From: Salinimicrobium sediminis | GTDB lineage: Bacteria; Bacteroidota; Bacteroidia; Flavobacteriales; Flavobacteriaceae | NCBI RefSeq assembly: GCF_900215295.1 | Contig: NZ_OCMF01000001.1 | Span: 992,001 to 1,056,000 of the forward strand | Direction of reading: 5' to 3' | Length of the DNA: 64,000 bases | Shown here: positions 1 through 64,000 of the stretch, in pieces | How positions within the stretch are numbered: position 1 is the stretch's first letter | Layout: the number at the start of each line of letters is the position of its first letter | The notes under the pieces: model-generated | Seen by the model: only the letters and a program-made list of their open reading frames with translations | What the model was told of the DNA's origin: nothing | Database searches by the model: none | Position numbers and translations under genes: made by a program

Positions 1-1152
1 GATAACGCAGAACATGAGCAGCGTGAAACCTATGTGCACCAAAAGTCTTGTTTTCTTCTGACTTTCCTGCTTTCGTTTAGGGATGTTGAGAATATCCACA
101 CAAAAGGAAGTCGTGAGAGCTGTCAAAGCGGAATCTGCACTGGAAAAAGCAGCCGCGATAATTCCGAGTAGAAAGACTATTCCCGCCATGACGCCAAAAT
201 GATTTAGGGCCAGCATAGGGTACAGATCATCTGTACTTTCAGGAATTTCAATTCCCTGATCCAGGGCAAATTTGTAAAGCAAAACTCCTAGTGCAAGGAA
301 AAGAACAGTGGAAAAGAAAAAGGTCAAAGAGAACCAAAAAATGTTCTTTTGAGCATCTGAAGTCTTCTCGATGGTAAGGTTCTTTTGCATTACGTTTTGG
401 TCAAGCCCATTCATAGCGATGGTGATAAAGATCCCTGCCAGAAAGGTCTTAAAGAAATTACGGTCAGACCGCCAGTTCCAGTCAAAGATGGTGGAAAGGT
501 CACTATTGGAAATCACGTTGATAACTTCAGGAGCTTTGAGGTTCATTTGGTCTGTGATCATATAGATACTTATCAAAACTGCCAGCAATAAAAAAGTGGT
601 CTGTAAAGTGTCTGTCCAGACAATAGTTTTGATTCCGCCTCTAAAAGTATACAGCCAAATGAGGGCAATGGTAACAAATACGGTCACATAAAACGGAATT
701 CCAAAGGCGTCAAAAAAAGCAATTTGAAGTACCAGTGCCGCCAGGAACAACCTGAAAGAAGCACCAATAGTTTGGGAGACCAAAAAGAAACCCGAACCCG
801 TGAGATAGGAATTTTGCCCAAACCTGTCTTGCAGATACTGGTAAATGGAAACCAGCTTTAATCTATAGAACAGCGGAATCAACACGAGCGCGATTATGGC
901 ATATCCCACCATATTCCCCATTACGAACTGCAAGTAGGTCCAACCGGAATTTCCAACTTCTCCCGGGACAGATATAAAAGTAACCCCGGAAAGAGTTGCT
1001 CCCACCATACCAAATGCGACCAGGAACCACGGGGATTTCCGGTTGGCGGTAAAGAAGGTTGAATTATCGGCTTTTCGGGAGGTGAAGTGACTTATAGCCA
1101 TCAACAACAGGAAATAACCTGCTATAATGCTAAAGACCAGTAATGGAGTCAT
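1..1152 (-). CDS. Sodium:solute symporter (SSS family), 3' end outside the window
   Basis: Reading the minus strand from an ATG at 1152 gives 384 uninterrupted codons to the window edge, so the C-terminus is missing. The protein starts MTPLLVFSIIAGYFLLLMAI and is a chain of hydrophobic segments. Family hallmarks visible are the early GATLSGVTFISVPG stretch, the TFRGGIKTIVWTDTLQT block, GLDQNVMQKNL and SSADSALTALTTSFCVDIL. SSS proteins import sugars, sialic acid, amino acids or similar solutes together with Na+ across the inner membrane. The gene starts 17 bp after the GHL10 glycosidase gene and shares its strand, so it is probably the last gene of the SusCD-type locus and may carry the released (amino) sugar inward. 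The substrate cannot be read from sequence; the sugar assignment rests on the neighbours. Confidence 0.9.
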   Translation of the reverse strand, partial: MTPLLVFSIIAGYFLLLMAISHFTSRKADNSTFFTANRKSPWFLVAFGMVGATLSGVTFISVPGEVGNSGWTYLQFVMGNMVGYAIIALVLIPLFYRLKLVSIYQYLQDRFGQNSYLTGSGFFLVSQTIGASFRLFLAALVLQIAFFDAFGIPFYVTVFVTIALIWLYTFRGGIKTIVWTDTLQTTFLLLAVLISIYMITDQMNLKAPEVINVISNSDLSTIFDWNWRSDRNFFKTFLAGIFITIAMNGLDQNVMQKNLTIEKTSDAQKNIFWFSLTFFFSTVLFLALGVLLYKFALDQGIEIPESTDDLYPMLALNHFGVMAGIVFLLGIIAAAFSSADSALTALTTSFCVDILNIPKRKQESQKKTRLLVHIGFTLLMFCVI

Positions 1153-1169
1153 AGGTTTAAATTCAAAAA

Positions 1170-2819
1170 TTACAATTTACTATCTATAATGATTTCTTGA
1201 AAAGTGCTTTCATTACCAGTACGGTCAACACTTGTTACAGCAACAGCCTTTAAATAAACCTTCTCACCATTCTTCCTCTCAACGAACCGGCTGAAACTGG
1301 TTTCTATGGTTTTTCTATCGAAGACCTTGTAGCTCCAGGTTTCCCCGTAGCGGAAATAAACGACATATCTAAATCCGTCCCCGGCATTTACCGGAGCAAC
1401 CCAGGTCAATTTTACTGACTGACCTTCAATGGAAGGCACAACAACAGGACTTTCGGGTGCTGAATTATCCAGCCATGGACTTGCGGGTACTAAAGCGGGC
1501 TTTTTATACGGACCTTCAAAAATACTTTTTAGAAGCTCCGGATGTTTAACAAGAGGTCCAATGCTCCAATGAACTACCCCGGGACTCTTTGGCATCATCC
1601 CCCTGGAGATCATGATCTGGTTAATGGTTTCATCGATATTCTTCTCGTCTCCTCCCAAACCTACACTGATGCCGGGCCACAGGTGACGTTTTTTAAAGTT
1701 TTGTGAACTCCACCAACCTAATAACACGGGAAAGCTCTGTCCTTCGGCGTTGATCTTCCAGTACAGCTGAGGAGTGTAGTAATCTATCCAGCCTTCATTA
1801 AGCCATAATTTTGCGTCTGCATAAAGCTTGTCATATTGATCATATCCGGTAACAGATTTTGGGTATCCCGGTCTCCAGATCCCAAAGGGGCTTAATCCGA
1901 ATTTTACCGCCGGTTTTTCAGCTTTTATTTTTTTATAAAGATTCTCAATAAAATCGTTTACATGATATCTACGCCAGTCTGCCCTTGCCAATTTTCCGCC
2001 GGAGGTTTTATATGCTGTCCAACTCTTGTCATCGGGAAAATCTTCTCCGTTGTTATAGGAATCATACGGATAGAAGTAGTCATCAAAATGAATTCCGTCA
2101 AGATCATATCTTTTGATAAGGTCCATAACAACCGCTGTTGAACGTTCTTTTGTGCCTTCTTGTGCAGGATCCATCCACCACATACCGTTCTTTAGCTTTA
2201 CAACAAGCTCAGGATTGGTTTTGATAACCGATCGTTCGCTGATCTCTTTGGAAGAATGGTGTGCACGATAAGGATTCAACCACGCGTGCAATTCCAGGCC
2301 ACGATCATGAGCAGCCTCTATCCAGAAGTGCAAAGGATCATAAAAAGGCTCCGGCGCCTGTCCCTGTTTTCCTGTAAGATAATAGGACCAGGGTTCCAAT
2401 TCACTTTCATAAAGCGCATCGGCTTGAGGACGCACCTGGAAGATTACCGCATTAAAATTATTCTTTTTGAGCATATCCAGGAGAGCAATAGCTTCTCTTT
2501 GCTGTTCCGGAACACTTAAACCGGGCTTACTTGGCCAGTTGATATTGGCCACTGTTGCGACCCACGCTGCACGGAACTCCCTATCGGCCTGCGGAAAATT
2601 TACAGGTTCTTCAATGATCTCCTCTACAACGGCAATTGTATCTGCAGTGGGAACAGGTGCAGGAACTTCCTGCGGTTTTACAGGCTCCTCCGGTTGCGGT
2701 ACTTCGGCAACTTCTGAAGGTTCTTTGGTAGGAGTTGTGGTAGGTTTTGGGGTTTTACAAGCCTGCAACAACAAAAGGAAGCTGCAGCATAAAAGAAAAG
2801 AGATACGAAATACTTTCAT
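1170..2819 (-). CDS. GHL10/DUF187-type glycosidase lipoprotein (DigH/YngK-like)
   Basis: The protein has 549 residues from the ATG at 2819; a longer frame exists, but this start places a lipoprotein signal (MKVFRISFLLCCSFLLLLQACK, lipobox LQAC) at the N-terminus. A Pro/Thr/Glu-rich linker of about 50 residues follows, then a TIM-barrel-like GHL10 domain beginning REFRAAWVATVANINWPSKP, with NAVIFQVRPQADALY, HAWLNPYRAH, DLDGIHFDDYFYPY and a C-terminal fibronectin-III-like segment (residues ~455-545). Characterised relatives such as E. coli DigH (YddW) act on peptidoglycan glycan strands stripped of peptides. As a lipoprotein encoded after SusD it could trim glycans at the cell surface. A hairpin with a U-rich tail separates it from susD, so its expression may differ from the SusCD pair. 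Specificity is inferred from family and context. Confidence 0.88.
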   Translation of the reverse strand: MKVFRISFLLCCSFLLLLQACKTPKPTTTPTKEPSEVAEVPQPEEPVKPQEVPAPVPTADTIAVVEEIIEEPVNFPQADREFRAAWVATVANINWPSKPGLSVPEQQREAIALLDMLKKNNFNAVIFQVRPQADALYESELEPWSYYLTGKQGQAPEPFYDPLHFWIEAAHDRGLELHAWLNPYRAHHSSKEISERSVIKTNPELVVKLKNGMWWMDPAQEGTKERSTAVVMDLIKRYDLDGIHFDDYFYPYDSYNNGEDFPDDKSWTAYKTSGGKLARADWRRYHVNDFIENLYKKIKAEKPAVKFGLSPFGIWRPGYPKSVTGYDQYDKLYADAKLWLNEGWIDYYTPQLYWKINAEGQSFPVLLGWWSSQNFKKRHLWPGISVGLGGDEKNIDETINQIMISRGMMPKSPGVVHWSIGPLVKHPELLKSIFEGPYKKPALVPASPWLDNSAPESPVVVPSIEGQSVKLTWVAPVNAGDGFRYVVYFRYGETWSYKVFDRKTIETSFSRFVERKNGEKVYLKAVAVTSVDRTGNESTFQEIIIDSKL

Positions 2820-2868
2820 TTTTGAGGGGGTGTAAGGGATAAGGGATAGGCAACGCAAAAAATTTATA

Positions 2869-2902
2869 AAAAATTGCCCCCCAGGCTTTCACCTAAGGGG
2901 GC
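2869..2902 (-). terminator. Intrinsic terminator/attenuator between susD and the GHL10 gene
   Basis: On the minus strand a GC-rich stem (GCCCCC/GGGGGC, 2876-2881 with 2897-2902) is followed by a T-rich run. It lies directly after the susD stop and before the next gene of the same direction, so it probably ends part of the transcripts and lets some through. Confidence 0.6.
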
Positions 2903-2931
2903 TAATTTATTCTTAAAACCGGCAGGTTTTT

Positions 2932-4680
2932 TTACCAGCCCGGATTTTGTTCCAAATTCACCCCTTGATCTGCATATAGCTTAATTTGATCTAGTGGTAA
3001 AGGACTTAAATACACCCTTGGGTCATCGAAAATTCTCTGAACTTCGGGAGAAGATGCAGGAACTATATATCCCTGAGTTGCGGTTGCAGGCAACCTGTTT
3101 CCTTCGGCATCGGCTAAATGTATTGCTGTAAGATTCGCATCAGGATACTGCGCCTGAAGAACTTCTTTATCTATCCAGGCTCCCATATTAATCGGATAGT
3201 TTTCAATGGTATCAACGTAGTGGTACTTACCCCAACGTCTTAGATCATCATTTCTGAAGCCTTCCATCATTAATTCCACACGACGCTCTCTTCGAATTTC
3301 CCAGATAATTGCAGGAACATCCGGATCTCTGTCTGGATCGTCATAGGTCTGTCCGTTAACCGCTGGCATATCCCCCACAACCTGAAGGTCCGGTAGGTCT
3401 ACTTCTGGTCTTGAACGTAGAACATTGATTGATTTATCAAGATCGGCCTGGGTGAAAGCAGGACCTCCAAGAGTGGCTAATTCGGCCGCAGCTTCAGCAT
3501 AATTGATGAGTACTTCTCCGTAACGAATGATCGGCGCATCTGTAGGGTTAAGGTTTGAACTACCAATTGGATCATCGGCAATCTCCTCGTTTAGGAATTT
3601 ATGTACTGCAACACCCGAAGTTGAATATCTGGAACTGGTTTGGTTCACTCTTAACTCATAAGGAACAAAGGTTTCAGACATTCTTCCGTCTCTGTTAGCG
3701 AATAACTCTTCCACCCCGTGATCTCCTTCATATAATGGTGAAAGTTCAATAGGTAGACCGTCTTCAGCTAAATAAACATCAAGAGCATCTTTTGAAGGTC
3801 CTGTTTGAGGCTCCTTGTTGTTGTAACTGTTAAGCGCGTGAGTTAATACTCCTTCTTCATACTCTCTGTAAAGAATAACTTCAGGATTTCCCGCAAGGCT
3901 TAAAGAGTTGAAAACTGAACGATAATCTCCCAGAGAGAACTGTCCGCTTTCGATCACTTCATTTGCAGCCCATTTTGCAGCTTCTAAATATTTAGCAGCT
4001 CTTTGGGTGTCTCCTTCGTTGTACTTTTGCCAGGTGCCTTCGAAGAGGAAGATTCGTGACATGAAAGCAAGAACAACACTGCGGTCAACCATTTGTTGCT
4101 CATTCTCAACATTTTCTCTCACATGCTCGGCAGCATACTGCATATCCTCCAATACCTTGTCCATAACGAAACCGCGGGGATCACGTGGGCGATACAGGTT
4201 ATCTATATCGTCCTCGGCGATTTCCTCACCATACCATGGCACATCTCCAAAACGGCTTACAAGATCATGGTATTCAAGGGCCCTAAAGAACCTTCCTATA
4301 CCTGTCCAATGAGCGGTAGCTTCCTCATCCATATCAACAAGATCGATCCTGTCAATAAAGATGTTAGCTTTCCTTACCCATGCAAAACTCCAACCTCCAC
4401 CTGATGCCGGGGCAACTTTTGGGAACTGAGCTGGCGCCGATGGGGCAAAATCATCGTTTAATACTTCCCCTGAAAAATAATCTCCCCAGGTATAGCTGGA
4501 TCCATAGCCCACAAAATATGCAGGGTAGAAGCCGTAAGCAAAAGTCTCAACATTTTCTTCTGAAGTCCAGTAACCCGGATCTTCAAACTGGTTTGTGGGC
4601 GGCACATCCAGGAAGTCTTTTTCACAGCCTATAATTCCAAGGGCCAGAAAAAGCATTAAATATAATTTCGTAGTCTTCAT
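2932..4680 (-). CDS. SusD/RagB family surface glycan-binding lipoprotein
   Basis: The 582-residue protein starts with a lipoprotein signal (MKTTKLYLMLFLALGIIGCEKDF, Cys at residue 19). SusD-family features include the N-terminal DVPPTNQFEDPGYWTSEENV, the helical middle (FFRALEYHDLVSRFGDVPWY) and the C-terminal RRERRVELMMEGFRNDDLRRWG block near residue 470, where the family's signature WEIRRERR... lies. SusD proteins sit on the outer face of the outer membrane as a lid on their SusC partner and hand it oligomeric substrates. The gene follows susC by 18 bp, so the two are co-transcribed and probably form one complex. The ligand is unknown; neighbours argue for amino-sugar glycans. Confidence 0.95.
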   Translation of the reverse strand: MKTTKLYLMLFLALGIIGCEKDFLDVPPTNQFEDPGYWTSEENVETFAYGFYPAYFVGYGSSYTWGDYFSGEVLNDDFAPSAPAQFPKVAPASGGGWSFAWVRKANIFIDRIDLVDMDEEATAHWTGIGRFFRALEYHDLVSRFGDVPWYGEEIAEDDIDNLYRPRDPRGFVMDKVLEDMQYAAEHVRENVENEQQMVDRSVVLAFMSRIFLFEGTWQKYNEGDTQRAAKYLEAAKWAANEVIESGQFSLGDYRSVFNSLSLAGNPEVILYREYEEGVLTHALNSYNNKEPQTGPSKDALDVYLAEDGLPIELSPLYEGDHGVEELFANRDGRMSETFVPYELRVNQTSSRYSTSGVAVHKFLNEEIADDPIGSSNLNPTDAPIIRYGEVLINYAEAAAELATLGGPAFTQADLDKSINVLRSRPEVDLPDLQVVGDMPAVNGQTYDDPDRDPDVPAIIWEIRRERRVELMMEGFRNDDLRRWGKYHYVDTIENYPINMGAWIDKEVLQAQYPDANLTAIHLADAEGNRLPATATQGYIVPASSPEVQRIFDDPRVYLSPLPLDQIKLYADQGVNLEQNPGW

Positions 4681-4699
4681 ACTTCTTTTAATTTTTTAT

Positions 4700-7600
4700 T
4701 TACAACGACACTTGAACTCCAAAAGAAAGGTTTCTACGGAATGGGTACACCCGTCCAAAAGTGTTTGGATCATTTAGACCGGCAGTGGTATAATCCACTT
4801 CAGGATCTAACGGCATGTCTAAATTATCCCATTCAAATAGGTTTTCTCCACTAAAGTAAACTCTAAACTGGTTGATCCCGAAGCTCTCTGTAATACTACC
4901 CGGTAGAGAGTAACCTACAGTAAGGTTCTTCATTCTAAGATATGACATATCCTGAAGGTAACGGGTTTGCGGCATAAAGTTTCTGATAGTGTTAGACTGT
5001 GACTGGTCAGTCGGTCTTGGATAGAAGGCATCTGTATTTTCAGGTGTCCAGTAGTCAAGTTGATGATCATACCATCCTTCATTATAACGGTATCCAGGGA
5101 TTACCACTGGTCCGTTTGCCCACATATCTCTTTTTCCAACTCCCTGCATGAATACGCTCATGTCAAAACCTTTCCAGTCTGCAGCAATTCTGAAGCCATA
5201 CTGCCAACGCGGAGTGGTGTTTCCTATCACTTTCATGTCTCCGGAATCTCCAACAGTTTCTGTTCCATAGTTGATCACTCCATCCCCATTTAGATCACGG
5301 TATTTCACATCCCCGGGACCATACTGGAACCAGCTGTTCTCATAAAGTTCCTGAGAAGGGATTCCTGCTACAGGAGTGCCATCGGCATTGAAGTCGCTTT
5401 CCTGGAATAACCTGTCGGTTTCATAACCCCAGATCTCACCAAGTTTCTTTCCTTCATAGTATCCATAGATCCTCATTGTAGTATTGGCAAATTTGGTGAT
5501 CTCTTCCTCGTAATCAGTTAGAGTTGCAGTGGCACTAATGTTTAATCCATTATCGAAAGAATGTTTAAAATCGGCTGCAATTTCAAAACCGGTAGTAGTC
5601 AACTCTCCAAAGTTTCTTTTTGGAGCTCCTGTTCCAAATGAACTTGGAAGAGTTACACCTTCACTGTGCATATCGCTAACCACTCTTTCATACCAGTCAA
5701 AGCTAATACCAAGCCTGTTCTCAAAGAATCTTGCATCAACTCCAAGGTCAAGGGTGGTAACAGTTTCCCATGTTAAACTGGCGGGTTGTGCAGGAGGAGT
5801 TCCTACAGTAACCTGGTTGGTACCATCTATTACCCATCCTGAGTTGTAAGGATTCATGATCCTGTAAATATTTCCGAGTCCGGCGTTAGGATTCCCCAAT
5901 TCACCCCAGGATCCTCTAATCTTTAAGAAAGAAAGGTATGGATCAGCAAAATCCATGTAATCCTCTTCAGTAAGTATATAACCGGCAGAGAATGATGGGA
6001 AGAAAGCCCATTTTTCATCTGCAGACAAGCGGGAAGCTCCGTCATAACGGCCGTTTAGCTCAAGAAGGAATTTGTTCTGGAAAGCGTAGTTAATTCTTCC
6101 GAAGAAACCAAAATTTCTCCATTTGTTACGGTCTCCGTCCACGTATTGATCTCCGGTTGCCAAATCTAATTCCCCCATATTAGGATCAATAAGATTTCTT
6201 CTTTGGGAAGAGTGGAACCAATATTCATATTCCTCATAGTCACCCCCGGCAATTACTTTGAAGTCATGATCTTCACCTAAGAGTTTATTGTAGGTAGCAA
6301 AGGCCTTAGCAGTGTTACGGTTGCTCCAGTTCGAGTTGTACTGAACTCTGTTATAAGCAGAGCTGCTATAAGGCTCGTAAACAAGATTTGCACCTGTAGC
6401 CCAGAAGTTATAAGCGGAAAGTACTCCTCCCACCATATAATCATGTCCCTCATTGCGGTCATGAGTATAATCAAAATCAACAGAAAGATCTTCAATAGGA
6501 GTTAATGTTCCTCCTAAAGTAATTCTGGTCATATTATCTGTATACTCATTCATTTTCGCCTGTTCTACTTCAGAAATATGGTTTCTGAAAGGATGTCCTT
6601 CATAAGTTCCATATGGATAGGATGCAGGCCACCTGGTCACATAGTACCATGGGTCATAAGTGGCGCTTGAGAAATAGAAAGGCTGGGTGGTCAAAGAGCT
6701 ATTGTACTGAATATTTGCTCTCGTTGAGAACCAGTCTGTAATAGAAGAGTTAACGCTAAGGTTTACGTTATACCTGTTGTATTCATCAGGATTTGTTTTT
6801 AAAACCCCAACCTGGTCAAGGTATCCTAACCCAAGATAGTAGTTTGTATTTTCACTACCACCGGAAACTGAAAGGTCATGTTTTTGTTGAGGAGTCCATT
6901 CCTTTACGAACAGGTCCATTGCATCCCAGGAGCGGTAGAAGAATAAACGACCATCCCTGATCTCGAAGTCACGTCCAAGCACCATTTCGGGTCCAAGATC
7001 CTGACCTCCATATTGCTGCTCCCACTCTCTCATTTTTTGAACTGCAAGATCATCAAAGTACATTCCCACTGTACCAAAAGAAGGAAGATCGGGGATCCTT
7101 CTTCTTACCGCTGCAAGAGCCATTTCTGCACCTTCGGCTGCAGGCGCAATTTTGGGCATAGTGGTAGGAGTCTGCCAGCTAAAGTTATTGGAATATGAAA
7201 CTGTAGGTGCAGTATTTCTTTTACCTTTTTTGGTAGTAATAAGAATTACCCCCCAGGTTCCACGGGCTCCATATATAGAGGTGGAAGCTGCATCCTTAAG
7301 TACAGATATATTCTCAATGTCCTGTGGGTTGATCATATTAAGGTTTGGCACCTCTACGTTGTCTACAAGAATTAGAGGTTCAGCTCCCCCTGCAGTTCCC
7401 AATGTTCCTACGTTACCACGGAGTTTAATGATAGGATTATCTCCAATTTGACCACTCGGTGCAGTAATGGTAAGACCCGGTGTTGTTCCCTGTAAACCAC
7501 GGGCAACATCGGTAATTGGTCTGGCTTCAAGAACTTCGGTATCCACTGTGGATACAGCACCGGTAAGATTTGCCCTTTTTTGAACCCCATATCCAACAAC

Positions 7601-7921
7601 AACGACCTCATCAAGATCCTGTACGTCATTTTCCATGGTTACCTGGATAGTACTTCTTCCATTGACAGGAATTTCCTGGGTCCGGAATCCAACATATGAA
7701 AATACTAATACAGGATTTGTTCCGGAAACATTTAAAGTGTATTCCCCTTCAAAATCTGTAATAGTACCCACTGTAGTGTCTTTCTGATAAACAGACACCC
7801 CCGGAATTGGCATTCCAGATTCGTCGAGAACTTGTCCTGAAACCTCTATCCCCTGCGCAAACGATTTCGAAAATGCGCCTAAAATAAAGAAAACAAGAAG
7901 CAGATGTAATTTTCTTCTCAT
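4700..7921 (-). CDS. SusC/RagA family TonB-dependent outer-membrane transporter
   Basis: The protein has 1073 residues, normal for SusC. It has a signal peptide (cleavage near ...KSFAQ, residue 23), a carboxypeptidase-regulatory-like beta-sandwich (GIEVSGQVLDESGMPIPGVSV onward, residues ~23-100), a plug with the usual DEVVVVGYGVQKRANLTGAV and ASTSIYGARGTWGVILITT segments, and a long beta-barrel ending FRRNLSFGVQVSL. It has no STN domain at the N-terminus, so it is unlikely to signal to an anti-sigma factor. With SusD it should import oligosaccharides using TonB energy. A 165-bp gap lies upstream, between it and murQ, which is room for its own promoter, although I saw no convincing TAnnTTTG box there. 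Confidence 0.97.
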   Translation of the reverse strand: MRRKLHLLLVFFILGAFSKSFAQGIEVSGQVLDESGMPIPGVSVYQKDTTVGTITDFEGEYTLNVSGTNPVLVFSYVGFRTQEIPVNGRSTIQVTMENDVQDLDEVVVVGYGVQKRANLTGAVSTVDTEVLEARPITDVARGLQGTTPGLTITAPSGQIGDNPIIKLRGNVGTLGTAGGAEPLILVDNVEVPNLNMINPQDIENISVLKDAASTSIYGARGTWGVILITTKKGKRNTAPTVSYSNNFSWQTPTTMPKIAPAAEGAEMALAAVRRRIPDLPSFGTVGMYFDDLAVQKMREWEQQYGGQDLGPEMVLGRDFEIRDGRLFFYRSWDAMDLFVKEWTPQQKHDLSVSGGSENTNYYLGLGYLDQVGVLKTNPDEYNRYNVNLSVNSSITDWFSTRANIQYNSSLTTQPFYFSSATYDPWYYVTRWPASYPYGTYEGHPFRNHISEVEQAKMNEYTDNMTRITLGGTLTPIEDLSVDFDYTHDRNEGHDYMVGGVLSAYNFWATGANLVYEPYSSSAYNRVQYNSNWSNRNTAKAFATYNKLLGEDHDFKVIAGGDYEEYEYWFHSSQRRNLIDPNMGELDLATGDQYVDGDRNKWRNFGFFGRINYAFQNKFLLELNGRYDGASRLSADEKWAFFPSFSAGYILTEEDYMDFADPYLSFLKIRGSWGELGNPNAGLGNIYRIMNPYNSGWVIDGTNQVTVGTPPAQPASLTWETVTTLDLGVDARFFENRLGISFDWYERVVSDMHSEGVTLPSSFGTGAPKRNFGELTTTGFEIAADFKHSFDNGLNISATATLTDYEEEITKFANTTMRIYGYYEGKKLGEIWGYETDRLFQESDFNADGTPVAGIPSQELYENSWFQYGPGDVKYRDLNGDGVINYGTETVGDSGDMKVIGNTTPRWQYGFRIAADWKGFDMSVFMQGVGKRDMWANGPVVIPGYRYNEGWYDHQLDYWTPENTDAFYPRPTDQSQSNTIRNFMPQTRYLQDMSYLRMKNLTVGYSLPGSITESFGINQFRVYFSGENLFEWDNLDMPLDPEVDYTTAGLNDPNTFGRVYPFRRNLSFGVQVSL

Positions 7922-8086
7922 GATTAAATTTTGATTAAATGGTCAATTTTTGGTGTAATTATTAAAAGTGTGAGCAAGATAAAGGAATTTATTCTAAGAA
8001 TAAAAATCTTTGTTAAAATAAATGTGTGATCTCTACATGACTTAAATGAAATTTTTATAAAAGTTTAAGGTAAGTAACATTTAAAG

Positions 8087-8905
8087 CTAATCTCTGCCAC
8101 CCATGAATCTTAAAACTTTCCGAACACTCTTATGCTCCTCCAAAAGAGTTGAAGCTTCTTTTTCGCTGACATTCAGTTCTTCCATGATCATTTTTATGCC
8201 GCGGTTCACAAGTTTTTTGTTCGATAGTTGCATGTCTACCATTTTATTTCCTTTTACCCGCCCCATTTTGATCATACTGCTTGTAGAGATCATATTGAGC
8301 ACCAATTTTTGTGCGGTGCCAGACTTCATCCTGGTACTTCCCGTTACAAATTCCGGCCCCACCACAACTTCAATTGGAAATTCTACTTCTGCACCAAGGG
8401 TACTGCCGGCGTTACAGGTAACACAGCCCGTAGCTATTCCTTCCTTCCTGGCTCTTTTTACTCCTCCAATGACATAAGGAGTGGTGCCCGAAGCCGCAAT
8501 ACCCACCAATACATCTTTTTTACTGATGTGGAACTTTTCAAGATCTTTCCATGCCTGTTCAGGGTCATCTTCAGCATTTTCTACCGCGTGTCTAAGAGCG
8601 TGATCTCCGCCGGCTATTAAGCCGATTACCCAATCTTCTGAAACTCCGAAAGTCGGAGGGCACTCCGAAGCATCAAGAACCCCAAGTCTGCCGCTTGTAC
8701 CGGCACCAATATAGAACAGTCTGCCGCCTTCCTGCATCCTGGATACAATAACATCAACCAGTTTTTCAATAGCAGGCAACTGCTTTTCTACTGCCAGAGG
8801 AACAGATTTATCTTCGGTGTTAATATTCTCAAGTAATTCCCGGGTGCTCATTTTCTCAAGATGATCATAGTTCGATGATCTCTCGGTTGTTGGTTTATTT
8901 TCCAT
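8087..8905 (-). CDS. murQ: N-acetylmuramic acid 6-phosphate etherase MurQ
   Basis: This cytoplasmic enzyme of 272 residues cleaves the D-lactyl ether of MurNAc-6-phosphate to give GlcNAc-6-phosphate and D-lactate, the defining step of MurNAc recovery. The SIS-domain signature LFYIGAGTSGRLGVLDASEC PPTFG (around residues 84-107) is intact, as are IAASGTTPYVIGG and TGSTRMKSGTAQKLVLN, the second sugar-phosphate binding block. The length is slightly short of the usual ~300, but both ends look complete. It sits 11 bp downstream of the GH20 gene and upstream of susC, which ties the locus to peptidoglycan sugars. No MurK- or AnmK-type kinase gene is in the window, so the source of MurNAc-6-phosphate is either the nearby ROK kinase or an enzyme encoded elsewhere. 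Confidence 0.95.
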   Translation of the reverse strand: MENKPTTERSSNYDHLEKMSTRELLENINTEDKSVPLAVEKQLPAIEKLVDVIVSRMQEGGRLFYIGAGTSGRLGVLDASECPPTFGVSEDWVIGLIAGGDHALRHAVENAEDDPEQAWKDLEKFHISKKDVLVGIAASGTTPYVIGGVKRARKEGIATGCVTCNAGSTLGAEVEFPIEVVVGPEFVTGSTRMKSGTAQKLVLNMISTSSMIKMGRVKGNKMVDMQLSNKKLVNRGIKMIMEELNVSEKEASTLLEEHKSVRKVLRFMGGRD

Positions 8906-8916
8906 AGCTCTTTATT

Positions 8917-10518
8917 TTATTCTGAAAGTGGATATATATTAGAAAAGACTCCGGGGATCCCTTTTTCGGCACCCCACTCTATATCTGGTGTTCTGTAGAA
9001 GTTAATGTCCAAAGCCCGCAGTCTTTCTCCATGCTTCCCAAGTCTCCTTGCAAATTCATTAAAATTTCTTCGTTCTCCGGGGGTCCACCCTACTTCTGCG
9101 GCAGCAATAGCCCGGGGCCAGAAACGATTATCCATCATTTCGTCGGTAAGCACAAATTCACTCCAAACCGCTGCCTCTACTCCTATGAGATTAGGATTAT
9201 CATTGTCAAAATTATAGGTGTTTTCAAGGCTTACCCCGTCTTTCTTACACCAGTTGTTAGTATTCTCCTGGCCGGGTACATTAGCATGGTCCAGGTATAA
9301 CCCGGTGCAAAGAGAGTGAATTACCTTTACATCTTTCACTACACTCTCAACTTTTCCATGCCATTGCTGACTTATAAGACCTGAACTGACCTGAGCTTTG
9401 GTAACCTCTTCCCAGCCAATTGTAGTTTTTCCATATGACTGGACAATTGAATCTGCTTTAATCACAAACTCTTCGTACCGTGGGTCTTCAATCTCATCTC
9501 CTCCAATATGGAGCCAGGGGCCTTTGGTGATCTCTGCCATTTCCCCAATTACATCATTTACAAATTCATAGATCTCCGGTTTATCCAGGCAGAATTTGCT
9601 CCAGCCCACATTGTAATCCTGAAATATTGCCGGCGGAATTGCACGTTGGGGAGTAAGATTAGAGTATTCTTCACAATTCAATTCCGGGTAAGCCATCAGT
9701 GCAGCATAGATATGACCGGGCATATCGATCTCAGGAATTATAATGATATTCCTCTGCAGGGCGTAATCCTGAAGCTCCTTATACTCCTCTTGTGTTAGGA
9801 ATCCTGATCTTCCTCTTCTTACGGAACTTTTTCCTCCAACCTCTGCCAGTTTTGGCCAGCTTTTAATTTCAATCCTCCAACCCTGATCATCTGTGAGGTG
9901 CAGGTGAAGGCGGTTCATTTTATACAGGGTCATCCTGTCTACGTGCCGTTTCAAATAATCCAGATCGAAAAAACTTCTGGCGACATCTACCATGGTACCT
10001 CTCCAGGAAAATTCAGGTTGGTCTTCAATAAATACTTGTCTTAGTACAACCTCTGCGTTTAATCCCCCACTTTCAATTTCAGCAGGAAACATTTGCCGAA
10101 GCGTCTGAATTCCATAGAATAGACCGGCATTTGAAGCAGCTTTTAACAGCACCCCGTCATCTGAAATATCCAGCTGATAACCTTCTTCTCCTAAAGTTTC
10201 TTTTAAAGTTGCATCCTGAATGAGCTTCCAATTTCCGCAGTCGCCGGATGGCTGTGTAGAAACAGCAAATCCGGCCTTTGAAATTAAGGTTTTGAGCCAT
10301 TCGGAGGCTTCCTTAGCTTCTCCGGTATAGCAAATATTGTTTTTAAGAGGAATTACATAAACCTTGTTTTCCCAATTCACCTGTGCCGGAAGCGGGATCA
10401 AGGCGGGTTCATCCGGTATGGCTGTAGTCTCCTTAGTTTCCACATGCCCTGTTCCACCACAGGATAAAATTATGGTAGCAAGAAGTAAGAAACAAAAGCT
10501 TCTAAAAAAGTAATTCAT
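8917..10518 (-). CDS. GH20 beta-N-acetylhexosaminidase lipoprotein
   Basis: The ATG at 10518 gives 533 residues with a lipoprotein signal (MNYFFRSFCFLLLATIILSCGG); a longer frame would need a TTG start and hides the signal. After an N-terminal GH20b-like domain (residues ~30-165) comes the GH20 barrel with WRGTMVDVARSFF, HLHLTDDQGWRIEI, IPEIDMPGH and LHIGGDEI. Asp341-Glu342 of HIGGDE are the expected catalytic pair for substrate-assisted hydrolysis. GH20 enzymes remove terminal GlcNAc (or GalNAc) from oligosaccharides. The protein should be anchored in the periplasm or at the outer membrane. It lies between murQ and the creatininase gene in one run, fitting degradation of GlcNAc-containing glycans such as muropeptide sugars or chitooligosaccharides. 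Confidence 0.95.
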   Translation of the reverse strand: MNYFFRSFCFLLLATIILSCGGTGHVETKETTAIPDEPALIPLPAQVNWENKVYVIPLKNNICYTGEAKEASEWLKTLISKAGFAVSTQPSGDCGNWKLIQDATLKETLGEEGYQLDISDDGVLLKAASNAGLFYGIQTLRQMFPAEIESGGLNAEVVLRQVFIEDQPEFSWRGTMVDVARSFFDLDYLKRHVDRMTLYKMNRLHLHLTDDQGWRIEIKSWPKLAEVGGKSSVRRGRSGFLTQEEYKELQDYALQRNIIIIPEIDMPGHIYAALMAYPELNCEEYSNLTPQRAIPPAIFQDYNVGWSKFCLDKPEIYEFVNDVIGEMAEITKGPWLHIGGDEIEDPRYEEFVIKADSIVQSYGKTTIGWEEVTKAQVSSGLISQQWHGKVESVVKDVKVIHSLCTGLYLDHANVPGQENTNNWCKKDGVSLENTYNFDNDNPNLIGVEAAVWSEFVLTDEMMDNRFWPRAIAAAEVGWTPGERRNFNEFARRLGKHGERLRALDINFYRTPDIEWGAEKGIPGVFSNIYPLSE

Positions 10519-10558
10519 GATAATGATTTTTAAAGATTTTAGGATCAACTAAATATTC

Positions 10559-11323
10559 CTAATTCTCGTACCGATCCTCATTCTTAATTTTATCCATCTC
10601 AATTAAAAGGTTTGCTACCTGCTGAGTAACGGCGCGGAAAAATTTTTCTCCTTTTTCTTCTGAAGCTTTTTTTGGATTTCCAATACCGGTATCGTCAGAA
10701 ACCAAATGCCATTTTCTTTCACTCCAGGCCCAGCCTTCTTTTATTGCGGTCAACCTGGATCTTTTCTCCTCCCCTGTTCCGGCTTCTTCCAACGGAAGCA
10801 CCAGGTCTGGCCTTAAGTGCAGCATGAGACTGGTTTCCATTTCATCTGCATGATCTCCGGTTTCTTCAAAAAACTGCTTCCGGTCTACCGTTTGGAAGAA
10901 ATTAGTTGTCACAAGTAACATTTTTGGATACCTGGCCCCTACCTCTCTTAAAAGACCTTTGAAATTATTTCCGCCGTGCCCGTTCAGCAATAAAAGTTTA
11001 TGGATCCCCATTCGGTTTAGTACCTCCACTACATCATTAAGGATAGCAAGTTGGGTTGTGGGGTAAAGATTTATGCAAAGCTCTACCTCCGTCTGGCCGG
11101 TATTCACTCCAAAGGGAATGTTTGGCAATACCAGCACTTTTGCTCCGGCGTTCCAGGCTTTTTTAGCAGCTTCGGCGGTAATTGCTTCTATTTGGAAATT
11201 ATCTGTAGCGTAGGGTAAATGAAAATTATGAGCTTCCGTAGCACCCCATGTGAGCACAGCTACTTCAGTGTTCTGTTCTTTTATACTTTTCCAGTTGGAT
11301 TCTGCCAGAATATAAGGTCTCAT
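10559..11323 (-). CDS. Creatininase-family metal-dependent amidohydrolase
   Basis: This 254-residue protein has no signal peptide and should be cytoplasmic. The metal-site motifs of the creatininase fold are present: WGATEAHNFHLPYATDN near residue 26, NGHGGN near residue 135, and GDHADEMETS near residue 176. Family members hydrolyse cyclic or linear amides (creatinine, formamidopyrimidines, mycofactocin precursor peptide), so the family name does not fix the reaction. Its gene overlaps the upstream permease gene by 4 bp and precedes the GH20 gene by 40 bp, so it is firmly inside the amino-sugar locus. One possibility is hydrolysis of an amide on an imported amino-sugar derivative, such as deacetylation; that is inference from position only. 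Confidence 0.88.
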   Translation of the reverse strand: MRPYILAESNWKSIKEQNTEVAVLTWGATEAHNFHLPYATDNFQIEAITAEAAKKAWNAGAKVLVLPNIPFGVNTGQTEVELCINLYPTTQLAILNDVVEVLNRMGIHKLLLLNGHGGNNFKGLLREVGARYPKMLLVTTNFFQTVDRKQFFEETGDHADEMETSLMLHLRPDLVLPLEEAGTGEEKRSRLTAIKEGWAWSERKWHLVSDDTGIGNPKKASEEKGEKFFRAVTQQVANLLIEMDKIKNEDRYEN

Positions 11324-12588
11324 GCCTTTCTGATTTTATGTCCTGCTATAGCGTAATAAAGAATAAATAAATAGAGAGGTACAGCCACCCAATAGGCAGC
11401 CTGTTTGTCCATGACTTCAGCTAATCCTCCGTAAGCGAGCGGGATTATAGCACCCCCGGCAATTCCCATGACCAGCAAAGAGGAAACAGCTTTGGTAAGC
11501 TTTCCAACATCTGCCAAAGCTAATGGCCAGATTGCAGGCCACATGAGCGAATTTGCCAATCCCAAAAGAGCGATAAATGCAACAGACATAAAGCCGGAAG
11601 TAAAAATGGCTCCCACTGTAAAAATCACCCCAAGAATAGCACATACTTTTAATGCGTTTTCCTGTTTGATAAACTTTGGAATGGCTACAATTCCCAGTAA
11701 ATATCCTACGATCATTGCTCCCATTGTTCCTGTTGTAAAACCTTTAGCGGTTTCAAAATCGAACCCCTGGAAAATACCGTAATCAATAATGGTATCAACA
11801 GCAATTACCTCCACTCCCACATATATAAAAAGAGTAACAACGCCTAAAATGGCATGTGGATAATCTGTTATCTTCTTCGTTCCTTTTTTAACGGCTCCTG
11901 CATCCTCTTCGTCTTCGGCTTCTACTTCAGGAAGACCCGATTTATAAACCCAAAGAGCCAATAGAAGCAGTACAACAATGATCCCAATGTAGGGCGGAAT
12001 TACCCGAAGCGCCATCTCATCTAAAGCAGCCTCATCTGTGGTTCCTGCCAAAACTTCAGCTTTGTCCAGCTGCAGGAATAAACCGATTAATATCGGAGCC
12101 ACGGCACCAGCCAGTTTATTGCAAATTCCCATGATGCTTATGCGTTTTGCAGCACTTTCTGCAGGACCTACTATGGTAACATAAGGATTAACTGCTGTCT
12201 GCAGAATTGCCAATCCACCTCCCATTATAAACAGTCCCATGAGGAAAATAAGATATGTCCTGGACATTGCCGCCGGAATGAAAAGCAAGGCTCCCACAGC
12301 CATTACCCCAAGAGCAACAGACATTCCCTTTTTAAATCCAAAATAAGTAAGGGTTCTGGTGGAAACAGGCGCCATCACCACATAAGCGATATAAAAGGCA
12401 AAGGTTACGAAGTAGGATTGAAAGGTGGTGAGTTGGCACGCAATTTTGAGGTAAGGGATCAAAAGTGCATTAAGCCAGGTAACAAATCCGAAGATAAAGA
12501 ATAACGCTCCTATTATTATTATAGACCGGGTGGCGCTACCCTGATCTTTAGTGGCTGAAGACTTAGAAGTTGCAGTAGTTGAGGACAT
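11320..12588 (-). CDS. MFS sugar permease, FucP/GluP/NagP type
   Basis: The 422-residue protein has about 12 hydrophobic segments. FucP-subfamily features include FFIFGFVTWLNALLIPYLKIACQLTTFQS near the N-terminus, GGGLAILQTAVNPYVTIVGP and LMWPAIWPLAL near residue 345. This subfamily imports fucose, glucose/galactose or, as NagP, N-acetylglucosamine with protons. The gene starts 10 bp after the ROK kinase gene and overlaps the creatininase gene by 4 bp, so translation is likely coupled. An acidic insert (EVEAEDEEDAGAVKKGTKK, residues ~215-235) lies in the central cytoplasmic loop. GlcNAc is the most likely cargo given murQ and GH20, but glucose or another hexose cannot be excluded. Confidence 0.92.
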   Translation of the reverse strand: MSSTTATSKSSATKDQGSATRSIIIIGALFFIFGFVTWLNALLIPYLKIACQLTTFQSYFVTFAFYIAYVVMAPVSTRTLTYFGFKKGMSVALGVMAVGALLFIPAAMSRTYLIFLMGLFIMGGGLAILQTAVNPYVTIVGPAESAAKRISIMGICNKLAGAVAPILIGLFLQLDKAEVLAGTTDEAALDEMALRVIPPYIGIIVVLLLLALWVYKSGLPEVEAEDEEDAGAVKKGTKKITDYPHAILGVVTLFIYVGVEVIAVDTIIDYGIFQGFDFETAKGFTTGTMGAMIVGYLLGIVAIPKFIKQENALKVCAILGVIFTVGAIFTSGFMSVAFIALLGLANSLMWPAIWPLALADVGKLTKAVSSLLVMGIAGGAIIPLAYGGLAEVMDKQAAYWVAVPLYLFILYYAIAGHKIRKA

Positions 12589-12598
12589 AGTATTGTTA

Positions 12599-13459
12599 TT
12601 AGTAGCTAATTGATTCAGGTGCCTCAGCTAAAATTAAAGCTGCGGCCCCTAAAAGGGCAATATTCGGTGTATTTGATGGCTTTATCACCAGTTGATCTTT
12701 AACCTTTTTAAATGGAAAGTCTTCCATGGCCTTTTTTAAAGAGGCTTCAAAGAAAGGAAAAGCTTCGCTTATTGATCCGCCCAATAGGATGGCCTGGGGA
12801 GAGAGTATATTTAAAATCAGTTTTAGTGCATTACCTAAATGTGACCCATACTCCTTAAAAAGAGCCAAAGCGTTTTCTTCCCCGTTTCGGGCTTTTTCAA
12901 AAGCTTCGGTTCCTGTGAGACCATGTTGCAGGAAAAATTTTCCGCTACAGTAATCCTCAATGGTCTTGTCCAGGTAACTAATATTACCAAATTCCCCTGC
13001 ACTCGAAAAAGCACCGGAATATAGTTTATGGTGCACAATAATACCGCATCCAAAACCGGTTCCTAAAGTCACACCAACAAGATTCTTATAAAGTTTTCCT
13101 TCGCCAAACATCTTTTCTCCAACAGCGAAAACGTTTGCATCATTGGTTATGCGAACAGGTTTATTAAAATGTCGCTCTAAATGATCCTTCAGGTGCACTT
13201 CTTTAAGAGATGGAATGTTCAGCAGATCGAAAAGGATTCCATTCTCTTCATCGATAAGTCCGGGAACGCCTATTCCAATTCCATAGAAATCACTACCTGC
13301 AATTTCTTCTATCCCGGTGGTAAGTTCATCTAAGATCTGCTGTTTTGAAGCTGTAGAAGAAGTTGGAAAATCGGCTTCTTTAATTATTTTGGTGTCCTGA
13401 ACGATCCCGATCCGGGTTTTTGTCGCTCCTATATCAACACCTACAATTTTGTTGTTCAT
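12599..13459 (-). CDS. ROK-family sugar kinase lacking the usual zinc motif
   Basis: The protein of 286 residues begins with the ATP-binding VGVDIGATKTRIGIV and contains ITNDANVFAVGE (the catalytic Asp in NDAN), GVTLGTGFGCGIIV and the sugar-binding SSAGEFGNISYLD. ROK kinases phosphorylate glucose, GlcNAc, ManNAc or similar. Most carry a CxCGxxGCxE zinc site just after the AGExGH motif; here the corresponding stretch reads DKTIEDYCSGKFFLQHG, so only one Cys remains and the His of the GH motif is Asn. It is the promoter-proximal gene of the minus-strand run and probably phosphorylates the sugar delivered by the adjacent permease. GlcNAc kinase is the best guess; MurNAc kinase activity would make the murQ pathway self-contained. 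Confidence 0.9.
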   Translation of the reverse strand: MNNKIVGVDIGATKTRIGIVQDTKIIKEADFPTSSTASKQQILDELTTGIEEIAGSDFYGIGIGVPGLIDEENGILFDLLNIPSLKEVHLKDHLERHFNKPVRITNDANVFAVGEKMFGEGKLYKNLVGVTLGTGFGCGIIVHHKLYSGAFSSAGEFGNISYLDKTIEDYCSGKFFLQHGLTGTEAFEKARNGEENALALFKEYGSHLGNALKLILNILSPQAILLGGSISEAFPFFEASLKKAMEDFPFKKVKDQLVIKPSNTPNIALLGAAALILAEAPESISY

Positions 13460-13691
13460 AAAAGTAAGTTAGAGGTCTTATGACCTTGATCCATCCTTCG
13501 CCCAAAATCCCTTAAAACAATTTTCCCGAATATTGAAGGGAAGGTACACAAAGAAGCTTTTTATTTTTAAAATACGCAAATACTTTTATAAAAAATTTAT
13601 AAAAGTTATGCACAGCAAATCCCGTTTTTGGATTGGTGTTTAAGACCTGCAGGAAGCATTATAATTTTTCTTTTCAGCCTTTTAAAAAAAC

Positions 13692-13699
13692 TATATTTG
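13692..13699 (+). promoter_or_regulatory. Predicted lepA promoter, -7 box
   Basis: TATATTTG matches the Bacteroidota -7 consensus TAnnTTTG exactly, 53 bp before the lepA ATG. The -33 region is weak (TTTTC rather than TTG). Confidence 0.5.
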
Positions 13700-13752
13700 T
13701 ATCTTTTAAACCCACAGGTTTTCTGAGAAGAAAACTTACCTGAAAATGACAC

Positions 13753-15549
13753 ATGAAGAACATTCGGAATTTTTGCATTATTGCCCATATTGATCACGGA
13801 AAAAGCACCCTGGCCGACCGGCTTCTGGACGCTACAGGATCTGTGACCGATCGTGAGAAGCAGGAACAGCTTCTGGATAGTATGGATTTGGAGCGGGAAA
13901 GAGGTATTACCATTAAGAGTCATGCGATACAAATGGACTATACCTATAAAGGAGAGCAATATATTCTGAACCTTATCGACACTCCCGGCCACGTAGATTT
14001 CTCCTATGAAGTCTCACGGTCTATTGCTGCCTGTGAAGGAGCCTTGCTGGTAGTAGATGCTGCGCAAAGCATTCAGGCGCAAACTATTTCCAACCTTTAC
14101 CTTGCACTTGAAAACGACCTGGAGATCATTCCTGTACTGAATAAGGTGGACCTGCCAAGTGCTAATCCTGAAGAAGTTACCGATGATATCGTAGATCTTC
14201 TGGGATGTGACGCATCAGATGTTATTCCGGCCAGTGCCAAGACCGGATTGGGAATTGATGAGATCCTCGCTGCAATTATTGAAAGAATTCCGCCGCCAAC
14301 AGGAAAAGTTGATGCACCGCTCAGAGCATTGATTTTTGACTCGGTTTATAATCCTTTTCGCGGGGTGGAGACCTATTTCCGCGTGATCAATGGTTCTATC
14401 AAAAAAGGGCAGCATATTAAATTTGTTGCGACCGATAAAAATTATTTTGCTGATGAAGTGGGGACTTTAAGGCTGAAACAATTCCCAAGACAGGAGATAA
14501 AGACCGGAGACGTAGGCTACCTTATCACCGGAATTAAAGAAGCCAAAGAAGTTAAAGTGGGTGATACCATTACTGATGCAAAGCATCCCACCACTGAAGC
14601 TGTACCCGGATTCGAGGACGTAAAACCTATGGTTTTCGCCGGAATCTATCCCGTTGATACAGAAGATTATGAAGACTTGCGGGCGTCGATGGAGAAACTT
14701 CAGCTTAATGATGCTTCCCTGGTATTTACTCCTGAAAGTTCTGCAGCTCTTGGTTTTGGTTTTCGATGTGGATTCCTTGGGATGCTGCACCTGGAGATCA
14801 TCCAGGAGCGCCTGGAGAGAGAATTCGATATGACTGTGATCACCACAGTTCCTAACGTATCTTATCACGCTTACACTCATAAAAACAGGGATCAGGTGAT
14901 CCTGGTGAACAACCCTACAGATCTACCTGAACCTTCCAGCCTTGACCGGGTGGAGGAACCTTTTATTAAAGCCACCATTATCACCAAGGCAGATTTTGTT
15001 GGACCAGTGATGTCTCTTTGTATTGAAAAAAGGGGACAGATCACCAACCAGACCTATCTTACCACAGACCGTGTGGAGCTGTCTTTTGACATGCCGCTGG
15101 CAGAGATCGTTTTTGATTTCTATGACCGCTTAAAAACAGTTTCCAAAGGTTATGCTTCTTTTGACTACTCTCCAATCGGAATGAGGGCTTCAAAACTCGT
15201 AAAAGTGGACGTGCTTCTCAACGGAAATGTAGTCGACGCACTTTCGGCCCTGCTACACGTGGACAATGCTTACGAAATAGGGAAAAAAATGTGTGAAAAG
15301 CTGAAGGAGTTGATCCCGAGACAACAATTTGACATTCCTATTCAGGCTGCTATTGGTGCGAAGATCATCGCCCGTGAAACTGTAAAAGCCCTTCGGAAGG
15401 ATGTTACAGCAAAATGTTACGGCGGGGATATTTCCCGAAAGAGAAAGCTTCTGGAGAAACAGAAAAAAGGTAAGAAAAGAATGCGACAGGTTGGAAATGT
15501 AGAGATTCCGCAGGAAGCATTCATGGCGGTACTAAAATTAAATGATTAA
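13753..15549 (+). CDS. lepA: Elongation factor 4 (LepA), ribosome-associated GTPase
   Basis: The 598-residue protein has the normal LepA length and is complete. The GTPase domain shows G1 AHIDHGKST (residues 11-19), the switch motif [18 protein letters not shown] (from residue 76) and NKVD (130-133). Domain II and the EF-G-like domains III and V follow, with [17 protein letters not shown] and the LepA-specific C-terminal part ([26 protein letters not shown]). LepA binds ribosomes and affects translation initiation and elongation under stress. It is transcribed alone, from the promoter box at 13692, and ends at a strong hairpin shared with the convergent antiporter gene. Confidence 0.99.
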
Positions 15550-15594
15550 TTCCCTTAGTATCAGGAGCCAGGAGTAAATACTTTTGATTTACAT

Positions 15595-15638
15595 AAAGAA
15601 ACACCTCTCAAAAATGCATTTTTGAGAGGTGTTTCTTT
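15595..15638. terminator. Bidirectional terminator between lepA and the antiporter gene
   Basis: A perfect 22-bp inverted repeat (core ACACCTCTCAAAAATG and its complement) starts with AAAGAAA and ends with TTTCTTTTT. Because A and T runs flank both arms it can stop transcription from either side, as suits two convergent genes. Confidence 0.9.
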
Positions 15639-15678
15639 TTAAGAACTTCCCGGTAAATACCCTCCGGTATTCCTGGTT

Positions 15679-17580
15679 TTAATGGTTCTGATCCTCCTTT
15701 TCGGGTTCCAGATCTTCTACCGCCTCATCGAAATTTTCCCTGGTTTCTTCCTTATTAAGCTCTTTGGAAATCTTTTTTCCAAGATAAACGAGTTTGGAAC
15801 CCTCTGCTATTTCCATTTCGGCGCTATGGGAGGGAATGATCCTAAGATTTCCATCTGGCGTTTTGACAAAAAGAGGAATGATCTCAGGATCTGTTTTGGA
15901 GATCTCCAGTAAGCCCTGGTAATGTTCTTTACTATTGAGTTTAGATTCATGGATCTCGGCATACTTTCGGGCAACTTCAGTCAGTTTTATATAATCATCG
16001 GTATGGGAAAATAAACCTTCTTCGGGATTGACTTCAGGATCGTTCATCTCATCTGAAGAAATTAACCTAAAAGCCCCCTTCTCCCCAAACTGGCTTTGGA
16101 ATTTGGTGATGGCCGTTTTGTTGATATCGCTGTTTCCGGTCATTGCCATGAGGTAACCTACATCGTTTAGTTCGATATTGTTCATAAGATCGTCCTGGTA
16201 AACACTACCTTCAATGGCTTCCAATCCTAAATCCTTTGCTTTCTGAATGTTATCGGCATTGTTATCTACCAGCACTACATGTCTTCCATTTTCGTGGAGG
16301 TATTTTCCAATAAGTCGGGAACAGGAGGACGCCCCGATAATAAGAATTCCTTCAGCATTTTTAATGAAAACCCCTACCAACCTGGCAAACATTCGTGCAG
16401 TGGTAGCATTTAGCAGCACCGAAAAGAGCACGATCATAAATACCAGGGGAGTGATAAATTCGGCGCCATCCACTCCTTCCCGCACCAGCTTTAATCCGAA
16501 GAGAGACGCGATACCGGCAGCCACAATACCTCTTGGCCCAACCCAGCTAATGAATATCTTTTCATTCCATTTCAACCCCGAATTAATGGAACTTAAAAAT
16601 ACCCCCAGCGGTCTAACGATCAACATCACTACTCCAAACAACAAGAGGGCTTTCCAATTATAGATCAGCATCAATTCGCTGTACTCAATATTTGCGGCAA
16701 GCAGGATGAATAGGATGGAGATCAAAAGAACACTCAGGGATTCTTTGAAGTACAACAACTCCTTGATATTTGGAAGCTTTTGATTTCCCATGACCATTCC
16801 CATTACCACCACTGCAAGTAAGCCGCTTTCATGGGCGAAAATATCTGCCAGAACAAACACTCCCAACACGGTTGCAAGCGTAAAAACATTCAGCAAATAG
16901 TGGGGAATAATATTTCTCTTGATGAGCTGTGCCAGGATATGGGCGAAGGTAAATCCAAAGGTAAATCCGAAAAGCAGGATCTTTCCAAATTCTGTAAGAG
17001 CAGTACGGGTGAAATCCTGACCGCCCTCTACCATTATGAATTCATACATTAAAACCGCGATGAGGGCACCAATGGGGTCGATAAGGATCCCCTCCCATTT
17101 AAGGATTGAGGAAACGTGTTTTTTCAGGGGGATATTCCTTAGAATAGGCGATATTACTGTGGGACCTGTAACAATAATGAGGGAAGAAAAGAGAAAAGAA
17201 ATTTGCCAGGAAAAGCCATAGATAAAATGAGCTGCAAGCCCTGCTCCAAAAAAAGTGACCACTACCCCAACGCTTATAAGCTTCACAATAACGGGCCCTA
17301 TATTTCCAACTTCGCTTTTCCGCAGAGTGAGGCCTCCTTCAAAAAGAATGATGGCAATGGCCAGAGAGACAAAATAGAAAAGACTTTCCCCGGGAAAAAT
17401 ACCCACTTCCCCATTCCAGATGGGCTCCAACCACTTACTCCCATCATCTGTGAGCAAGGTGGAAATAGGTCCCACCATCAGCCCTATCAATATAAGGGGT
17501 AAAATGGCCGGGGTTTTTGTTTTCCACGCTACCCATTGGGCTAAAATTCCCAGAATCACCAGTCCGGCTAATTCAACCAT
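15679..17580 (-). CDS. CPA1-type Na+(K+)/H+ antiporter with TrkA-N and TrkA-C domains
   Basis: The 633-residue protein has about 12 membrane segments in the first 400 residues, including AIAIILFEGGLTLRKSEV and the ion-site helices TGPTVISPIL and LIDPIGALIAVLMYEF, typical of NhaP/CPA1 exchangers. A Rossmann TrkA-N domain follows from residue ~410 (GILIIGASSCSRLIGKY, VVLVDNNADN), then a TrkA-C-like domain (~555-610, LRIIPSHSAEMEIAEGSKLVYLG). The very C-terminus is acidic. The cytosolic domains probably bind a nucleotide and gate exchange of Na+ or K+ for H+. It is the first of three adjacent antiporter genes; 110 bp separate it from the next gene on the same strand. Confidence 0.93.
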   Translation of the reverse strand: MVELAGLVILGILAQWVAWKTKTPAILPLILIGLMVGPISTLLTDDGSKWLEPIWNGEVGIFPGESLFYFVSLAIAIILFEGGLTLRKSEVGNIGPVIVKLISVGVVVTFFGAGLAAHFIYGFSWQISFLFSSLIIVTGPTVISPILRNIPLKKHVSSILKWEGILIDPIGALIAVLMYEFIMVEGGQDFTRTALTEFGKILLFGFTFGFTFAHILAQLIKRNIIPHYLLNVFTLATVLGVFVLADIFAHESGLLAVVVMGMVMGNQKLPNIKELLYFKESLSVLLISILFILLAANIEYSELMLIYNWKALLLFGVVMLIVRPLGVFLSSINSGLKWNEKIFISWVGPRGIVAAGIASLFGLKLVREGVDGAEFITPLVFMIVLFSVLLNATTARMFARLVGVFIKNAEGILIIGASSCSRLIGKYLHENGRHVVLVDNNADNIQKAKDLGLEAIEGSVYQDDLMNNIELNDVGYLMAMTGNSDINKTAITKFQSQFGEKGAFRLISSDEMNDPEVNPEEGLFSHTDDYIKLTEVARKYAEIHESKLNSKEHYQGLLEISKTDPEIIPLFVKTPDGNLRIIPSHSAEMEIAEGSKLVYLGKKISKELNKEETRENFDEAVEDLEPEKEDQNH

Positions 17581-17690
17581 ATTTTTTATTTTACACTGTT
17601 AAAGACAAAATTGAGACTGTAGCTTCTCCTACTGCTCAAGTCGCTTAAAATAGTAAAAACCTGTGTAAAGTGGGAAGTAAATTTACTTTT

Positions 17691-19718
17691 TCAGGGGTAA
17701 ATGATGATCCTGCTTTTATTAAAAAAGTATTTTTCGAGTTTTGCCGGAATAGAGGAAAGTACATTTTGATATGATCTGGAACCTTTTCTGGCCGATACCA
17801 GAATGATTATATCTTCTTCCTGCATATCTCTTCCAAGGATCAGGAAATCATTCCAGTCAGAAAAAAGCTGATAAGTTACAGGAGTATCTATCTTTAATTT
17901 TTTTAGTTCCTGCTGAATGGCTTTTTTAGTCGTTTCATTACAGTTTATGAAAACCGGGACACTTAATTCTTTTGCCAGGATATCGATTTTTTTCAGCCAA
18001 AGAATAAATCCGGGCTCTAATTCAGCAAGGGAAGGTACTATTGCAAAAATGCGCTTATGAGTCGCCAAAGGCTGACCAAAATGAGTAATAAATGAAGTCT
18101 TGTCATTAGCCGCAATAATGCGCTCCATCTTTTTGCCTATCAATTTATCCATCAATCCTTTTTCTGAAGGCCATCCAAAAATGATAAGATCGGCAATGAT
18201 TTCTTTGGATTTACGGGCTATTCCCTGAGCCACATTTTGATCTATGGTTGCATGAATTGTAACCTCTGCTTCGGCTGCTGAAGCCTGACTCACAAAATCC
18301 TCCAGTTTATTTGTAGCCCTGGCAATGTTTACTTCAGCTTCGGCATTGTTCGGAACTACCGAAAGAATGGAAATTGGATTAGGAGAAACTTTATCTTTTA
18401 TAAGAATGGCGAATTCCAGCAACTTATCAAAATTGAGAATATTGGCGATAGGCAGAAGGATGGTTTCATTTTTAAATGAATCGGTTTTTTGAACTTCCGC
18501 AGAAAGATCCCTTTCAACCTCGGCCTTTAATTTTGTTGCAGCCCGCTGGGTGGCCAGGGTTGCGACAATAGAAGTGATCAAAATAAGAATAACTGTACCG
18601 TTAAGAATGTTTTCATCAATGATCCCTGAGTTATATCCCACAATGATCACAGCAAGTGTGGCCGCCGCGTGGCCGCTGCTTAGTCCAAAGATCACTTTTC
18701 TCTGCGCTGCGGAATATTTAAAGGTTAGCTGTGTAAAAAAGGAAGCGAGCCATTTTCCTAAAACAGCCACCAAACTTAAGGTTCCTGCTACTATTAAAGC
18801 CGTAGGGCCGCTAAAGATGACTGTTATATCCACCAGCATTCCCACGCTTATCAGGAAAAACGGAATGAACAGGGCATTTCCTATGAATTCAATCCTGTTC
18901 ATTAAGGCGGAAGAATGGGGGATAAGCCTGTTCAATGCAAGACCGGCAAGGAAAGCCCCGATTATAGGTTCTACTCCTGCCAGTTCTGCCAGAAAAGCCG
19001 CTATAAAAACTACTGTGAGCACAAAGATGTAATGGGAATGTTTTTCATTTTCCATGCTGGTGAAAAACCACTTTGCAATTCGGGGGACAAGAAAGAAAAG
19101 GATGGCCGAAAATATGGCAAGAGAAATTCCCAGTCTCTGCCAAAAGGCTGCATCCAGCGTCCCTTCATGGTTCCCCATGATCACCGCCAACACTATAAGT
19201 ACTGCGGTATCTGTAAGTATGGTACCTCCAACAGTGATTGCTACCGCTTCATTTTTAGAGACCTTTAGTTTACTAACAATAGGATAGGTTAGCAGAGTGT
19301 GAGTGGCAAACATACTAGCCGTTAAAAAACTGGCATTAAAATCATAGTTAAGCAGGTAATAGCACACTGGAAATCCTATACCTAACGGAATTATAAATGT
19401 AAAGAAACCAAAGAGGAAACTCTTGTTTCGGTTGGCCTTGAACTGGTTCATATCCAGTTCCAAACCGGCTATGAACATGATGTACAGCAATCCAATAGTG
19501 GAAAATAAGTCAATTGCCGAATTTTGCTCCAGCAACCCCGCGCCAAAGGGACCTATGATAATTCCCGAGACTATGAGAATAATAATTCCGGGGATATTGA
19601 GTCGCCTTAGAACAATTGGAGAAATAAGGATAATGAGCAAAATAAGGGAAAATACCAGCACAGGATTAGTGAGCGGTAACTCAAATTCGTGCTCCAGGAT
19701 CTTCAGGAATTCGTTCAT
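17691..19718 (-). CDS. CPA2-type cation:proton antiporter with C-terminal UspA-like domains
   Basis: The 675-residue protein starts with a CPA2 exchanger domain: IVLRRLNIPGIIILIVSGIIIGPFG, LLYIMFIAGLELDMNQF and LAGVEPIIGAFLAGLALNRLIP, with about 12 helices to residue ~390. The C-terminal ~270 residues are soluble and resemble universal-stress-protein modules (ETILLPIANILNFDKLLEFAI; LIIFGWPSEKGLMDKLIG), possibly two in tandem. UspA domains in such proteins may bind ATP or cyclic-di-AMP and regulate ion flux. The upstream 185-bp gap is shared with the divergent KefB-like gene, so both may be controlled together. Confidence 0.92.
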   Translation of the reverse strand: MNEFLKILEHEFELPLTNPVLVFSLILLIILISPIVLRRLNIPGIIILIVSGIIIGPFGAGLLEQNSAIDLFSTIGLLYIMFIAGLELDMNQFKANRNKSFLFGFFTFIIPLGIGFPVCYYLLNYDFNASFLTASMFATHTLLTYPIVSKLKVSKNEAVAITVGGTILTDTAVLIVLAVIMGNHEGTLDAAFWQRLGISLAIFSAILFFLVPRIAKWFFTSMENEKHSHYIFVLTVVFIAAFLAELAGVEPIIGAFLAGLALNRLIPHSSALMNRIEFIGNALFIPFFLISVGMLVDITVIFSGPTALIVAGTLSLVAVLGKWLASFFTQLTFKYSAAQRKVIFGLSSGHAAATLAVIIVGYNSGIIDENILNGTVILILITSIVATLATQRAATKLKAEVERDLSAEVQKTDSFKNETILLPIANILNFDKLLEFAILIKDKVSPNPISILSVVPNNAEAEVNIARATNKLEDFVSQASAAEAEVTIHATIDQNVAQGIARKSKEIIADLIIFGWPSEKGLMDKLIGKKMERIIAANDKTSFITHFGQPLATHKRIFAIVPSLAELEPGFILWLKKIDILAKELSVPVFINCNETTKKAIQQELKKLKIDTPVTYQLFSDWNDFLILGRDMQEEDIIILVSARKGSRSYQNVLSSIPAKLEKYFFNKSRIIIYP

Positions 19719-19903
19719 TTATTTTCTTAATTAAAAGTCTAAAAATAGAAGATTAGCCGTGCTTTAAATGAAATCTCTTCTAAATAATATTATTTTTAAG
19801 GGATTTTTATGAATTTCAACTAAAACTAAAGCCGATCTTTTGTCAATCTTAGGCCAACTTTTATGGATCCCTGCTTTGCCAGCCGGAAATTAAAAAGGAA
19901 CTT

Positions 19904-21688
19904 ATGGAAGAATTCAACATTTTCAACCTTCTAATTATCCTTACCGGCGCCTGGGTGGGTGGGGCTGCAGCAAAAAGGTTGGGCTATCCTGCTATTTTAG
20001 GAGAACTGGTCATTGGGATCATTCTTGGTCCGGCTATTTTAGGTTTACTTGAAACTTCGGAAATGATCAGTGTCCTGGCCGAAGTGGGGATCATCCTGCT
20101 TATGGTCTACATTGGGATGGAAATAAATTTCAGGGATCTCGGAAAAGCTTCCTGGCCCGGATTACTCGCAGCAATAGGAGGTTTCGTAGTGCCTTTTGGC
20201 CTTGGGTATTATACTATAATCTACTTTGGCGGCACCCAAATGGCAGCCATGTTTGTTGCTATTGCGGTTGGTGTCACCTCCCTGGCTACTAAAAGCCGTA
20301 TCCTCGTAGATCTGAAACTGCTCAATACCCGTATTGCCTATGTTCTTATGGCCGGGGCTCTGATCTCGGATACTTTAGCGCTTATTATTTTTGCAGGCCT
20401 TATAAGCTTCGTTGATGCAGGGAATATCGATACGCTGGGCATTATGTGGGTGGCAGGAAAAGCAATTCTGTTCTTTGTTTTAACAGCGGTAGCCGGAATT
20501 TACCTGCTTCCGCTGCTGGGAAAATTCCTTACAAGAGCAAAAATAAAAGACAGAACCTTACATTTTACACTGATCCTCATCATAGTATTTGGATTTGCAG
20601 AACTGGCTGAACTGGCCGGACTTCATAGTATTCTTGGCGCTTTTATGGCGGGGCTTTTTATAAGGGACGGTGTATTTAACCGGCAGATCTCCAAAGAAAT
20701 CAACGATATTTTCCATGATGTATCCATAGGGTTTTTGGCACCAATTTTCTTTGTTTCAGCAGGATTTAATGTCACACTGGATATTTTCCAGACAAACCTG
20801 CTCATGCTTATTGCAGTTACCCTCGTGGCAATGATAGGTAAGATCGGCGGTACAGCTCTTTTCTACCTTCCCAGCGGATATGGTTGGCGGGAAGGAATCA
20901 CAGTAGGTACAGGAATGAATGGAAGGGGAGCGGTAGAGATCATTATTGCGGGGATTGGACTGGAAATGGGAATTATTTCTGCAGAAATTTTTTCCGTTCT
21001 GGTGTTCATGGCCATCTTTACTACTTTGACCGTACCTGTTTTTCTTACCTGGACCACAAAATGGCTCAAAAAAAGAGGAGAACTGGTGCACCAGGAATCA
21101 CGGAAAGGTTTTCTTATCCTGGGGGCAAACCCGCTTGGAATTTATCTTGCAAAACATTTGGATAAAGAAGATTTTGTTACCGTGGTAGATTCAAATCGTG
21201 AGATGGTGGAGCTTGCAAAAAAAGAGGGTCTTAATGCAGTAGCAGGGAACATTCTGAAAGAAGAAACAATGGAGCAGGCTAATGCAATAGAGAAAGGAAC
21301 TTTTATTGCCCTAACTGCAAACAGCGAGATCAATTTGCTTGCTGCACAACTGGCTAATGATTCTTTCTATATCCCCAGAAAAATTGTGCTTATGGACCCT
21401 AAAGAATCGGGGGCAGGAGTTGATATGCTTGACAGGATCAATGCTTCTTCCATGTTTGCATCCAAAATCAAGCTTGATCCATGGATCTATAAATTAACTT
21501 CGGGCGGAGCGCAGGAAATGGAAGTTGAAATCAAGGAGGAAATGACCACCAGGGATTGGATAAAAAAACAGAAGCAGGGAAAAGATGAAATTCTTCCCCT
21601 TGTAATCGTAAATACAGAAGGCCGAAAACGTCCCTTCCATTTCCACGACACTATAAGCCCCGGTGAAAAAATAATATATTTACGCTAA
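19904..21688 (+). CDS. CPA2-type cation:proton antiporter with TrkA-N domain (KefB-like)
   Basis: The 594-residue protein has an N-terminal exchanger domain of about 380 residues (GYPAILGELVIGIILGPAILG, VGIILLMVYIGMEI, LAGLHSILGAFMAGLFI, GTGMNGRGAVEIIIAG) followed by a TrkA-N Rossmann domain from residue ~400 (GFLILGANPLGIYLAKHL, VVDSNREMVELAKKEG) and a short C-terminal domain that may be TrkA-C-like. It is expected to exchange K+ or Na+ for protons and to be gated by a nucleotide. Transcription diverges from the UspA-fused antiporter. The next gene starts 37 bp downstream, so read-through into the hydrolase and protease genes is possible. Confidence 0.93.
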   Translation: MEEFNIFNLLIILTGAWVGGAAAKRLGYPAILGELVIGIILGPAILGLLETSEMISVLAEVGIILLMVYIGMEINFRDLGKASWPGLLAAIGGFVVPFGLGYYTIIYFGGTQMAAMFVAIAVGVTSLATKSRILVDLKLLNTRIAYVLMAGALISDTLALIIFAGLISFVDAGNIDTLGIMWVAGKAILFFVLTAVAGIYLLPLLGKFLTRAKIKDRTLHFTLILIIVFGFAELAELAGLHSILGAFMAGLFIRDGVFNRQISKEINDIFHDVSIGFLAPIFFVSAGFNVTLDIFQTNLLMLIAVTLVAMIGKIGGTALFYLPSGYGWREGITVGTGMNGRGAVEIIIAGIGLEMGIISAEIFSVLVFMAIFTTLTVPVFLTWTTKWLKKRGELVHQESRKGFLILGANPLGIYLAKHLDKEDFVTVVDSNREMVELAKKEGLNAVAGNILKEETMEQANAIEKGTFIALTANSEINLLAAQLANDSFYIPRKIVLMDPKESGAGVDMLDRINASSMFASKIKLDPWIYKLTSGGAQEMEVEIKEEMTTRDWIKKQKQGKDEILPLVIVNTEGRKRPFHFHDTISPGEKIIYLR

Positions 21689-21725
21689 ATTAAACTACAA
21701 ACCCATTTTTACCATCTAAACCTAC

Positions 21726-22586
21726 ATGAAGATATATCCAATAGAAGCCGGAAATTTTAAACTGGATGGAGGTGCTATGTTTGGTGTAGTACCAAAATCT
21801 ATCTGGAATAAGACCAACCCTGCAGATGATAATAACATGATCGATATTGCCGCCACCTGTTTGCTTGTGGAAGACGGCGACAGGCTCATTCTAATTGATA
21901 CCGGGATGGGAGACAAGCAAAACGACAAATTCTTTGGTTACTACTACCGTTGGGGAGATGACAATATTGACAAATCTCTCGGGAAGCATGGATTCCACCG
22001 GGATGATATCACAGACGTCTTTATGACACACCTGCATTTTGACCACTGCGGCGGAAGCATCCAGTGGAACAAAGACAGGACAGGTTATGAACCGGCCTTT
22101 AAAAACGCCACCTTCTGGAGTAATAAGGAGCACTGGGAATGGGCTACAAATCCAAATGCCAGGGAAAAAGCCTCTTTTTTGAAGGAAAATATCCTCCCGA
22201 TGCAGGAAAGTGGACAGCTTAAATTTATCCAGAGACAGGGAAAAGCCTTTCAAAGTTCTTCGGAACTTGGCTTTGGAATCCTTTTTGTTGATGGTCATAC
22301 AGATAAGCAAATGATTCCCCATCTCAAATATCAAGGAAAGATCTTAGTCTTTATGGCCGATCTTTTGCCAACAGCGGGCCACGTTCCGCTTCCCTTTGTG
22401 ATGGGATACGACACTAGGCCTTTGCTTACCCTTCCGGAAAAGCAAATTTTTTTGGAAACGGCAGCAAAAGAAGATTTCCTGTTATTCCTGGAACATGATG
22501 CGCACAACGAGATCATTTCTGTGAAGGAAACCGAAAAAGGAGTAAGAATGAATGAAGTATATACCTTTAATGAACTTTTTAACTAG
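21726..22586 (+). CDS. Metallo-beta-lactamase-fold hydrolase
   Basis: This protein of 286 residues has no signal peptide. It has the dinuclear zinc motif THLHFDHCGG near residue 101 (HxHxDH), the preceding LILIDTGMGD strand, a third His in DGHTDKQM and a downstream VFMADLLPTAGHVPLPF. The arrangement with an N-terminal GGAMFGVVPKSIW resembles the quorum-quenching lactonase/MBL group rather than beta-lactamases proper. The likely role is hydrolysis of a small ester, lactone or phosphodiester in the cytosol; the substrate is unknown. It ends 10 bp before the S8 protease gene, so co-transcription is likely. Confidence 0.9.
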   Translation: MKIYPIEAGNFKLDGGAMFGVVPKSIWNKTNPADDNNMIDIAATCLLVEDGDRLILIDTGMGDKQNDKFFGYYYRWGDDNIDKSLGKHGFHRDDITDVFMTHLHFDHCGGSIQWNKDRTGYEPAFKNATFWSNKEHWEWATNPNAREKASFLKENILPMQESGQLKFIQRQGKAFQSSSELGFGILFVDGHTDKQMIPHLKYQGKILVFMADLLPTAGHVPLPFVMGYDTRPLLTLPEKQIFLETAAKEDFLLFLEHDAHNEIISVKETEKGVRMNEVYTFNELFN

Positions 22587-22596
22587 ATAAAAAACC

Positions 22597-24276
22597 ATGA
22601 GAATTCCAATTTACAGACCTCTGCTGGTGGCCGGAATGGCCGCTGTAATGGCAGGTTGTGGCAGTACTGCCCCTACTATTGTTTCTACACCCATTGAAAA
22701 TATAGATGAGATCCCGTTAAAGGTTTCAGAACTTACCGAAGTTCAGCTGCAGGGCTGGGGGGGAGCAGATCTTGTAAACGATACCATTCCTGGAATGAGT
22801 GTTCAAAAAGCATATAGCGAGATCATCAAAAACAATAAAGGAAATAAAGTAATTGTTGCTGTTATTGACAGCGGTGTGGACATAGAACACGAAGATCTTG
22901 ACGGAGTGATCTGGACCAACACAGATGAAAGACCGGGCAACAACAGGGATGATGATAACAATGGGTATGTTGATGACATCCATGGATGGAATTTCCTGGG
23001 AGATGCAATTGAAGAAAATCTTGAATATACCAGAATCCTTAAAAAACTTCAGCCTAAGTACAAGGGAGTGCCCGTAGGAGCGGTAAAGCCTGAAGATCGT
23101 GAAGAATTTGAGCTCTACCAGCGTGCAAAAGCCGAATATGACAAAGAATACAATGAGGCTCTTGGGATCAAGAATCAATATGAAGGAATTGTGCAGCAGC
23201 TACAGGTATCCCATGAGGCCGTTTCTGCGCAATTGGGGAAGGAAGATTACACCCTTCAGGAGTTACGCGAAATGCAGGCCACCACAGAAGAATTGCAGCA
23301 GTATAAAGCTTTCCTGTCTCAGGTGATGAGCAACCTTGAAGGAACAATTCCGGAGGCTATTACTCAACTTAAAGAAGCTATTGACTATTTCGACGGAAGA
23401 TTATCTACTCATTTCAACCTCGACCTTGACGGAAGAGCAGTAGTTGGTGATGATGTAGATGATATTAATGATACAAACTACGGAAATGCCGATGTAACAG
23501 GGCCATCACAGGATAAAGAGGATCTAAAGCATGGAACTCATGTTGCAGGGATCATTGCTGCTGAAAGAAATAACAACCTTGGGATCAACGGAGTTGCAAA
23601 TAACGTTGAGATCATGGTGCTTAGAGCAGTGCCCGATGGAGATGAGTATGATAAGGATATCGCCCTTGCCATTCGTTACGCGGTTGACAATGGTGCCAGC
23701 ATTATCAACACCAGCTTCGGAAAATATTTTTCAACACATCCGGAGTGGGTGAGAGAAGCCATTCAATATGCAGATGAAAATGATGTTTTAATTGTAAATG
23801 CTGCCGGAAACGAAGCTTTAGATTTGGACACAAACGAAGTTTTTCCGAACGATCAAAACCCGAAAAATGTTCAGGAGATCTCTGATAACTTTTTGACTGT
23901 TGGTGCTCTTAACTTCAAATATGGTTCGGGCCTAGTGGCCGGGTTTTCCAATTATGGAAAAACAAATGTCGATGTATTCGCTCCTGGTACAAAGATCTGG
24001 TCAACCACCCCAAACAACGGGTATGAATATTTACAGGGAACCTCTATGGCAGCTCCCGCGGTAGCAGGATTAGCAGCAGTAATTCGTTCCCACTATCCTA
24101 AATTGAAAGATCACCAGGTAAAACAGATAATCATGGATAGTGGATTGTCTTCAAACGCTATGGTGATCATTGGCGGAGACCCATCAAATACAAAAAAATT
24201 TACCGAACTATCTACTTCAGGAAAAATGGCCAACCTGTACAATGCATTAATTATGGCCGATAAAATTTCAAAATAA
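22597..24276 (+). CDS. S8 (subtilisin-like) serine peptidase, lipoprotein
   Basis: The 559-residue protein has a lipoprotein signal ending AVMAGCGS. The catalytic triad is complete: Asp91 in VIDSGVD, His312 in HGTHVAG and Ser483 in GTSMAAPAVAG, with the oxyanion Asn in NAAGNEA near residue 405. The spacing between Asp and His is about 220 residues, far longer than the 30-50 usual in subtilisins. The insert (roughly 140-290) is charged and Gln/Glu-rich and probably forms a coiled coil. It is expected on the outer or periplasmic membrane face. It lies 1 bp upstream of the M1 peptidase gene, so the two should be made from one transcript. Confidence 0.95.
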   Translation: MRIPIYRPLLVAGMAAVMAGCGSTAPTIVSTPIENIDEIPLKVSELTEVQLQGWGGADLVNDTIPGMSVQKAYSEIIKNNKGNKVIVAVIDSGVDIEHEDLDGVIWTNTDERPGNNRDDDNNGYVDDIHGWNFLGDAIEENLEYTRILKKLQPKYKGVPVGAVKPEDREEFELYQRAKAEYDKEYNEALGIKNQYEGIVQQLQVSHEAVSAQLGKEDYTLQELREMQATTEELQQYKAFLSQVMSNLEGTIPEAITQLKEAIDYFDGRLSTHFNLDLDGRAVVGDDVDDINDTNYGNADVTGPSQDKEDLKHGTHVAGIIAAERNNNLGINGVANNVEIMVLRAVPDGDEYDKDIALAIRYAVDNGASIINTSFGKYFSTHPEWVREAIQYADENDVLIVNAAGNEALDLDTNEVFPNDQNPKNVQEISDNFLTVGALNFKYGSGLVAGFSNYGKTNVDVFAPGTKIWSTTPNNGYEYLQGTSMAAPAVAGLAAVIRSHYPKLKDHQVKQIIMDSGLSSNAMVIIGGDPSNTKKFTELSTSGKMANLYNALIMADKISK

Positions 24277-24277
24277 T

Positions 24278-26110
24278 ATGAAGAAAGGAATCATAGCATT
24301 GGCATTATTAATATGCCTTGGGGCAACTGCCCAGAATAATACAGCTTACTGGCAACAGGAAGCCAACTATAAGATGAACGTGGATATGAACGTGGAGAAT
24401 TTCCAGTACACCGGGGAACAGGAACTGGAATACACGAACAATTCGCCTGATACTTTAAAAAGGGTATTTTTCCACCTGTTTTATAACGCTTTTCAACCGG
24501 GAAGTGAAATGGATGTACGTTCCAGAACGATCGCAGATCCAGATTCAAGGGTAGGAGACAGGATCTCCAAATTGACCCCTGCACAACAAGGATTTTTAAA
24601 GGTAAATACACTATCAAAGGACGGAAAAACCCTGCAATTTGAAGAAGTAGGAACTGTTCTGGAAGTAACTCTTGATGAACCTGTTTTACCGGGCCAAAAG
24701 GTGAATTTTTCCATGAAATTTGCCGGCCAGGTACCAGAGCAGATACGCAGGGCGGGAAGGAACAACAGCGAAGGTGTTGCCTTATCCATGACCCAGTGGT
24801 TCCCTAAGATGGCAGAATATGATTTTGAAGGATGGCATGCAGACCCATACATTGGCCGTGAGTGGCATGGCGTATGGGGGGATTATGATGTCAAAATAAA
24901 TATTGATAAAGATTACATTTTAGGAGCTTCAGGAATTCTTCAGAATGCAAATGAAATAGGTTACGGATATGAAGAGGAAGGAGTAAAAGTAAAGAGGAAA
25001 AAAGGAGAGAAACTTACCTGGCATTTTGTTGCTGAAGATGTGATTGACTTTGCCTGGGCCGCAGATCCTGAATATATACATGACAAGCGCACGGCAAAAG
25101 ACGGCACAGTTTTACACTTTTTATACAAGAACAATCCTGAAATTAAAGAGAATTGGACCAATCTTCAGCAAAAGACAGAAGACCTGTTGATATATTTTAA
25201 TGAACACATAGGTCCTTATCCATGGCCGCAGTATTCTGTGATCCAGGGAGGTGACGGCGGTATGGAATATGCCATGCTGACCTTAATTACCGGCGAAAGA
25301 AGTTTTGGAAGCCTGGTAGGGGTGACTGCACATGAATTGGCACATGCCTGGTTTCAGCATCTATTGGCGACTAACGAAAGTAAGCACGAATGGATGGATG
25401 AAGGTTTCACCAGTTACATATCAGATATGGCCATGAATGAGGTGATGGAAATGAACAGGGAAAATCCGCATCAGGGTTCTTATAGAAGCTATTTAAGATT
25501 AGCAAACTCAGGCGTGGAACAACCTTTAAGTACTCATGCAGACAGATATACCTTTAATGCAGCCTACGGAGCTTCAGCTTATTCTAAAGGAGCAGTTTTC
25601 CTTTCGCAACTGGGTTATGTCATTGGCGAAGAAAACCTTCAAAAAACCCTGAAGAGATACTATGATGAATGGAAATTTAAACATCCAACTCCTAATGATT
25701 TCATTAGAGTAGCTGAAAAAGTAACCGGCGCCGAGCTGGATTGGTATCTTACAGATTGGACCAGAACTACGAATACTGTAGATTATGGAATCAAAGCGGT
25801 AGAAGAAGAAGGAGATGAAACTCGTGTGATCCTGGAAAGAATTGGTGTAATGCCCATGCCTGTTGATGTTAGAGTGACCTATGCAGATGGTACTTCCGAA
25901 AATATTTATATTCCTTTACAAATGATGCGCTGGGAAAAACCGGGATTTGAAGAAAAAGAAATTAAGGAAGATTGGGCCTGGGCTTATCCTACCTATTCTT
26001 TTACCCTTGAAAAGCCGAAATCTAAGGTGGTTTCTGTAGAGATCGATCCTTCCGAAATGATGGCAGATGTGAACAGGGAAAACAATTCCTATTCTCAGGA
26101 GCAACAATAA
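24278..26110 (+). CDS. M1-family zinc metallopeptidase, secreted
   Basis: The 610-residue protein has a Sec signal (MKKGIIALALLICLGATAQ). The zinc site is intact: HELAH starts at residue 352, with the second Glu in WMDEGFTSY about 20 residues on. The GAMEN-type substrate loop is represented by GGMEYAMLTLI. It resembles the shortened periplasmic M1 proteins of Bacteroidota rather than full-length PepN (~870 residues). M1 enzymes usually remove N-terminal residues from peptides, so it may process products of the adjacent S8 protease. The gene ends just before a clear hairpin terminator. Confidence 0.95.
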   Translation: MKKGIIALALLICLGATAQNNTAYWQQEANYKMNVDMNVENFQYTGEQELEYTNNSPDTLKRVFFHLFYNAFQPGSEMDVRSRTIADPDSRVGDRISKLTPAQQGFLKVNTLSKDGKTLQFEEVGTVLEVTLDEPVLPGQKVNFSMKFAGQVPEQIRRAGRNNSEGVALSMTQWFPKMAEYDFEGWHADPYIGREWHGVWGDYDVKINIDKDYILGASGILQNANEIGYGYEEEGVKVKRKKGEKLTWHFVAEDVIDFAWAADPEYIHDKRTAKDGTVLHFLYKNNPEIKENWTNLQQKTEDLLIYFNEHIGPYPWPQYSVIQGGDGGMEYAMLTLITGERSFGSLVGVTAHELAHAWFQHLLATNESKHEWMDEGFTSYISDMAMNEVMEMNRENPHQGSYRSYLRLANSGVEQPLSTHADRYTFNAAYGASAYSKGAVFLSQLGYVIGEENLQKTLKRYYDEWKFKHPTPNDFIRVAEKVTGAELDWYLTDWTRTTNTVDYGIKAVEEEGDETRVILERIGVMPMPVDVRVTYADGTSENIYIPLQMMRWEKPGFEEKEIKEDWAWAYPTYSFTLEKPKSKVVSVEIDPSEMMADVNRENNSYSQEQQ

Positions 26111-26133
26111 TTTGTTTTAAGAATAACATTTTT

Positions 26134-26160
26134 AAGCCCCTTCACTTGAAGGGGCTTCTT
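26134..26160 (+). terminator. Intrinsic terminator after the M1 peptidase gene
   Basis: The stem AAGCCCCTTCA / TGAAGGGGCTT (26134-26144 with 26147-26157) has a very short loop and is followed by a T-rich stretch. It closes the antiporter-hydrolase-protease run. Confidence 0.85.
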
Positions 26161-26276
26161 ATTTTCAATCGGGAAAATTGAATCATCCATTGCTGTGGAT
26201 ATTATCCCTGTTCCGCCGTGGGAGCTCTTTCAACACTTTCCGCAGAAAGTAATTTTTAAATCAATATTTTTACCAG

Positions 26277-26675
26277 ATGGAAGAAAGCTTCGGAAAGAAA
26301 GAAAAGCTCAAGAGCAAGGTGATCATAGACCGGTTATTTGCAGAAGGCAAATCGGTTAAAAAATATCCCTTGCGGCTGGTTTATCTTCCCCTGGAAAAGT
26401 CTTCTGAAAAGAAAAATAAAGTGGCAGTTTCAGTTCCCAAGAGAAGCTTTAAACGTGCAGTGGACAGGATCAAATTAAAGCGGCTCATGCGCGAGGTATA
26501 TAGAAAAAATAAGTATCTTGTTTCCAATAATTTAGCCGGTAGTTACGCGTTGATGTTGATCTATACCGGACGGGAGATCACCGGGTATTCTGAACTTCTT
26601 CGCGATGGGGAAGAACTTCTGAAAAGATTTGTACAGCAAGAAAAACCGAAGGAACATGAAAAAGACATTCTCTAA
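26277..26675 (+). CDS. rnpA: Ribonuclease P protein component
   Basis: This small basic protein of 132 residues contains LKSKVIIDRLFAEGKSVKKYPLRLVYLP at the N-terminus and the RNA-binding helix VPKRSFKRAVDRIKLKRLMREVYR (residues ~56-80), the RnpA signature. It assists the RNase P RNA in trimming tRNA 5' ends. The canonical RN of the RAVxRN motif is RI here, a modest deviation. As is common in Bacteroidota, rpmH is not next to it. Instead it overlaps the start of an S41 protease gene by 20 bp, implying translational coupling. Confidence 0.95.
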   Translation: MEESFGKKEKLKSKVIIDRLFAEGKSVKKYPLRLVYLPLEKSSEKKNKVAVSVPKRSFKRAVDRIKLKRLMREVYRKNKYLVSNNLAGSYALMLIYTGREITGYSELLRDGEELLKRFVQQEKPKEHEKDIL

Positions 26676-28290
26676 AATAGCATTTTTTGCAAGCATTCCG
26701 GTGCTGTTTTTTACCACGGTAAGCTATAAATCAGATTTTTTTGAGATCGCCAAACAACTGGAGATCTTTACTACGCTTTTTAAGGAACTCAACATGAATT
26801 ATGTTGATGAGACCAATCCTGCAGATCTTATGGATACTGCCATTAATGCAATGCTCGAAGATCTGGATCCCTATACTCACTACTGGAATGAACAGGAAGT
26901 ACAGGCGGCAAGGATAGACAATGCCGGGGAATATACCGGGATTGGGGCTACAGTGGGCATAAAGGCCGATAAAATTGTCATTTTAGAACCTTATAAAGAT
27001 TATCCTGCAGATAAAGCCGGTCTAAAGGCCGGAGACGAGATCATTAAGATTGGGAATATCAATGTAGCCGATTTTAATGAAGATGCGGGAGAGCTGCTAA
27101 AAGGCGCTCCTAACACGAGTATTGATCTCACCTTTAAACGGCGTGGGGAAATTAAAACGACCAGCCTGACCCGTGGTGCTGTAGAAATAAAAGCAGTACC
27201 ATACTATAAGTTGTTGGAAGATAATACTGCATATATCGTGTTATCTCAGTTCAACAGGAATGCTTCTGCGGAAACTATTAAAGCTCTCAAAGAACTTAAA
27301 GATCAGGGTGCAGATAAGGTTATCCTGGATCTCCGCGGAAATCCCGGAGGACTTCTTTCTGAAGCTATTAATGTTGCAAACATTTTTGTGCCTGAAGGAC
27401 AATTGATCACCAGCACAAAATCGGCAGTTGAAAAGTATAACCAAAGCTTTTCAACAACCCGAAAGCCTATAGATACTGAAATTCCCGTAGTAGTGTTAAT
27501 AAATGGAAGAAGTGCATCTGCCAGTGAGATCGTGGCCGGCTCTTTACAGGATCTTGACCGGGCAGTGGTTATTGGTGCCCGCAGCTTTGGAAAGGGGCTC
27601 GTCCAGCGTCCAAAAGAACTTACCTATGGTACACAGCTAAAAGTAACGATTTCCCGGTATTACACCCCAAGTGGTCGTTGTATACAGGCGCTGGATTATA
27701 CCAGAAGAGATACTGAAGGAAATGCAGTGAGGCTTACGTCTAAAGATTACAACGAGTTCAAGACCCGAAATGGTCGTAAAGTCTATGACGGTGGAGGTAT
27801 TGCACCTGATATTAAACTGGAAACTTCAGAATTTAGCGACATCACTAATGCGATCCTTCAGGAAAATGCCATTTTTGACTATGCTACCAACTACTATTAT
27901 CAACATGAGTTGAAAACTCCTGAAGCCTTTGAATTCACCGATAAAGATTACAGCGATTTCCTGAAATACCTTGAAACCACCGACTTTAATTTCACTACAG
28001 CTACAGAAAAGGAATTAGAAGAGGTGATGGCTGCTGCCGAAAAAGAAGGTTATCAACAGGAAATTTCTGCAGATATTAAGGAGATCCTCGGCAGTATTTC
28101 TTCTTCAAAAGAACAGGCACTTACTTCTAAAAAAGCTGAGATAAAAAGCCTGCTGTCTGAAGAGATCATCAAAAGATATTTTTATAAGGAAGGATTATAT
28201 GATTATTACGTTAAGGAAAATCCAGAGATCCTTAAGGCTAAGGAAGTTCTAAAAGACCAGGCCCAATATAAAAACATCCTTAAGGGCTAA
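26656..28290 (+). CDS. S41 family C-terminal processing peptidase
   Basis: The preferred start is the ATG at 26656, which gives 544 residues and a signal-like N-terminus (MKKTFSKIAFFASIPVLFFTTVS); an in-frame start at 26629 would bury it. A helical segment leads to a PDZ domain (residues ~95-170, DYPADKAGLKAGDEIIKIG), then the S41 protease core with LRGNPGGLLSEAINVANIF, the nucleophile Ser in NGRSASASEIVAGSL and the general-base Lys in SFGKGLVQ. The C-terminal ~150 residues are helical and charged. Such proteases cut periplasmic proteins from the C-terminus and act in envelope quality control. The gene begins inside rnpA and ends 4 bp into the convergent acetyltransferase gene. Confidence 0.95.
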   Translation: MKKTFSKIAFFASIPVLFFTTVSYKSDFFEIAKQLEIFTTLFKELNMNYVDETNPADLMDTAINAMLEDLDPYTHYWNEQEVQAARIDNAGEYTGIGATVGIKADKIVILEPYKDYPADKAGLKAGDEIIKIGNINVADFNEDAGELLKGAPNTSIDLTFKRRGEIKTTSLTRGAVEIKAVPYYKLLEDNTAYIVLSQFNRNASAETIKALKELKDQGADKVILDLRGNPGGLLSEAINVANIFVPEGQLITSTKSAVEKYNQSFSTTRKPIDTEIPVVVLINGRSASASEIVAGSLQDLDRAVVIGARSFGKGLVQRPKELTYGTQLKVTISRYYTPSGRCIQALDYTRRDTEGNAVRLTSKDYNEFKTRNGRKVYDGGGIAPDIKLETSEFSDITNAILQENAIFDYATNYYYQHELKTPEAFEFTDKDYSDFLKYLETTDFNFTTATEKELEEVMAAAEKEGYQQEISADIKEILGSISSSKEQALTSKKAEIKSLLSEEIIKRYFYKEGLYDYYVKENPEILKAKEVLKDQAQYKNILKG

Positions 28291-28727
28291 GCTTTTATCA
28301 TGGCTATGTGGGGAATACCATCCTCAAGATAACCTTCACCAATTTGTTGAAAACCATGGTTTTCATAGAAGCTGGTAAGATAAGTTTGTGCAGATAATTT
28401 GATCCTGCCGGTGTGAAATCTTTCTTCAATAGCTTTAACTGAAGCCTTTAAGATTTCATGCCCATAGCTGTTTTTCCTGTATTTTTCCTTAACCACAACC
28501 CTTCCTATGGCTGCTTCTTCAAAATAAAATCCGGGTGGAAAAATTCTGGTGTAAGCAACCAGCTCATCTTTTTCTAATCCCAGAACATGTAAGGCTTTTT
28601 GATCCTTCCCGTCAATATCCTGGTAAACACAGTCCTGTTCTACTACAAATACTTCAGCTCGAAGCTGAAGGAGGTTATAAAGCTCCTGAAGGCTTAGCTC
28701 TTCAAATGTTACAATTTTGATCTGCAT
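28287..28727 (-). CDS. GNAT acetyltransferase, ElaA-like
   Basis: The 146-residue protein is a single GNAT domain. ElaA hallmarks are the N-terminal LYNLLQLRAEVFVVEQDCVYQDIDGKD and the acetyl-CoA motif A region IGRVVVKEKYRKNSYGHEIL, followed by LSAQTYLTSFYENHGF. Members acetylate a small-molecule or protein amine in the cytosol; no substrate is established for ElaA. It starts 1 bp after rpiB on the same strand, so the two are co-transcribed, and it converges on the S41 gene with a 4-bp overlap. Confidence 0.92.
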   Translation of the reverse strand: MQIKIVTFEELSLQELYNLLQLRAEVFVVEQDCVYQDIDGKDQKALHVLGLEKDELVAYTRIFPPGFYFEEAAIGRVVVKEKYRKNSYGHEILKASVKAIEERFHTGRIKLSAQTYLTSFYENHGFQQIGEGYLEDGIPHIAMIKA

Positions 28728-28728
28728 T

Positions 28729-29160
28729 TTAGCTACAGGCTATCTTTTCAACACGACGGCTATGGCGGCCCCCGGCAAATTCTGTTTCAAGAAAAACCTT
28801 TACCATTTCTACTGCCTGCTCTTTTGAAGTGTAACGCGCAGGAATGCTTAATACGTTGGCATCATTATGTTCCCTGGCTAAAGCAGCGATTTCTTTGGTC
28901 CAGCATAGCGCAGAACGCACCGCCTGATGTTTATTGGCGGTCATGTTTGCGCCATTTCCGCTACCGCAGATAATGATCCCAAAATCTACTTTTTTATCCT
29001 CCACATCCTGTGCTACAGGGTGAACAAAATCGGGATAATCAACACTTTCTTCAGAATCTGTTCCATGGTTGATTACTTCAATATTTTTAGATTTCAGAAA
29101 TTCAGTAACGGCATTTTTATATCCGGTTCCTGCGTGGTCATTTCCTATGGAAATTTTCAT
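28729..29160 (-). CDS. rpiB: Ribose-5-phosphate isomerase B
   Basis: The 143-residue protein has the RpiB/LacAB fold signatures GNDHAGTGYKNAV at the N-terminus, DYPDFVHPVAQDV and the active-site GIIICGSGNGANMTANK (Cys near residue 67). It interconverts ribose-5-phosphate and ribulose-5-phosphate in the non-oxidative pentose phosphate pathway. It is the first gene of a two-gene unit with the acetyltransferase. A TACCTTTG box 22 bp upstream is a plausible promoter element. Confidence 0.96.
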   Translation of the reverse strand: MKISIGNDHAGTGYKNAVTEFLKSKNIEVINHGTDSEESVDYPDFVHPVAQDVEDKKVDFGIIICGSGNGANMTANKHQAVRSALCWTKEIAALAREHNDANVLSIPARYTSKEQAVEMVKVFLETEFAGGRHSRRVEKIACS

Positions 29161-29681
29161 GATCTTGAGATTTAATGAGGTACAAAGGTAAAACTTTGGC
29201 TTATCAACTTCTATTTTAGCGATTGTTAATTAAATGTTACAATAGCTTTATTTTAAAGCTATTACAAAAGTTGAAAATTTGTTCATAAATGCAAGCTAAA
29301 AAAACAAAATGAAATTTGGATAACTCACGGGAAATAGCAATACCAAAGAATTTGTGAGATAATAAAATTATAAGTCCACATTTTTCGGAGAAGTTTTCAG
29401 CATCAAATTTTGGCTTCTAAACATTAAGAAAGTGTTAAGTTATTAAAATTTGATTTTCACATTTCATTATGAACAGTTGTTAAGAAAATTAAAACTTCTT
29501 TTAGAAATCAGGGCTTTAAAAGATGCTACTGCTGTTCATAACCTGTGGCCGGAATAATAGGTTCTAACTTTCCAAAAAAACTTCGAAAAAGTTATGCTAC
29601 ATATCAACAGACTATAATACATCAACATTTTAATTTTTTTAAAAAGAAAGAAAAAGAAGTATATATAATAACTGTTGACAA
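29161..29681. other. 521-bp AT-rich gene-free gap with repeated TGTTCATAA
   Basis: No credible open reading frame is present. The 9-mer TGTTCATAA occurs three times: 29280-29288 and 29533-29541 on plus, 29467-29475 on minus. A perfect 10-bp inverted repeat (AATAGCTTTA / TAAAGCTATT, loop TTT) lies at 29241-29263. The right end is very rich in A and T runs. TTTGGATAA near 29315 differs by one base from a DnaA box, and an exact TGTGGATAA box lies just outside at 29884-29892. It could be a regulatory region or an origin candidate; neither is shown. Confidence 0.5.
29183..29190 (-). promoter_or_regulatory. Predicted rpiB promoter, -7 box
   Basis: On the minus strand TACCTTTG fits TAnnTTTG exactly, 22 bp before the rpiB ATG. 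A TTG occurs upstream, but the spacing of about 14 bp is short. Confidence 0.5.
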
Positions 29682-29924
29682 CTAAACGATCTTTAAAGGA
29701 GGAAATTCATTTTGAAAATTGTCGAGGATCTCTCTTGCCTTTTCAAAATCCCGATGATGGACCTTTAATCTAATACCGCCAAGGGCATTTGAGTAGAAAG
29801 GGAAAAACCCTACCATAGTTTCATTTTGGAAGAAATGTTGTACCTCTTCCCGATCCAGCAAAAGTTTTAGAACCGAATATTCATGTGGATAAGTGAAAAC
29901 GCAAAGAGTAATATAATCTCTCAT
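29682..29924 (-). CDS. DUF2007 family small protein
   Basis: This 80-residue protein (MRDYITLCVFTYPHEYSVLKLL...) matches the DUF2007 pattern of a short alpha/beta domain: an opening strand, a helix with LKLLLDREEVQHFFQNE, a GGIRLKVHHRDFEKAREIL segment and a short tail. The family is annotated as a putative signal-transducing or PII-like small domain with no proven role. It has no signal peptide. An exact DnaA-type 9-mer TGTGGATAA lies within the coding sequence. A 56-bp interval separates it from the small membrane-protein gene upstream on the same strand. Confidence 0.75.
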   Translation of the reverse strand: MRDYITLCVFTYPHEYSVLKLLLDREEVQHFFQNETMVGFFPFYSNALGGIRLKVHHRDFEKAREILDNFQNEFPPLKIV

Positions 29925-29957
29925 AGCATAAGACTTGCTATTAAAGATAAGGGTTTT

Positions 29958-30101
29958 CTATGAAAGAGGTAAGGTAGATGGACCTGGATAAGGTTGCGAT
30001 ACCGGGGTGTTCAATGTTTGATTAATAGAAGTAACAAAAATTAGAACACCTATTACAAATATCACGACGAAGATAAGTGAGATTTTTGTTGATTTAGTCA
30101 T
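29958..30101 (-). CDS. Small single-pass membrane protein, unknown function
   Basis: The likely start is the ATG at 30101, giving 47 residues beginning MTKSTKISLIFVVIFVIGVL. An upstream in-frame start would add 34 hydrophobic, poorly conserved-looking residues. The product has one transmembrane helix (residues ~7-26) and a Pro/Ser-rich tail (SQPYPGPSTLPLS). I do not recognise a family. Its position before the DUF2007 gene suggests a shared transcript. It is a tentative gene because of its size. Confidence 0.5.
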   Translation of the reverse strand: MTKSTKISLIFVVIFVIGVLIFVTSINQTLNTPVSQPYPGPSTLPLS

Positions 30102-30294
30102 ATTTTTCTTGATGCCTTGAATGGAATTCTTAAACAAATTTAATATAAATTTAAGAATTAATGATTCAAATGTTAAAAATATTATGTTACCATAAGTTTG
30201 CATTTTAGCTAATAAATGGGGAAATAACCGGAATTTGAAGTAAATTCAGGTGCAAGTAAATAATAAGGCTTAATTTTAGGGCTTAATAATACCA

Positions 30295-32496
30295 ATGAGT
30301 AAAAAGAATAGAAAAGGAAGTAAATCGGCCAATCTCGAAAGTATAACCCAGAATATCCTGGGAATAATGCGTAAAGAGTCGGGAAAAGATTTTAATTATA
30401 AGCAGATCGCTGCAAAAATGGGTGTTGACGACCCCACCAACAGGAATAAGATCATTCGTACCCTCTCCCAGCTTGCCGCTAAAAAGAAAATAGAAGAAGT
30501 TGACCGTGGCAGGTATCGCATTAAAGCCGGAGTAGACTATTATCAGGGAATTCTTGACATGACTGCAAAAGGGAGTGGTTATGTAGTGGTTGAAGAACTG
30601 GATGAGGACGTATTCATTCCTTCCGGAAACATCAATAAAGCTTTGGACGGTGACCAAGTGGAGATTTATATCTACAAACGCCGGCGCAATAAAAAATCTG
30701 AAGGGGAGATCACTAAGATCCTTCAGCGTAAAAAGACCCGATTTGTAGGGGTTCTTCAGCTGCAGGAAAATTTTGGTTTTGTAGCCATTCAGGATGGAAA
30801 GATGTACACCGATATTTTTGTTCAGAAGAACAAAATAGGAGAAGCTAAAGATGGAGATAAAGTAGTGGTTGAAATGGAAGAATGGCCGGAAAAAGCTGAT
30901 TCTCCATTTGGACATATTGTACAGGTGCTGGGAAGGCCAGGCGAACATCAAACAGAAATCCATTCCATTTTAGCTCAATATGGACTTCCACACGAATTTC
31001 CGGAAGAAGTTGAAGCCTTTGCACAGAAGCTGGACACCAGTATTCAGGAAGAGGAAATTAAAAACCGCAGAGATATGCGGGAGGTGCTAACTTTCACCAT
31101 TGACCCTAAAGATGCAAAGGATTTCGATGATGCCTTAAGTTTTAGAGAACTTGAAAACGGAAACTTTGAAATTGGAATTCATATTGCCGATGTTTCTCAC
31201 TATGTGAAGCCGGGAACCATTTTGGATGAAGAAGCCTTTAACAGGGCAACTTCAGTTTATCTGGTTGACAGGGTGGTGCCAATGTTACCGGAAGTCTTAT
31301 CTAACAATGCCTGTTCATTAAGGCCTAATGAGGAAAAATATACTTTTTCTGCAGTTTTTGAAATGACCTCAAAAGGGGAAGTGAAAGAGCAATGGTTTGG
31401 AAGAACCGTCACCTATTCCGATGCCCGTTTTGCATATGAAGAAGCCCAATACATCATAGAAACCACGGGAGGAGATATTCCGGAAGATCTTTCTTTAACC
31501 GGAAAAGCTTACAGGGTAGAGGATCCTATTGTCACTGCAGTTCTAAAAATGAACCAGATCGCCGAAGTGATGCGGAAAAAGAGAATGGGTGAGGGAGCAA
31601 TTTCTTTTGACAAAGTTGAAGTAAAATTTGAACTTGATGAGAAGAATGAACCGGTTGGAGTGTTCTTTAAAACTTCAAAAGAAGCAAATAAACTTATCGA
31701 GGAATTTATGCTACTGGCCAACAAAAAAGTGGCTGAGTTTATAGGAAAACAAAAACCTAAGAAAACCTTCGTTTACAGGTGCCATGATGAACCCGATGAT
31801 GATAAGCTATTTGCTTTAAAATCTCTGGTGAGCAAATTCGGGCATAAACTTGACCTTCGGGATCAAAAACAAATTAGTAAATCTCTGAACAGCCTCCTGG
31901 AAAATGTACAGGGGAAGAAAGAGCAAAATCTTATCGATACCCTTGCTATCAGGACCATGAGCAAGGCCTATTACAGCACAGAAAACATAGGGCATTACGG
32001 TCTTGCCTTTAGTTATTATTCACATTTTACCTCCCCTATTCGAAGATATCCCGATGTAATGGCCCACCGCCTTTTGCAGCATTACCTCGATAATGGAAAA
32101 TCTGCTGCCGAAGAGGAGTATGAAGCTAAATGTCAGCACAGCAGTAACATGGAAAGTCTGGCCACAAGTGCCGAAAGGGATTCTATAAAGTTCATGCAAA
32201 TTAAATTTATGCAGGACCACAATGATGAGGAGTTTCTTGGCGTTATTTCCGGGGTGACTGAGTGGGGTATTTATGTCGAGATCATCGCCAACAAATGTGA
32301 GGGCATGGTAAGACTTAGGGATATTCGGGAAGATCATTTCGATTTTGATCCCGAACAATATGCCATCATCGGCAGAAAGACCGGTAAGGTCTATCAGCTT
32401 GGAGATGAAGTATATGTATCAGTAAAAAATGCCGATCTCGTAAAAAGGCACCTGGACTTTAATTTAATTGGATCTAAAGATGAAGTTGAAAATTGA
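30295..32496 (+). CDS. rnr: Ribonuclease R
   Basis: The 733-residue protein contains in order a basic N-terminus with a winged-helix domain (to residue ~80), cold-shock domains (GSGYVVVEELDEDVFIP; FVGVLQLQENFGFVAIQD), the RNB catalytic domain with DPKDAKDFDDALSF and IGIHIADVSHYVKPGT carrying the metal-binding Asp cluster, SHFTSPIRRYPDVMAHRLL, and an S1 domain (EEFLGVISGVTEWGIYVEI). It degrades structured RNA 3' to 5' and takes part in mRNA and rRNA turnover. The following gene starts inside its last codons. A 226-residue antisense reading frame over its 5' end looks like a shadow. Confidence 0.98.
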   Translation: MSKKNRKGSKSANLESITQNILGIMRKESGKDFNYKQIAAKMGVDDPTNRNKIIRTLSQLAAKKKIEEVDRGRYRIKAGVDYYQGILDMTAKGSGYVVVEELDEDVFIPSGNINKALDGDQVEIYIYKRRRNKKSEGEITKILQRKKTRFVGVLQLQENFGFVAIQDGKMYTDIFVQKNKIGEAKDGDKVVVEMEEWPEKADSPFGHIVQVLGRPGEHQTEIHSILAQYGLPHEFPEEVEAFAQKLDTSIQEEEIKNRRDMREVLTFTIDPKDAKDFDDALSFRELENGNFEIGIHIADVSHYVKPGTILDEEAFNRATSVYLVDRVVPMLPEVLSNNACSLRPNEEKYTFSAVFEMTSKGEVKEQWFGRTVTYSDARFAYEEAQYIIETTGGDIPEDLSLTGKAYRVEDPIVTAVLKMNQIAEVMRKKRMGEGAISFDKVEVKFELDEKNEPVGVFFKTSKEANKLIEEFMLLANKKVAEFIGKQKPKKTFVYRCHDEPDDDKLFALKSLVSKFGHKLDLRDQKQISKSLNSLLENVQGKKEQNLIDTLAIRTMSKAYYSTENIGHYGLAFSYYSHFTSPIRRYPDVMAHRLLQHYLDNGKSAAEEEYEAKCQHSSNMESLATSAERDSIKFMQIKFMQDHNDEEFLGVISGVTEWGIYVEIIANKCEGMVRLRDIREDHFDFDPEQYAIIGRKTGKVYQLGDEVYVSVKNADLVKRHLDFNLIGSKDEVEN

Positions 32497-33169
32497 TCTT
32501 AAGTTTTTAGGAGTAGTAGCTGTATTTCTGTTTTACGGCCTTACTTCCATAGCTCAACACAGGGATGTAAGTGAAAGCTTAAAGGATTTTAAAGAATTAA
32601 AAACCTTCAATGGGATAGAGGTGCAGGTGATTCCTTCTAAAGAAAACCGTATTGAAATTACCGGGCATAGTAAACATGAAGTAAAATTTGAGGTTGTTGA
32701 AAATCGGCTGGAGGTAAAATTGTCTCTTAATAATCTTTGGTCAAAAGATGACACCCGAATCAAAGTTTATGGGAAGAGTGTTGAGATCATAGATGCCAAT
32801 CAAGGTTCTTTAGTGGAGGTTTCAGGGCAATTAAAAGGCGAGGAACTAACTTTTAGAGCACAGGAAGGTGCGAATATAAGAGCCGAGGTAAACGCATCTA
32901 AGATCGTTTCTAAAGCCGTTACTGGTGGAAAGATTTACCTGGAAGGAAAAGCTGAGTCCCAGCAAGTGGATCTAAACACCGGCGGCTATTACTACGGAAA
33001 AGATCTTCGCACTAAAGAAACCATTGCAAAAGCAGGTACTGCTGCAAAAGGAGAGATCTATGCGACGCAATATGTGAGAGCTACCGCCACTCTTGGTGGA
33101 ACCATTGAGATCTTTGGAAGACCTGAAGAAGTAGAGCAAAAGACAAGCCTGGGAGGAAGAATTTTATAA
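32480..33169 (+). CDS. Secreted DUF2807 (head GIN domain) protein
   Basis: The ATG at 32480 gives 229 residues with a Sec signal (MKLKIDLKFLGVVAVFLFYGLTSIAQ); a TTG start 12 bp upstream is less likely. The mature part matches DUF2807/GIN: LKTFNGIEVQVIPSKENRIEITG, then a repetitive beta-helix-like stretch (VSGQLKGEELTFRAQEGANIRAEVNASKIVSKAVTGG) ending TLGGTIEIFGRPEEV. Such proteins sit in the periplasm or on the surface and have no assigned enzymatic role. The gene overlaps rnr by 17 bp, so its translation is probably coupled to rnr. Confidence 0.88.
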   Translation: MKLKIDLKFLGVVAVFLFYGLTSIAQHRDVSESLKDFKELKTFNGIEVQVIPSKENRIEITGHSKHEVKFEVVENRLEVKLSLNNLWSKDDTRIKVYGKSVEIIDANQGSLVEVSGQLKGEELTFRAQEGANIRAEVNASKIVSKAVTGGKIYLEGKAESQQVDLNTGGYYYGKDLRTKETIAKAGTAAKGEIYATQYVRATATLGGTIEIFGRPEEVEQKTSLGGRIL

Positions 33170-33183
33170 TTTAAGTAAAATTC

Positions 33184-33191
33184 TATATTTG
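33184..33191 (+). promoter_or_regulatory. Predicted promoter of the LysE-type gene, -7 box
   Basis: TATATTTG matches TAnnTTTG exactly, 18 bp before the ATG at 33210. No clear TTG lies at the right distance upstream. Confidence 0.45.
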
Positions 33192-33209
33192 TGAATCTAA
33201 AAAAACCGG

Positions 33210-33917
33210 ATGTTTCAGGATATACTGGCTGCCATACCTTTAGGATTTTTTCTTGCTTTTCTGTTGGGGCCCGTATTCTTTGTACTTCTTGAAACCGCCG
33301 CTATAAAAGGGTTTAGGGCTGCTATTTCCTTTGACATTGGAGTACTTTTTGCCGATATCATCTTTCTGCTAATCGCCTATTTAAGTACCACAAAATTACT
33401 GAACCGGATCAAGGACGATCCGGCTCTTTTTATTTTTGGAGGAGGTATCCTGGTGACCTACGGGATCATTCAGTTCATCCAGAACAAGCGGGTTTTGCAG
33501 CACGAGGAAGTACCCGAGATTCAAAAACTAAACAAAAGAGATTATCTTGGTCTTGCTGCCAAAGGTTTCCTTCTGAATTTTATCAATATTGGCGTGCTGG
33601 GTTTCTGGCTGGGACTTATTATTGTTTTTGGGCCCCAAATGGAAATGGAAACCTCCCGCATGAGCCTTTTCTTCGGAACTGTTTTAGGAACTTATTTTGT
33701 AATTGACATTTTTAAGATCCTTGCAGCCAAAAAACTGAACCGGAAGCTTACTCCAAACCGAATCTACAACGTAAAGAAAGTAATAAGCGTAATTCTGGTG
33801 ATCTTCGGACTCTTTTTGATTGGGCAGGGCCTTGTTCCTCAGGAAATGAATCAGATCCAGGACCAGATCGACAACATTACCCCCGAATCTGGAGCTTATA
33901 TTCAGTACTTTGAATAG
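33210..33917 (+). CDS. LysE family amino-acid exporter-like membrane protein
   Basis: The 235-residue protein has about six hydrophobic segments. It opens with MFQDILAAIPLGFFLAFLLGPVFFVLLETAAIKGFRAAISFDIGV, the typical LysE/RhtB start with a Gly-Pro in helix 1. A cytosolic basic loop with NKRVLQHEEVPEIQKLNKRDY follows helix 3, and NFINIGVLGFWLG matches the second repeat. Relatives export lysine, threonine or other amino acids. The last ~20 residues are polar. It has a promoter box in the short gap after the DUF2807 gene and is followed by the tRNA-derived repeat region. Confidence 0.88.
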   Translation: MFQDILAAIPLGFFLAFLLGPVFFVLLETAAIKGFRAAISFDIGVLFADIIFLLIAYLSTTKLLNRIKDDPALFIFGGGILVTYGIIQFIQNKRVLQHEEVPEIQKLNKRDYLGLAAKGFLLNFINIGVLGFWLGLIIVFGPQMEMETSRMSLFFGTVLGTYFVIDIFKILAAKKLNRKLTPNRIYNVKKVISVILVIFGLFLIGQGLVPQEMNQIQDQIDNITPESGAYIQYFE

Positions 33918-34079
33918 GGATAATAATTTCAAAATTTCAAGCACCAAATTCCAATTTGTAACCAAATTAAGGCTACATAAAAATGTATTTGTTGAGAAGG
34001 GATACTCTACAGCCTATAAACTTCTGTCTACCCTCCGGATGTTTTGAAGTATCACTATACCAATTTAATTACCTTTTTA

Positions 34080-34131
34080 CCCCTTTTGGAATTTGGAATT
34101 TGAATAATTGGAAATTAAAAAAGCTCCTTGA
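34080..34131 (+). repeat. 52-bp direct repeat, copy 1
   Basis: The stretch starting CCCCTTTTGGAATTTGG and ending CTCCTTGA is identical to 34377-34428. It covers an AT-rich lead-in and the first arm of a terminator hairpin. A similar GGAATTTGG motif in inverse orientation lies at 33944-33958. Confidence 0.9.
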
Positions 34132-34188
34132 AAAGGGAGCTTTTTTAGAGGCATCGAGCGTCCCGATGCATCGGGAGAACCGCTGTAC
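34114..34188 (-). repeat. Unit A: terminator plus tRNA-Cys 3'-end remnant with palindrome
   Basis: A hairpin (AAAAAAGCTCC ... GGAGCTTTTTT, ~34116-34146) is followed by GAGGCATCGAGCG (34148-34160), which is identical to the 3' end of the tRNA-Cys gene. The palindrome TCCCGATGCATCGGGA (34161-34176) comes next, then GAACCGCTGTAC (34177-34188), again identical to the tRNA. The palindrome replaces the 5 bp GATTC of the T-arm. Read in tRNA direction the unit is a T-arm/acceptor fragment plus terminator. It has no D-arm or anticodon arm and is not a functional tRNA. Confidence 0.85.
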
Positions 34189-34260
34189 CAGGTTTTTTTC
34201 GGTTATGAATAATTACCTAAAAATTCTTTTTAATACCTCAGAATATTTAAAATCCTGAAT

Positions 34261-34332
34261 AAAAAAAGCTCCTTGAGAAGGAGCTTTTTTGGAGGCATCG
34301 AGCGTCCCGACGCATCGGGAGAACCGCTGTAC
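34261..34332 (-). repeat. Unit B: second terminator plus tRNA-Cys 3'-end remnant
   Basis: The hairpin AAAAAAGCTCCTT/AAGGAGCTTTTTT (34262-34290), GAGGCATCGAGCG (34292-34304), the near-palindrome TCCCGACGCATCGGGA (34305-34320, one base different from unit A) and GAACCGCTGTAC (34321-34332). The pitch from unit A is 144 bp, and to the real tRNA 152 bp. It lacks the 52-bp lead-in present in front of unit A and the tRNA. Confidence 0.85.
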
Positions 34333-34376
34333 AATTTATTCAAAACGACAAGATGTAGTTTGAACTTCCTTTATTT

Positions 34377-34428
34377 CCCCTTTTGGAATTTGGAATTTGA
34401 ATAATTGGAAATTAAAAAAGCTCCTTGA
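34377..34428 (+). repeat. 52-bp direct repeat, copy 2
   Basis: Identical to 34080-34131. It runs into the terminator hairpin of the intact tRNA-Cys gene. Confidence 0.9.
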
Positions 34429-34442
34429 GAAGGAGCTTTTTT
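34414..34442 (-). terminator. Terminator of tRNA-Cys
   Basis: A 13-bp stem AAAAAAGCTCCTT/AAGGAGCTTTTTT with loop GAG begins at the last base of the encoded CCA end (34442), so the tRNA transcript ends at once after its 3' end. Confidence 0.88.
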
Positions 34443-34515
34443 GGAGGCATCGAGCGGATTCGAACCGCTGTACAAGGTTTTGCAGACCTCTGCCTAGCCA
34501 CTCGGCCACGATGCC
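34442..34515 (-). tRNA. tRNA-Cys (anticodon GCA)
   Basis: Read on the minus strand from 34515 the cloverleaf is complete. The acceptor GGCATCG pairs with CGATGCC; the D-arm is GCCGAGTGGCTAGGC; the anticodon stem GAGGT/ACCTT (one G-U pair) holds loop CTGCAAA with anticodon GCA; the T-arm AGCGG-TTCGAAT-CCGCT is normal; the discriminator is U as expected for tRNA-Cys. CCA is encoded (34444-34442). The length is 71 nt plus CCA. It carries Cys to UGC/UGU codons. Two fragments of its 3' end lie downstream (units B and A). Confidence 0.97.
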
Positions 34516-34597
34516 ATTCTTATAATGGAAGGCAAATGTAATAAATTTTCTCTTTTTGAGACCAGTCTTTTGGCCGGGCTGTAGAATTAACAAAAAT

Positions 34598-34954
34598 TTA
34601 CCTGCTTTTGCTCCGTCTAACGGTGACCATTGCAACATTTCCGCCTATAGGTGGATTGATTTTGGAAACATCCACGGTCACTTTCTGTACGATCAAAAGT
34701 TCTTCCAGAACCCGGTTCAATATCCTTTCGGCTACAGTTTCCAACAATTTGGATCTGATAGCCATTTCCTCCTTCACGATCTTGTTAAGATGTACATAGT
34801 CTATGGTGTCCTTGAGGGCATCAGATTTTGCCGAAAGGGAGAGATCTCCTTTTACTTTTAGATCCACCCGGTAATCACTTCCTATCTGTCCTTCTTCCTC
34901 AAGGCAGCCATGATAAGCGAATACTTTGATATTTCTAAGTTTAATACTTCCCAA
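34598..34954 (-). CDS. folB: Dihydroneopterin aldolase
   Basis: The 118-residue protein has the FolB fold: KLRNIKVFAYHGCLEEEGQIGSDYRVDLKV (Tyr/His near residue 14, Glu near 20), SDALKDTIDYVHLNKIV, KLLETVAERILNRVL and the C-terminal VTVDVSKINPPIGGNVAMVTV. It cleaves 7,8-dihydroneopterin to 6-hydroxymethyl-dihydropterin and glycolaldehyde in folate synthesis, usually as an octamer. It is a single gene diverging from glnS. The tRNA-Cys gene is 82 bp downstream on the same strand, so read-through from folB could reach it. Confidence 0.96.
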   Translation of the reverse strand: MGSIKLRNIKVFAYHGCLEEEGQIGSDYRVDLKVKGDLSLSAKSDALKDTIDYVHLNKIVKEEMAIRSKLLETVAERILNRVLEELLIVQKVTVDVSKINPPIGGNVAMVTVRRSKSR

Positions 34955-35005
34955 AACTTATTTTTTGCGAAGATAAGAACATTTCCGAAGGGGAAGATGC
35001 AGGCA

Positions 35006-35035
35006 TTTGATTGATGTATATTTTCTGTAAATTTG
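35006..35035 (+). promoter_or_regulatory. Predicted glnS promoter (-33 TTTG, -7 TAAATTTG)
   Basis: TTTG at 35006-35009 and TAAATTTG at 35028-35035 are separated by 18 bp and lie 24 bp before the glnS ATG. Both elements match the Bacteroidota consensus. Confidence 0.7.
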
Positions 35036-35059
35036 CAGCCTTAAAGATGAACCAGAATT

Positions 35060-36736
35060 ATGGCTGAAGAAAAAAGATCCCTCAATTTTATTGAGCAAAT
35101 CATAGAAGAAGATCTAAAGAACGATTATAAAAAAGAGGACCTGCAGTTCAGATTTCCACCGGAACCTAACGGATATCTGCATATTGGTCATGCTTCCTCC
35201 ATTTGTTTAAATTTTGGATTGGGAGAAAAATACAATGCTCCCGTTAATCTCAGGTTTGATGATACCAATCCTATTAAAGAAGAGCAGGAGTATGTGGACG
35301 CTATTAAAAGTGATGTGGTTTGGCTGGGCTTTAAGTGGGCTAGGGAGTGCTATGCTTCAGATTATTTTCAGCAGCTGTACGACTGGGCGGTAATGATGAT
35401 CAAAAATGGAGATGCTTACGTAGATAGTCAGCCTTCCGCAGCAATTGCAGCACAAAAGGGAACCCCAACTCAACCGGGAACCAACAGTCCTTATCGGGAC
35501 AGGTCCGTAGATGAGAATCTTGAGCTTTTTGAGAAGATGAAGAATGGGGAGACTAAAGAAGGGGAACATGTGCTTAGGGCAAAGATAGACATGGCCGCAA
35601 AGAACATGTTGATGCGTGACCCCGTGATGTACAGAACCCTGCACCGCAAGCATCACCGCACCGGGAATGACTGGATGATCTATCCGCTCTACGACTGGGC
35701 TCATGGGCAAAGTGATTATATAGAATCTGTTTCTCATTCGTTTTGTACGCTGGAATTTTTACCTCACCGTGAATTGTACAACTGGTTCCTCGAAAAGGTA
35801 AGTTCTGCGGAAGATTTCAGGCCTAAACAACGGGAGTTTGCCCGCCGTAACTTAAGTCATACCATCGTGAGTAAGCGAAAGCTGCTTCATTTGGTAGAAA
35901 AGGGAATTGTGAAATCCTGGGATGATCCCCGTATGCCCACAATCTCCGGTTTAAGAAGGAGAGGTTATACGCCCCAGTCTATCCGAAAATTTGCTGAAAT
36001 TATAGGTATTGCAAAAAGGGAAAATATTGTTGATGTTTCCCTGCTCGAATTCTGTATAAGGGAAGACCTCAATAAAACTGCACCCCGTGTAATGGCAGTG
36101 CTCGATCCTGTGAAGCTGGTGATTACTAATTACCCAGAGGATAAGGAAGAGTGGTTGGAAGCCGAAAATAACCCTGAAGATGAAAATGCAGGATCAAGGG
36201 AATTACCATTTTCAAAAGAGCTTTACATTGAACAGGAAGATTTTAAAGAGGAGGCAAACCGCAAGTTTTTTAGATTGACCTTAGGAAAAGAAGTGAGGCT
36301 CAAGAACGCTTATATCATCAAGGGAGAAAGCGTGATAAAGAACGATGCCGGAGAAATAGTGGAGATTCACTGTACTTATGATCCCAAAAGCCGGAGTGGA
36401 AGTGGAACCGAAGAATCAATGCGTAAGGTAAAAGGAACCTTGCACTGGGTATCGGCCAAACATGCCATACAGGCTGAAGTCCGCCTTTATGACCGTTTGT
36501 TTAGCGTAGAATCTCCGGATGCCGATAAGGAAAAGGATTTTCTCGACTTTTTAAACCCGGAATCTCTTAAAGTAGTGACTGCTTATCTTGAACCCGGACT
36601 CAAAAATGTTGAACCGGGAGATAAATTTCAATTTCAGAGGTTAGGTTATTTTAACGTTGATAAAGAAAGCACACAGGACCACCTGGTTTTCAATAGGACC
36701 GTTACCCTTAGGGATTCCTGGGGAGGAAAGGAGTAG
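35060..36736 (+). CDS. glnS: Glutaminyl-tRNA synthetase
   Basis: The 558-residue class I synthetase charges tRNA-Gln. The HIGH motif is PEPNGYLHIGHASS (His41 to His44), PEPNG rather than PSPTG marking GlnRS over GluRS. FDDTNPIKEEQEYVD, the KMSKS equivalent VSKRKL (residues ~272-277) and the two C-terminal beta-barrel anticodon domains (DFKEEANRKFFRLTLGKEVRLKNAY...) follow. A separate GluRS gene lies at 39829-41352, so the organism charges Gln directly. It is monocistronic from a good promoter. Confidence 0.97.
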   Translation: MAEEKRSLNFIEQIIEEDLKNDYKKEDLQFRFPPEPNGYLHIGHASSICLNFGLGEKYNAPVNLRFDDTNPIKEEQEYVDAIKSDVVWLGFKWARECYASDYFQQLYDWAVMMIKNGDAYVDSQPSAAIAAQKGTPTQPGTNSPYRDRSVDENLELFEKMKNGETKEGEHVLRAKIDMAAKNMLMRDPVMYRTLHRKHHRTGNDWMIYPLYDWAHGQSDYIESVSHSFCTLEFLPHRELYNWFLEKVSSAEDFRPKQREFARRNLSHTIVSKRKLLHLVEKGIVKSWDDPRMPTISGLRRRGYTPQSIRKFAEIIGIAKRENIVDVSLLEFCIREDLNKTAPRVMAVLDPVKLVITNYPEDKEEWLEAENNPEDENAGSRELPFSKELYIEQEDFKEEANRKFFRLTLGKEVRLKNAYIIKGESVIKNDAGEIVEIHCTYDPKSRSGSGTEESMRKVKGTLHWVSAKHAIQAEVRLYDRLFSVESPDADKEKDFLDFLNPESLKVVTAYLEPGLKNVEPGDKFQFQRLGYFNVDKESTQDHLVFNRTVTLRDSWGGKE

Positions 36737-36829
36737 GATAGCAGTTCAGACCGGTCAATTAAGAATACTTTAGCATTGGGTTTTTTCGATATTAACCGGT
36801 TATTAACAGCAGTACAGTGTGCTATGGTT

Positions 36830-36837
36830 TATATTTG
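36830..36837 (+). promoter_or_regulatory. Predicted promoter of the YtxH-protein cluster, -7 box
   Basis: TATATTTG fits TAnnTTTG exactly and lies 33 bp before the ATG at 36871. It also indicates that the longer frame starting at 36817 is not the real start. Confidence 0.5.
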
Positions 36838-36870
36838 GTTGTAGTATTAATCTTAATAACCAACAAAATC

Positions 36871-37287
36871 ATGGCAAAATCAGGAAGTACATTTTTAGCA
36901 TTGCTTACAGGAGCTGCGATAGGAGCAGGTCTTGGAATGTTATATGCACCTGAGAGTGGAGAGGAAACCAGAAGAAAACTGGGAGAAAACGCAAGAAGAA
37001 CTCAGGATGATCTAAACAAGCGTTATCGCGAAACCTCTTCAAACCTAAGTACAAGAGCTAAAAAAGCAAAATCAGATTTTGAACTAAGACTGGAAGAAAC
37101 ACTTTCTTCTGCAAGTTATAAAGCCGATGAGATCCTTAGCAGCCTTGAATCTAAACTGGAGGAACTTAGAAAACAAAACTCTAAATTCCAGAAGGACCGT
37201 AGTGAAGGAAATGGGTCAAAGTCTACTGCTTCCAGCGGTAAAAGCAAAAAAGGTGTTGCAGACAGTGCAGATAATGCGGTAGGATAA
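36871..37287 (+). CDS. YtxH domain protein
   Basis: The ATG at 36871 gives 138 residues: MAKSGSTFLALLTGAAIGAGLGMLYAPESGEETRRKL is the standard YtxH opening, a glycine-rich membrane helix followed by the APxSGxETR motif. The rest is a charged helix likely to form a coiled coil (DLNKRYRETSSNLSTRAKKAKSDFELRLEETL) and a Ser/Lys-rich tail. YtxH proteins are small general-stress or envelope proteins without a defined activity. It is the first of three closely spaced genes; 7 bp separate it from the holin-like gene. Confidence 0.85.
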   Translation: MAKSGSTFLALLTGAAIGAGLGMLYAPESGEETRRKLGENARRTQDDLNKRYRETSSNLSTRAKKAKSDFELRLEETLSSASYKADEILSSLESKLEELRKQNSKFQKDRSEGNGSKSTASSGKSKKGVADSADNAVG

Positions 37288-37294
37288 AACGCTT

Positions 37295-37774
37295 ATGGCA
37301 TTCGAAAAAATATCTGAAAATTTACATCAGTTAAACGAAAACATTAAATCCTTTGCGCAAAGCAGTGCAGAGTATTATAAACTGGATTTGTTTAACAAAA
37401 GCATGAAAGGGGCTACTGCCGCCATAAAAGGTGCGGCAATAGCTTTTTTTATGTTGTTTGCCCTCATCTTTATTTCTGTTGCTGTAGCTATTCTCTTGAG
37501 TGACCTCTTGGATTCCCCAAGCAGCGGATTCTTCATAGTCGCTGGATTTTACCTGCTAATAGGCCTTTTCTTTGTCTTCTTTGGAAGCAAAGTAATAACA
37601 AATGCCTTATTACCTCCGGCTTCTAAAAAGTTCTTTAGTGAGCCTGAAAATAAGCCAAAGGAAACTCATCCGGAATTTACGGAACAAACCGACTTTAGAA
37701 CCGATGAGGTGATCATAAAGGAGGAAGTGGTAGCCAAGGATGAAGTTATAATCAAAGACAATGAGAGAATATAA
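37295..37774 (+). CDS. Phage-holin-family-like (Holin-X) membrane protein
   Basis: The 159-residue protein has an N-terminal amphipathic helix (FEKISENLHQLNENIKSFAQSSAEYYKLDLF), two membrane helices (AAIAFFMLFALIFISVAVAILL; GFFIVAGFYLLIGLFFVFFG) and a polar tail with the repeated EVIIKEEVV/DEVIIKDNE motif. This layout matches the chromosomal putative holin-X/DUF1469-type proteins; no lysis role is implied. It overlaps the next gene by 14 bp. The trio is probably one envelope-stress operon. Confidence 0.75.
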   Translation: MAFEKISENLHQLNENIKSFAQSSAEYYKLDLFNKSMKGATAAIKGAAIAFFMLFALIFISVAVAILLSDLLDSPSSGFFIVAGFYLLIGLFFVFFGSKVITNALLPPASKKFFSEPENKPKETHPEFTEQTDFRTDEVIIKEEVVAKDEVIIKDNERI

Positions 37775-37985
37775 GAACTTCGAGGATATAGAAAGAGACC
37801 TTAAACTTCTTCAACTCCAAAAGGAGATCGATAAGGAGAAGGTTATATTAAGCTATAACATCACCAAAGAGAGTCTTGCTCCCAAGAGATTGCTTAAAAA
37901 CGCTGCCGGAAGCATCTTTAAAAACGCACTTATATTAAAAGGAGCCACCTCGGTACTTGGCTTTATTGGCGAAAAATTTAAATAG
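37761..37985 (+). CDS. Small conserved protein, possibly DUF6327
   Basis: This 74-residue protein (MREYKNFEDIERDLKLLQLQKEIDKEKVILSYN...) is a charged helix followed by a short hydrophobic end (SIFKNALILKGATSVLGFIGEKF). It lies in an operon after the YtxH and holin-like genes, a neighbourhood I associate with DUF6327 proteins of flavobacteria, though the family assignment is from memory. Function unknown. It may be a peripheral partner of the holin-like protein. The stop codon abuts the convergent stomatin-like gene. Confidence 0.7.
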   Translation: MREYKNFEDIERDLKLLQLQKEIDKEKVILSYNITKESLAPKRLLKNAAGSIFKNALILKGATSVLGFIGEKFK

Positions 37986-38999
37986 TTATTCCTCTCTGTT
38001 ATTCTCCTCATCTTCTGTAGGCAGATCTGGAGGGAGTTGTCTCTTCTTTTTTTCCTGTTTTTCCTTTCTTTTTTGTTCCCTTAGAGCGTTTCCTTTCTTC
38101 ATTGCTTCCCCGATTTGATTGGAAGCAGTAAATGATGCGATCATGTTGTTCAACATGTCGCTTCCTGTTTGGGGAGAATTAGGGAGTAGTATCAGGTTAC
38201 TCTGTGTTTCTTCTCCAAGTGACTGCAGAGTATCGTAATGCTGAGTTACAACGATAAGGGCAGAAGCCTCCTGGGAATTGATCCCTACATTGTTTAGCAC
38301 ATCCACACTTTCTTCAAGTCCGCGGGCGATCTCCCGGCGCTGGTCGGCAATACCCTGTCCCTGCAGGCGCTTACTTTCAGCTTCCGCACGGGCCTTGGCA
38401 ACGATCTTGATACGTTCGGCTTCAGCTTCATATTCGGCAGCTACTTTTTCTCTTTCCGAAGCATTAATTCGGTTCATGGCGGCTTTTACCTGTACATCGG
38501 GATCAATATCAGTAACTAAGGTTTTAATAATGTCATAACCATATTCCTCCATAGCTTCATTCAGCTCCCTTTTTACAGCAATAGCAATATCATCTTTTCT
38601 TTCAAAAACGTCATCCAGTTTCATTTTTGGCACCTCTGCACGTACTACGTCAAAAACGTAAGAAGTGATCTGGTCATGGGAATTTTCAAGTTTATAGAAG
38701 GCGTCATAAACCCTTGTCTGGATCACCTGGAACTGCACAGAGATCTTTAGTTTTACGAATACGTCATCTTTGGTTTTAGTCTCTACCAACACGTCCAGCT
38801 GCTGAACTTTTAAATTGATCCTTCCGGCGATCTGATCAATAACCGGTACTTTAAAATGAAGTCCGCTATTGCTTATGCGTTGAAACTTTCCAAATCGTTC
38901 AAGAATAGCAGCAGTTTGTTGTTTTACCGTAAAGATTCCGGAGAAAAGGATGATGAGTCCGAAGACAACGATTACGGCAGTTAAAATGGTGGATATCAT
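37986..38999 (-). CDS. SPFH/stomatin-family membrane protein
   Basis: The 337-residue protein has one N-terminal membrane helix (MISTILTAVIVVFGLIILFSGI) and an SPFH/Band 7 domain (residues ~22-190: FTVKQQTAAILERFGKFQRISNSGLHFKVPVIDQIAGRI, KVQQLDVLVETKTKDDVFV). A coiled coil with the flotillin-like Ala/Glu repeats (REKVAAEYEAEAERIKIVAKARAEAESKRLQGQGIADQRR) and a charged tail follow. Stomatin-like proteins oligomerise into membrane rings and modulate protease or channel activity. There is no NfeD partner gene next to it. It converges on the small gene before it with no gap. Confidence 0.93.
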   Translation of the reverse strand: MISTILTAVIVVFGLIILFSGIFTVKQQTAAILERFGKFQRISNSGLHFKVPVIDQIAGRINLKVQQLDVLVETKTKDDVFVKLKISVQFQVIQTRVYDAFYKLENSHDQITSYVFDVVRAEVPKMKLDDVFERKDDIAIAVKRELNEAMEEYGYDIIKTLVTDIDPDVQVKAAMNRINASEREKVAAEYEAEAERIKIVAKARAEAESKRLQGQGIADQRREIARGLEESVDVLNNVGINSQEASALIVVTQHYDTLQSLGEETQSNLILLPNSPQTGSDMLNNMIASFTASNQIGEAMKKGNALREQKRKEKQEKKKRQLPPDLPTEDEENNREE

Positions 39000-39075
39000 T
39001 GGTTGTGGTTTAATTTTAACGAAAGATATGAAAATAAACAGCTACATTTAGCCCTTTCAAAAATTTCAAAAAAAT

Positions 39076-39756
39076 ATGGATTTAAAGAGAATTCTTCTTC
39101 TTGGGATTGTTTTAATATTTTCATTTTCTGCCCAGGCACAACGCCGACTTTGGGATGGCGAATATAACAGGTTAGGCTTGCAGGCAGGGGCGAACTATTT
39201 CAATATTGTGACCAATGACTTAGAGGTGCAGCCAAAGGTAAGCTGGACAGCAGGATTCACTACCAGGGCTTCTTTTTATGAGAATTGGCAATTTGTTTAT
39301 GGAATCAATTTCTACGATTTTAAACTGGATATTGACGGGAGGGAAAAAGTAGAACTTACTTCTCCTATTGAGGCTATTGAGTACAACATGATAGGGGTAC
39401 AGGGAAATTTCTTTGCCAGTTATAAACTTATTGATCATTATTTGAGCGTAGAAGCCGGTCCTGTACTGCAGGTAAACGGAAAACTGGATGCGCGCCAGGA
39501 CAAGGAATTGTGGTTTGTAGGAAATACTAATGTGAATGCAATAGATATCGAAAAAATATCTCCTTTTAATGTCAATTTAGCATTAGGGTTGAGTGGCGGA
39601 ATGGAAACAGTAAAATTCTGGGCTCAATACCAATATGGACTTAATAACATGCTCAAAGGGCTTGAGGATGAAGGTTTAGAGGAAAAGGATGCAGGTATGT
39701 CAAATTTAGAAGGTCATATGAGCATGATCGCGGCAGGAATAACAATGTTCCTGTAA
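39076..39756 (+). CDS. Predicted outer-membrane beta-barrel protein
   Basis: The 226-residue protein has a Sec signal (MDLKRILLLGIVLIFSFSAQA) and alternating-residue strands of the PorT/OmpA-like small barrel type (YNRLGLQAGANYFNIVTNDLEVQPKVSWTAGFTTRASFYENWQFVYGINFYDF). The end GHMSMIAAGITMFL closes with a hydrophobic C-terminus ending in an aromatic/aliphatic pair. The likely site is the outer membrane; the role is unknown. It stands alone, with a terminator 18 bp downstream. Confidence 0.75.
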   Translation: MDLKRILLLGIVLIFSFSAQAQRRLWDGEYNRLGLQAGANYFNIVTNDLEVQPKVSWTAGFTTRASFYENWQFVYGINFYDFKLDIDGREKVELTSPIEAIEYNMIGVQGNFFASYKLIDHYLSVEAGPVLQVNGKLDARQDKELWFVGNTNVNAIDIEKISPFNVNLALGLSGGMETVKFWAQYQYGLNNMLKGLEDEGLEEKDAGMSNLEGHMSMIAAGITMFL

Positions 39757-39773
39757 TGGTAATAAGTAGAAAT

Positions 39774-39815
39774 AAAAAAAGCCATTTTTGAGAAGTATCA
39801 AAAATGGCTTTTTTT
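39774..39815. terminator. Bidirectional terminator between the barrel gene and gltX
   Basis: AAAAAAAGCCATTTTTGA, a 6-base loop and TCAAAAATGGCTTTTTTT form an 18-bp stem with A and T runs at both ends, suitable for the two convergent genes. Confidence 0.9.
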
Positions 39816-39828
39816 ATGGGTATTATTT

Positions 39829-41352
39829 TTAAAGGCTTTGCTGCGCCTTCTTTAACCTTGAAAGGGTTTCTTCCTTTCCAATTGTAGCTGCGATCTCAAA
39901 AACATCCGGTCCCTGCATCGCCCCCACAAGAGAAAGGCGGAATGGTTGCATGACCTTACCAAAGCCAATTCCTTCGGAAGTGATCCAACCTTTTACTTTC
40001 TCCTGGAGATTTGCTACTGAAAAATCCTCCTCTTTTTCTAATAGGTCTATAACCTGATCTATAATATCTGAAGTATCTTCCTTCCAGACCTTTTTAGCTG
40101 CCTTCTCATCGTAGTTTTCAGGCGCGGTGAAGAAGTAGCTTCCAATTTCCCAGAAATCGCTTAAAAACGTCGCTCTTTCTTTCAGCATGGCAATTACCTT
40201 TGAAATATATTCCTGAGAGAAATCCAGATCCTTTTCCTGCAGTAGTTTTCCAAAATCTGCAGCTAAAACCTCATTTTCTGCCTCCTGCATGTAGTGATGC
40301 TGGAACCATTTTGTTTTTTCGGGATCAAATTTGGAACCTCCTTTTGAGACGTGCTCGAAAGAAAAGGCTTTAGTAAGCTCTTCAAGGCTGTAGATCTCTT
40401 TCTCACTTCCGCCGCCGGCATTCCATCCTAAAAGCGCCAGCATGTTAATAACAGCTTCCGGAAAATATCCTTCTTCACGGTAGCCCATAGAAACATCTCC
40501 GCTCTTTGGATCCTTCCATTCCAGCGGAAATACCGGGAATCCCATTTTATCTCCGTCACGCTTGCTTAATTTTCCTTTTCCCTGGGGTTTTAAAATAAGC
40601 GGGAGGTGAGCAAATTTTGGAGCTGTCCAATCAAAGGCTCTGTACAAAAGTACATGCAGTGCCAGGGATGGTAACCATTCTTCCCCTCTAATCACGTGGG
40701 TGATCTTCATGAGATGGTCATCTACAATATTGGCAAGGTGATAGGTGGGCATACCATCGCTCTTAAAAAGCACCTTATCATCCAGGATCTTTGTTTCAAT
40801 ATGCATTTCTCCGCGAATCTCATCCTTTAGCTGCAGGGTTTCATCTTCGGGCGTTTTAAACCTGATCACATATGCTTCTCCCGATTCGATCTTCTGTTTT
40901 ACTTCGGCTACGGGAAGAGAAAGGGAATTCTTCAGTTTTTGACGGTTGTGCCAGTTGTAGATGAACGTCTTTCCTTTTTCTTCATGGTCCTGGCGATGTG
41001 CATCCAGCTCTTCGGTAGTGTCAAAAGCGTAGTAAGCATTCCCCGAAGCGATAAGCATTTCGGCATATTCACGGTAGAGATGCTTTCGCTCACTCTGGCG
41101 GTAAGGACCTGCATCTTTTTCCTTTCCGGGACCCTCATCAAATGGAATGTTGCACCAGTTAAGAGAATCAATAATATATTGTTCTGCACCTTCCACGTAA
41201 CGGGCCTGGTCTGTATCTTCAATTCTCAGGATGAAATCTCCGCCATTTTTCTTTGCGAACAGGTAGTTAAAAAGTGCAGTTCTAACTCCTCCAATATGTA
41301 GTGGCCCTGTAGGGCTAGGTGCAAATCGCACCCTTACTTTTTCCGTTGACAT
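39829..41352 (-). CDS. gltX: Glutamyl-tRNA synthetase
   Basis: The ATG at 41352 gives 507 residues beginning MSTEKVRVRFAPSPTGPLHIGGVRT. A longer frame would add 18 residues, but a TATCTTTG promoter box lies inside that extension. HIGG at residues 19-22 is the class I HIGH motif and KLSKRDG is the KMSKS motif. LFNYLFAKKNGGDFILRIEDTD and the helical anticodon domain follow. It charges tRNA-Glu. It is monocistronic and the only gltX in the window. Confidence 0.97.
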   Translation of the reverse strand: MSTEKVRVRFAPSPTGPLHIGGVRTALFNYLFAKKNGGDFILRIEDTDQARYVEGAEQYIIDSLNWCNIPFDEGPGKEKDAGPYRQSERKHLYREYAEMLIASGNAYYAFDTTEELDAHRQDHEEKGKTFIYNWHNRQKLKNSLSLPVAEVKQKIESGEAYVIRFKTPEDETLQLKDEIRGEMHIETKILDDKVLFKSDGMPTYHLANIVDDHLMKITHVIRGEEWLPSLALHVLLYRAFDWTAPKFAHLPLILKPQGKGKLSKRDGDKMGFPVFPLEWKDPKSGDVSMGYREEGYFPEAVINMLALLGWNAGGGSEKEIYSLEELTKAFSFEHVSKGGSKFDPEKTKWFQHHYMQEAENEVLAADFGKLLQEKDLDFSQEYISKVIAMLKERATFLSDFWEIGSYFFTAPENYDEKAAKKVWKEDTSDIIDQVIDLLEKEEDFSVANLQEKVKGWITSEGIGFGKVMQPFRLSLVGAMQGPDVFEIAATIGKEETLSRLKKAQQSL

Positions 41353-41369
41353 AAATGCTGGTTTTGGCG

Positions 41370-41377
41370 CAAAGATA
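41370..41377 (-). promoter_or_regulatory. Predicted gltX promoter, -7 box
   Basis: On the minus strand TATCTTTG matches TAnnTTTG exactly, 17 bp before the chosen ATG. The -33 region is weak. Confidence 0.5.
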
Positions 41378-41479
41378 AAGGTTTCTTTAGGTTCACGAAA
41401 CAGCATTGAAAATGTGGAGGTTGAAGTACTTATTGGAAATAAATTGTATTTTTAGGAGATGCATAAATGGGGAGGAGGC

Positions 41480-44400
41480 ATGAATAATTTTGAGATTTTA
41501 CGCAACAAACTGGAAGCTTTTATCAGGAAGTTTTATTTGAACGAACTTTTAAAGGGTTTTATCCTGTTTATAGCTATTGGCCTGTTGTATTTTCTTATTA
41601 CCCTGTTTATAGAATATCTCCTTTGGCTTAATTCTACCGGGAGAAGCATCTTGTTCTGGAGTTTTATTGCTGTGGAATTATTTCTCTTCGGAAGATTTAT
41701 CGTTTATCCGCTACTGAAACTATTCAAGATCTCCCGCGGAATTGATTACGCTGAAGCATCTAAGATCATTGGCAGGCATTTTCCTGAAGTAAGTGACAAA
41801 CTCCTCAATCTTTTACAACTTAACAGGAATGATCAAAGAACCGAGCTTCTCCTGGCATCGATAGATCAAAAGTCAGAAGAATTACGGCCGGTTCCTTTTA
41901 CCATGGCTATAGATCTCAGGAAGAATATTCCTTATTTGAAATATGCCGCTATCCCGGTGTTCATCATTTTGCTGATAGTGGTTTCCGGAAGAACAGAGGT
42001 TTTTTCCGGAAGTTATGAGCGGGTAGTGAATTATAAAACAGCTTATGAACCGCCCGCACCTTTTGCTTTTCAGGTGCATAATGAGCAATTAAAGGTTCAG
42101 GAGAATGAAGCCTTGACCATACAGGTGAGTACGCAGGGGAGGATTGTGCCTCAGGACGCCTCGGTTCACTATAACAGACAAACTTATTTTATGAATAGGG
42201 TTTCCCCCGGAACCTTTGAATATACTTTTGAGCCTGCACGAAATTCTTTTGAGTTTAGTCTTTCCGGAAATAAAGTGAGGTCGCGGGATTATTCTGTAGA
42301 GGTTATTCAGGTGCCAAAAATGAGAAATCTGAAGATGCTTCTGGAATATCCGCCACATACAGGTTTGGGGGAGGAGGCTATATCCGGTACAGGAAATGCA
42401 ACAGTTCCCGAAGGAACAATCGTAAACTGGGAACTTGAAACCTTAGCAACCGGGGAAGTTGAAATGCGGCTGCCCGACACTCTTCAAAAATTTGAGAAAC
42501 AGGATGAATTTTTCCGGCTTAAAAAACAGGTAAAAAACTCTCTCGATTATAGCATAAGCACCTCGAATGAGAAGGTAAAGAATTTTGAAAATCTCAACTA
42601 CGGCATCAGGACGGTAAAGGACGAGTATCCTGAACTTATTCTGGAGCGTCAAATAGATTCCCTGGATGAGGATTTCCAGTATTTCTATGGAAAAGTTTCT
42701 GATGATTACGGAATTGCTTCCGTCAGGATGGTGATTCAACCCACGGAAGCCCCTGAAAATCAAAAAGTAATAAGACTTCCGTTTGGAAAAGGTAATGTAG
42801 GAGAGTTCGTGAGCAGTTTTCCTGATACCCTGAACCTGGAACCGGGAAAAGCCTATCAATTCTATTTTGAAGTGGTTGATAATGATGTACTTAATGGCTA
42901 TAAAAAGGTAAAAAGTCAGGTTTTTACCTACCGAAAGAAGACGGATTCCGAAGAAAAGCAGCAAAGGCTTGAGGAGCAACGGGAGGTGATCGGAGGCATC
43001 GACGGATCTTTGGAAAAGATGAAAAATTCAGATAAAGAACTGCAGGAACTTTCCCGACTTCAGAATGAAAAGAAGGAACTGAATTATAACGACCGTAAGA
43101 AGCTGGAGAATTTTCTTGAACGCCAGAAGCAGCAGAATGAGCTGATGGAAAACTTCACTGAAAAACTTCAACGCAATTTGGAAGAAGAAAGGTCACCTCA
43201 AAATCAAGAACTAAAAAAGGAACTTGAAGAAAGACTGTCAAATCGTAAGGAGGACCTTGAAGAGAATGAAAAACTTCTTGAGGAACTGGAAAAATATTCC
43301 GAGAAGATTGAGGAAGAGGGACTTCAGGAAAAGCTTGAGGAGCTTTCTAAAAATAACCGGAACCAGGAGCGAAGTCTGGAACAGCTGCTTGAGCTTACCA
43401 AGAAATATTATGTTCAGGAGAAGATTTCAAAGATTGCACAGGAGTTAGAGGAACTTGGAGAGGAACAATCTGAATTGGCAAAGGAGGAAGAGCAGAATAC
43501 AAGGGCCGCCCAGGATTCTCTTTCAAAAGATACTGAGGAACTTTTTCAGGAAATGGAAGAACTTCAAAAGGAGAATCAGGACCTCAAAAAACCGGTGGAC
43601 TTTGAAGAAGACAAAGAGGGGCAGGAGGATGTAAAAGAAATGCAGGAAAAGGCGGGTGAAAACCTGCAGCAGGGAAAAAAGGAGGGTGCTAAAGAGGAAC
43701 AGAAAAAGGCAGGTGAGAAACTAAAGGAGATGAGCAGGAAAATGCAACAGCAAATGCAACAGGCGGGGATGCAGCAAATGCAGGAAGATGTTACCATGTT
43801 GCGGCAGATTCTGGATAATCTTGTCACCTTTTCTTTTGGACAGGAAGACCTGATGGAGGAATTCAAACAATTTGGAAATGACCAAACAAGCTTACCCGGG
43901 AAATTAAGAAGACAGGATCAACTGAGGGAGAACTTCAGGCATATTGATGATAGTTTATATTCCCTTGCTTTGCGGAATGAAATGATTAGCGAAAGGATCA
44001 CAGAGCGATTAATAGATGTAGATTATAACCTTGAGCAGAGCCTGGAACGACTGGGTCAAAATGATATTAGAATGGGGGTGGGAAGTCAGCAATATGTGAT
44101 CACCGGGGCCAATGACCTTGCTTTTCTTCTCAGCGATATTCTGGGCAATATGGAGGAGATGCTAAGTTCGTCCACTTCTTCTGGAAGTGGCGAGGGAAAA
44201 CAACTTCAGGATATCATTAAGAAGCAGGGGGAACTCAATGAGGAAATGCAAAAGGGAATGCAGAAAGGAAAACAAAAAGGTGAAGATAAGCCCGGAAAAG
44301 GTGAGGAGGGAAATTCAGGAGAAGAGGAGAGTGGAGAGCTCTTCAGGATATTTCAGGAACAGCAAATGTTGCGTCGCGCTTTAGAAGAACGGCTTGAACA

Positions 44401-44737
44401 GGAAGGAAGAAATGCCTCGGGAGAGGTAATTAAAAAGGAAATGGAGCAGATAGAAAAACAACTGCTCGAAAAAGGATTCGATCACGCCACTCACAGAAAG
44501 ATGCTGCAACTGGAGCATAGACTTTTGGAGCTGGAAGAAGCTTTAAAACAACAGGGTCAAAAACCTGAAAGAGAATCCACCACCGGTAAAGATGAGTTCG
44601 TTAATGAGACTAAGCCTGCAATTGATCGGGCTAAAGAATATTTTAATACGACTGAAATTTTAAACAGACAAAGCTTACCTTTGCGCCCCGTTTATAAGCT
44701 TAAAGTAAAGGAATATTTTGAACGAAGAGATAATTAA
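41480..44737 (+). CDS. Large DUF4175 family membrane protein with long coiled coil
   Basis: From the ATG at 41480, which follows a GGAGGAGG stretch, the protein has 1085 residues; a start 21 bp upstream is possible. The N-terminus has two or three membrane helices (LLKGFILFIAIGLLYFLITLF; SILFWSFIAVELFLFGRFIV; IPVFIILLIVVSG), then a ~300-residue beta-rich extracytoplasmic part. From residue ~490 comes a long Glu/Lys/Gln-rich coiled coil with Met/Gln runs (MQQQMQQAGMQQMQ). This is the DUF4175 layout, conserved in Bacteroidota and without known function. The gene overlaps ybeY by 20 bp, so it heads the ybeY-mnmG unit. Confidence 0.85.
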   Translation: MNNFEILRNKLEAFIRKFYLNELLKGFILFIAIGLLYFLITLFIEYLLWLNSTGRSILFWSFIAVELFLFGRFIVYPLLKLFKISRGIDYAEASKIIGRHFPEVSDKLLNLLQLNRNDQRTELLLASIDQKSEELRPVPFTMAIDLRKNIPYLKYAAIPVFIILLIVVSGRTEVFSGSYERVVNYKTAYEPPAPFAFQVHNEQLKVQENEALTIQVSTQGRIVPQDASVHYNRQTYFMNRVSPGTFEYTFEPARNSFEFSLSGNKVRSRDYSVEVIQVPKMRNLKMLLEYPPHTGLGEEAISGTGNATVPEGTIVNWELETLATGEVEMRLPDTLQKFEKQDEFFRLKKQVKNSLDYSISTSNEKVKNFENLNYGIRTVKDEYPELILERQIDSLDEDFQYFYGKVSDDYGIASVRMVIQPTEAPENQKVIRLPFGKGNVGEFVSSFPDTLNLEPGKAYQFYFEVVDNDVLNGYKKVKSQVFTYRKKTDSEEKQQRLEEQREVIGGIDGSLEKMKNSDKELQELSRLQNEKKELNYNDRKKLENFLERQKQQNELMENFTEKLQRNLEEERSPQNQELKKELEERLSNRKEDLEENEKLLEELEKYSEKIEEEGLQEKLEELSKNNRNQERSLEQLLELTKKYYVQEKISKIAQELEELGEEQSELAKEEEQNTRAAQDSLSKDTEELFQEMEELQKENQDLKKPVDFEEDKEGQEDVKEMQEKAGENLQQGKKEGAKEEQKKAGEKLKEMSRKMQQQMQQAGMQQMQEDVTMLRQILDNLVTFSFGQEDLMEEFKQFGNDQTSLPGKLRRQDQLRENFRHIDDSLYSLALRNEMISERITERLIDVDYNLEQSLERLGQNDIRMGVGSQQYVITGANDLAFLLSDILGNMEEMLSSSTSSGSGEGKQLQDIIKKQGELNEEMQKGMQKGKQKGEDKPGKGEEGNSGEEESGELFRIFQEQQMLRRALEERLEQEGRNASGEVIKKEMEQIEKQLLEKGFDHATHRKMLQLEHRLLELEEALKQQGQKPERESTTGKDEFVNETKPAIDRAKEYFNTTEILNRQSLPLRPVYKLKVKEYFERRDN

Positions 44738-45149
44738 TTTTTATTCTGAAAATGTTTTTGAACTGGAACATTCTTCGCAGTTTGAAACCTGGATTAAAGA
44801 GGTGATTGCTTCTGAAGGTAAAAAGGTCGGAGAAATAAGTTTTATTTTTTGCGATGACGAATACCTGCTTGAGATCAATCAGCAATACCTCGATCACGAT
44901 ACCTATACAGATATAATCAGTTTCGACAACTCGGTGGGAAATATTCTAAATGGTGATATTTTCATCAGCACCGAAAGGGTAGCCGAGAATGCTTCTGAAT
45001 ATGGAGTGACTTTTGAAGAAGAGATAAAAAGAGTGATTGTTCACGGGGTGCTGCACTTTTGCGGATATAAAGATAAATCTAAAGAAGAAGCACAGCTTAT
45101 GAGAACAAAAGAAGAGGAAAAAATGAAAATGTTCCACGTGGAACAATAG
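44718..45149 (+). CDS. ybeY: Endoribonuclease YbeY, rRNA maturation factor
   Basis: This zinc-dependent RNase of 143 residues acts in 16S rRNA 3' maturation. It starts at a TTG (44718) with AAAGGA six bases upstream; no ATG lies near. The core EISFIFCDDEYLLEINQQYLDHDTYTDIISFD matches the family. The metal motif reads HGVLHFCGYKDK (His109, His113): the third His of the usual HGxLHxxGYDH is absent, which I believe is common in this clade. The last codons (MKMFHVEQ) coincide with a perfect parS-like palindrome. mnmG begins 10 bp downstream. Confidence 0.93.
   Translation: MNEEIINFYSENVFELEHSSQFETWIKEVIASEGKKVGEISFIFCDDEYLLEINQQYLDHDTYTDIISFDNSVGNILNGDIFISTERVAENASEYGVTFEEEIKRVIVHGVLHFCGYKDKSKEEAQLMRTKEEEKMKMFHVEQ
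45130..45145. promoter_or_regulatory. parS-like ParB-binding site, perfect palindrome
   Basis: TGTTCCACGTGGAACA is a perfect 16-bp palindrome with the parS core CACGTG. It is the same as the Pseudomonas-type parS and differs in the two outer wobble positions from the B. subtilis form TGTTTCACGTGAAACA. It sits in the last codons of ybeY. ParA/ParB genes are not in the window. Confidence 0.8.
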
Positions 45150-45159
45150 AAGGAGATTT

Positions 45160-47031
45160 ATGTTTCAAGATCAATATGATGTTATAGTTGTAGGAGCCGG
45201 TCACGCCGGAAGTGAAGCCGCTGCGGCGGCAGCTAATATGGGCTGCAGTACGCTTTTGGTAACCATGAACCTGCAGAATATTGCACAGATGAGCTGTAAT
45301 CCTGCCATGGGAGGAATTGCAAAAGGACAGATAGTTCGGGAGATCGATGCTCTTGGCGGTTATAGTGGATTGGTTAGTGACACCAGTGCTATACAGTTCA
45401 AGATGCTCAATAAATCCAAAGGTCCTGCGATGTGGAGTCCAAGGGTGCAGAGTGACAGAATGATGTTTGCAGAACACTGGCGTTTGCGTCTTGAGGCTAC
45501 TCCTAATCTTGATTTTTACCAGGAAATGGTGGCAGGGTTATTAGTGGAAGGCAACAAAGTTGTGGGTGTCAAAACATCAATGGGAATTGAAATTAAAGGC
45601 AAGGCTGTTATCCTTACCAATGGAACTTTTTTAAATGGTTTGATCCATATTGGAGACAAACAATTTGGAGGTGGTAGGGCAGGGGAGAGAGCTTCAACAG
45701 GAATAACAGAAGATCTAGTTCAGTTAGGTTTTGAAGCCGGAAGAATGAAGACGGGAACCCCGCCAAGAGTTGATGGTCGTTCTTTGAATTATTCCAAAAT
45801 GATCGAACAACCTGGTGATGATGTGCCTGCCAAATTCTCCTATCTTTACGAAACAAAGCCGCTCACAAAACAAAGATCCTGTTACATGTCTTACACTTCT
45901 CCCGAGGTGCATGAATTGCTTAAAGAAGGCTTTGACAGGTCGCCAATGTTCAACGGTAGGATAAAAAGTATTGGACCTCGTTATTGCCCGTCTATTGAAG
46001 ATAAGATCAATCGTTTTGCTGATAAAGACAGGCATCAGTTATTCATAGAACCTGAAGGCTGGAATACGGTAGAAATGTATATTAACGGATTCTCTACTTC
46101 CCTTCCGGAGGATGTTCAATTTAGGGCTTTGAGATCTGTTGCAGGTTTTGAAAATGTAAAATTCTTCAGACCCGGATATGCAATTGAATACGATTATTTT
46201 CCACCGACACAGTTGAGACATACGCTGGAAACAAAACTGGTAGACGGTTTATATTTTGCAGGACAGATCAATGGAACGACCGGGTATGAAGAAGCCGGCT
46301 CCCAGGGATTAATGGCGGGTATAAATGCAGCTTTAAAAGTGCAGGGAAAAGATGAATTTGTGCTGCAAAGAAGTGAGGCCTATATAGGAGTGTTGATAGA
46401 CGATCTCATCACAAAAGGCACAGAAGAGCCATACAGAATGTTTACTTCGAGAGCAGAATACAGGACATTGCTACGCCAGGATAATGCCGATTTTAGACTG
46501 ACTGAAAAGTCTTACCAAATAGGTTTGGCTTCTGAAAAGCGTCTTCGAAAGATGGAAGAGAAGAAAACCAAATCCTATGCTTTTGTAGAATTTTTAAAGG
46601 ATAAAAGTGTCGCTCCCGAAGAGGCTAATCTTGTTTTGGAAGCCAACGATTCTGCCTTAATGAAGCAGAGCGATAAGATATTTAAAGTATTTTCCAGGCC
46701 CAATATTGCCATGAAGGAGGTGCGCACTTTTTCCGGAGTAGAGGATTATATTCAGGAACATGAACTGGATGAGGAGGTGCTGGAGCAAACCGAAATTCAG
46801 GTGAAATATTCCGGGTATATTGAAAAGGAAAAGAACAATGCCGATAAGCTCCATAGGCTCGAGGGAATAAAAATTCCGAAGGATTTTGATTATTCCAGGA
46901 TCAAATCCATGTCTTATGAAGCGAGGGAAAAGCTGAAAAAAGTACAACCTACTTCAGTGTCGCAGGCTTCGCGGATCAGTGGCGTGAGCCCTAATGATAT
47001 TTCGGTGCTTTTGGTGTATATGGGAAGATAA
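45160..47031 (+). CDS. mnmG: tRNA uridine 5-carboxymethylaminomethyl modification enzyme MnmG (GidA)
   Basis: The 623-residue FAD protein forms, with MnmE, the cmnm5 modification on the wobble uridine of certain tRNAs. It begins YDVIVVGAGHAGSEAAAAAANMG (FAD-binding Rossmann motif), with CNPAMGGIAKGQIVREIDALGG and the GidA signatures TGTPPRVDGRSLNYS and GQINGTTGYEEAGSQGLMAGINAAL, and a helical C-terminal domain ending SVSQASRISGVSPNDISVLLVYMGR. AGGAG sits 4 bp before the ATG. parS-like palindromes lie just before and just after the gene. Confidence 0.98.
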   Translation: MFQDQYDVIVVGAGHAGSEAAAAAANMGCSTLLVTMNLQNIAQMSCNPAMGGIAKGQIVREIDALGGYSGLVSDTSAIQFKMLNKSKGPAMWSPRVQSDRMMFAEHWRLRLEATPNLDFYQEMVAGLLVEGNKVVGVKTSMGIEIKGKAVILTNGTFLNGLIHIGDKQFGGGRAGERASTGITEDLVQLGFEAGRMKTGTPPRVDGRSLNYSKMIEQPGDDVPAKFSYLYETKPLTKQRSCYMSYTSPEVHELLKEGFDRSPMFNGRIKSIGPRYCPSIEDKINRFADKDRHQLFIEPEGWNTVEMYINGFSTSLPEDVQFRALRSVAGFENVKFFRPGYAIEYDYFPPTQLRHTLETKLVDGLYFAGQINGTTGYEEAGSQGLMAGINAALKVQGKDEFVLQRSEAYIGVLIDDLITKGTEEPYRMFTSRAEYRTLLRQDNADFRLTEKSYQIGLASEKRLRKMEEKKTKSYAFVEFLKDKSVAPEEANLVLEANDSALMKQSDKIFKVFSRPNIAMKEVRTFSGVEDYIQEHELDEEVLEQTEIQVKYSGYIEKEKNNADKLHRLEGIKIPKDFDYSRIKSMSYEAREKLKKVQPTSVSQASRISGVSPNDISVLLVYMGR

Positions 47032-47039
47032 TTTATCAT

Positions 47040-47055
47040 CGTTCCACGTGGAACA
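47040..47055. promoter_or_regulatory. parS-like ParB-binding site downstream of mnmG
   Basis: CGTTCCACGTGGAACA contains the full 14-bp palindrome GTTCCACGTGGAAC (47041-47054) and differs from the first site only at the outermost base. It lies between mnmG and the methyltransferase gene, 18 bp before the latter's ATG. Confidence 0.75.
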
Positions 47056-47073
47056 TCATCTTAAAAACTTTCA

Positions 47074-47928
47074 ATGCAGCCCCTTAAATTTTCTGAAGAT
47101 CCTGTTTTAGTTTGTAAAGATCACACTGTAAGTGGGGAGCATTTCGAATTAAGAAAAGCCGAAGGCCTGGATCTTTTAGTCACTTATCCGCGCCCCGAAA
47201 ATGATAAGCTTTCGGCATATTATAAAAGCGAAAACTATATTTCCCATACTGATTCAAAAAGGTCTTTTTTAGATAAGGTTTATCAACAGGTGAAAAATCT
47301 GATGCTTCAAAAGAAGATCGGCTGGATCGAAAGAACTCACCCCAAAAAGGGAAAAATTTTAGATATTGGAGCGGGAACAGGAGATTTTTTAGTTGCAGCA
47401 AGAAAGACTGGCTGGGCCACTTTTGGAGTAGAGCCAAATTCCCGTGCAAGGAAACTTGCCGCCAAAAAAGGAGTTGACCTTCTTGAGGATATTTCTTCCT
47501 TTCCCGATTCTTATTTTGATGTGATCACCATGTGGCATGTGTTAGAACATGTTCCCGATCTTAATAGTCATCTAAATGAACTTGACCGGATTTTAAAACC
47601 AGATGGCCTGCTTGTTATTGCTGTTCCCAATTTTAAAAGTTTCGATGCTCAAAAATATAAAGAGCATTGGGCGGCTTATGATGTCCCCCGACATCTTTTC
47701 CATTTTTCTCCGGAGGCCATGAGAAAAATATTTCAGGAGAAAGGATTTTTACTCACCTCTCAAAAAGGGCTTTTTTTTGATGCCTTTTATGTGAGCCTGC
47801 TTTCTGAAAAATATAAAACCGGATCTTCCAGTCCTTTTAAAGCTATCACAACCGGAATTGTTTCAAATTTTAAAGCTGCGTCTTCGGGAGACTATTCTTC
47901 TCTGGCTTACTTCTTCCGCAGAAGCTGA
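47074..47928 (+). CDS. Class I SAM-dependent methyltransferase
   Basis: The 284-residue protein has an N-terminal ~85-residue region (DPVLVCKDHTVSGEHFELRKAEGLDLLVTYPRP) followed by a Rossmann methyltransferase: motif I ILDIGAGTGDFL (residues ~93-104), acidic loop FGVEPNS, post-I VITMWHVLEHVPD and GLLVIAVPN. It resembles the SAM methyltransferases of polysaccharide or O-antigen clusters in its layout (DVPRHLFHFSPE). The target is unknown. It follows mnmG by 42 bp with a parS-like site between, so co-transcription is possible. Confidence 0.88.
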   Translation: MQPLKFSEDPVLVCKDHTVSGEHFELRKAEGLDLLVTYPRPENDKLSAYYKSENYISHTDSKRSFLDKVYQQVKNLMLQKKIGWIERTHPKKGKILDIGAGTGDFLVAARKTGWATFGVEPNSRARKLAAKKGVDLLEDISSFPDSYFDVITMWHVLEHVPDLNSHLNELDRILKPDGLLVIAVPNFKSFDAQKYKEHWAAYDVPRHLFHFSPEAMRKIFQEKGFLLTSQKGLFFDAFYVSLLSEKYKTGSSSPFKAITTGIVSNFKAASSGDYSSLAYFFRRS

Positions 47929-48102
47929 AAAAAGCATTTTAAAGCCATTTAAAGAGTTTTTAGCAGTTAAAGCAGCTTACGGTATAGCTTTTTTAAATTA
48001 AAAGCTAATTAGGTCTGAAAATCATCCTTTTTAAATAAAGATTTTTGATAGAAATTTCTTTTAACCATCAGAAATAGCTATAGCTGCAGAAATTCCCTCA
48101 TT

Positions 48103-48135
48103 TTTGATAAGAATAGAAATGCTTTCTTATTTTTG
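48103..48135 (+). promoter_or_regulatory. Predicted promoter of the OmpH-like lipoprotein gene
   Basis: TTTG (48103-48106) and TATTTTTG (48128-48135) with 21 bp between them match the -33 and -7 elements of Bacteroidota promoters; the ATG is 22 bp downstream. Confidence 0.7.
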
Positions 48136-48157
48136 CGCCGAACTAAATAAATTCAAA

Positions 48158-48691
48158 ATGAAGAAATTATTAATGGTCCTTTCTTTTGGGGCTTTACTTG
48201 CAAGTTGTAATAATGATAAAACTGCTTATGTAGATACTACTGTGCTTATTCAGGAATATTCAGAAATGAAGGAAGTGGAAGCAGATTTCACCGAGCGATC
48301 TGAAAGTCTGAAAAAAGAATTGGATTCTGCAGCACAGGGATTTCAGCAGGAAGTAATGGCCTTTAGAGAAAATGCCGCTACCATGAGTGAGGCCGAAAGA
48401 CAGGCAAAGCAGGAAGAACTTATGCAAAAGCAACAGATCCTTCAGCAGCAGCAACAAATGAGAAGCGGGCAATTAAGACAGGAAGGCGATGCGGTAATCG
48501 ATTCTCTAATAACTAAAGTGAAGGATTTTGTAAAGGTTTACGGTGAAGAAAATGATTACACCTATATCTTTGGTTCTAATGAATCTGCAAATATCATGTA
48601 TGCTGAAGAAGGTTTAGACATTACTCAGGATATCCTGAAAGAGCTTAATGAAGGGAAACTTTCAACTTCCGAAGTAGAAGCAGAGGAGTAG
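48158..48691 (+). CDS. OmpH/Skp-like lipoprotein
   Basis: The ATG at 48158 gives 177 residues with a lipoprotein signal (MKKLLMVLSFGALLASCNN, lipobox LASC). The mature protein opens AYVDTTVLIQEYSEMKEVEADF, the Skp/OmpH start, then a long Glu/Gln-rich coiled coil (SEAERQAKQEELMQKQQILQQQQQMRSGQLRQEGD) and a short C-terminal strand region (YTYIFGSNESANIMYAEEGLDIT). Skp is a soluble periplasmic chaperone for outer-membrane proteins; this one has a lipobox and so may be membrane-anchored. It has its own promoter and a terminator. Confidence 0.87.
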   Translation: MKKLLMVLSFGALLASCNNDKTAYVDTTVLIQEYSEMKEVEADFTERSESLKKELDSAAQGFQQEVMAFRENAATMSEAERQAKQEELMQKQQILQQQQQMRSGQLRQEGDAVIDSLITKVKDFVKVYGEENDYTYIFGSNESANIMYAEEGLDITQDILKELNEGKLSTSEVEAEE

Positions 48692-48712
48692 ATTCTTGAA
48701 AAAGTTTGACTT

Positions 48713-48739
48713 AAGGGTTCCACATGGAACCCTTTTTTT
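48713..48739 (+). terminator. Terminator after the OmpH-like gene, resembling parS
   Basis: AAGGGTTCCA CA TGGAACCC followed by TTTTTTT is an intrinsic terminator (stem 48715-48722 with 48725-48732). The centre GTTCCACATGGAAC differs by one base from the parS palindrome GTTCCACGTGGAAC, but the loop falls on the CG-to-CA change. Confidence 0.8.
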
Positions 48740-49136
48740 ATGCCGTAACCAGAAATAACCCGAAGATGATCACTATAAAATAACCCACAATGGTAAACGC
48801 GCCGGCATAGTCTTTGGCAACCCGTTGCCCAAAGAGTAGCATAAGAAGGGTGACTGCAGCCAATCCCAAAGCCCATTGTGAGAATAAAAGATCTTCATTC
48901 CTCCACAAGGTGAAGATGGCGGCAAGCGCCAGTAATCCGGTGATCACTTCTAAAACCAGGATGATCCCGAGTAGGAGAGAGACCATTCCTCCCATAAAAG
49001 TGCCTTTAAAGTGACCTGTTAACCATCCGTAATTGCCCTTCCAGTCTACTAACTTGTCAATACCTGATTGTAGAAAGGTGATTACAGTAAAGATTAGAAT
49101 TAAATATACCGGCAGGTTAAGCACAAAATTTTCCAT
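48738..49136 (-). CDS. DoxX-like membrane protein
   Basis: The 132-residue protein has four hydrophobic helices: LNLPVYLILIFTVITFLQSGIDKLVDW, GGMVSLLLGIILVLEVITGLLALAAIF, WALGLAAVTLLMLLFGQRVAKDYAG and GYFIVIIFGLFLVTA. The spacing and the SGIDKLVDW motif after helix 1 match the DoxX/DUF4149-like group of small quinone-associated or uncharacterised membrane proteins. Function is unknown. It starts 5 bp after holB on the same strand and may be co-transcribed with it. Confidence 0.75.
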   Translation of the reverse strand: MENFVLNLPVYLILIFTVITFLQSGIDKLVDWKGNYGWLTGHFKGTFMGGMVSLLLGIILVLEVITGLLALAAIFTLWRNEDLLFSQWALGLAAVTLLMLLFGQRVAKDYAGAFTIVGYFIVIIFGLFLVTA

Positions 49137-49141
49137 ACAAG

Positions 49142-50290
49142 CTAATTTTTATGAATGAGTCTGGTTAGTTTTATTGACAGGTCTGTAAGAATGATCTTTG
49201 CGTTTCCATTTCTTTCTATATGGTAAACAGCATCTTCGAGTTCCCGGGTGATCCCGGTGATATTATTTCCTGTTATAAACGGTGCAAATTTTTCAAGTTT
49301 GAAGCCGTTGGTTTGCGGTTCAAAAAACACAAGGTCTTTGGCTTTGTAATTATACATGAGCGCCTGCCTGAAGAAATCCATACAGTATAGGAGGAACTTT
49401 TTTTGAGATTCCCTGCCTGTACCGGCGATCATTTCACTCCATGAAAGAAGTTCGGCTAAAGCAGTTTTATTACCTTTTGCCTTAAAGGCTGTTCTTACCC
49501 ATGATACAAACCATTCTTCAAATTGTTCGTCGCCTGCGTTATGTTTTAAAATATGCAGGGCATTGGTGAAATTACCGTTGGCGCGATGGGCAATGTTATG
49601 CGCCCTTGCCTTCTCACAACTCTCTTTTTGTACCAGGCCTTCGGCAATAACAGCTTCGGTCAATGGAGGGAAATGTAAGGTTTGGCAACGGGACCTAATG
49701 GTTTGAATAATATTTTCCTCCTCTTCAGTAATAAGAATGAACAAGGTTTTCTGGGGGGGTTCCTCAATGAGCTTCAGCAGCTTATTTGCAGCCGAATCAT
49801 TCATTTTTTCTGCCATCCAGATGATCATCACCTTATAACCTCCTTCATAGGATTTAAGGGAGAGGGATTTCACAATTTCCATGGCTTCATCCACTCCAAT
49901 TTTTCCCTGCTTATTCTCAATTCCCAGCTTTTGGTACCAGTCAAACAGGCTTCCATAAGCCTCCTGCTGCACGAACTGACGCCACTCCTCGCTAAAATGA
50001 GAAGAAACCGCAGCTTTCTTTACCTTGTCGTTGTTAGCGACAGGATAAGCAAAATGCAGGTCTGGGTGTGACAATTTGTTCATTTTGAGGTTGCAGGCTT
50101 CCCTCCCGGTATTGTTTTCGGCATTGGTGTTATTGCAGAGCACATATTGGGCATATGCAATGGCCATGGGTAAGGTACCGCTTCCGGCAGATCCTACGAA
50201 CAACTGGGCATGAGGAATACGATTGTTATCAACCGTTGTGGTAAGATGGTTCTTGATGTGCGGAAGGCCTAAAACTTCAGAAAATAGCAT
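49142..50290 (-). CDS. holB: DNA polymerase III delta' subunit-like protein
   Basis: The ATG at 50290 gives 382 residues starting MLFSEVLGLPHIKNHLTTTVDNNRIPHAQLFVGSAGSG. The AAA+ clamp-loader fold is visible, with LFVGSAGSGTLPMAIAYAQYVLC in the P-loop position, GIDEAMEIVKSLS-like VDEAMEI, KVMIIWMAEKMNDSAANKLLKLIEEPP and TIRSRCQTLHFPPL. The P-loop lacks the GxxGxGKT Lys, as expected for the non-ATPase delta' subunit. A TATCTTTG box (50294-50301, minus) ends only 3 bp before the ATG, so the mRNA could be leaderless. Confidence 0.88.
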   Translation of the reverse strand: MLFSEVLGLPHIKNHLTTTVDNNRIPHAQLFVGSAGSGTLPMAIAYAQYVLCNNTNAENNTGREACNLKMNKLSHPDLHFAYPVANNDKVKKAAVSSHFSEEWRQFVQQEAYGSLFDWYQKLGIENKQGKIGVDEAMEIVKSLSLKSYEGGYKVMIIWMAEKMNDSAANKLLKLIEEPPQKTLFILITEEEENIIQTIRSRCQTLHFPPLTEAVIAEGLVQKESCEKARAHNIAHRANGNFTNALHILKHNAGDEQFEEWFVSWVRTAFKAKGNKTALAELLSWSEMIAGTGRESQKKFLLYCMDFFRQALMYNYKAKDLVFFEPQTNGFKLEKFAPFITGNNITGITRELEDAVYHIERNGNAKIILTDLSIKLTRLIHKN

Positions 50291-50361
50291 AAGCAAAGAT
50301 AAAATTTCTCTACACTTTTATATCTTAGAGAAAATTTTTATTTCCATATAGAACCAGTGAT

Positions 50362-51549
50362 ATGAAAACAATAAACGACTATAATTTTAAAGATAAAAAG
50401 GCCCTCGTAAGAGTGGATTTTAACGTGCCGCTAAATGACCAACAGGAGGTGGGAGACACCAGCCGTATAGAAGGTGCCAAACCAACTGTTGACAAGATCC
50501 TTAGGGACGGGGGCAGCGTGATCCTTATGTCACACCTGGGTAGACCAAAGGGACAGGATCACAAGAATTCGCTGCAACACATTGTAAAAAAAGTATCAGA
50601 GATCCTTGGAGTGCAGGTGAAATTCGTGGAGGATAGTGTGGGGGAGAAAGCCCAGAAGGCCGCTAAGGAATTGCAGCCTGGGGAAGTACTGCTTCTTGAA
50701 AATCTGCGTTTTCATTCCGAAGAAGAGAAAGGCGATGAGGATTTTGCAAAAAAACTGGCCGGCCTTGCAGACATCTATGTAAATGATGCTTTTGGAACAG
50801 CGCACCGCGCCCATGCATCTACCACTATTGTAGCGAATTATTTTCATGAAAAGTGCTTAGGGGCTTTACTTGCAAAAGAAATTGACAGTCTGGAAAAGGT
50901 TTTAGGCAATTCAGAAAAACCGGTGACTGCAGTTTTGGGAGGCGCAAAAGTTTCCACTAAGATCACCGTGATAGAGAATATACTCGATAAAATAGATCAT
51001 TTGATCATTGGAGGGGGAATGACCTATACTTTCACCAAAGCGCAGGGAGGGAACATTGGGAATTCCCTTGTGGAAGAAGATAAGCAGGAGTTAGCCCTTG
51101 AGATACTTAAGAAAGCAAAGGAAAAAGGAGTGAAGATCCATCTTCCCATAGATTCGGTGGTTGCAGATAACTTTTCTGAAGATGCAAATACCAAAATAGT
51201 TCCTGTAGATCAAATTCCGGAAGGCTGGATGGGACTTGATATAGGTCCTGAAACCGTAAAGAAATACGGGGAAGTGCTGGAAAAATCGAAGACTATCCTA
51301 TGGAATGGTCCTATGGGAGTCTTCGAAATGCAACCATTTGCGAAAGGAACTATTGCTATAGGAGAACATATTGCAAGTGCCACTCAAAACAACGGTGCTT
51401 TCTCTCTTGTGGGAGGAGGAGATTCTGTAGCAGCAGTAAAACAATTTGGACTAGAAGATCGTGTAAGTTACGTATCTACCGGAGGTGGTGCCATGCTTGA
51501 AATGCTCGAAGGGAAAAGTTTACCGGGCATTGAAGCCTTGAAAAAGTAA
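50362..51549 (+). CDS. pgk: Phosphoglycerate kinase
   Basis: The 395-residue protein has all PGK landmarks: [72 protein letters not shown], the nucleotide-binding [19 protein letters not shown] and the C-terminal [36 protein letters not shown]. It transfers phosphate from 1,3-bisphosphoglycerate to ADP in glycolysis. It diverges from holB and is probably monocistronic; I saw no strong promoter box in the 71-bp gap. Confidence 0.98.
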
Positions 51550-51602
51550 AGAGGTACGATAATTGAAGCAGAAAACGTTACTGCTTGTAGAGAAATGACT
51601 TT

Positions 51603-53174
51603 ATGATGAGAAAATTTTTGCCTTTTTTGATGCTGCTCATGTCTGTAGCTGTTTTTGCTCAGGATAAAAAAACTGAAGCAAAGTATGTTAAGGGACAGGA
51701 GAAAGGAGAAAACGGTGATACCATAAGGCTTCCCGAGCAGGATTTCTTTCTGTTGATCGATAATGATGATGTTGAGCTGGCGAATAATGTACCGGTTCAT
51801 AAGATCATTAAAGACTCCCTTGTTTTTGCCCTTTTGGATGACCCCGGTGCTGCCATGATCGATTCTCTCTGGCAGAAAGAGCTTTTTCAGTCGAGCTTGT
51901 ATATGGATTTTAAGGATTCCCTGCTTAACCAGGAGTATAATGAAGTGGTTTTTGACGAATTGCCCACAGATACCCTAAAGCTAAGGCTCGAAAGACTTAA
52001 TGCAAAAACTCCTTTTAATATAGAATATAATCCCCTGCTTGAAAATGTGATCAAATCATATCTAAAGAGGAATAAAAAGGGAATGGAGCGGCTTATGGCG
52101 CTAAGCACTTATTATTTTCCTCTTTTTGAGCAGAAACTCGATACTTATAATATTCCGCTGGAGATTAAATATCTGGCTATAGTGGAATCTGCGTTGAATC
52201 CGCGGGCGCGGTCCAGGGTTGGAGCAACCGGTCTTTGGCAGTTCATGTTCGCAACCGGGAAAATGCACGGGCTTGATGTAAGTTCCTATGTTGATGAGCG
52301 CATGGATCCTGTAATGTCTACTGAAGCTGCTGCGGAATATCTTTCAACTTTGTACAGGGTATTTGAAGATTGGGATCTGGTACTGGCTTCTTATAATTCG
52401 GGCCCCGGAAATGTTTCCAAAGCCATAAGACGCAGCGGCGGATCCACGAACTACTGGAACCTTAGACCTTATCTTCCACGTGAAACAGCGGGTTATGTTC
52501 CTGCATTCCTGGCAACCATGTACATTTTTGAATATGCCGAAGAACATGGTTTCCAGCCACCTCACCCACGAACTACTTATTTTGAAACCGATACTATCCA
52601 CACGAAAAAGAAACTTACATTCGAGCAGATTTCTGAGGTCACAGGTGTGGAAAAGGAAATGCTTCAGTTTCTCAATCCAAGTTATAAGCTTGACGTTATT
52701 CCCTACATTGAAGGAGAAAAATATAGTCTCAGGTTACCTCGTAACAGGTCCGGACTTTTTGTGAATAATGAAGCAGCCATCTATGGTTATGCCGAGGCGC
52801 TCGAAGAGAAAAAAGAAGAGATCCTTCCCAAGTTAGTGGAGGCGACAGAACCTATAAGGTACAGGGTAAGGAAAGGAGATTATTTAGGACGTATCGCCGA
52901 AAGGCACGGAGTGGGAGTAAGCCAGATCAAGCAATGGAATAATCTAAGGAGCAATAACCTGCGAGTTGGACAAAGACTTACCATATACCCTCAGAAAAAC
53001 GCTACCGCCAACAATAATAGTTCTCCCAGGATTTATACCGTTAAACACGGAGATTCCCTGTGGAGCATCTCTAAAAAATTTCCCGGCGTGACAGTTCAAC
53101 AGATCAAGAGCCTAAATAATATGAACAGTAACCGGTTAAGACCCGGTATGAAACTTAAACTTTCTGACGGGTAG
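51603..53174 (+). CDS. Membrane-bound lytic transglycosylase-like protein with two LysM domains
   Basis: The 523-residue protein has a signal peptide (MMRKFLPFLMLLMSVAVFAQ). After a ~100-residue spacer comes an SLT (GH23) domain: the catalytic Glu195 in AIVESALNP, SRVGATGLWQFMFATG, VLASYNSGPGNV and NLRPYLPRETAGYVPAFLA. The C-terminus has two LysM repeats (from ~418, YRVRKGDYLGRIAERHG; from ~477, YTVKHGDSLWSISKKF), as in MltD. It cleaves peptidoglycan glycan strands with anhydro-MurNAc formation, products that the murQ locus might take up. A parS-like site lies within its coding sequence. Confidence 0.95.
   Translation: MMRKFLPFLMLLMSVAVFAQDKKTEAKYVKGQEKGENGDTIRLPEQDFFLLIDNDDVELANNVPVHKIIKDSLVFALLDDPGAAMIDSLWQKELFQSSLYMDFKDSLLNQEYNEVVFDELPTDTLKLRLERLNAKTPFNIEYNPLLENVIKSYLKRNKKGMERLMALSTYYFPLFEQKLDTYNIPLEIKYLAIVESALNPRARSRVGATGLWQFMFATGKMHGLDVSSYVDERMDPVMSTEAAAEYLSTLYRVFEDWDLVLASYNSGPGNVSKAIRRSGGSTNYWNLRPYLPRETAGYVPAFLATMYIFEYAEEHGFQPPHPRTTYFETDTIHTKKKLTFEQISEVTGVEKEMLQFLNPSYKLDVIPYIEGEKYSLRLPRNRSGLFVNNEAAIYGYAEALEEKKEEILPKLVEATEPIRYRVRKGDYLGRIAERHGVGVSQIKQWNNLRSNNLRVGQRLTIYPQKNATANNNSSPRIYTVKHGDSLWSISKKFPGVTVQQIKSLNNMNSNRLRPGMKLKLSDG
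52472..52487. promoter_or_regulatory. parS-like site inside the lytic transglycosylase gene
   Basis: TCTTCCACGTGAAACA matches the parS consensus TGTTNCACGTGAAACA at 15 of 16 positions (mismatch at base 2). It lies in the codons for LPRETAG. Confidence 0.55.
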
Positions 53175-53192
53175 AAATTCCGTTATTTTATT

Positions 53193-54167
53193 ATGAAAAA
53201 TCTTAGTGCATTATTTTCTATTCTTTTTTTAATAACAGGTTGTGGCGATGGAAAGGAGGATCCTGTTGTAGTATCAAATTCTTCGGGGAAGATCAACAAT
53301 CTTACCGTGGTAATGGACAACGAGATGTGGACGGGTGAAGTGGGAGAAGCTGTAAGATCTCATCTAGCAGCGCCGGTAGACGGGTTACCACAGGAGGAAC
53401 CGCTATTTTCCCTTAGCCAAATGCCGCCGGAAGCTTTTGCCGGATTCGCCCGAAAGAACAGGATCTTTCTCCTTGTTCAAAAAGGAGATGAACCGCAGAT
53501 CAAATGGACAGAAAACGCATATGCGCGGCCTCAAAAGGGGGTTCTTATACAGGGAGAAAATAATGAACAGATCGAGGACCTGATCGAAGAAAATGCTGAA
53601 GAGATCATTTCCAGATTTAAAAGAACTGAACTTGTAGAACAACAGAGAAGAATAAAAAAATCATTGAAAAATGATGAAGAACTTGAAAAAAATCTTGGTG
53701 TTTCCTTAAACTTTCCAACCGCTTATAGATACGCCAAGCAAACTGATGATTTCTACTGGATAAGGAAAGATATTCCTACCGGTAGCATGGAGATCCTTGT
53801 TTATGAGGTGCCAAGAAATGTTATTGAGAAGGATACTAATATTGTTGGAAATATTATCGCCATGCGTGATTCGATTGGTAAAACCCATATACCGGGTCGG
53901 TTGGATGGGAGCTATATGATTACCGAAGAAGCTTATGCTCCATACCTGTTTGAATCCCAGATAGACAAAAAATTCGCCTGGGAATCAAAGGGGATTTGGG
54001 AAGTAAAAGGAGATTTTATGGGCGGCCCCTTTATTAATTATGCCGTTCTTGATGAGGAGAATGACCGGTATGTCATTCTGGAAGGTTTTGCCTTTTCTCC
54101 TTCGGCAAGGAAAAGGGAAAATATGATGGAGCTGGAGGCGATATTAAAATCAGCAAAAATTAAATAG
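53193..54167 (+). CDS. DUF4837 family lipoprotein
   Basis: The 324-residue protein has a lipoprotein signal (MKNLSALFSILFLITGCGDG, lipobox ITGC). The mature part has the DUF4837 pattern: INNLTVVMDNEMWTGEVGEAVRSHLAAPVDGLPQEEPLFSL, then FAGFARKNRIFLLVQ and a C-terminal AWESKGIWEVKGDFMGGPFINYAVLDEENDRYVILEGFAFSP. The family is Bacteroidota-specific and has no assigned role. It follows the lytic transglycosylase gene by 18 bp and precedes a bidirectional terminator. Confidence 0.85.
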   Translation: MKNLSALFSILFLITGCGDGKEDPVVVSNSSGKINNLTVVMDNEMWTGEVGEAVRSHLAAPVDGLPQEEPLFSLSQMPPEAFAGFARKNRIFLLVQKGDEPQIKWTENAYARPQKGVLIQGENNEQIEDLIEENAEEIISRFKRTELVEQQRRIKKSLKNDEELEKNLGVSLNFPTAYRYAKQTDDFYWIRKDIPTGSMEILVYEVPRNVIEKDTNIVGNIIAMRDSIGKTHIPGRLDGSYMITEEAYAPYLFESQIDKKFAWESKGIWEVKGDFMGGPFINYAVLDEENDRYVILEGFAFSPSARKRENMMELEAILKSAKIK

Positions 54168-54178
54168 ATACAGGCAAC

Positions 54179-54209
54179 AAAAAAACCCAACTTTTCGTTG
54201 GGTTTTTTT
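54179..54209. terminator. Bidirectional terminator between the DUF4837 gene and tatA
   Basis: AAAAAAACCCAAC, a TTTTC loop and GTTGGGTTTTTTT form a stem with A and T runs at either end, between convergent genes. Confidence 0.9.
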
Positions 54210-54228
54210 AATGTTTTATAAAAGCCGG

Positions 54229-54426
54229 TTATAGTCTTTTGTTCTCTTCCTCCGTTTTTGTTGTTGGAGTGTCATCTTTGGAAGCGTCTTTAAATTCTTT
54301 GATTCCGCTACCCAATCCTCTCATCAATTCAGGAATTTTTCTTCCTCCAAACAATAATAGCACTACGATCACGATTAATATGATTTGTGGTGCTCCAATC
54401 TGCAATGGTATAAAAACTGCACTCAT
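54229..54426 (-). CDS. tatA: Twin-arginine translocase subunit TatA/E
   Basis: The ATG at 54426 gives 65 residues (a TTG 9 bp upstream is unlikely). It has an N-terminal membrane helix (PQIILIVIVVLLLFGGRKIPELMRGLGSGIKEFKDA) with the FGGRKIPEL hinge and amphipathic helix of TatA, then an acidic Thr-rich tail. TatA forms the pore that exports folded proteins with twin-arginine signals. tatC is not adjacent. A TAACTTTG box lies 19 bp upstream. Confidence 0.93.
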   Translation of the reverse strand: MSAVFIPLQIGAPQIILIVIVVLLLFGGRKIPELMRGLGSGIKEFKDASKDDTPTTKTEEENKRL

Positions 54427-54445
54427 AATGATCAATTTAATGTGG

Positions 54446-54453
54446 CAAAGTTA
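54446..54453 (-). promoter_or_regulatory. Predicted tatA promoter, -7 box
   Basis: On the minus strand TAACTTTG fits TAnnTTTG exactly, 19 bp before the tatA ATG. Confidence 0.55.
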
Positions 54454-54515
54454 CTAATAAAACTTTAATACCAGGGTTTCTAAAAGGATAAAAGCAGTTT
54501 AAAATTTCTTTATTA

Positions 54516-54523
54516 TATCTTTG
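54516..54523 (+). promoter_or_regulatory. Predicted promoter of the M23 peptidase gene, -7 box
   Basis: TATCTTTG fits TAnnTTTG exactly, 14 bp before the ATG at 54538, implying a short leader. Confidence 0.55.
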
Positions 54524-54537
54524 CCCAAGGCCTGCAA

Positions 54538-55407
54538 ATGACTAAAAACACAGAACATAAGAAGAATTTCGCACAAAAGCTCCTGCACAAGTACAGGCTG
54601 GTAATTCTTAATGAAGATACTTTTGAGGAAAAAGTCTCCTTTAAACTTACCCGGCTTAACGTTTTTGTAGTGGTAACGCTTTCTGCTATTCTTTTAATAG
54701 CCGCCACAACGGTGCTCATTGCCTTTACCGGGTTAAGAGAATATATACCGGGTTATTCTTCCACAGAATTACAACAAAGGGCAGTCAATCTGGCCTATAA
54801 AAGTGATTCTCTTCAACAGGTGGTCGAGCTCAACAATCAGTATCTGAATTCCATAAAAAGGGTGCTTTCCGGGGATGTTAAACCTGCCAACTTTAACAAG
54901 GATTCCCTGCTTGAATCTGAAAGAATTAATCCCGAAGAGATCGATCTTAAACCATCTAAAGAGGATAGTCTCCTTAGGGAAAGGGTTGTACAGGAGGATA
55001 AATATAATTTTCTTGAAACCGCGACTTCACGTGCTAATTATGCGCTATTTCCCCCTTTAAAAGGTCCTTTTTCTGAACCTTATAATATTAAAGAGAAACA
55101 CTTTGGAGTTGATATTGTTGCTTCTAATAATGCCCCTGTCAAGGCGGTGGCAGACGGTACAGTGATCTTTGGTGGCTGGACTGCCGAAACCGGTAATGTG
55201 ATCATCCTGGAGCATAGTTACGGTCTAACCTCTGTTTATAAACATAATTCTTCCCTCACCAAGGAGCAGGGAGAAAGAGTTTTGAGAGGAGAGGTCATAG
55301 CAACAGCGGGTTCTACGGGGGAGTTTTCCACGGGGCCACACCTGCATTTCGAACTTTGGAGTGAAGGACAGCCCGTAAACCCTACAGATTTTATAGATTT
55401 TGAATAG
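54538..55407 (+). CDS. M23 (LytM-type) peptidase, membrane-anchored
   Basis: The 289-residue protein has a cytosolic N-terminus, one membrane helix (NVFVVVTLSAILLIAATTVLIAF, residues ~39-61), a coiled-coil stretch and a C-terminal LytM domain. The zinc ligands are present: His188 and Asp192 in HFGVD, and HLHFE (His268, His270). LytM endopeptidases cut peptidoglycan crosslinks. The gene precedes the GH3-family gene by 5 bp, so the two are in one operon that may run on through the DUF6909-like and rhamnose genes. Confidence 0.93.
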   Translation: MTKNTEHKKNFAQKLLHKYRLVILNEDTFEEKVSFKLTRLNVFVVVTLSAILLIAATTVLIAFTGLREYIPGYSSTELQQRAVNLAYKSDSLQQVVELNNQYLNSIKRVLSGDVKPANFNKDSLLESERINPEEIDLKPSKEDSLLRERVVQEDKYNFLETATSRANYALFPPLKGPFSEPYNIKEKHFGVDIVASNNAPVKAVADGTVIFGGWTAETGNVIILEHSYGLTSVYKHNSSLTKEQGERVLRGEVIATAGSTGEFSTGPHLHFELWSEGQPVNPTDFIDFE

Positions 55408-55412
55408 AAAGT

Positions 55413-56909
55413 ATGTCAGTTAAATCCTTTGCAGCAAAAATATTCGCCTCGTATATCCGTCGTCAGATCGATTCCTGGGCGTCGAAGCCGGTGGAGACTC
55501 AAAAAAGGGTTTTTGAGGAGCTCTTAAAAAAGGCTTCTGAAACTAAATTCGGTAAAGACCACGGCTTCAAAAATATTTCCGGCTATAGGGAATATGCAGC
55601 CCGGGTCCCGGTAAGAGATTACGAAGAACTGAAACCTTATGTAGAAAAAGTGGTGGCAGGGGAAAAGGATATCCTGTGGCCGGGGAAACCTTTATATTTT
55701 GCCAAGACCTCAGGAACTACCAGCGGCGCGAAGTATATTCCGCTTACCAAAGAATCCATGCCGACCCACATAGATGCTGCCCGAAATGCAATCCTTTGCT
55801 ATATCAACGACACCGGAAAAGCCGATTTTGTAGACAAAAAGATGATCTTTTTGCAGGGCAGTCCCGAACTGGATGAGAAGAACGGGATCAAGCTAGGGAG
55901 ACTTTCAGGAATTGCGGCGCATTACGTGCCGGGGTATTTGCAGAGGAATAGGATGCCTTCCTGGGAAACCAATACAATTGAAGATTGGGAGACAAAAGTG
56001 GAGGCAGTTGTTGATGAAACCCTTAAAGAAGATATGTCTGTCATTAGTGGGATTCCATCCTGGGTGCAGATGTATTTTGAGAGATTACAGGCAAGAACAG
56101 GAAAAAAGGTAGGGGAGATCTTTCCTAATTTTAATCTCTTCATCTATGGCGGAGTGAATTTTGAGCCTTATCGCGCAAAATTTGAAAGTCTCATTGGTAG
56201 AAAAGTGGACAGCATAGAACTATTTCCGGCTTCTGAAGGATTTTTTGCATTTCAGGATAAGCAGGATGCCAAAGGTATGCTGTTGCTGCTCGACTCCGGA
56301 ATTTTCTATGAATTCATCAAAGTAGATGAATTTTATTCTGAAAAACCAAGGCGATATACCATTGGTGAAGTAGAATTGGGTGTGAATTACGTAATGATCA
56401 TCTCTACCAGTGCAGGCTTATGGGCCTACAACATTGGAGACACTGTACAGTTCACTTCTTTAAAGCCTTTTCGGGTGATCGTTTCGGGCAGGATCAAGCA
56501 TTTTATCTCGGCTTTTGGAGAGCATGTGATCGCCAAAGAGGTAGAGCAGGCGATGCAGGAAGCTACTGAAGGCACAGACATTCAAATTTCAGAATTTACC
56601 GTGGCGCCACAAATAACTCCCGAAGGGGAACAACTGCCTTACCACGAATGGTTCATTGAATTTGAGAAGGAACCCAAAGATTTAAATACTTTTGCTTCAG
56701 CTTTAGACAGATCGCTTCAGCAGCAAAATTCATACTACCTTGATCTTATTGAAGGAAAGATCCTTCAGCAGTTAAAGATCAGCAAGGTTCCCGCAAATGG
56801 TTTTCAGCAGTATATGAAATCTATTGGAAAACTTGGCGGACAAAATAAACTCCCCAGGCTTTCAAACGACCGAAAGATCGCGGAAGCCCTGGAAAAACTA
56901 AAAAATTGA
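55413..56909 (+). CDS. GH3 auxin-responsive-promoter family (acyl-adenylating) protein
   Basis: The 498-residue protein matches the bacterial GH3/JAR1-like family. ATP-binding motifs include FAKTSGTTSGAKYIPLTKESM (residues ~91-110, P-loop-like SSGTS type), ELFPASEGFFAFQD and YVMIISTSAGLWAYNIGDTVQF. Plant GH3 enzymes link amino acids to acyl acids (auxin, jasmonate) through an acyl-adenylate; bacterial substrates are mostly unknown. It sits 5 bp after the M23 gene and 9 bp before the DUF6909-like gene. Confidence 0.9.
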   Translation: MSVKSFAAKIFASYIRRQIDSWASKPVETQKRVFEELLKKASETKFGKDHGFKNISGYREYAARVPVRDYEELKPYVEKVVAGEKDILWPGKPLYFAKTSGTTSGAKYIPLTKESMPTHIDAARNAILCYINDTGKADFVDKKMIFLQGSPELDEKNGIKLGRLSGIAAHYVPGYLQRNRMPSWETNTIEDWETKVEAVVDETLKEDMSVISGIPSWVQMYFERLQARTGKKVGEIFPNFNLFIYGGVNFEPYRAKFESLIGRKVDSIELFPASEGFFAFQDKQDAKGMLLLLDSGIFYEFIKVDEFYSEKPRRYTIGEVELGVNYVMIISTSAGLWAYNIGDTVQFTSLKPFRVIVSGRIKHFISAFGEHVIAKEVEQAMQEATEGTDIQISEFTVAPQITPEGEQLPYHEWFIEFEKEPKDLNTFASALDRSLQQQNSYYLDLIEGKILQQLKISKVPANGFQQYMKSIGKLGGQNKLPRLSNDRKIAEALEKLKN

Positions 56910-56918
56910 AAATAATAT

Positions 56919-58667
56919 ATGGGTAATTTTAAATTACAGGGGCGCACACGGGCACAGGAAAGTTCAAATGCCATTGAACGAATGTATATCACCATGCGTC
57001 ATCTTTTTAACCGCGGATTCTATAAACCTATGGGAGTTTCGGGAGAGACTTTGCGCGAATCTTTACTAATACTTCGCCCGGAGATCTACGGTTCTGTAGC
57101 CGAAGAAAAAGTGGAATTAAACGGACTTCTTTACGTGATGGACCGTTTGCCCTTAGGAATAGAAGAATGCCGCTTTATCAACCTTACCAGTGATGAAGGC
57201 TACGGCAATTCACATTTCAAGCCCATTGTGCCCCCAAAACGTCGCAGAAACTGCTACAGAATTGACGAGGAGCAAATGAACATTGAGATCACCCGCGGGC
57301 GATCTGAGATCTATGATATTCTTACTCACCTCACCTTTCTTTTCATTGAATCTCATAAGATCATGAGGAGAGTATTGATCGATGAAGAAGGAGAGGTTTC
57401 CCGCGATTGGCAAAAACTGGAGCTCGCCGTGCAGCAAAAAGAGCCGCTAACGCAGGCCCAACGTGAGGTTGCCCTTACACATACCGCAAATATTCTTGGT
57501 CGAACCTTTAGAGAAGTGACCACCATTTATCCCCTTTTTGGCACCTCTGCAACGCCCGAAAGATTTCTGCATATCATCTATTACCTGGGGAAACTGGCGA
57601 TAGATGAAATGCTGAACAACAATAAACGTATTGTGACTTTTAGTCCGGTGCTTAGAGAACGTCTGGGCCATCACATCCACGGGGAGGTTTGGGCAAATAG
57701 GGTGAAAGAAGTGCTGCTTGAGAAAAATCTCATGAACAGACCCCTGCACATCATCAGCGCAAACATGCATAGCGTGATGAACACGCTTTATGCTTCGGAA
57801 GCGCTAAAAGCTGAAATAAAGAAGAAATCTCTCTTCGGAATTTATGAAGATCTCAGCAACAGCGCCAACGGAAATTTACGCATGAAGGTTACCAAAAGCG
57901 CTTTGGCAGAAGGTATGATCTTTATCGAAGATACCAGCGGAGCCAATATCGACGTGCAGATCTTTGATTCGGCTAAAATGTCTGAAGTCAATGAAAAGTT
58001 CAGGTTGAGCAGCAAGATGAAATCTGAAGAGAAGCCGGTGATCATGGTGATGGACTATGCTTTTGGCGAGCAGGCCTATGAAACTATGGACGAAATGCTG
58101 AAGCCTTACCAGAGCGATCAGGGGAACATACATCTTAATGTCGCTTCCATTTCTCTAATGGGAAAAGCCGGAATACTTGTAGGCGGCAAAGGAGATATCA
58201 TGATCCCTACAGCACATTTATTCGAAGGTACAGCCGATAATTATCCTTTCAAAAATGAGCTTTCAAAAGCCGATCTTGATGGCAATGGAATTCATGTTTG
58301 CGACGGTTCTATGGTTACCGTTTTAGGAACTTCGCTTCAAAACAAGGATATCCTGAAATTCTTCCATGAATCCACCTGGAATGTTGTAGGTCTGGAAATG
58401 GAAGGAGCGCATTACCAAAAGGCCATTCAGGCTGCATCCCGTTTAAGAGGTAACATCAGTGAAGATGTGAAGGTGAGATATGCCTATTATGCTTCAGATA
58501 ATCCTTTAGAGACCGGAAGCACCTTAGCCTCCGGCGGACTGGGTACTACAGGAGTTAAACCCACTTATTTGATCACAGAAAAGATCCTGGAACAAATTTT
58601 TGAGGTTCCGAAGCAGGAAGAAAAGAAAGTAAAGAATACAGCAAAAGCAACTGTTAATGAAAGATAA
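56919..58667 (+). CDS. DUF6909-like protein with nucleoside-phosphorylase-like C-terminal half
   Basis: The 582-residue cytosolic protein is not one whose function I can name. The N-terminal ~330 residues are helical (ERMYITMRHLFNRGFYKPMG; LTHTANILGRTFREVTTIYPLFG). From residue ~370 the sequence resembles PNP/UDP phosphorylase-MTAN folds: IMVMDYAFGEQAYE, ISLMGKAGILVGGKGDIMIPT (GDIMIPT at 425-431), MVTVLGTSLQNKDIL and VVGLEMEGAHYQKA (Glu493-Met-Glu495), the last like the VxMEGA nucleoside-binding motif. The family name DUF6909 is from memory. It overlaps rfbB by 11 bp, so it is translationally coupled to the rhamnose genes. Confidence 0.7.
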   Translation: MGNFKLQGRTRAQESSNAIERMYITMRHLFNRGFYKPMGVSGETLRESLLILRPEIYGSVAEEKVELNGLLYVMDRLPLGIEECRFINLTSDEGYGNSHFKPIVPPKRRRNCYRIDEEQMNIEITRGRSEIYDILTHLTFLFIESHKIMRRVLIDEEGEVSRDWQKLELAVQQKEPLTQAQREVALTHTANILGRTFREVTTIYPLFGTSATPERFLHIIYYLGKLAIDEMLNNNKRIVTFSPVLRERLGHHIHGEVWANRVKEVLLEKNLMNRPLHIISANMHSVMNTLYASEALKAEIKKKSLFGIYEDLSNSANGNLRMKVTKSALAEGMIFIEDTSGANIDVQIFDSAKMSEVNEKFRLSSKMKSEEKPVIMVMDYAFGEQAYETMDEMLKPYQSDQGNIHLNVASISLMGKAGILVGGKGDIMIPTAHLFEGTADNYPFKNELSKADLDGNGIHVCDGSMVTVLGTSLQNKDILKFFHESTWNVVGLEMEGAHYQKAIQAASRLRGNISEDVKVRYAYYASDNPLETGSTLASGGLGTTGVKPTYLITEKILEQIFEVPKQEEKKVKNTAKATVNER

Positions 58668-59676
58668 GAAATACACCCTCGTCACAGGCGGGGCGGGTTT
58701 TATTGGCTCAAATTATATTAATCTATTCGTCAAAGAAGACGACACCCATATTGTAAATCTTGACCTGCTCACCTATGCGGGAGATCTTGATAATTTGAAT
58801 GTAGAGGGGCATGAGAATTACACCTTTGTACATGGAGATATTCGGGATAAGGAACTGGTAAAGGAGCTCTTCGAAAAATACCATTTTTCGAGAGTAATTA
58901 ATTTTGCTGCCGAATCTCATGTAGATAATTCAATCCTTGATCCCTCGGCTTTTGTAGAGACCAACATCAACGGGACTTTCAATCTGCTCCAGAATGCTTA
59001 CAGCCTGTGGATGACCGGCCCATTTGAGCTGAAGGAGGAATACCGCGAGTCAAAATTCCTGCACGTTTCAACAGATGAGGTTTATGGAACTCTGGGCAAG
59101 GAGGGTCTTTTCACCGAAGAGACTCCGTACGCTCCAAACAGTCCCTATTCTGCTTCAAAAGCGGCTTCAGACTTCCTGGTGAGGAGCTATTTCCATACTT
59201 ACGGGCTTCCGGTACTTACCACCAACTGTTCAAATAATTACGGCCCCAACCAGCATGACGAAAAACTAATTCCTACTATCATAAGAACAGCTTTAAAGCA
59301 ACAACCAATTCCTATTTACGGAGACGGGAAGAATGTACGGGACTGGCTTTATGTGACAGATCATTGTAAGGGGATAAAACTGGTTCTGGAAGAAGGAAAA
59401 TTTGGAGAAACCTACAACATTGGTGGTCGTAACGAGAGGGAGAATATTTATATCGCGCAAAAGATCTCCGAAATTCTGGATAAATTGAGACCTCGTGAAG
59501 ACGGTAAAAGTTATAAGGATCTTATCACCTATGTAAAGGACCGTCCCGGTCATGACAAGCGTTATGCTATCGATGCTACCAAACTCGAAGGTCAGCTCGG
59601 GTGGAAAGCCGATGAGAATTTTGAATCGGGCATTGAGAAAACGGTACAATGGTACCTTGAAAAATACTCTGCATGA
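58657..59676 (+). CDS. rfbB: dTDP-glucose 4,6-dehydratase
   Basis: The 339-residue SDR enzyme converts dTDP-glucose to dTDP-4-keto-6-deoxyglucose. It has the NAD motif [23 protein letters not shown], the STDEVYG segment bearing the family's Thr-Asp-Glu, the catalytic YSASK (Tyr164, Lys168) and the [17 protein letters not shown] block. It is the second step of dTDP-L-rhamnose synthesis. It overlaps the gene before by 11 bp and the gene after by 4 bp, a tightly packed operon. Confidence 0.98.
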
Positions 59677-60530
59677 AAGGAATCATCCTGGCAGGAGGAT
59701 CGGGCACCAGGCTGCACCCGTTAACGCTTGCGGTAAGCAAGCAGTTGATGCCGGTGTATGATAAACCTATGATCTATTATCCGCTTTCCACGTTAATGAT
59801 GGCGGGAATACGTGAGATCCTCATCATTTCAACTCCTAAAGACTTACCGCTGTTCAGGGAGCTGCTGGGAGATGGAAGCAGTTATGGATGTAGATTTGAA
59901 TTCGCTGTACAGGCAGAACCTAAAGGTCTTGCCGAAGCTTTTGTCATTGGAGCAGAATTCATTGGGAATGATAAAGTTGCTTTAATTTTGGGCGATAATA
60001 TTTTTTATGGCTCCGGCCTGGACACCTTACTGCAAAACAACAGTGATCCTCAAGGCGGAATGATCTTCGCCTATCACGTGCAGGACCCGAAAAGATATGG
60101 GGTGGTGGATTTCGATGCTTCAGGTAAGGTGATCTCTATTGAAGAGAAACCTGCTGCACCTAAATCCAATTTCGCGGTGCCGGGCATCTACTTTTACAAC
60201 AATGAAGTAGTACAGATCGCGCAGCAAATAAAACCTTCTCATCGAGGGGAACTTGAAATAACCGATGTCAATAATGCTTATCTTGAAAAAGGGAATTTGC
60301 AGGTGAGTATCCTGGATAAGGGAACTGCCTGGCTTGACACCGGTACCTTTGATTCGCTCATGAAAGCCTCCCAATTTGTGCAGGTGATCGAGGAGCGACA
60401 GGGATTAAAGATAGGCGCTATTGAAGAAACCGCCTATAAAATGGGCTATATTGACAAAGAGCAGCTACACAGGCTGGCACAACCCCTGCTTAAAAGCGGG
60501 TACGGAGAATACCTTTTACAACTGGATTAG
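59673..60530 (+). CDS. rfbA: Glucose-1-phosphate thymidylyltransferase
   Basis: The 285-residue nucleotidyltransferase makes dTDP-glucose from glucose-1-phosphate and dTTP. It begins [38 protein letters not shown], the RmlA signature, and has [13 protein letters not shown] and [14 protein letters not shown]. It is the first step of rhamnose synthesis although the second gene in order. rfbC begins 1 bp after its stop. Confidence 0.98.
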
Positions 60531-60531
60531 C

Positions 60532-61080
60532 ATGTTAGAAATTGAACAGACCCCTTTAAAAGATTGTTTTATTCTGAAACCTTCGGTCTTCAGGGATCAT
60601 CGCGGCACCTTTATAGAAAGCTTCAGCCAGAGGCGGTTCGAAGAAGTTACGGGGCTAAATCTGGATTTCGTCCAGGACAATCAATCTTCCTCCAAAAAAG
60701 GCGTTTTAAGAGGCCTTCATTTTCAGAAGGGGAAATATGCTCAATCCAAACTGGTGCGTACGGTATATGGAAAGGTGCTGGACGTAGTTGTAGACCTTAG
60801 ACCTGGTTCCCCCACCTTTAAAAAGTCATTTAAGACGGTTTTAAGCGATGAAAACCATCATCAGCTGTTTGTTCCTGCCGGTTTTGCTCACGGCTTTCTA
60901 ACGCTCTCAGAAATGTCAGTTTTTGCATACAAGTGCGACCAGTATTTCCATAAAGATGCCGATGCCGGAGTGTTTTATAATGATCCCGTATTTGAGATCG
61001 ATTGGGAATATCCGCAGGACCAAATGATCCTTTCAGAAAAAGATGCCAATCTTCCCACTTTTGAAAACCTGGAATTATGA
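60532..61080 (+). CDS. rfbC: dTDP-4-dehydrorhamnose 3,5-epimerase
   Basis: The ATG at 60532, just after the rfbA stop, gives 182 residues, the normal RmlC length; an upstream frame running back into rfbA is spurious. The cupin shows FRDHRGTFIESFSQRRF, QDNQSSSKKGVLRGLHFQ (catalytic His in RGLHFQ) and FVPAGFAHGFLTLSE, with Tyr/Asp residues in YNDP. It epimerises C3 and C5 of the 4-keto sugar. It overlaps rfbD by 4 bp. Confidence 0.97.
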   Translation: MLEIEQTPLKDCFILKPSVFRDHRGTFIESFSQRRFEEVTGLNLDFVQDNQSSSKKGVLRGLHFQKGKYAQSKLVRTVYGKVLDVVVDLRPGSPTFKKSFKTVLSDENHHQLFVPAGFAHGFLTLSEMSVFAYKCDQYFHKDADAGVFYNDPVFEIDWEYPQDQMILSEKDANLPTFENLEL

Positions 61081-61910
61081 AAGTTTTAATTACAGGAGCG
61101 GGCGGGCAGCTGGGGCAGTGTTTTAAAAAACAGGCTCAACATTTTCCTGAAATCGAATTCACTTTTACAACTTCTCAGGAGCTTGACCTCTCCCAGTTTG
61201 GAGTTGTGGGTGTTTACATGCGCCAAAACAAATTCGATTACTGCATTAACTGCGCCGCCTACACAAATGTAGAACATGCCGAAAAGGAGCAGGAAATGGC
61301 ATACCTGGTAAATGCTGAAAGCGTTAGGAATTTGGCCGAAGACTGTGAGGATGCAGAAACTACCTTGATCCATTTCTCTACCGATTATGTTTTCGATGGA
61401 AAGAAGTCTACGCCTTATTCTGAAACAGATGAGACTAATCCGCTGAATGTCTACGGAGCTTCTAAATTGCTTGGGGAACAATATATCCAGGAGGAAACGA
61501 ACCGGTATTTAATCTTCAGGACATCCTGGTTGTATTCAGACATAGGGAAAAATTTTTTCAATACCATCCGCACCAAAGCCGAAGCCGGGGAGACCCTAAA
61601 TATCACAACTTCCCAATCTGGCTCTCCTACCAATGCCTATGATCTTGCAGAATTTGTGCTGAAAATAGTTTCTGCCAAAACAGAGGCTTACGGGATCTAT
61701 CATTACAGCAATATGGGAGAAGCTACCTGGTATGACTTTGCAAAAGAGATCCTTCGCTTAATGAACAGCAACACTACCTTGAATGAGAGCAATGATTTTC
61801 AAACTCTGGCCGAAAGACCAAAATACAGTGTGCTAAGTAAAACCAAGGTGCTGGAAACGTTTGATCTTCCTATTCCTAACTGGAAAGAGAGCCTGAAACA
61901 GCTTTTTTAA
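61077..61910 (+). CDS. rfbD: dTDP-4-dehydrorhamnose reductase
   Basis: The 277-residue SDR enzyme performs the last NAD(P)H-dependent step to dTDP-L-rhamnose. It has ITGAGGQLGQCF, NCAAYTNVEHAEKE, HFSTDYVFDG and the active-site VYGASKLLGEQ. The SQSGSPTNAYDLAE segment is typical for RmlD. It ends with a 4-bp overlap into the convergent SRPBCC gene, closing the operon. Confidence 0.97.
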   Translation: MKVLITGAGGQLGQCFKKQAQHFPEIEFTFTTSQELDLSQFGVVGVYMRQNKFDYCINCAAYTNVEHAEKEQEMAYLVNAESVRNLAEDCEDAETTLIHFSTDYVFDGKKSTPYSETDETNPLNVYGASKLLGEQYIQEETNRYLIFRTSWLYSDIGKNFFNTIRTKAEAGETLNITTSQSGSPTNAYDLAEFVLKIVSAKTEAYGIYHYSNMGEATWYDFAKEILRLMNSNTTLNESNDFQTLAERPKYSVLSKTKVLETFDLPIPNWKESLKQLF

Positions 61911-62566
61911 AAGTTATAATCCCTTTCAATAAACCATTTGAAATTTCGCACATCCTCTTCTACCATGTCTTCAAAAACAGGATTTAGAAGGCGGGCAGCG
62001 CTTTCTCCGGGAATTCCACCGGGTGCATGGTAAGAGATCACTACATGAAGGCGGGTAGCATCACCCATGTCGAAGAATTCTACTTTTCCTGCATTCTCAA
62101 TTGAAGAGCCGGGAAGAGATTGCCACCCTAAGAATTCATTGGGTCGTTCTTTTACGATCTCGCTTTTCCACCTTATACTCCCCACATTTCCCGGAAGCCT
62201 TGCCTCCCAGACAGAGATGCTGTCATTAAGGCTTTCCACACTTTCCAGGTGTTCCATGAAGAGCGGCAGGTTTTCCAGGTTTCTCCAAAAGGCATAAACT
62301 TCCTCCCGTGGTTTATTGACCACCATATTGAGCTGGATATTTACATTGCGGCTGTGGTTATCAGGTTTTGTTTTTCCAATAACATTGTATAAGAGGCAAT
62401 TCCCCGAAACACCCCTGTAAAGCAGGTAACCTGCGAGTACGGCTTCTATGGGACTCTTCTTTTGTTTACCTATGGCATCATATAAAAAATAGGCGCCGGC
62501 AAGCAGAGAAGCGCCTCTTTCGGCAGGACTAACATTTACATACAAGTGTCGTAATAAATTCCTCAT
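61907..62566 (-). CDS. SRPBCC (polyketide cyclase-like) protein with DUF2892-type N-terminus
   Basis: The 219-residue protein has an N-terminal ~75-residue hydrophobic region of DUF2892/YgaP type (AERGASLLAGAYFLYDAIGKQKKSPIEAVLAGYLLYRGVSGNCLLYNVIG), followed by a START/SRPBCC domain (NVNIQLNMVVNKPREEVYAFWRNLENLPLFMEHLESVESL to ~residue 215). This layout is seen in uncharacterised membrane-associated lipid- or hydrophobe-binding proteins. It converges on rfbD with a 4-bp overlap and its ATG faces the UXS gene 175 bp away. Confidence 0.82.
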   Translation of the reverse strand: MRNLLRHLYVNVSPAERGASLLAGAYFLYDAIGKQKKSPIEAVLAGYLLYRGVSGNCLLYNVIGKTKPDNHSRNVNIQLNMVVNKPREEVYAFWRNLENLPLFMEHLESVESLNDSISVWEARLPGNVGSIRWKSEIVKERPNEFLGWQSLPGSSIENAGKVEFFDMGDATRLHVVISYHAPGGIPGESAARLLNPVFEDMVEEDVRNFKWFIERDYNF

Positions 62567-62741
62567 GGGATCAGGTTTTCTGTTATTTAGCCTAATTTAC
62601 TCATATTGAAGCCAAAGCTTAGTTTCAGTTTTGCTTAAATTGGGTTAAATTATTCTTAAATGCTGCGGAAACTGCAGACGCCGCAAAGAGGAGCAATGGC
62701 TGAAACCTTGAATTTTATTACTTTCGGTGTAAAACCAACCC

Positions 62742-63731
62742 ATGAAGAAACGGATCTTGATCACCGGGGCGGCCGGCTTCCTTGGCTCTCACCTCTGCGA
62801 TAAATTTATAAAAGAAGGATACCATGTGATAGGCATGGACAATCTTATCACAGGTGATAAACGCAATATTGAACATCTTTTTAAGCTGAAAGATTTTGAA
62901 TTCTATCACCACGATGTCACAACTTTTGTGCATGTGCCGGGAGAGCTGGATTATATCCTGCATTTTGCTTCACCCGCCAGTCCCATTGATTATCTTAAGA
63001 TCCCGATTCAAACTTTAAAAGTGGGCTCCCTGGGCACTCATAACCTGCTTGGCCTTGCCATGGTTAAGAATGCGCGTATACTTATTGCTTCTACTTCTGA
63101 AGTGTATGGTGATCCCCTGATACATCCTCAAACTGAAGATTACTACGGAAATGTAAACACCATTGGCCCCCGCGGAGTCTATGATGAAGCAAAACGTTTT
63201 CAGGAATCCATCACTATGGCCTACCACCGCTTTCATGGGCTTGAAACCCGCATTGTGCGCATCTTTAACACCTACGGTCCCAGAATGCGCCTGAATGATG
63301 GAAGGGTGATCCCGGCATTTATCGGGCAGGCCTTACGAGGGGAAGATCTCACTGTTTTTGGAGATGGAACGCAAACAAGGTCTTTCTGTTATGTAGATGA
63401 CCAGGTTGAAGGGATTTATAAATTGTTACTGAGCGATTACGCAGAACCCGTAAACATTGGAAATCCGCATGAGATCACCATTAAGGATTTTGCGGAAGAG
63501 ATCATCAAATTGACCGGGACAGATCAAAAGATTATATATAAGCCCCTGCCGCAGGATGATCCCATGCAACGCCAACCGGACATTACCCGGGCAAAAGAAA
63601 TCCTGGGTTGGGAGCCAAAGGTTTCCCGAAGCGAGGGTATGAAAAAAACCTATGAATATTTCAAAGGTCTTAGCGAAGATGAACTTTACCGCAGTGAACA
63701 CAAGGATTTCTCAAAGCACATTAGAAAATAG
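62742..63731 (+). CDS. UDP-glucuronate decarboxylase (UDP-xylose synthase)
   Basis: The 329-residue extended SDR enzyme converts UDP-glucuronate to UDP-xylose with bound NAD+. It has [44 protein letters not shown] (the UXS-specific ASPASP motif), STSEVYGDP and the catalytic YDEAK (Tyr147, Lys151), with FNTYGPRM and [14 protein letters not shown]. The product feeds xylose into surface polysaccharide. It precedes a glycosyltransferase gene, marking the start of a polysaccharide region. Confidence 0.95.
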
Positions 63732-63735
63732 CATT

Positions 63736-63755
63736 CCTGCCTGCCGGCAGGCAGG
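63736..63755. repeat. 20-bp perfect palindrome after the UXS gene
   Basis: CCTGCCTGCCGGCAGGCAGG is a perfect 20-bp palindrome in the short gap before the glycosyltransferase. GC-rich repeats of this kind are scattered in some flavobacterial genomes; it has no T-run, so it is not a good terminator. Confidence 0.8.
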
Positions 63756-63814
63756 TTTGGCACCATATAATTTGGCCGTTTCATAGGATTTTATATAATG
63801 GTCAAAACTTTCAA

Positions 63815-64000
63815 ATGAATAAAAAAGCCCTGGTATCGGTGATCATGCCGGCCTATAATGCTGCCGGATATATTGCTGAAAGTATTCGGTCTGTACAGCA
63901 GCAATCTTTTGAAGATTGGGAGTTGCTGGTGATCGATGATGCCTCCAAAGACGGAACTTCAGAAATTGTGGAAGCACTGAGGGCTGAAGATTCCCGCATA
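63815..64000 (+). CDS. Family 2 glycosyltransferase, 5' part only
   Basis: Sixty-two codons are visible before the window ends: MNKKALVSVIMPAYNAAGYI, then VQQQSFEDWELLVIDDASKDGTSEIV. The VSVIMPAYN opening and the DDASKDGT nucleotide-sugar site are characteristic of GT2 (GT-A fold) enzymes that transfer a sugar in polysaccharide synthesis. Its ATG follows the UXS gene by 83 bp, consistent with a shared glycan-assembly cluster. The acceptor and sugar cannot be inferred. Confidence 0.9.
   Translation, partial: MNKKALVSVIMPAYNAAGYIAESIRSVQQQSFEDWELLVIDDASKDGTSEIVEALRAEDSRI

Follow-up and report, generated by a model that had tools for sequence, protein, structure and literature searches.

The window, a 64,000-nucleotide stretch of Salinimicrobium sediminis DNA, contains an array of tRNA-Cys sequences whose features all lie on the minus strand. 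An intact tRNA-Cys gene (anticodon gca, 34442-34515) was called by ARAGORN and matches Rfam RF00005 with 61.5 bits. Because the gene is on the minus strand, "downstream" means lower coordinates, and the order in the direction of transcription is tRNA-Cys, hairpin, spacer, truncated 3' end, hairpin, spacer, truncated 3' end, hairpin. The terminator-like hairpin of the tRNA gene itself (34414-34442, inverted repeat I8) belongs to the first unit and is followed by the unit 1 spacer (34333-34413), which is of the type containing CTACATCTTGTCG and lacks a nuclease ORF. Sequence comparison then places a tRNA-Cys 3' remnant, running from the variable loop to the acceptor 3' end, at 34291-34332; in it a 16-bp hairpin, TCCCGACGCATCGGGA (34305-34320), stands in place of five T-loop bases, and we refer to such an insert as a plug. 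A further terminator-like hairpin (34262-34290, inverted repeat I7) and the unit 2 spacer (34189-34261, of the type containing AACCGAAAAAAACCTGG) lead to the second plugged 3' remnant (34147-34188), whose 16-bp plug, TCCCGATGCATCGGGA (34161-34176), is a perfect palindrome. The array ends with a terminator-like hairpin seen in repeat analysis and folding (34116-34147) and a lead-in repeat (34069-34115, direct repeat D1) in common with 34366-34412. By eye, both spacers resemble spacers in the congener G300.

The two truncated copies had been recognized in the first-pass annotation, together with the 25 bases that each shares with the 3' part of the tRNA (13 + 12 bases), the replacement of GATTC (plus strand) by a palindrome in both, and the near-regular pitch of 144 and 152 bp, and our comparison reproduces all of this. 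Repeat analysis supports the terminator hairpin proposed for each unit, with folding showing one; a terminator scanner called none of the hairpins, probably because the U-run forms part of the stem. The duplicated lead-in, which only the first and third units have in common, is also real (34069-34145 and 34366-34442, 88% identity). A chance origin is excluded, since the window has two occurrences of the pattern CCCGANNNNTCGGG where shuffled sequence gives a mean of 0.04. A chance or generic repeat is ruled out for the exact 16-mers of the plugs, which within the 3.48-Mb genome are confined to this array, although the broader palindrome class is dispersed. On folding of the minus strand, the plug forms a 6-bp stem with a 4-base loop atop the remains of the T-stem, and in a longer stretch the terminator hairpin comes next. 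One remnant folded with its terminator has a z-score of -4.7.

A pattern allowing any insert between the T-arm halves finds plugged tRNA-Cys remnants in four of the 12 genus genomes: two in S. sediminis, five each in G007 and G300, and one in G306. Copy number therefore ranges from 0 to 5 within the genus, and the number of units differs between species. Outside the genus, G206 has one decayed plugged copy. In a family search of 397 genomes, without G300, the plugged form was found in five genomes of three genera, against one match for the reversed control; the decayed G206 copy does not match the pattern. G220, with three matches in a separate search, is outside the genomes examined. Two spacer types are apparently common to S. 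sediminis and G300 (by eye), so the Cys units seem older than the species split; spacers also differ between species. The earlier proposal that the replacement preceded the duplication is upheld and extended, since kin of the plugged units occur in other species and genera. A nuclease ORF had been predicted in the G007 Cys array from its long pitch; this was ruled out, the array consisting of five plugged units. At the G206 tRNA-Cys locus (L062), toxin-antitoxin-like ORF pairs lie between repeated unplugged tRNA-Cys 3' ends (by eye).

Remnants of this kind are not confined to tRNA-Cys. For each of the 42 tRNA genes of the S. sediminis genome, partial copies were sought as exact matches of at least 11 bases to the gene itself, lying no more than 700 bp away and outside tRNA genes. 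Twelve sites serving 13 of the 42 genes carry remnants, with 41 such matches against one for reversed queries (the Asn array being counted for both Asn genes). They lie 3' of Ala(ggc), Arg(tct), Asn(gtt), Cys, Gly(gcc), His, Leu(caa), Phe, Pro(tgg), Thr(tgt) and Val(gac), and 5' of one Met tRNA. Judged by eye, a hairpin is present in 29 remnants and absent from one truncated Pro end. In 3' remnants the plug sits in the T-loop or T-arm, the anticodon arm or the variable loop, in 5' remnants mostly in or near the D-loop, and some remnants are plugged in two arms at once.

More elaborate arrays were seen elsewhere. In G300, about ten 5'-half remnants with D-loop plugs are arrayed upstream of tRNA-Pro(ggg) (L084), and eleven palindrome units, mixed with other repeat families, are arrayed downstream of tRNA-Leu(tag) (L083). 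At a tRNA-Thr, a tRNA-His and a tRNA-Asn (L067, L070 and L079) the plug is nested by eye, a TCCCGA..TCGGGA hairpin lying inside a second repeat, GAGAAG..TCGA[AG]GGGA, that is itself flanked by an inverted copy of the tRNA 3' sequence.

The first-pass annotation had offered a REP-like element as one origin of the units. This holds for the palindrome class to which many plugs belong; the exact 16-mers occur only at this array. The motif TCCCGA-N2..10-TCGGGA has 19 sites in the S. sediminis genome, and six fall no more than 500 bp from a tRNA, in a zone that makes up 1.0% of the genome (P = 2.6e-8). The remaining 13 of the 19 lie more than 500 bp from any tRNA, and the class itself is REP-like by virtue of this dispersal. 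Across 12 genomes the motif has 5-49 sites each, against 0-3 for the reversed control.

Pairing within the plugs is conserved. Of 67 distinct inserts found within partial tRNA copies, 57 have a stem of 6 bp or more, and the mean stem is 6.2 bp against 3.7 when shuffled; this pool gathers all loci, some of them fetched by the palindrome, and is hence partly biased, while the 42-gene survey and the phylum loci chosen by protein (below) are free of such selection. Each of pairs 1-6 forms in 23 or 24 of the 24 distinct 16-base T-loop plugs, which come from tRNAs for Ala, Cys, Phe and Pro; this set omits three of 27 distinct plugs whose length is not 16 nt. Compensatory C-G/T-A exchanges occur at pairs 1 and 2, and pairing is kept across tRNAs and orders. 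At the base of the plug it is thus the stem that is kept and not its sequence.

Four arrays of the S. sediminis genome (Arg, Asn, Leu and Phe) hold GIY-YIG genes of about 80-96 codons; one of the two in the Leu array is interrupted. In 3' arrays of the genus, the gene nearest the intact tRNA starts 43-152 bp past it and is followed by the next remnant. The S. sediminis genome has 14 GIY-YIG genes, 11 of them small, and eight of these 11 lie within 1 kb downstream of a same-strand tRNA (P = 2.8e-16 if genes are independent; 4.6e-8 when counted as four of seven loci). All eight proteins examined match Pfam PF01541 above its cut-off, and three also match T5orf172 weakly. An alignment of 13 sequences (A2) has invariant Y5, Y16, G18, R26, H30 and E64, of which we take the Y, Y/G, R and E residues to be the catalytic GIY-YIG positions. 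The tRNA-type proteins thus carry both the domain match and the residues of the GIY-YIG superfamily. By sequence, their nearest solved relatives are UPF0213 proteins and SLX1 structure-specific nucleases. Eight proteins had no match in NCBIfam and four had none in PADLOC, and PHROGs gave weak homing-endonuclease and endonuclease matches for one of four. Carriage by phage was considered and rejected, the one Phe-type protein tried being without a match in phage records.

The nuclease genes are maintained by purifying selection, as dN/dS is 0.05-0.22 in 24 of 43 pairs, the ratio being undefined in the other 19. A tree of 66 proteins splits, with support of 100/99, into 28 that have no tRNA visible nearby and 38 others. 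It leaves out GIY-YIG proteins shorter than 60 or longer than 150 aa and has few columns for its number of rows; from a longer GIY-YIG list, 63 small or doubtful places were taken into the analysis. The side of 38 comprises every tRNA-labelled row, a tmRNA-associated type and a few unlabelled rows. The nucleases cluster by tRNA: the labels require 10 changes, where the minimum is 9 and the shuffled mean 28. Asn and Arg each form one side of a branch, and Phe (three changes) and Leu (two) are broken by rows whose tRNA is not seen in the available stretch.

In two genomes, G300 (L184:909-1850, contig C2) and G007 (L174:708-2259, contig C21), a GIY-YIG gene lies some hundred bases behind the tmRNA called by ARAGORN. 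At L184 a broken copy of the tmRNA end follows the gene (by eye), an arrangement as at tRNA genes. Other small GIY-YIG genes lie away from tRNAs, inside arrays of other REP-like hairpin repeats (L202, L173, L205 and L204, by eye); RAYT genes sit among REPs in Proteobacteria likewise.

The association extends across the phylum. A profile of the tRNA-type proteins matches 246 of 395 genomes at E <= 1e-8, some of which may be of the other type. Among the best 29 loci outside the S. sediminis genome (its own locus, L223, having been removed from the 30 best), a same-strand tRNA is present in 25 and a partial copy in 25. Among 20 low-ranked loci, drawn from the last 23 matches listed after removal of three in genomes already sampled, the counts are 18 and 17. 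In total, a partial tRNA copy lies beside an intact tRNA at 42 of 49 GIY-YIG loci, from 12 families. A copy was accepted at 11 matching bases in the 42-gene survey, the named Phe loci and the best 29, and at 12 in the low-ranked 20; the plugged state was judged by eye in both phylum sets and is weak in two of the 17 low-ranked copies (L273 and L279). At 16 named Phe-type loci, several of them cut by contig ends, there is a same-strand tRNA in 13 and a copy of at least 11 bases in nine. Loci with copies include those of Maribacter, Christiangramia, Aurantibacter and a Chitinophagaceae MAG; in the MAG both T-stem and plug differ and the architecture is unchanged.

The order is also found in reverse. 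At Leu(caa) of G301 and G307 and at Met of G302, a 5' half-remnant is followed by a GIY-YIG gene and then by the intact tRNA, the half-remnant lying on the promoter side with its hairpin in or beside the D-loop. This mirror arrangement suggests that insertion takes place within the tRNA gene and that the displaced half is restored.

Occupancy of a single site is mosaic among relatives. G000, G300, G302, G306 (where no plugged copy was found) and G307 have the nuclease gene behind tRNA-Phe, and G007 shows the beginning of it ahead of a run of N; G299, G301, G305 and G241 have tRNA-Phe with no nuclease gene behind it, and G303 and G304 were left out because of contig ends. The tRNA-Phe site is therefore filled in some relatives and empty in others, and tRNA-Cys varies likewise, with remnants in the four of 12 genomes. 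In the genus tRNA-Phe loci (L253-L271), CCA is encoded in all four empty genes and missing in four of six occupied ones. Possibly the cassette-borne tRNA-Phe 3' end lacks CCA. As a general mark of occupancy, loss of the encoded CCA is suggestive at tRNA-Phe and not strict.

We propose that the Cys array is an ORF-less member, decayed or non-autonomous, of a Bacteroidota-wide class of mobile cassettes seated in tRNA genes, and we give this reading a probability of about 0.6. Hypothetically, a full cassette enters a tRNA gene and brings with it a new end of that gene, which keeps the tRNA whole. The end that originally belonged to the host would be pushed off and become a remnant, separated from the gene by the cassette and, in most cases, a small GIY-YIG gene; at the Phe, Asn, Arg, Leu and Met cassettes the nuclease ORF does lie between the gene that would have been rebuilt and the end that would have been displaced. 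The tRNA and terminator sequences of different units are too similar to tell a foreign end from a native one. An arm of the remnant would be broken by a GC-rich hairpin plug, often of the dispersed REP-like class. Spread would most likely come about by homing, with the nuclease cutting empty alleles, and arrays would grow or shrink through breaks or through unequal recombination of the repeated units. Most probably the plug serves to disable the remnant, whether as a target of the nuclease or as a tRNA-like structure; it is also plausible that it marks an end acted on by a structure-specific nuclease. Since the Cys units contain no nuclease gene, their tie to the GIY-YIG cassettes is drawn from the common architecture and the plug, and they would have descended from an ORF-bearing cassette. 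The suggestion of repeated site-specific integration made in the first-pass annotation thus stands in part: insertion at tRNA ends recurs across the genome and the phylum, but the companion enzyme is a GIY-YIG nuclease in place of an integrase, and the units in the window are too short to encode one.

However, several observations run against the cassette reading. Not one Salinimicrobium Cys unit that was read has a nuclease gene, and eight of the 12 genus genomes have an intact tRNA-Cys only (two of the eight being about 75% complete). Unplugged tRNA-Cys 3' ends are present in G206, one 5' remnant beside the G301 tRNA-Leu is unplugged, and seven of the 49 phylum loci have no partial copy. The 43-nt remnant RNAs alone fold with z-scores of -1.85 and -0.63, a modest gain over shuffles. 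At tRNA-Phe, about 56 bp of tRNA end and terminator are identical behind the intact gene and in the units, which makes self-immunity of the intact gene to the nuclease, and hence simple homing, hard to explain. The same identity between units weakens the idea that the plug guards against deletion by recombination.

Other explanations draw on parts of the same evidence. It is possible, if distinctly uncertain, that transposition is directed by hairpins, an SLX1-like structure-specific GIY-YIG protein recognizing hairpins or cruciforms and moving or inserting palindromes into tRNA-like arms, with plug-only arrays mobilized in trans; plugs would then be seen only in remnants because insertion into the sole intact tRNA is lethal. 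The kinship of the nucleases with UPF0213 and SLX1 proteins fits such a process, as do the small GIY-YIG genes of the genus that lie inside REP-like hairpin arrays (by eye), the several remnants with plugs in two arms, and plug stems that vary in sequence and remain paired. However, the GIY-YIG genes of those REP arrays belong to a clade apart from the tRNA type (100/99), and no target-site duplication or empty plug site was shown. In a rather more doubtful extension of the cassette reading, a structure-specific GIY-YIG nuclease and the plug would cooperate, the plug being the element's recognized or protected end and ORF-less arrays being moved and amplified in trans. The relation would parallel the dependence of REPs on RAYTs, but would have arisen independently, from a different enzyme and from the arms of tRNAs.

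Ordinary tandem duplication of a tRNA 3' end and its terminator by replication slippage, with REP-like palindromes inserted by chance and nuclease genes as bystanders, would agree with the differing numbers of units between species and with the 13 palindrome sites far from any tRNA. We consider it unlikely, as the remnants at 12 sites of one genome nearly all have a hairpin (by eye), a given tRNA has kindred nucleases and a plug at the same position in different genera, and mirror cassettes exist on the 5' side. The array might also consist of selected small RNAs or tRNA decoys, comparable to the E. coli tyrT repeat RNA, and the retained pairing of plug and arm and the terminator-like hairpin of each unit are what such a role would predict; yet the range of 0 to 5 copies within the genus, the spacers that differ between species, and the lack of any promoter-like site in a sigma-70 scan of the array (a model not made for flavobacterial promoters) render it improbable. 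Although tRNA 3' ends are classic attachment sites, we reject scars of a tyrosine-integrase island as highly improbable on the size and form of the units. These measure about 94-157 bp, or about 350-470 bp with a GIY-YIG gene alone, there is no room for an integrase in the unit sequences or among the ORFs listed around the array, and both the T-loop replacement and the 5' mirror cassettes misfit duplication of an attachment site.

If the cassette reading is correct, tRNA and tmRNA genes of Bacteroidota seat a very small and common selfish element, one that leaves the host gene functional and marks the part it displaces with a hairpin. This would account for some of the REP-like DNA between genes in these bacteria, and tiny nucleases, each tied to one tRNA gene, would be on offer for study. 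The cassettes look like a little-noticed kind of mobile element. In the open-access literature, with subscription papers and preprints outside our scope, we recognized no description of tRNA-seated GIY-YIG cassettes or plugged tRNA remnants in Bacteroidota, and the available portions of that literature gave no precedent for the hairpin plug.

Several known systems nevertheless share features with these cassettes. Behind the E. coli tyrT gene there are 178-bp tandem repeats with tRNA-Tyr 3' ends, comparable to the tandem tRNA 3' ends of the Cys array; to our knowledge they have neither the hairpin plug of that array nor the nuclease gene of the cassettes. The double-hairpin and GC-cluster elements of fungal mitochondria are short mobile hairpins inserted in RNA genes, and in this they recall the plug; they are mitochondrial, and we know of no tie between them and tRNA remnants with a nuclease. 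The REP/RAYT system of Proteobacteria combines dispersed short palindromes, as TCCCGA-N2..10-TCGGGA is here, with a small nuclease-like gene, but its enzyme is a Y1 transposase of family PF01797 and not a GIY-YIG protein, and REPs are not tRNA remnants.

Among phages, the GIY-YIG homing endonuclease SegB lies beside phage tRNA genes and is reported to be required for the tandem amplification of a segment that contains tRNA (PMC13096335, available portion). The likeness is a GIY-YIG nuclease adjoining tRNA genes; in SegB, however, both protein and locus are of phage, and plugged remnants are not described in that portion of the source. The closest described architecture, as far as the available part of the source extends, is that of the fungal mitochondrial mobile ORFs (mORFs) in atp6, atp9, cox2 and nad3 of Glomus and in atp6 of Allomyces macrogynus (PMC3630166). 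There, a nuclease gene (GIY-YIG for atp9, LAGLIDADG for the others) brings a replacement 3' end for the host gene; the resulting hybrid is expressed, with the native end remaining downstream of the ORF (PMC3630166). Nuclease ORF, replacement end and displaced native end thus have their equivalents in the proposed tRNA cassettes, which would be a bacterial counterpart of these gene-end-swapping elements. Unlike the mORFs described in that part of the source, the tRNA cassettes sit in bacterial tRNA and tmRNA genes, have an ORF of only 80-100 aa, and include a hairpin-plugged displaced end, versions on the 5' side and arrays that lack an ORF, as at tRNA-Cys.
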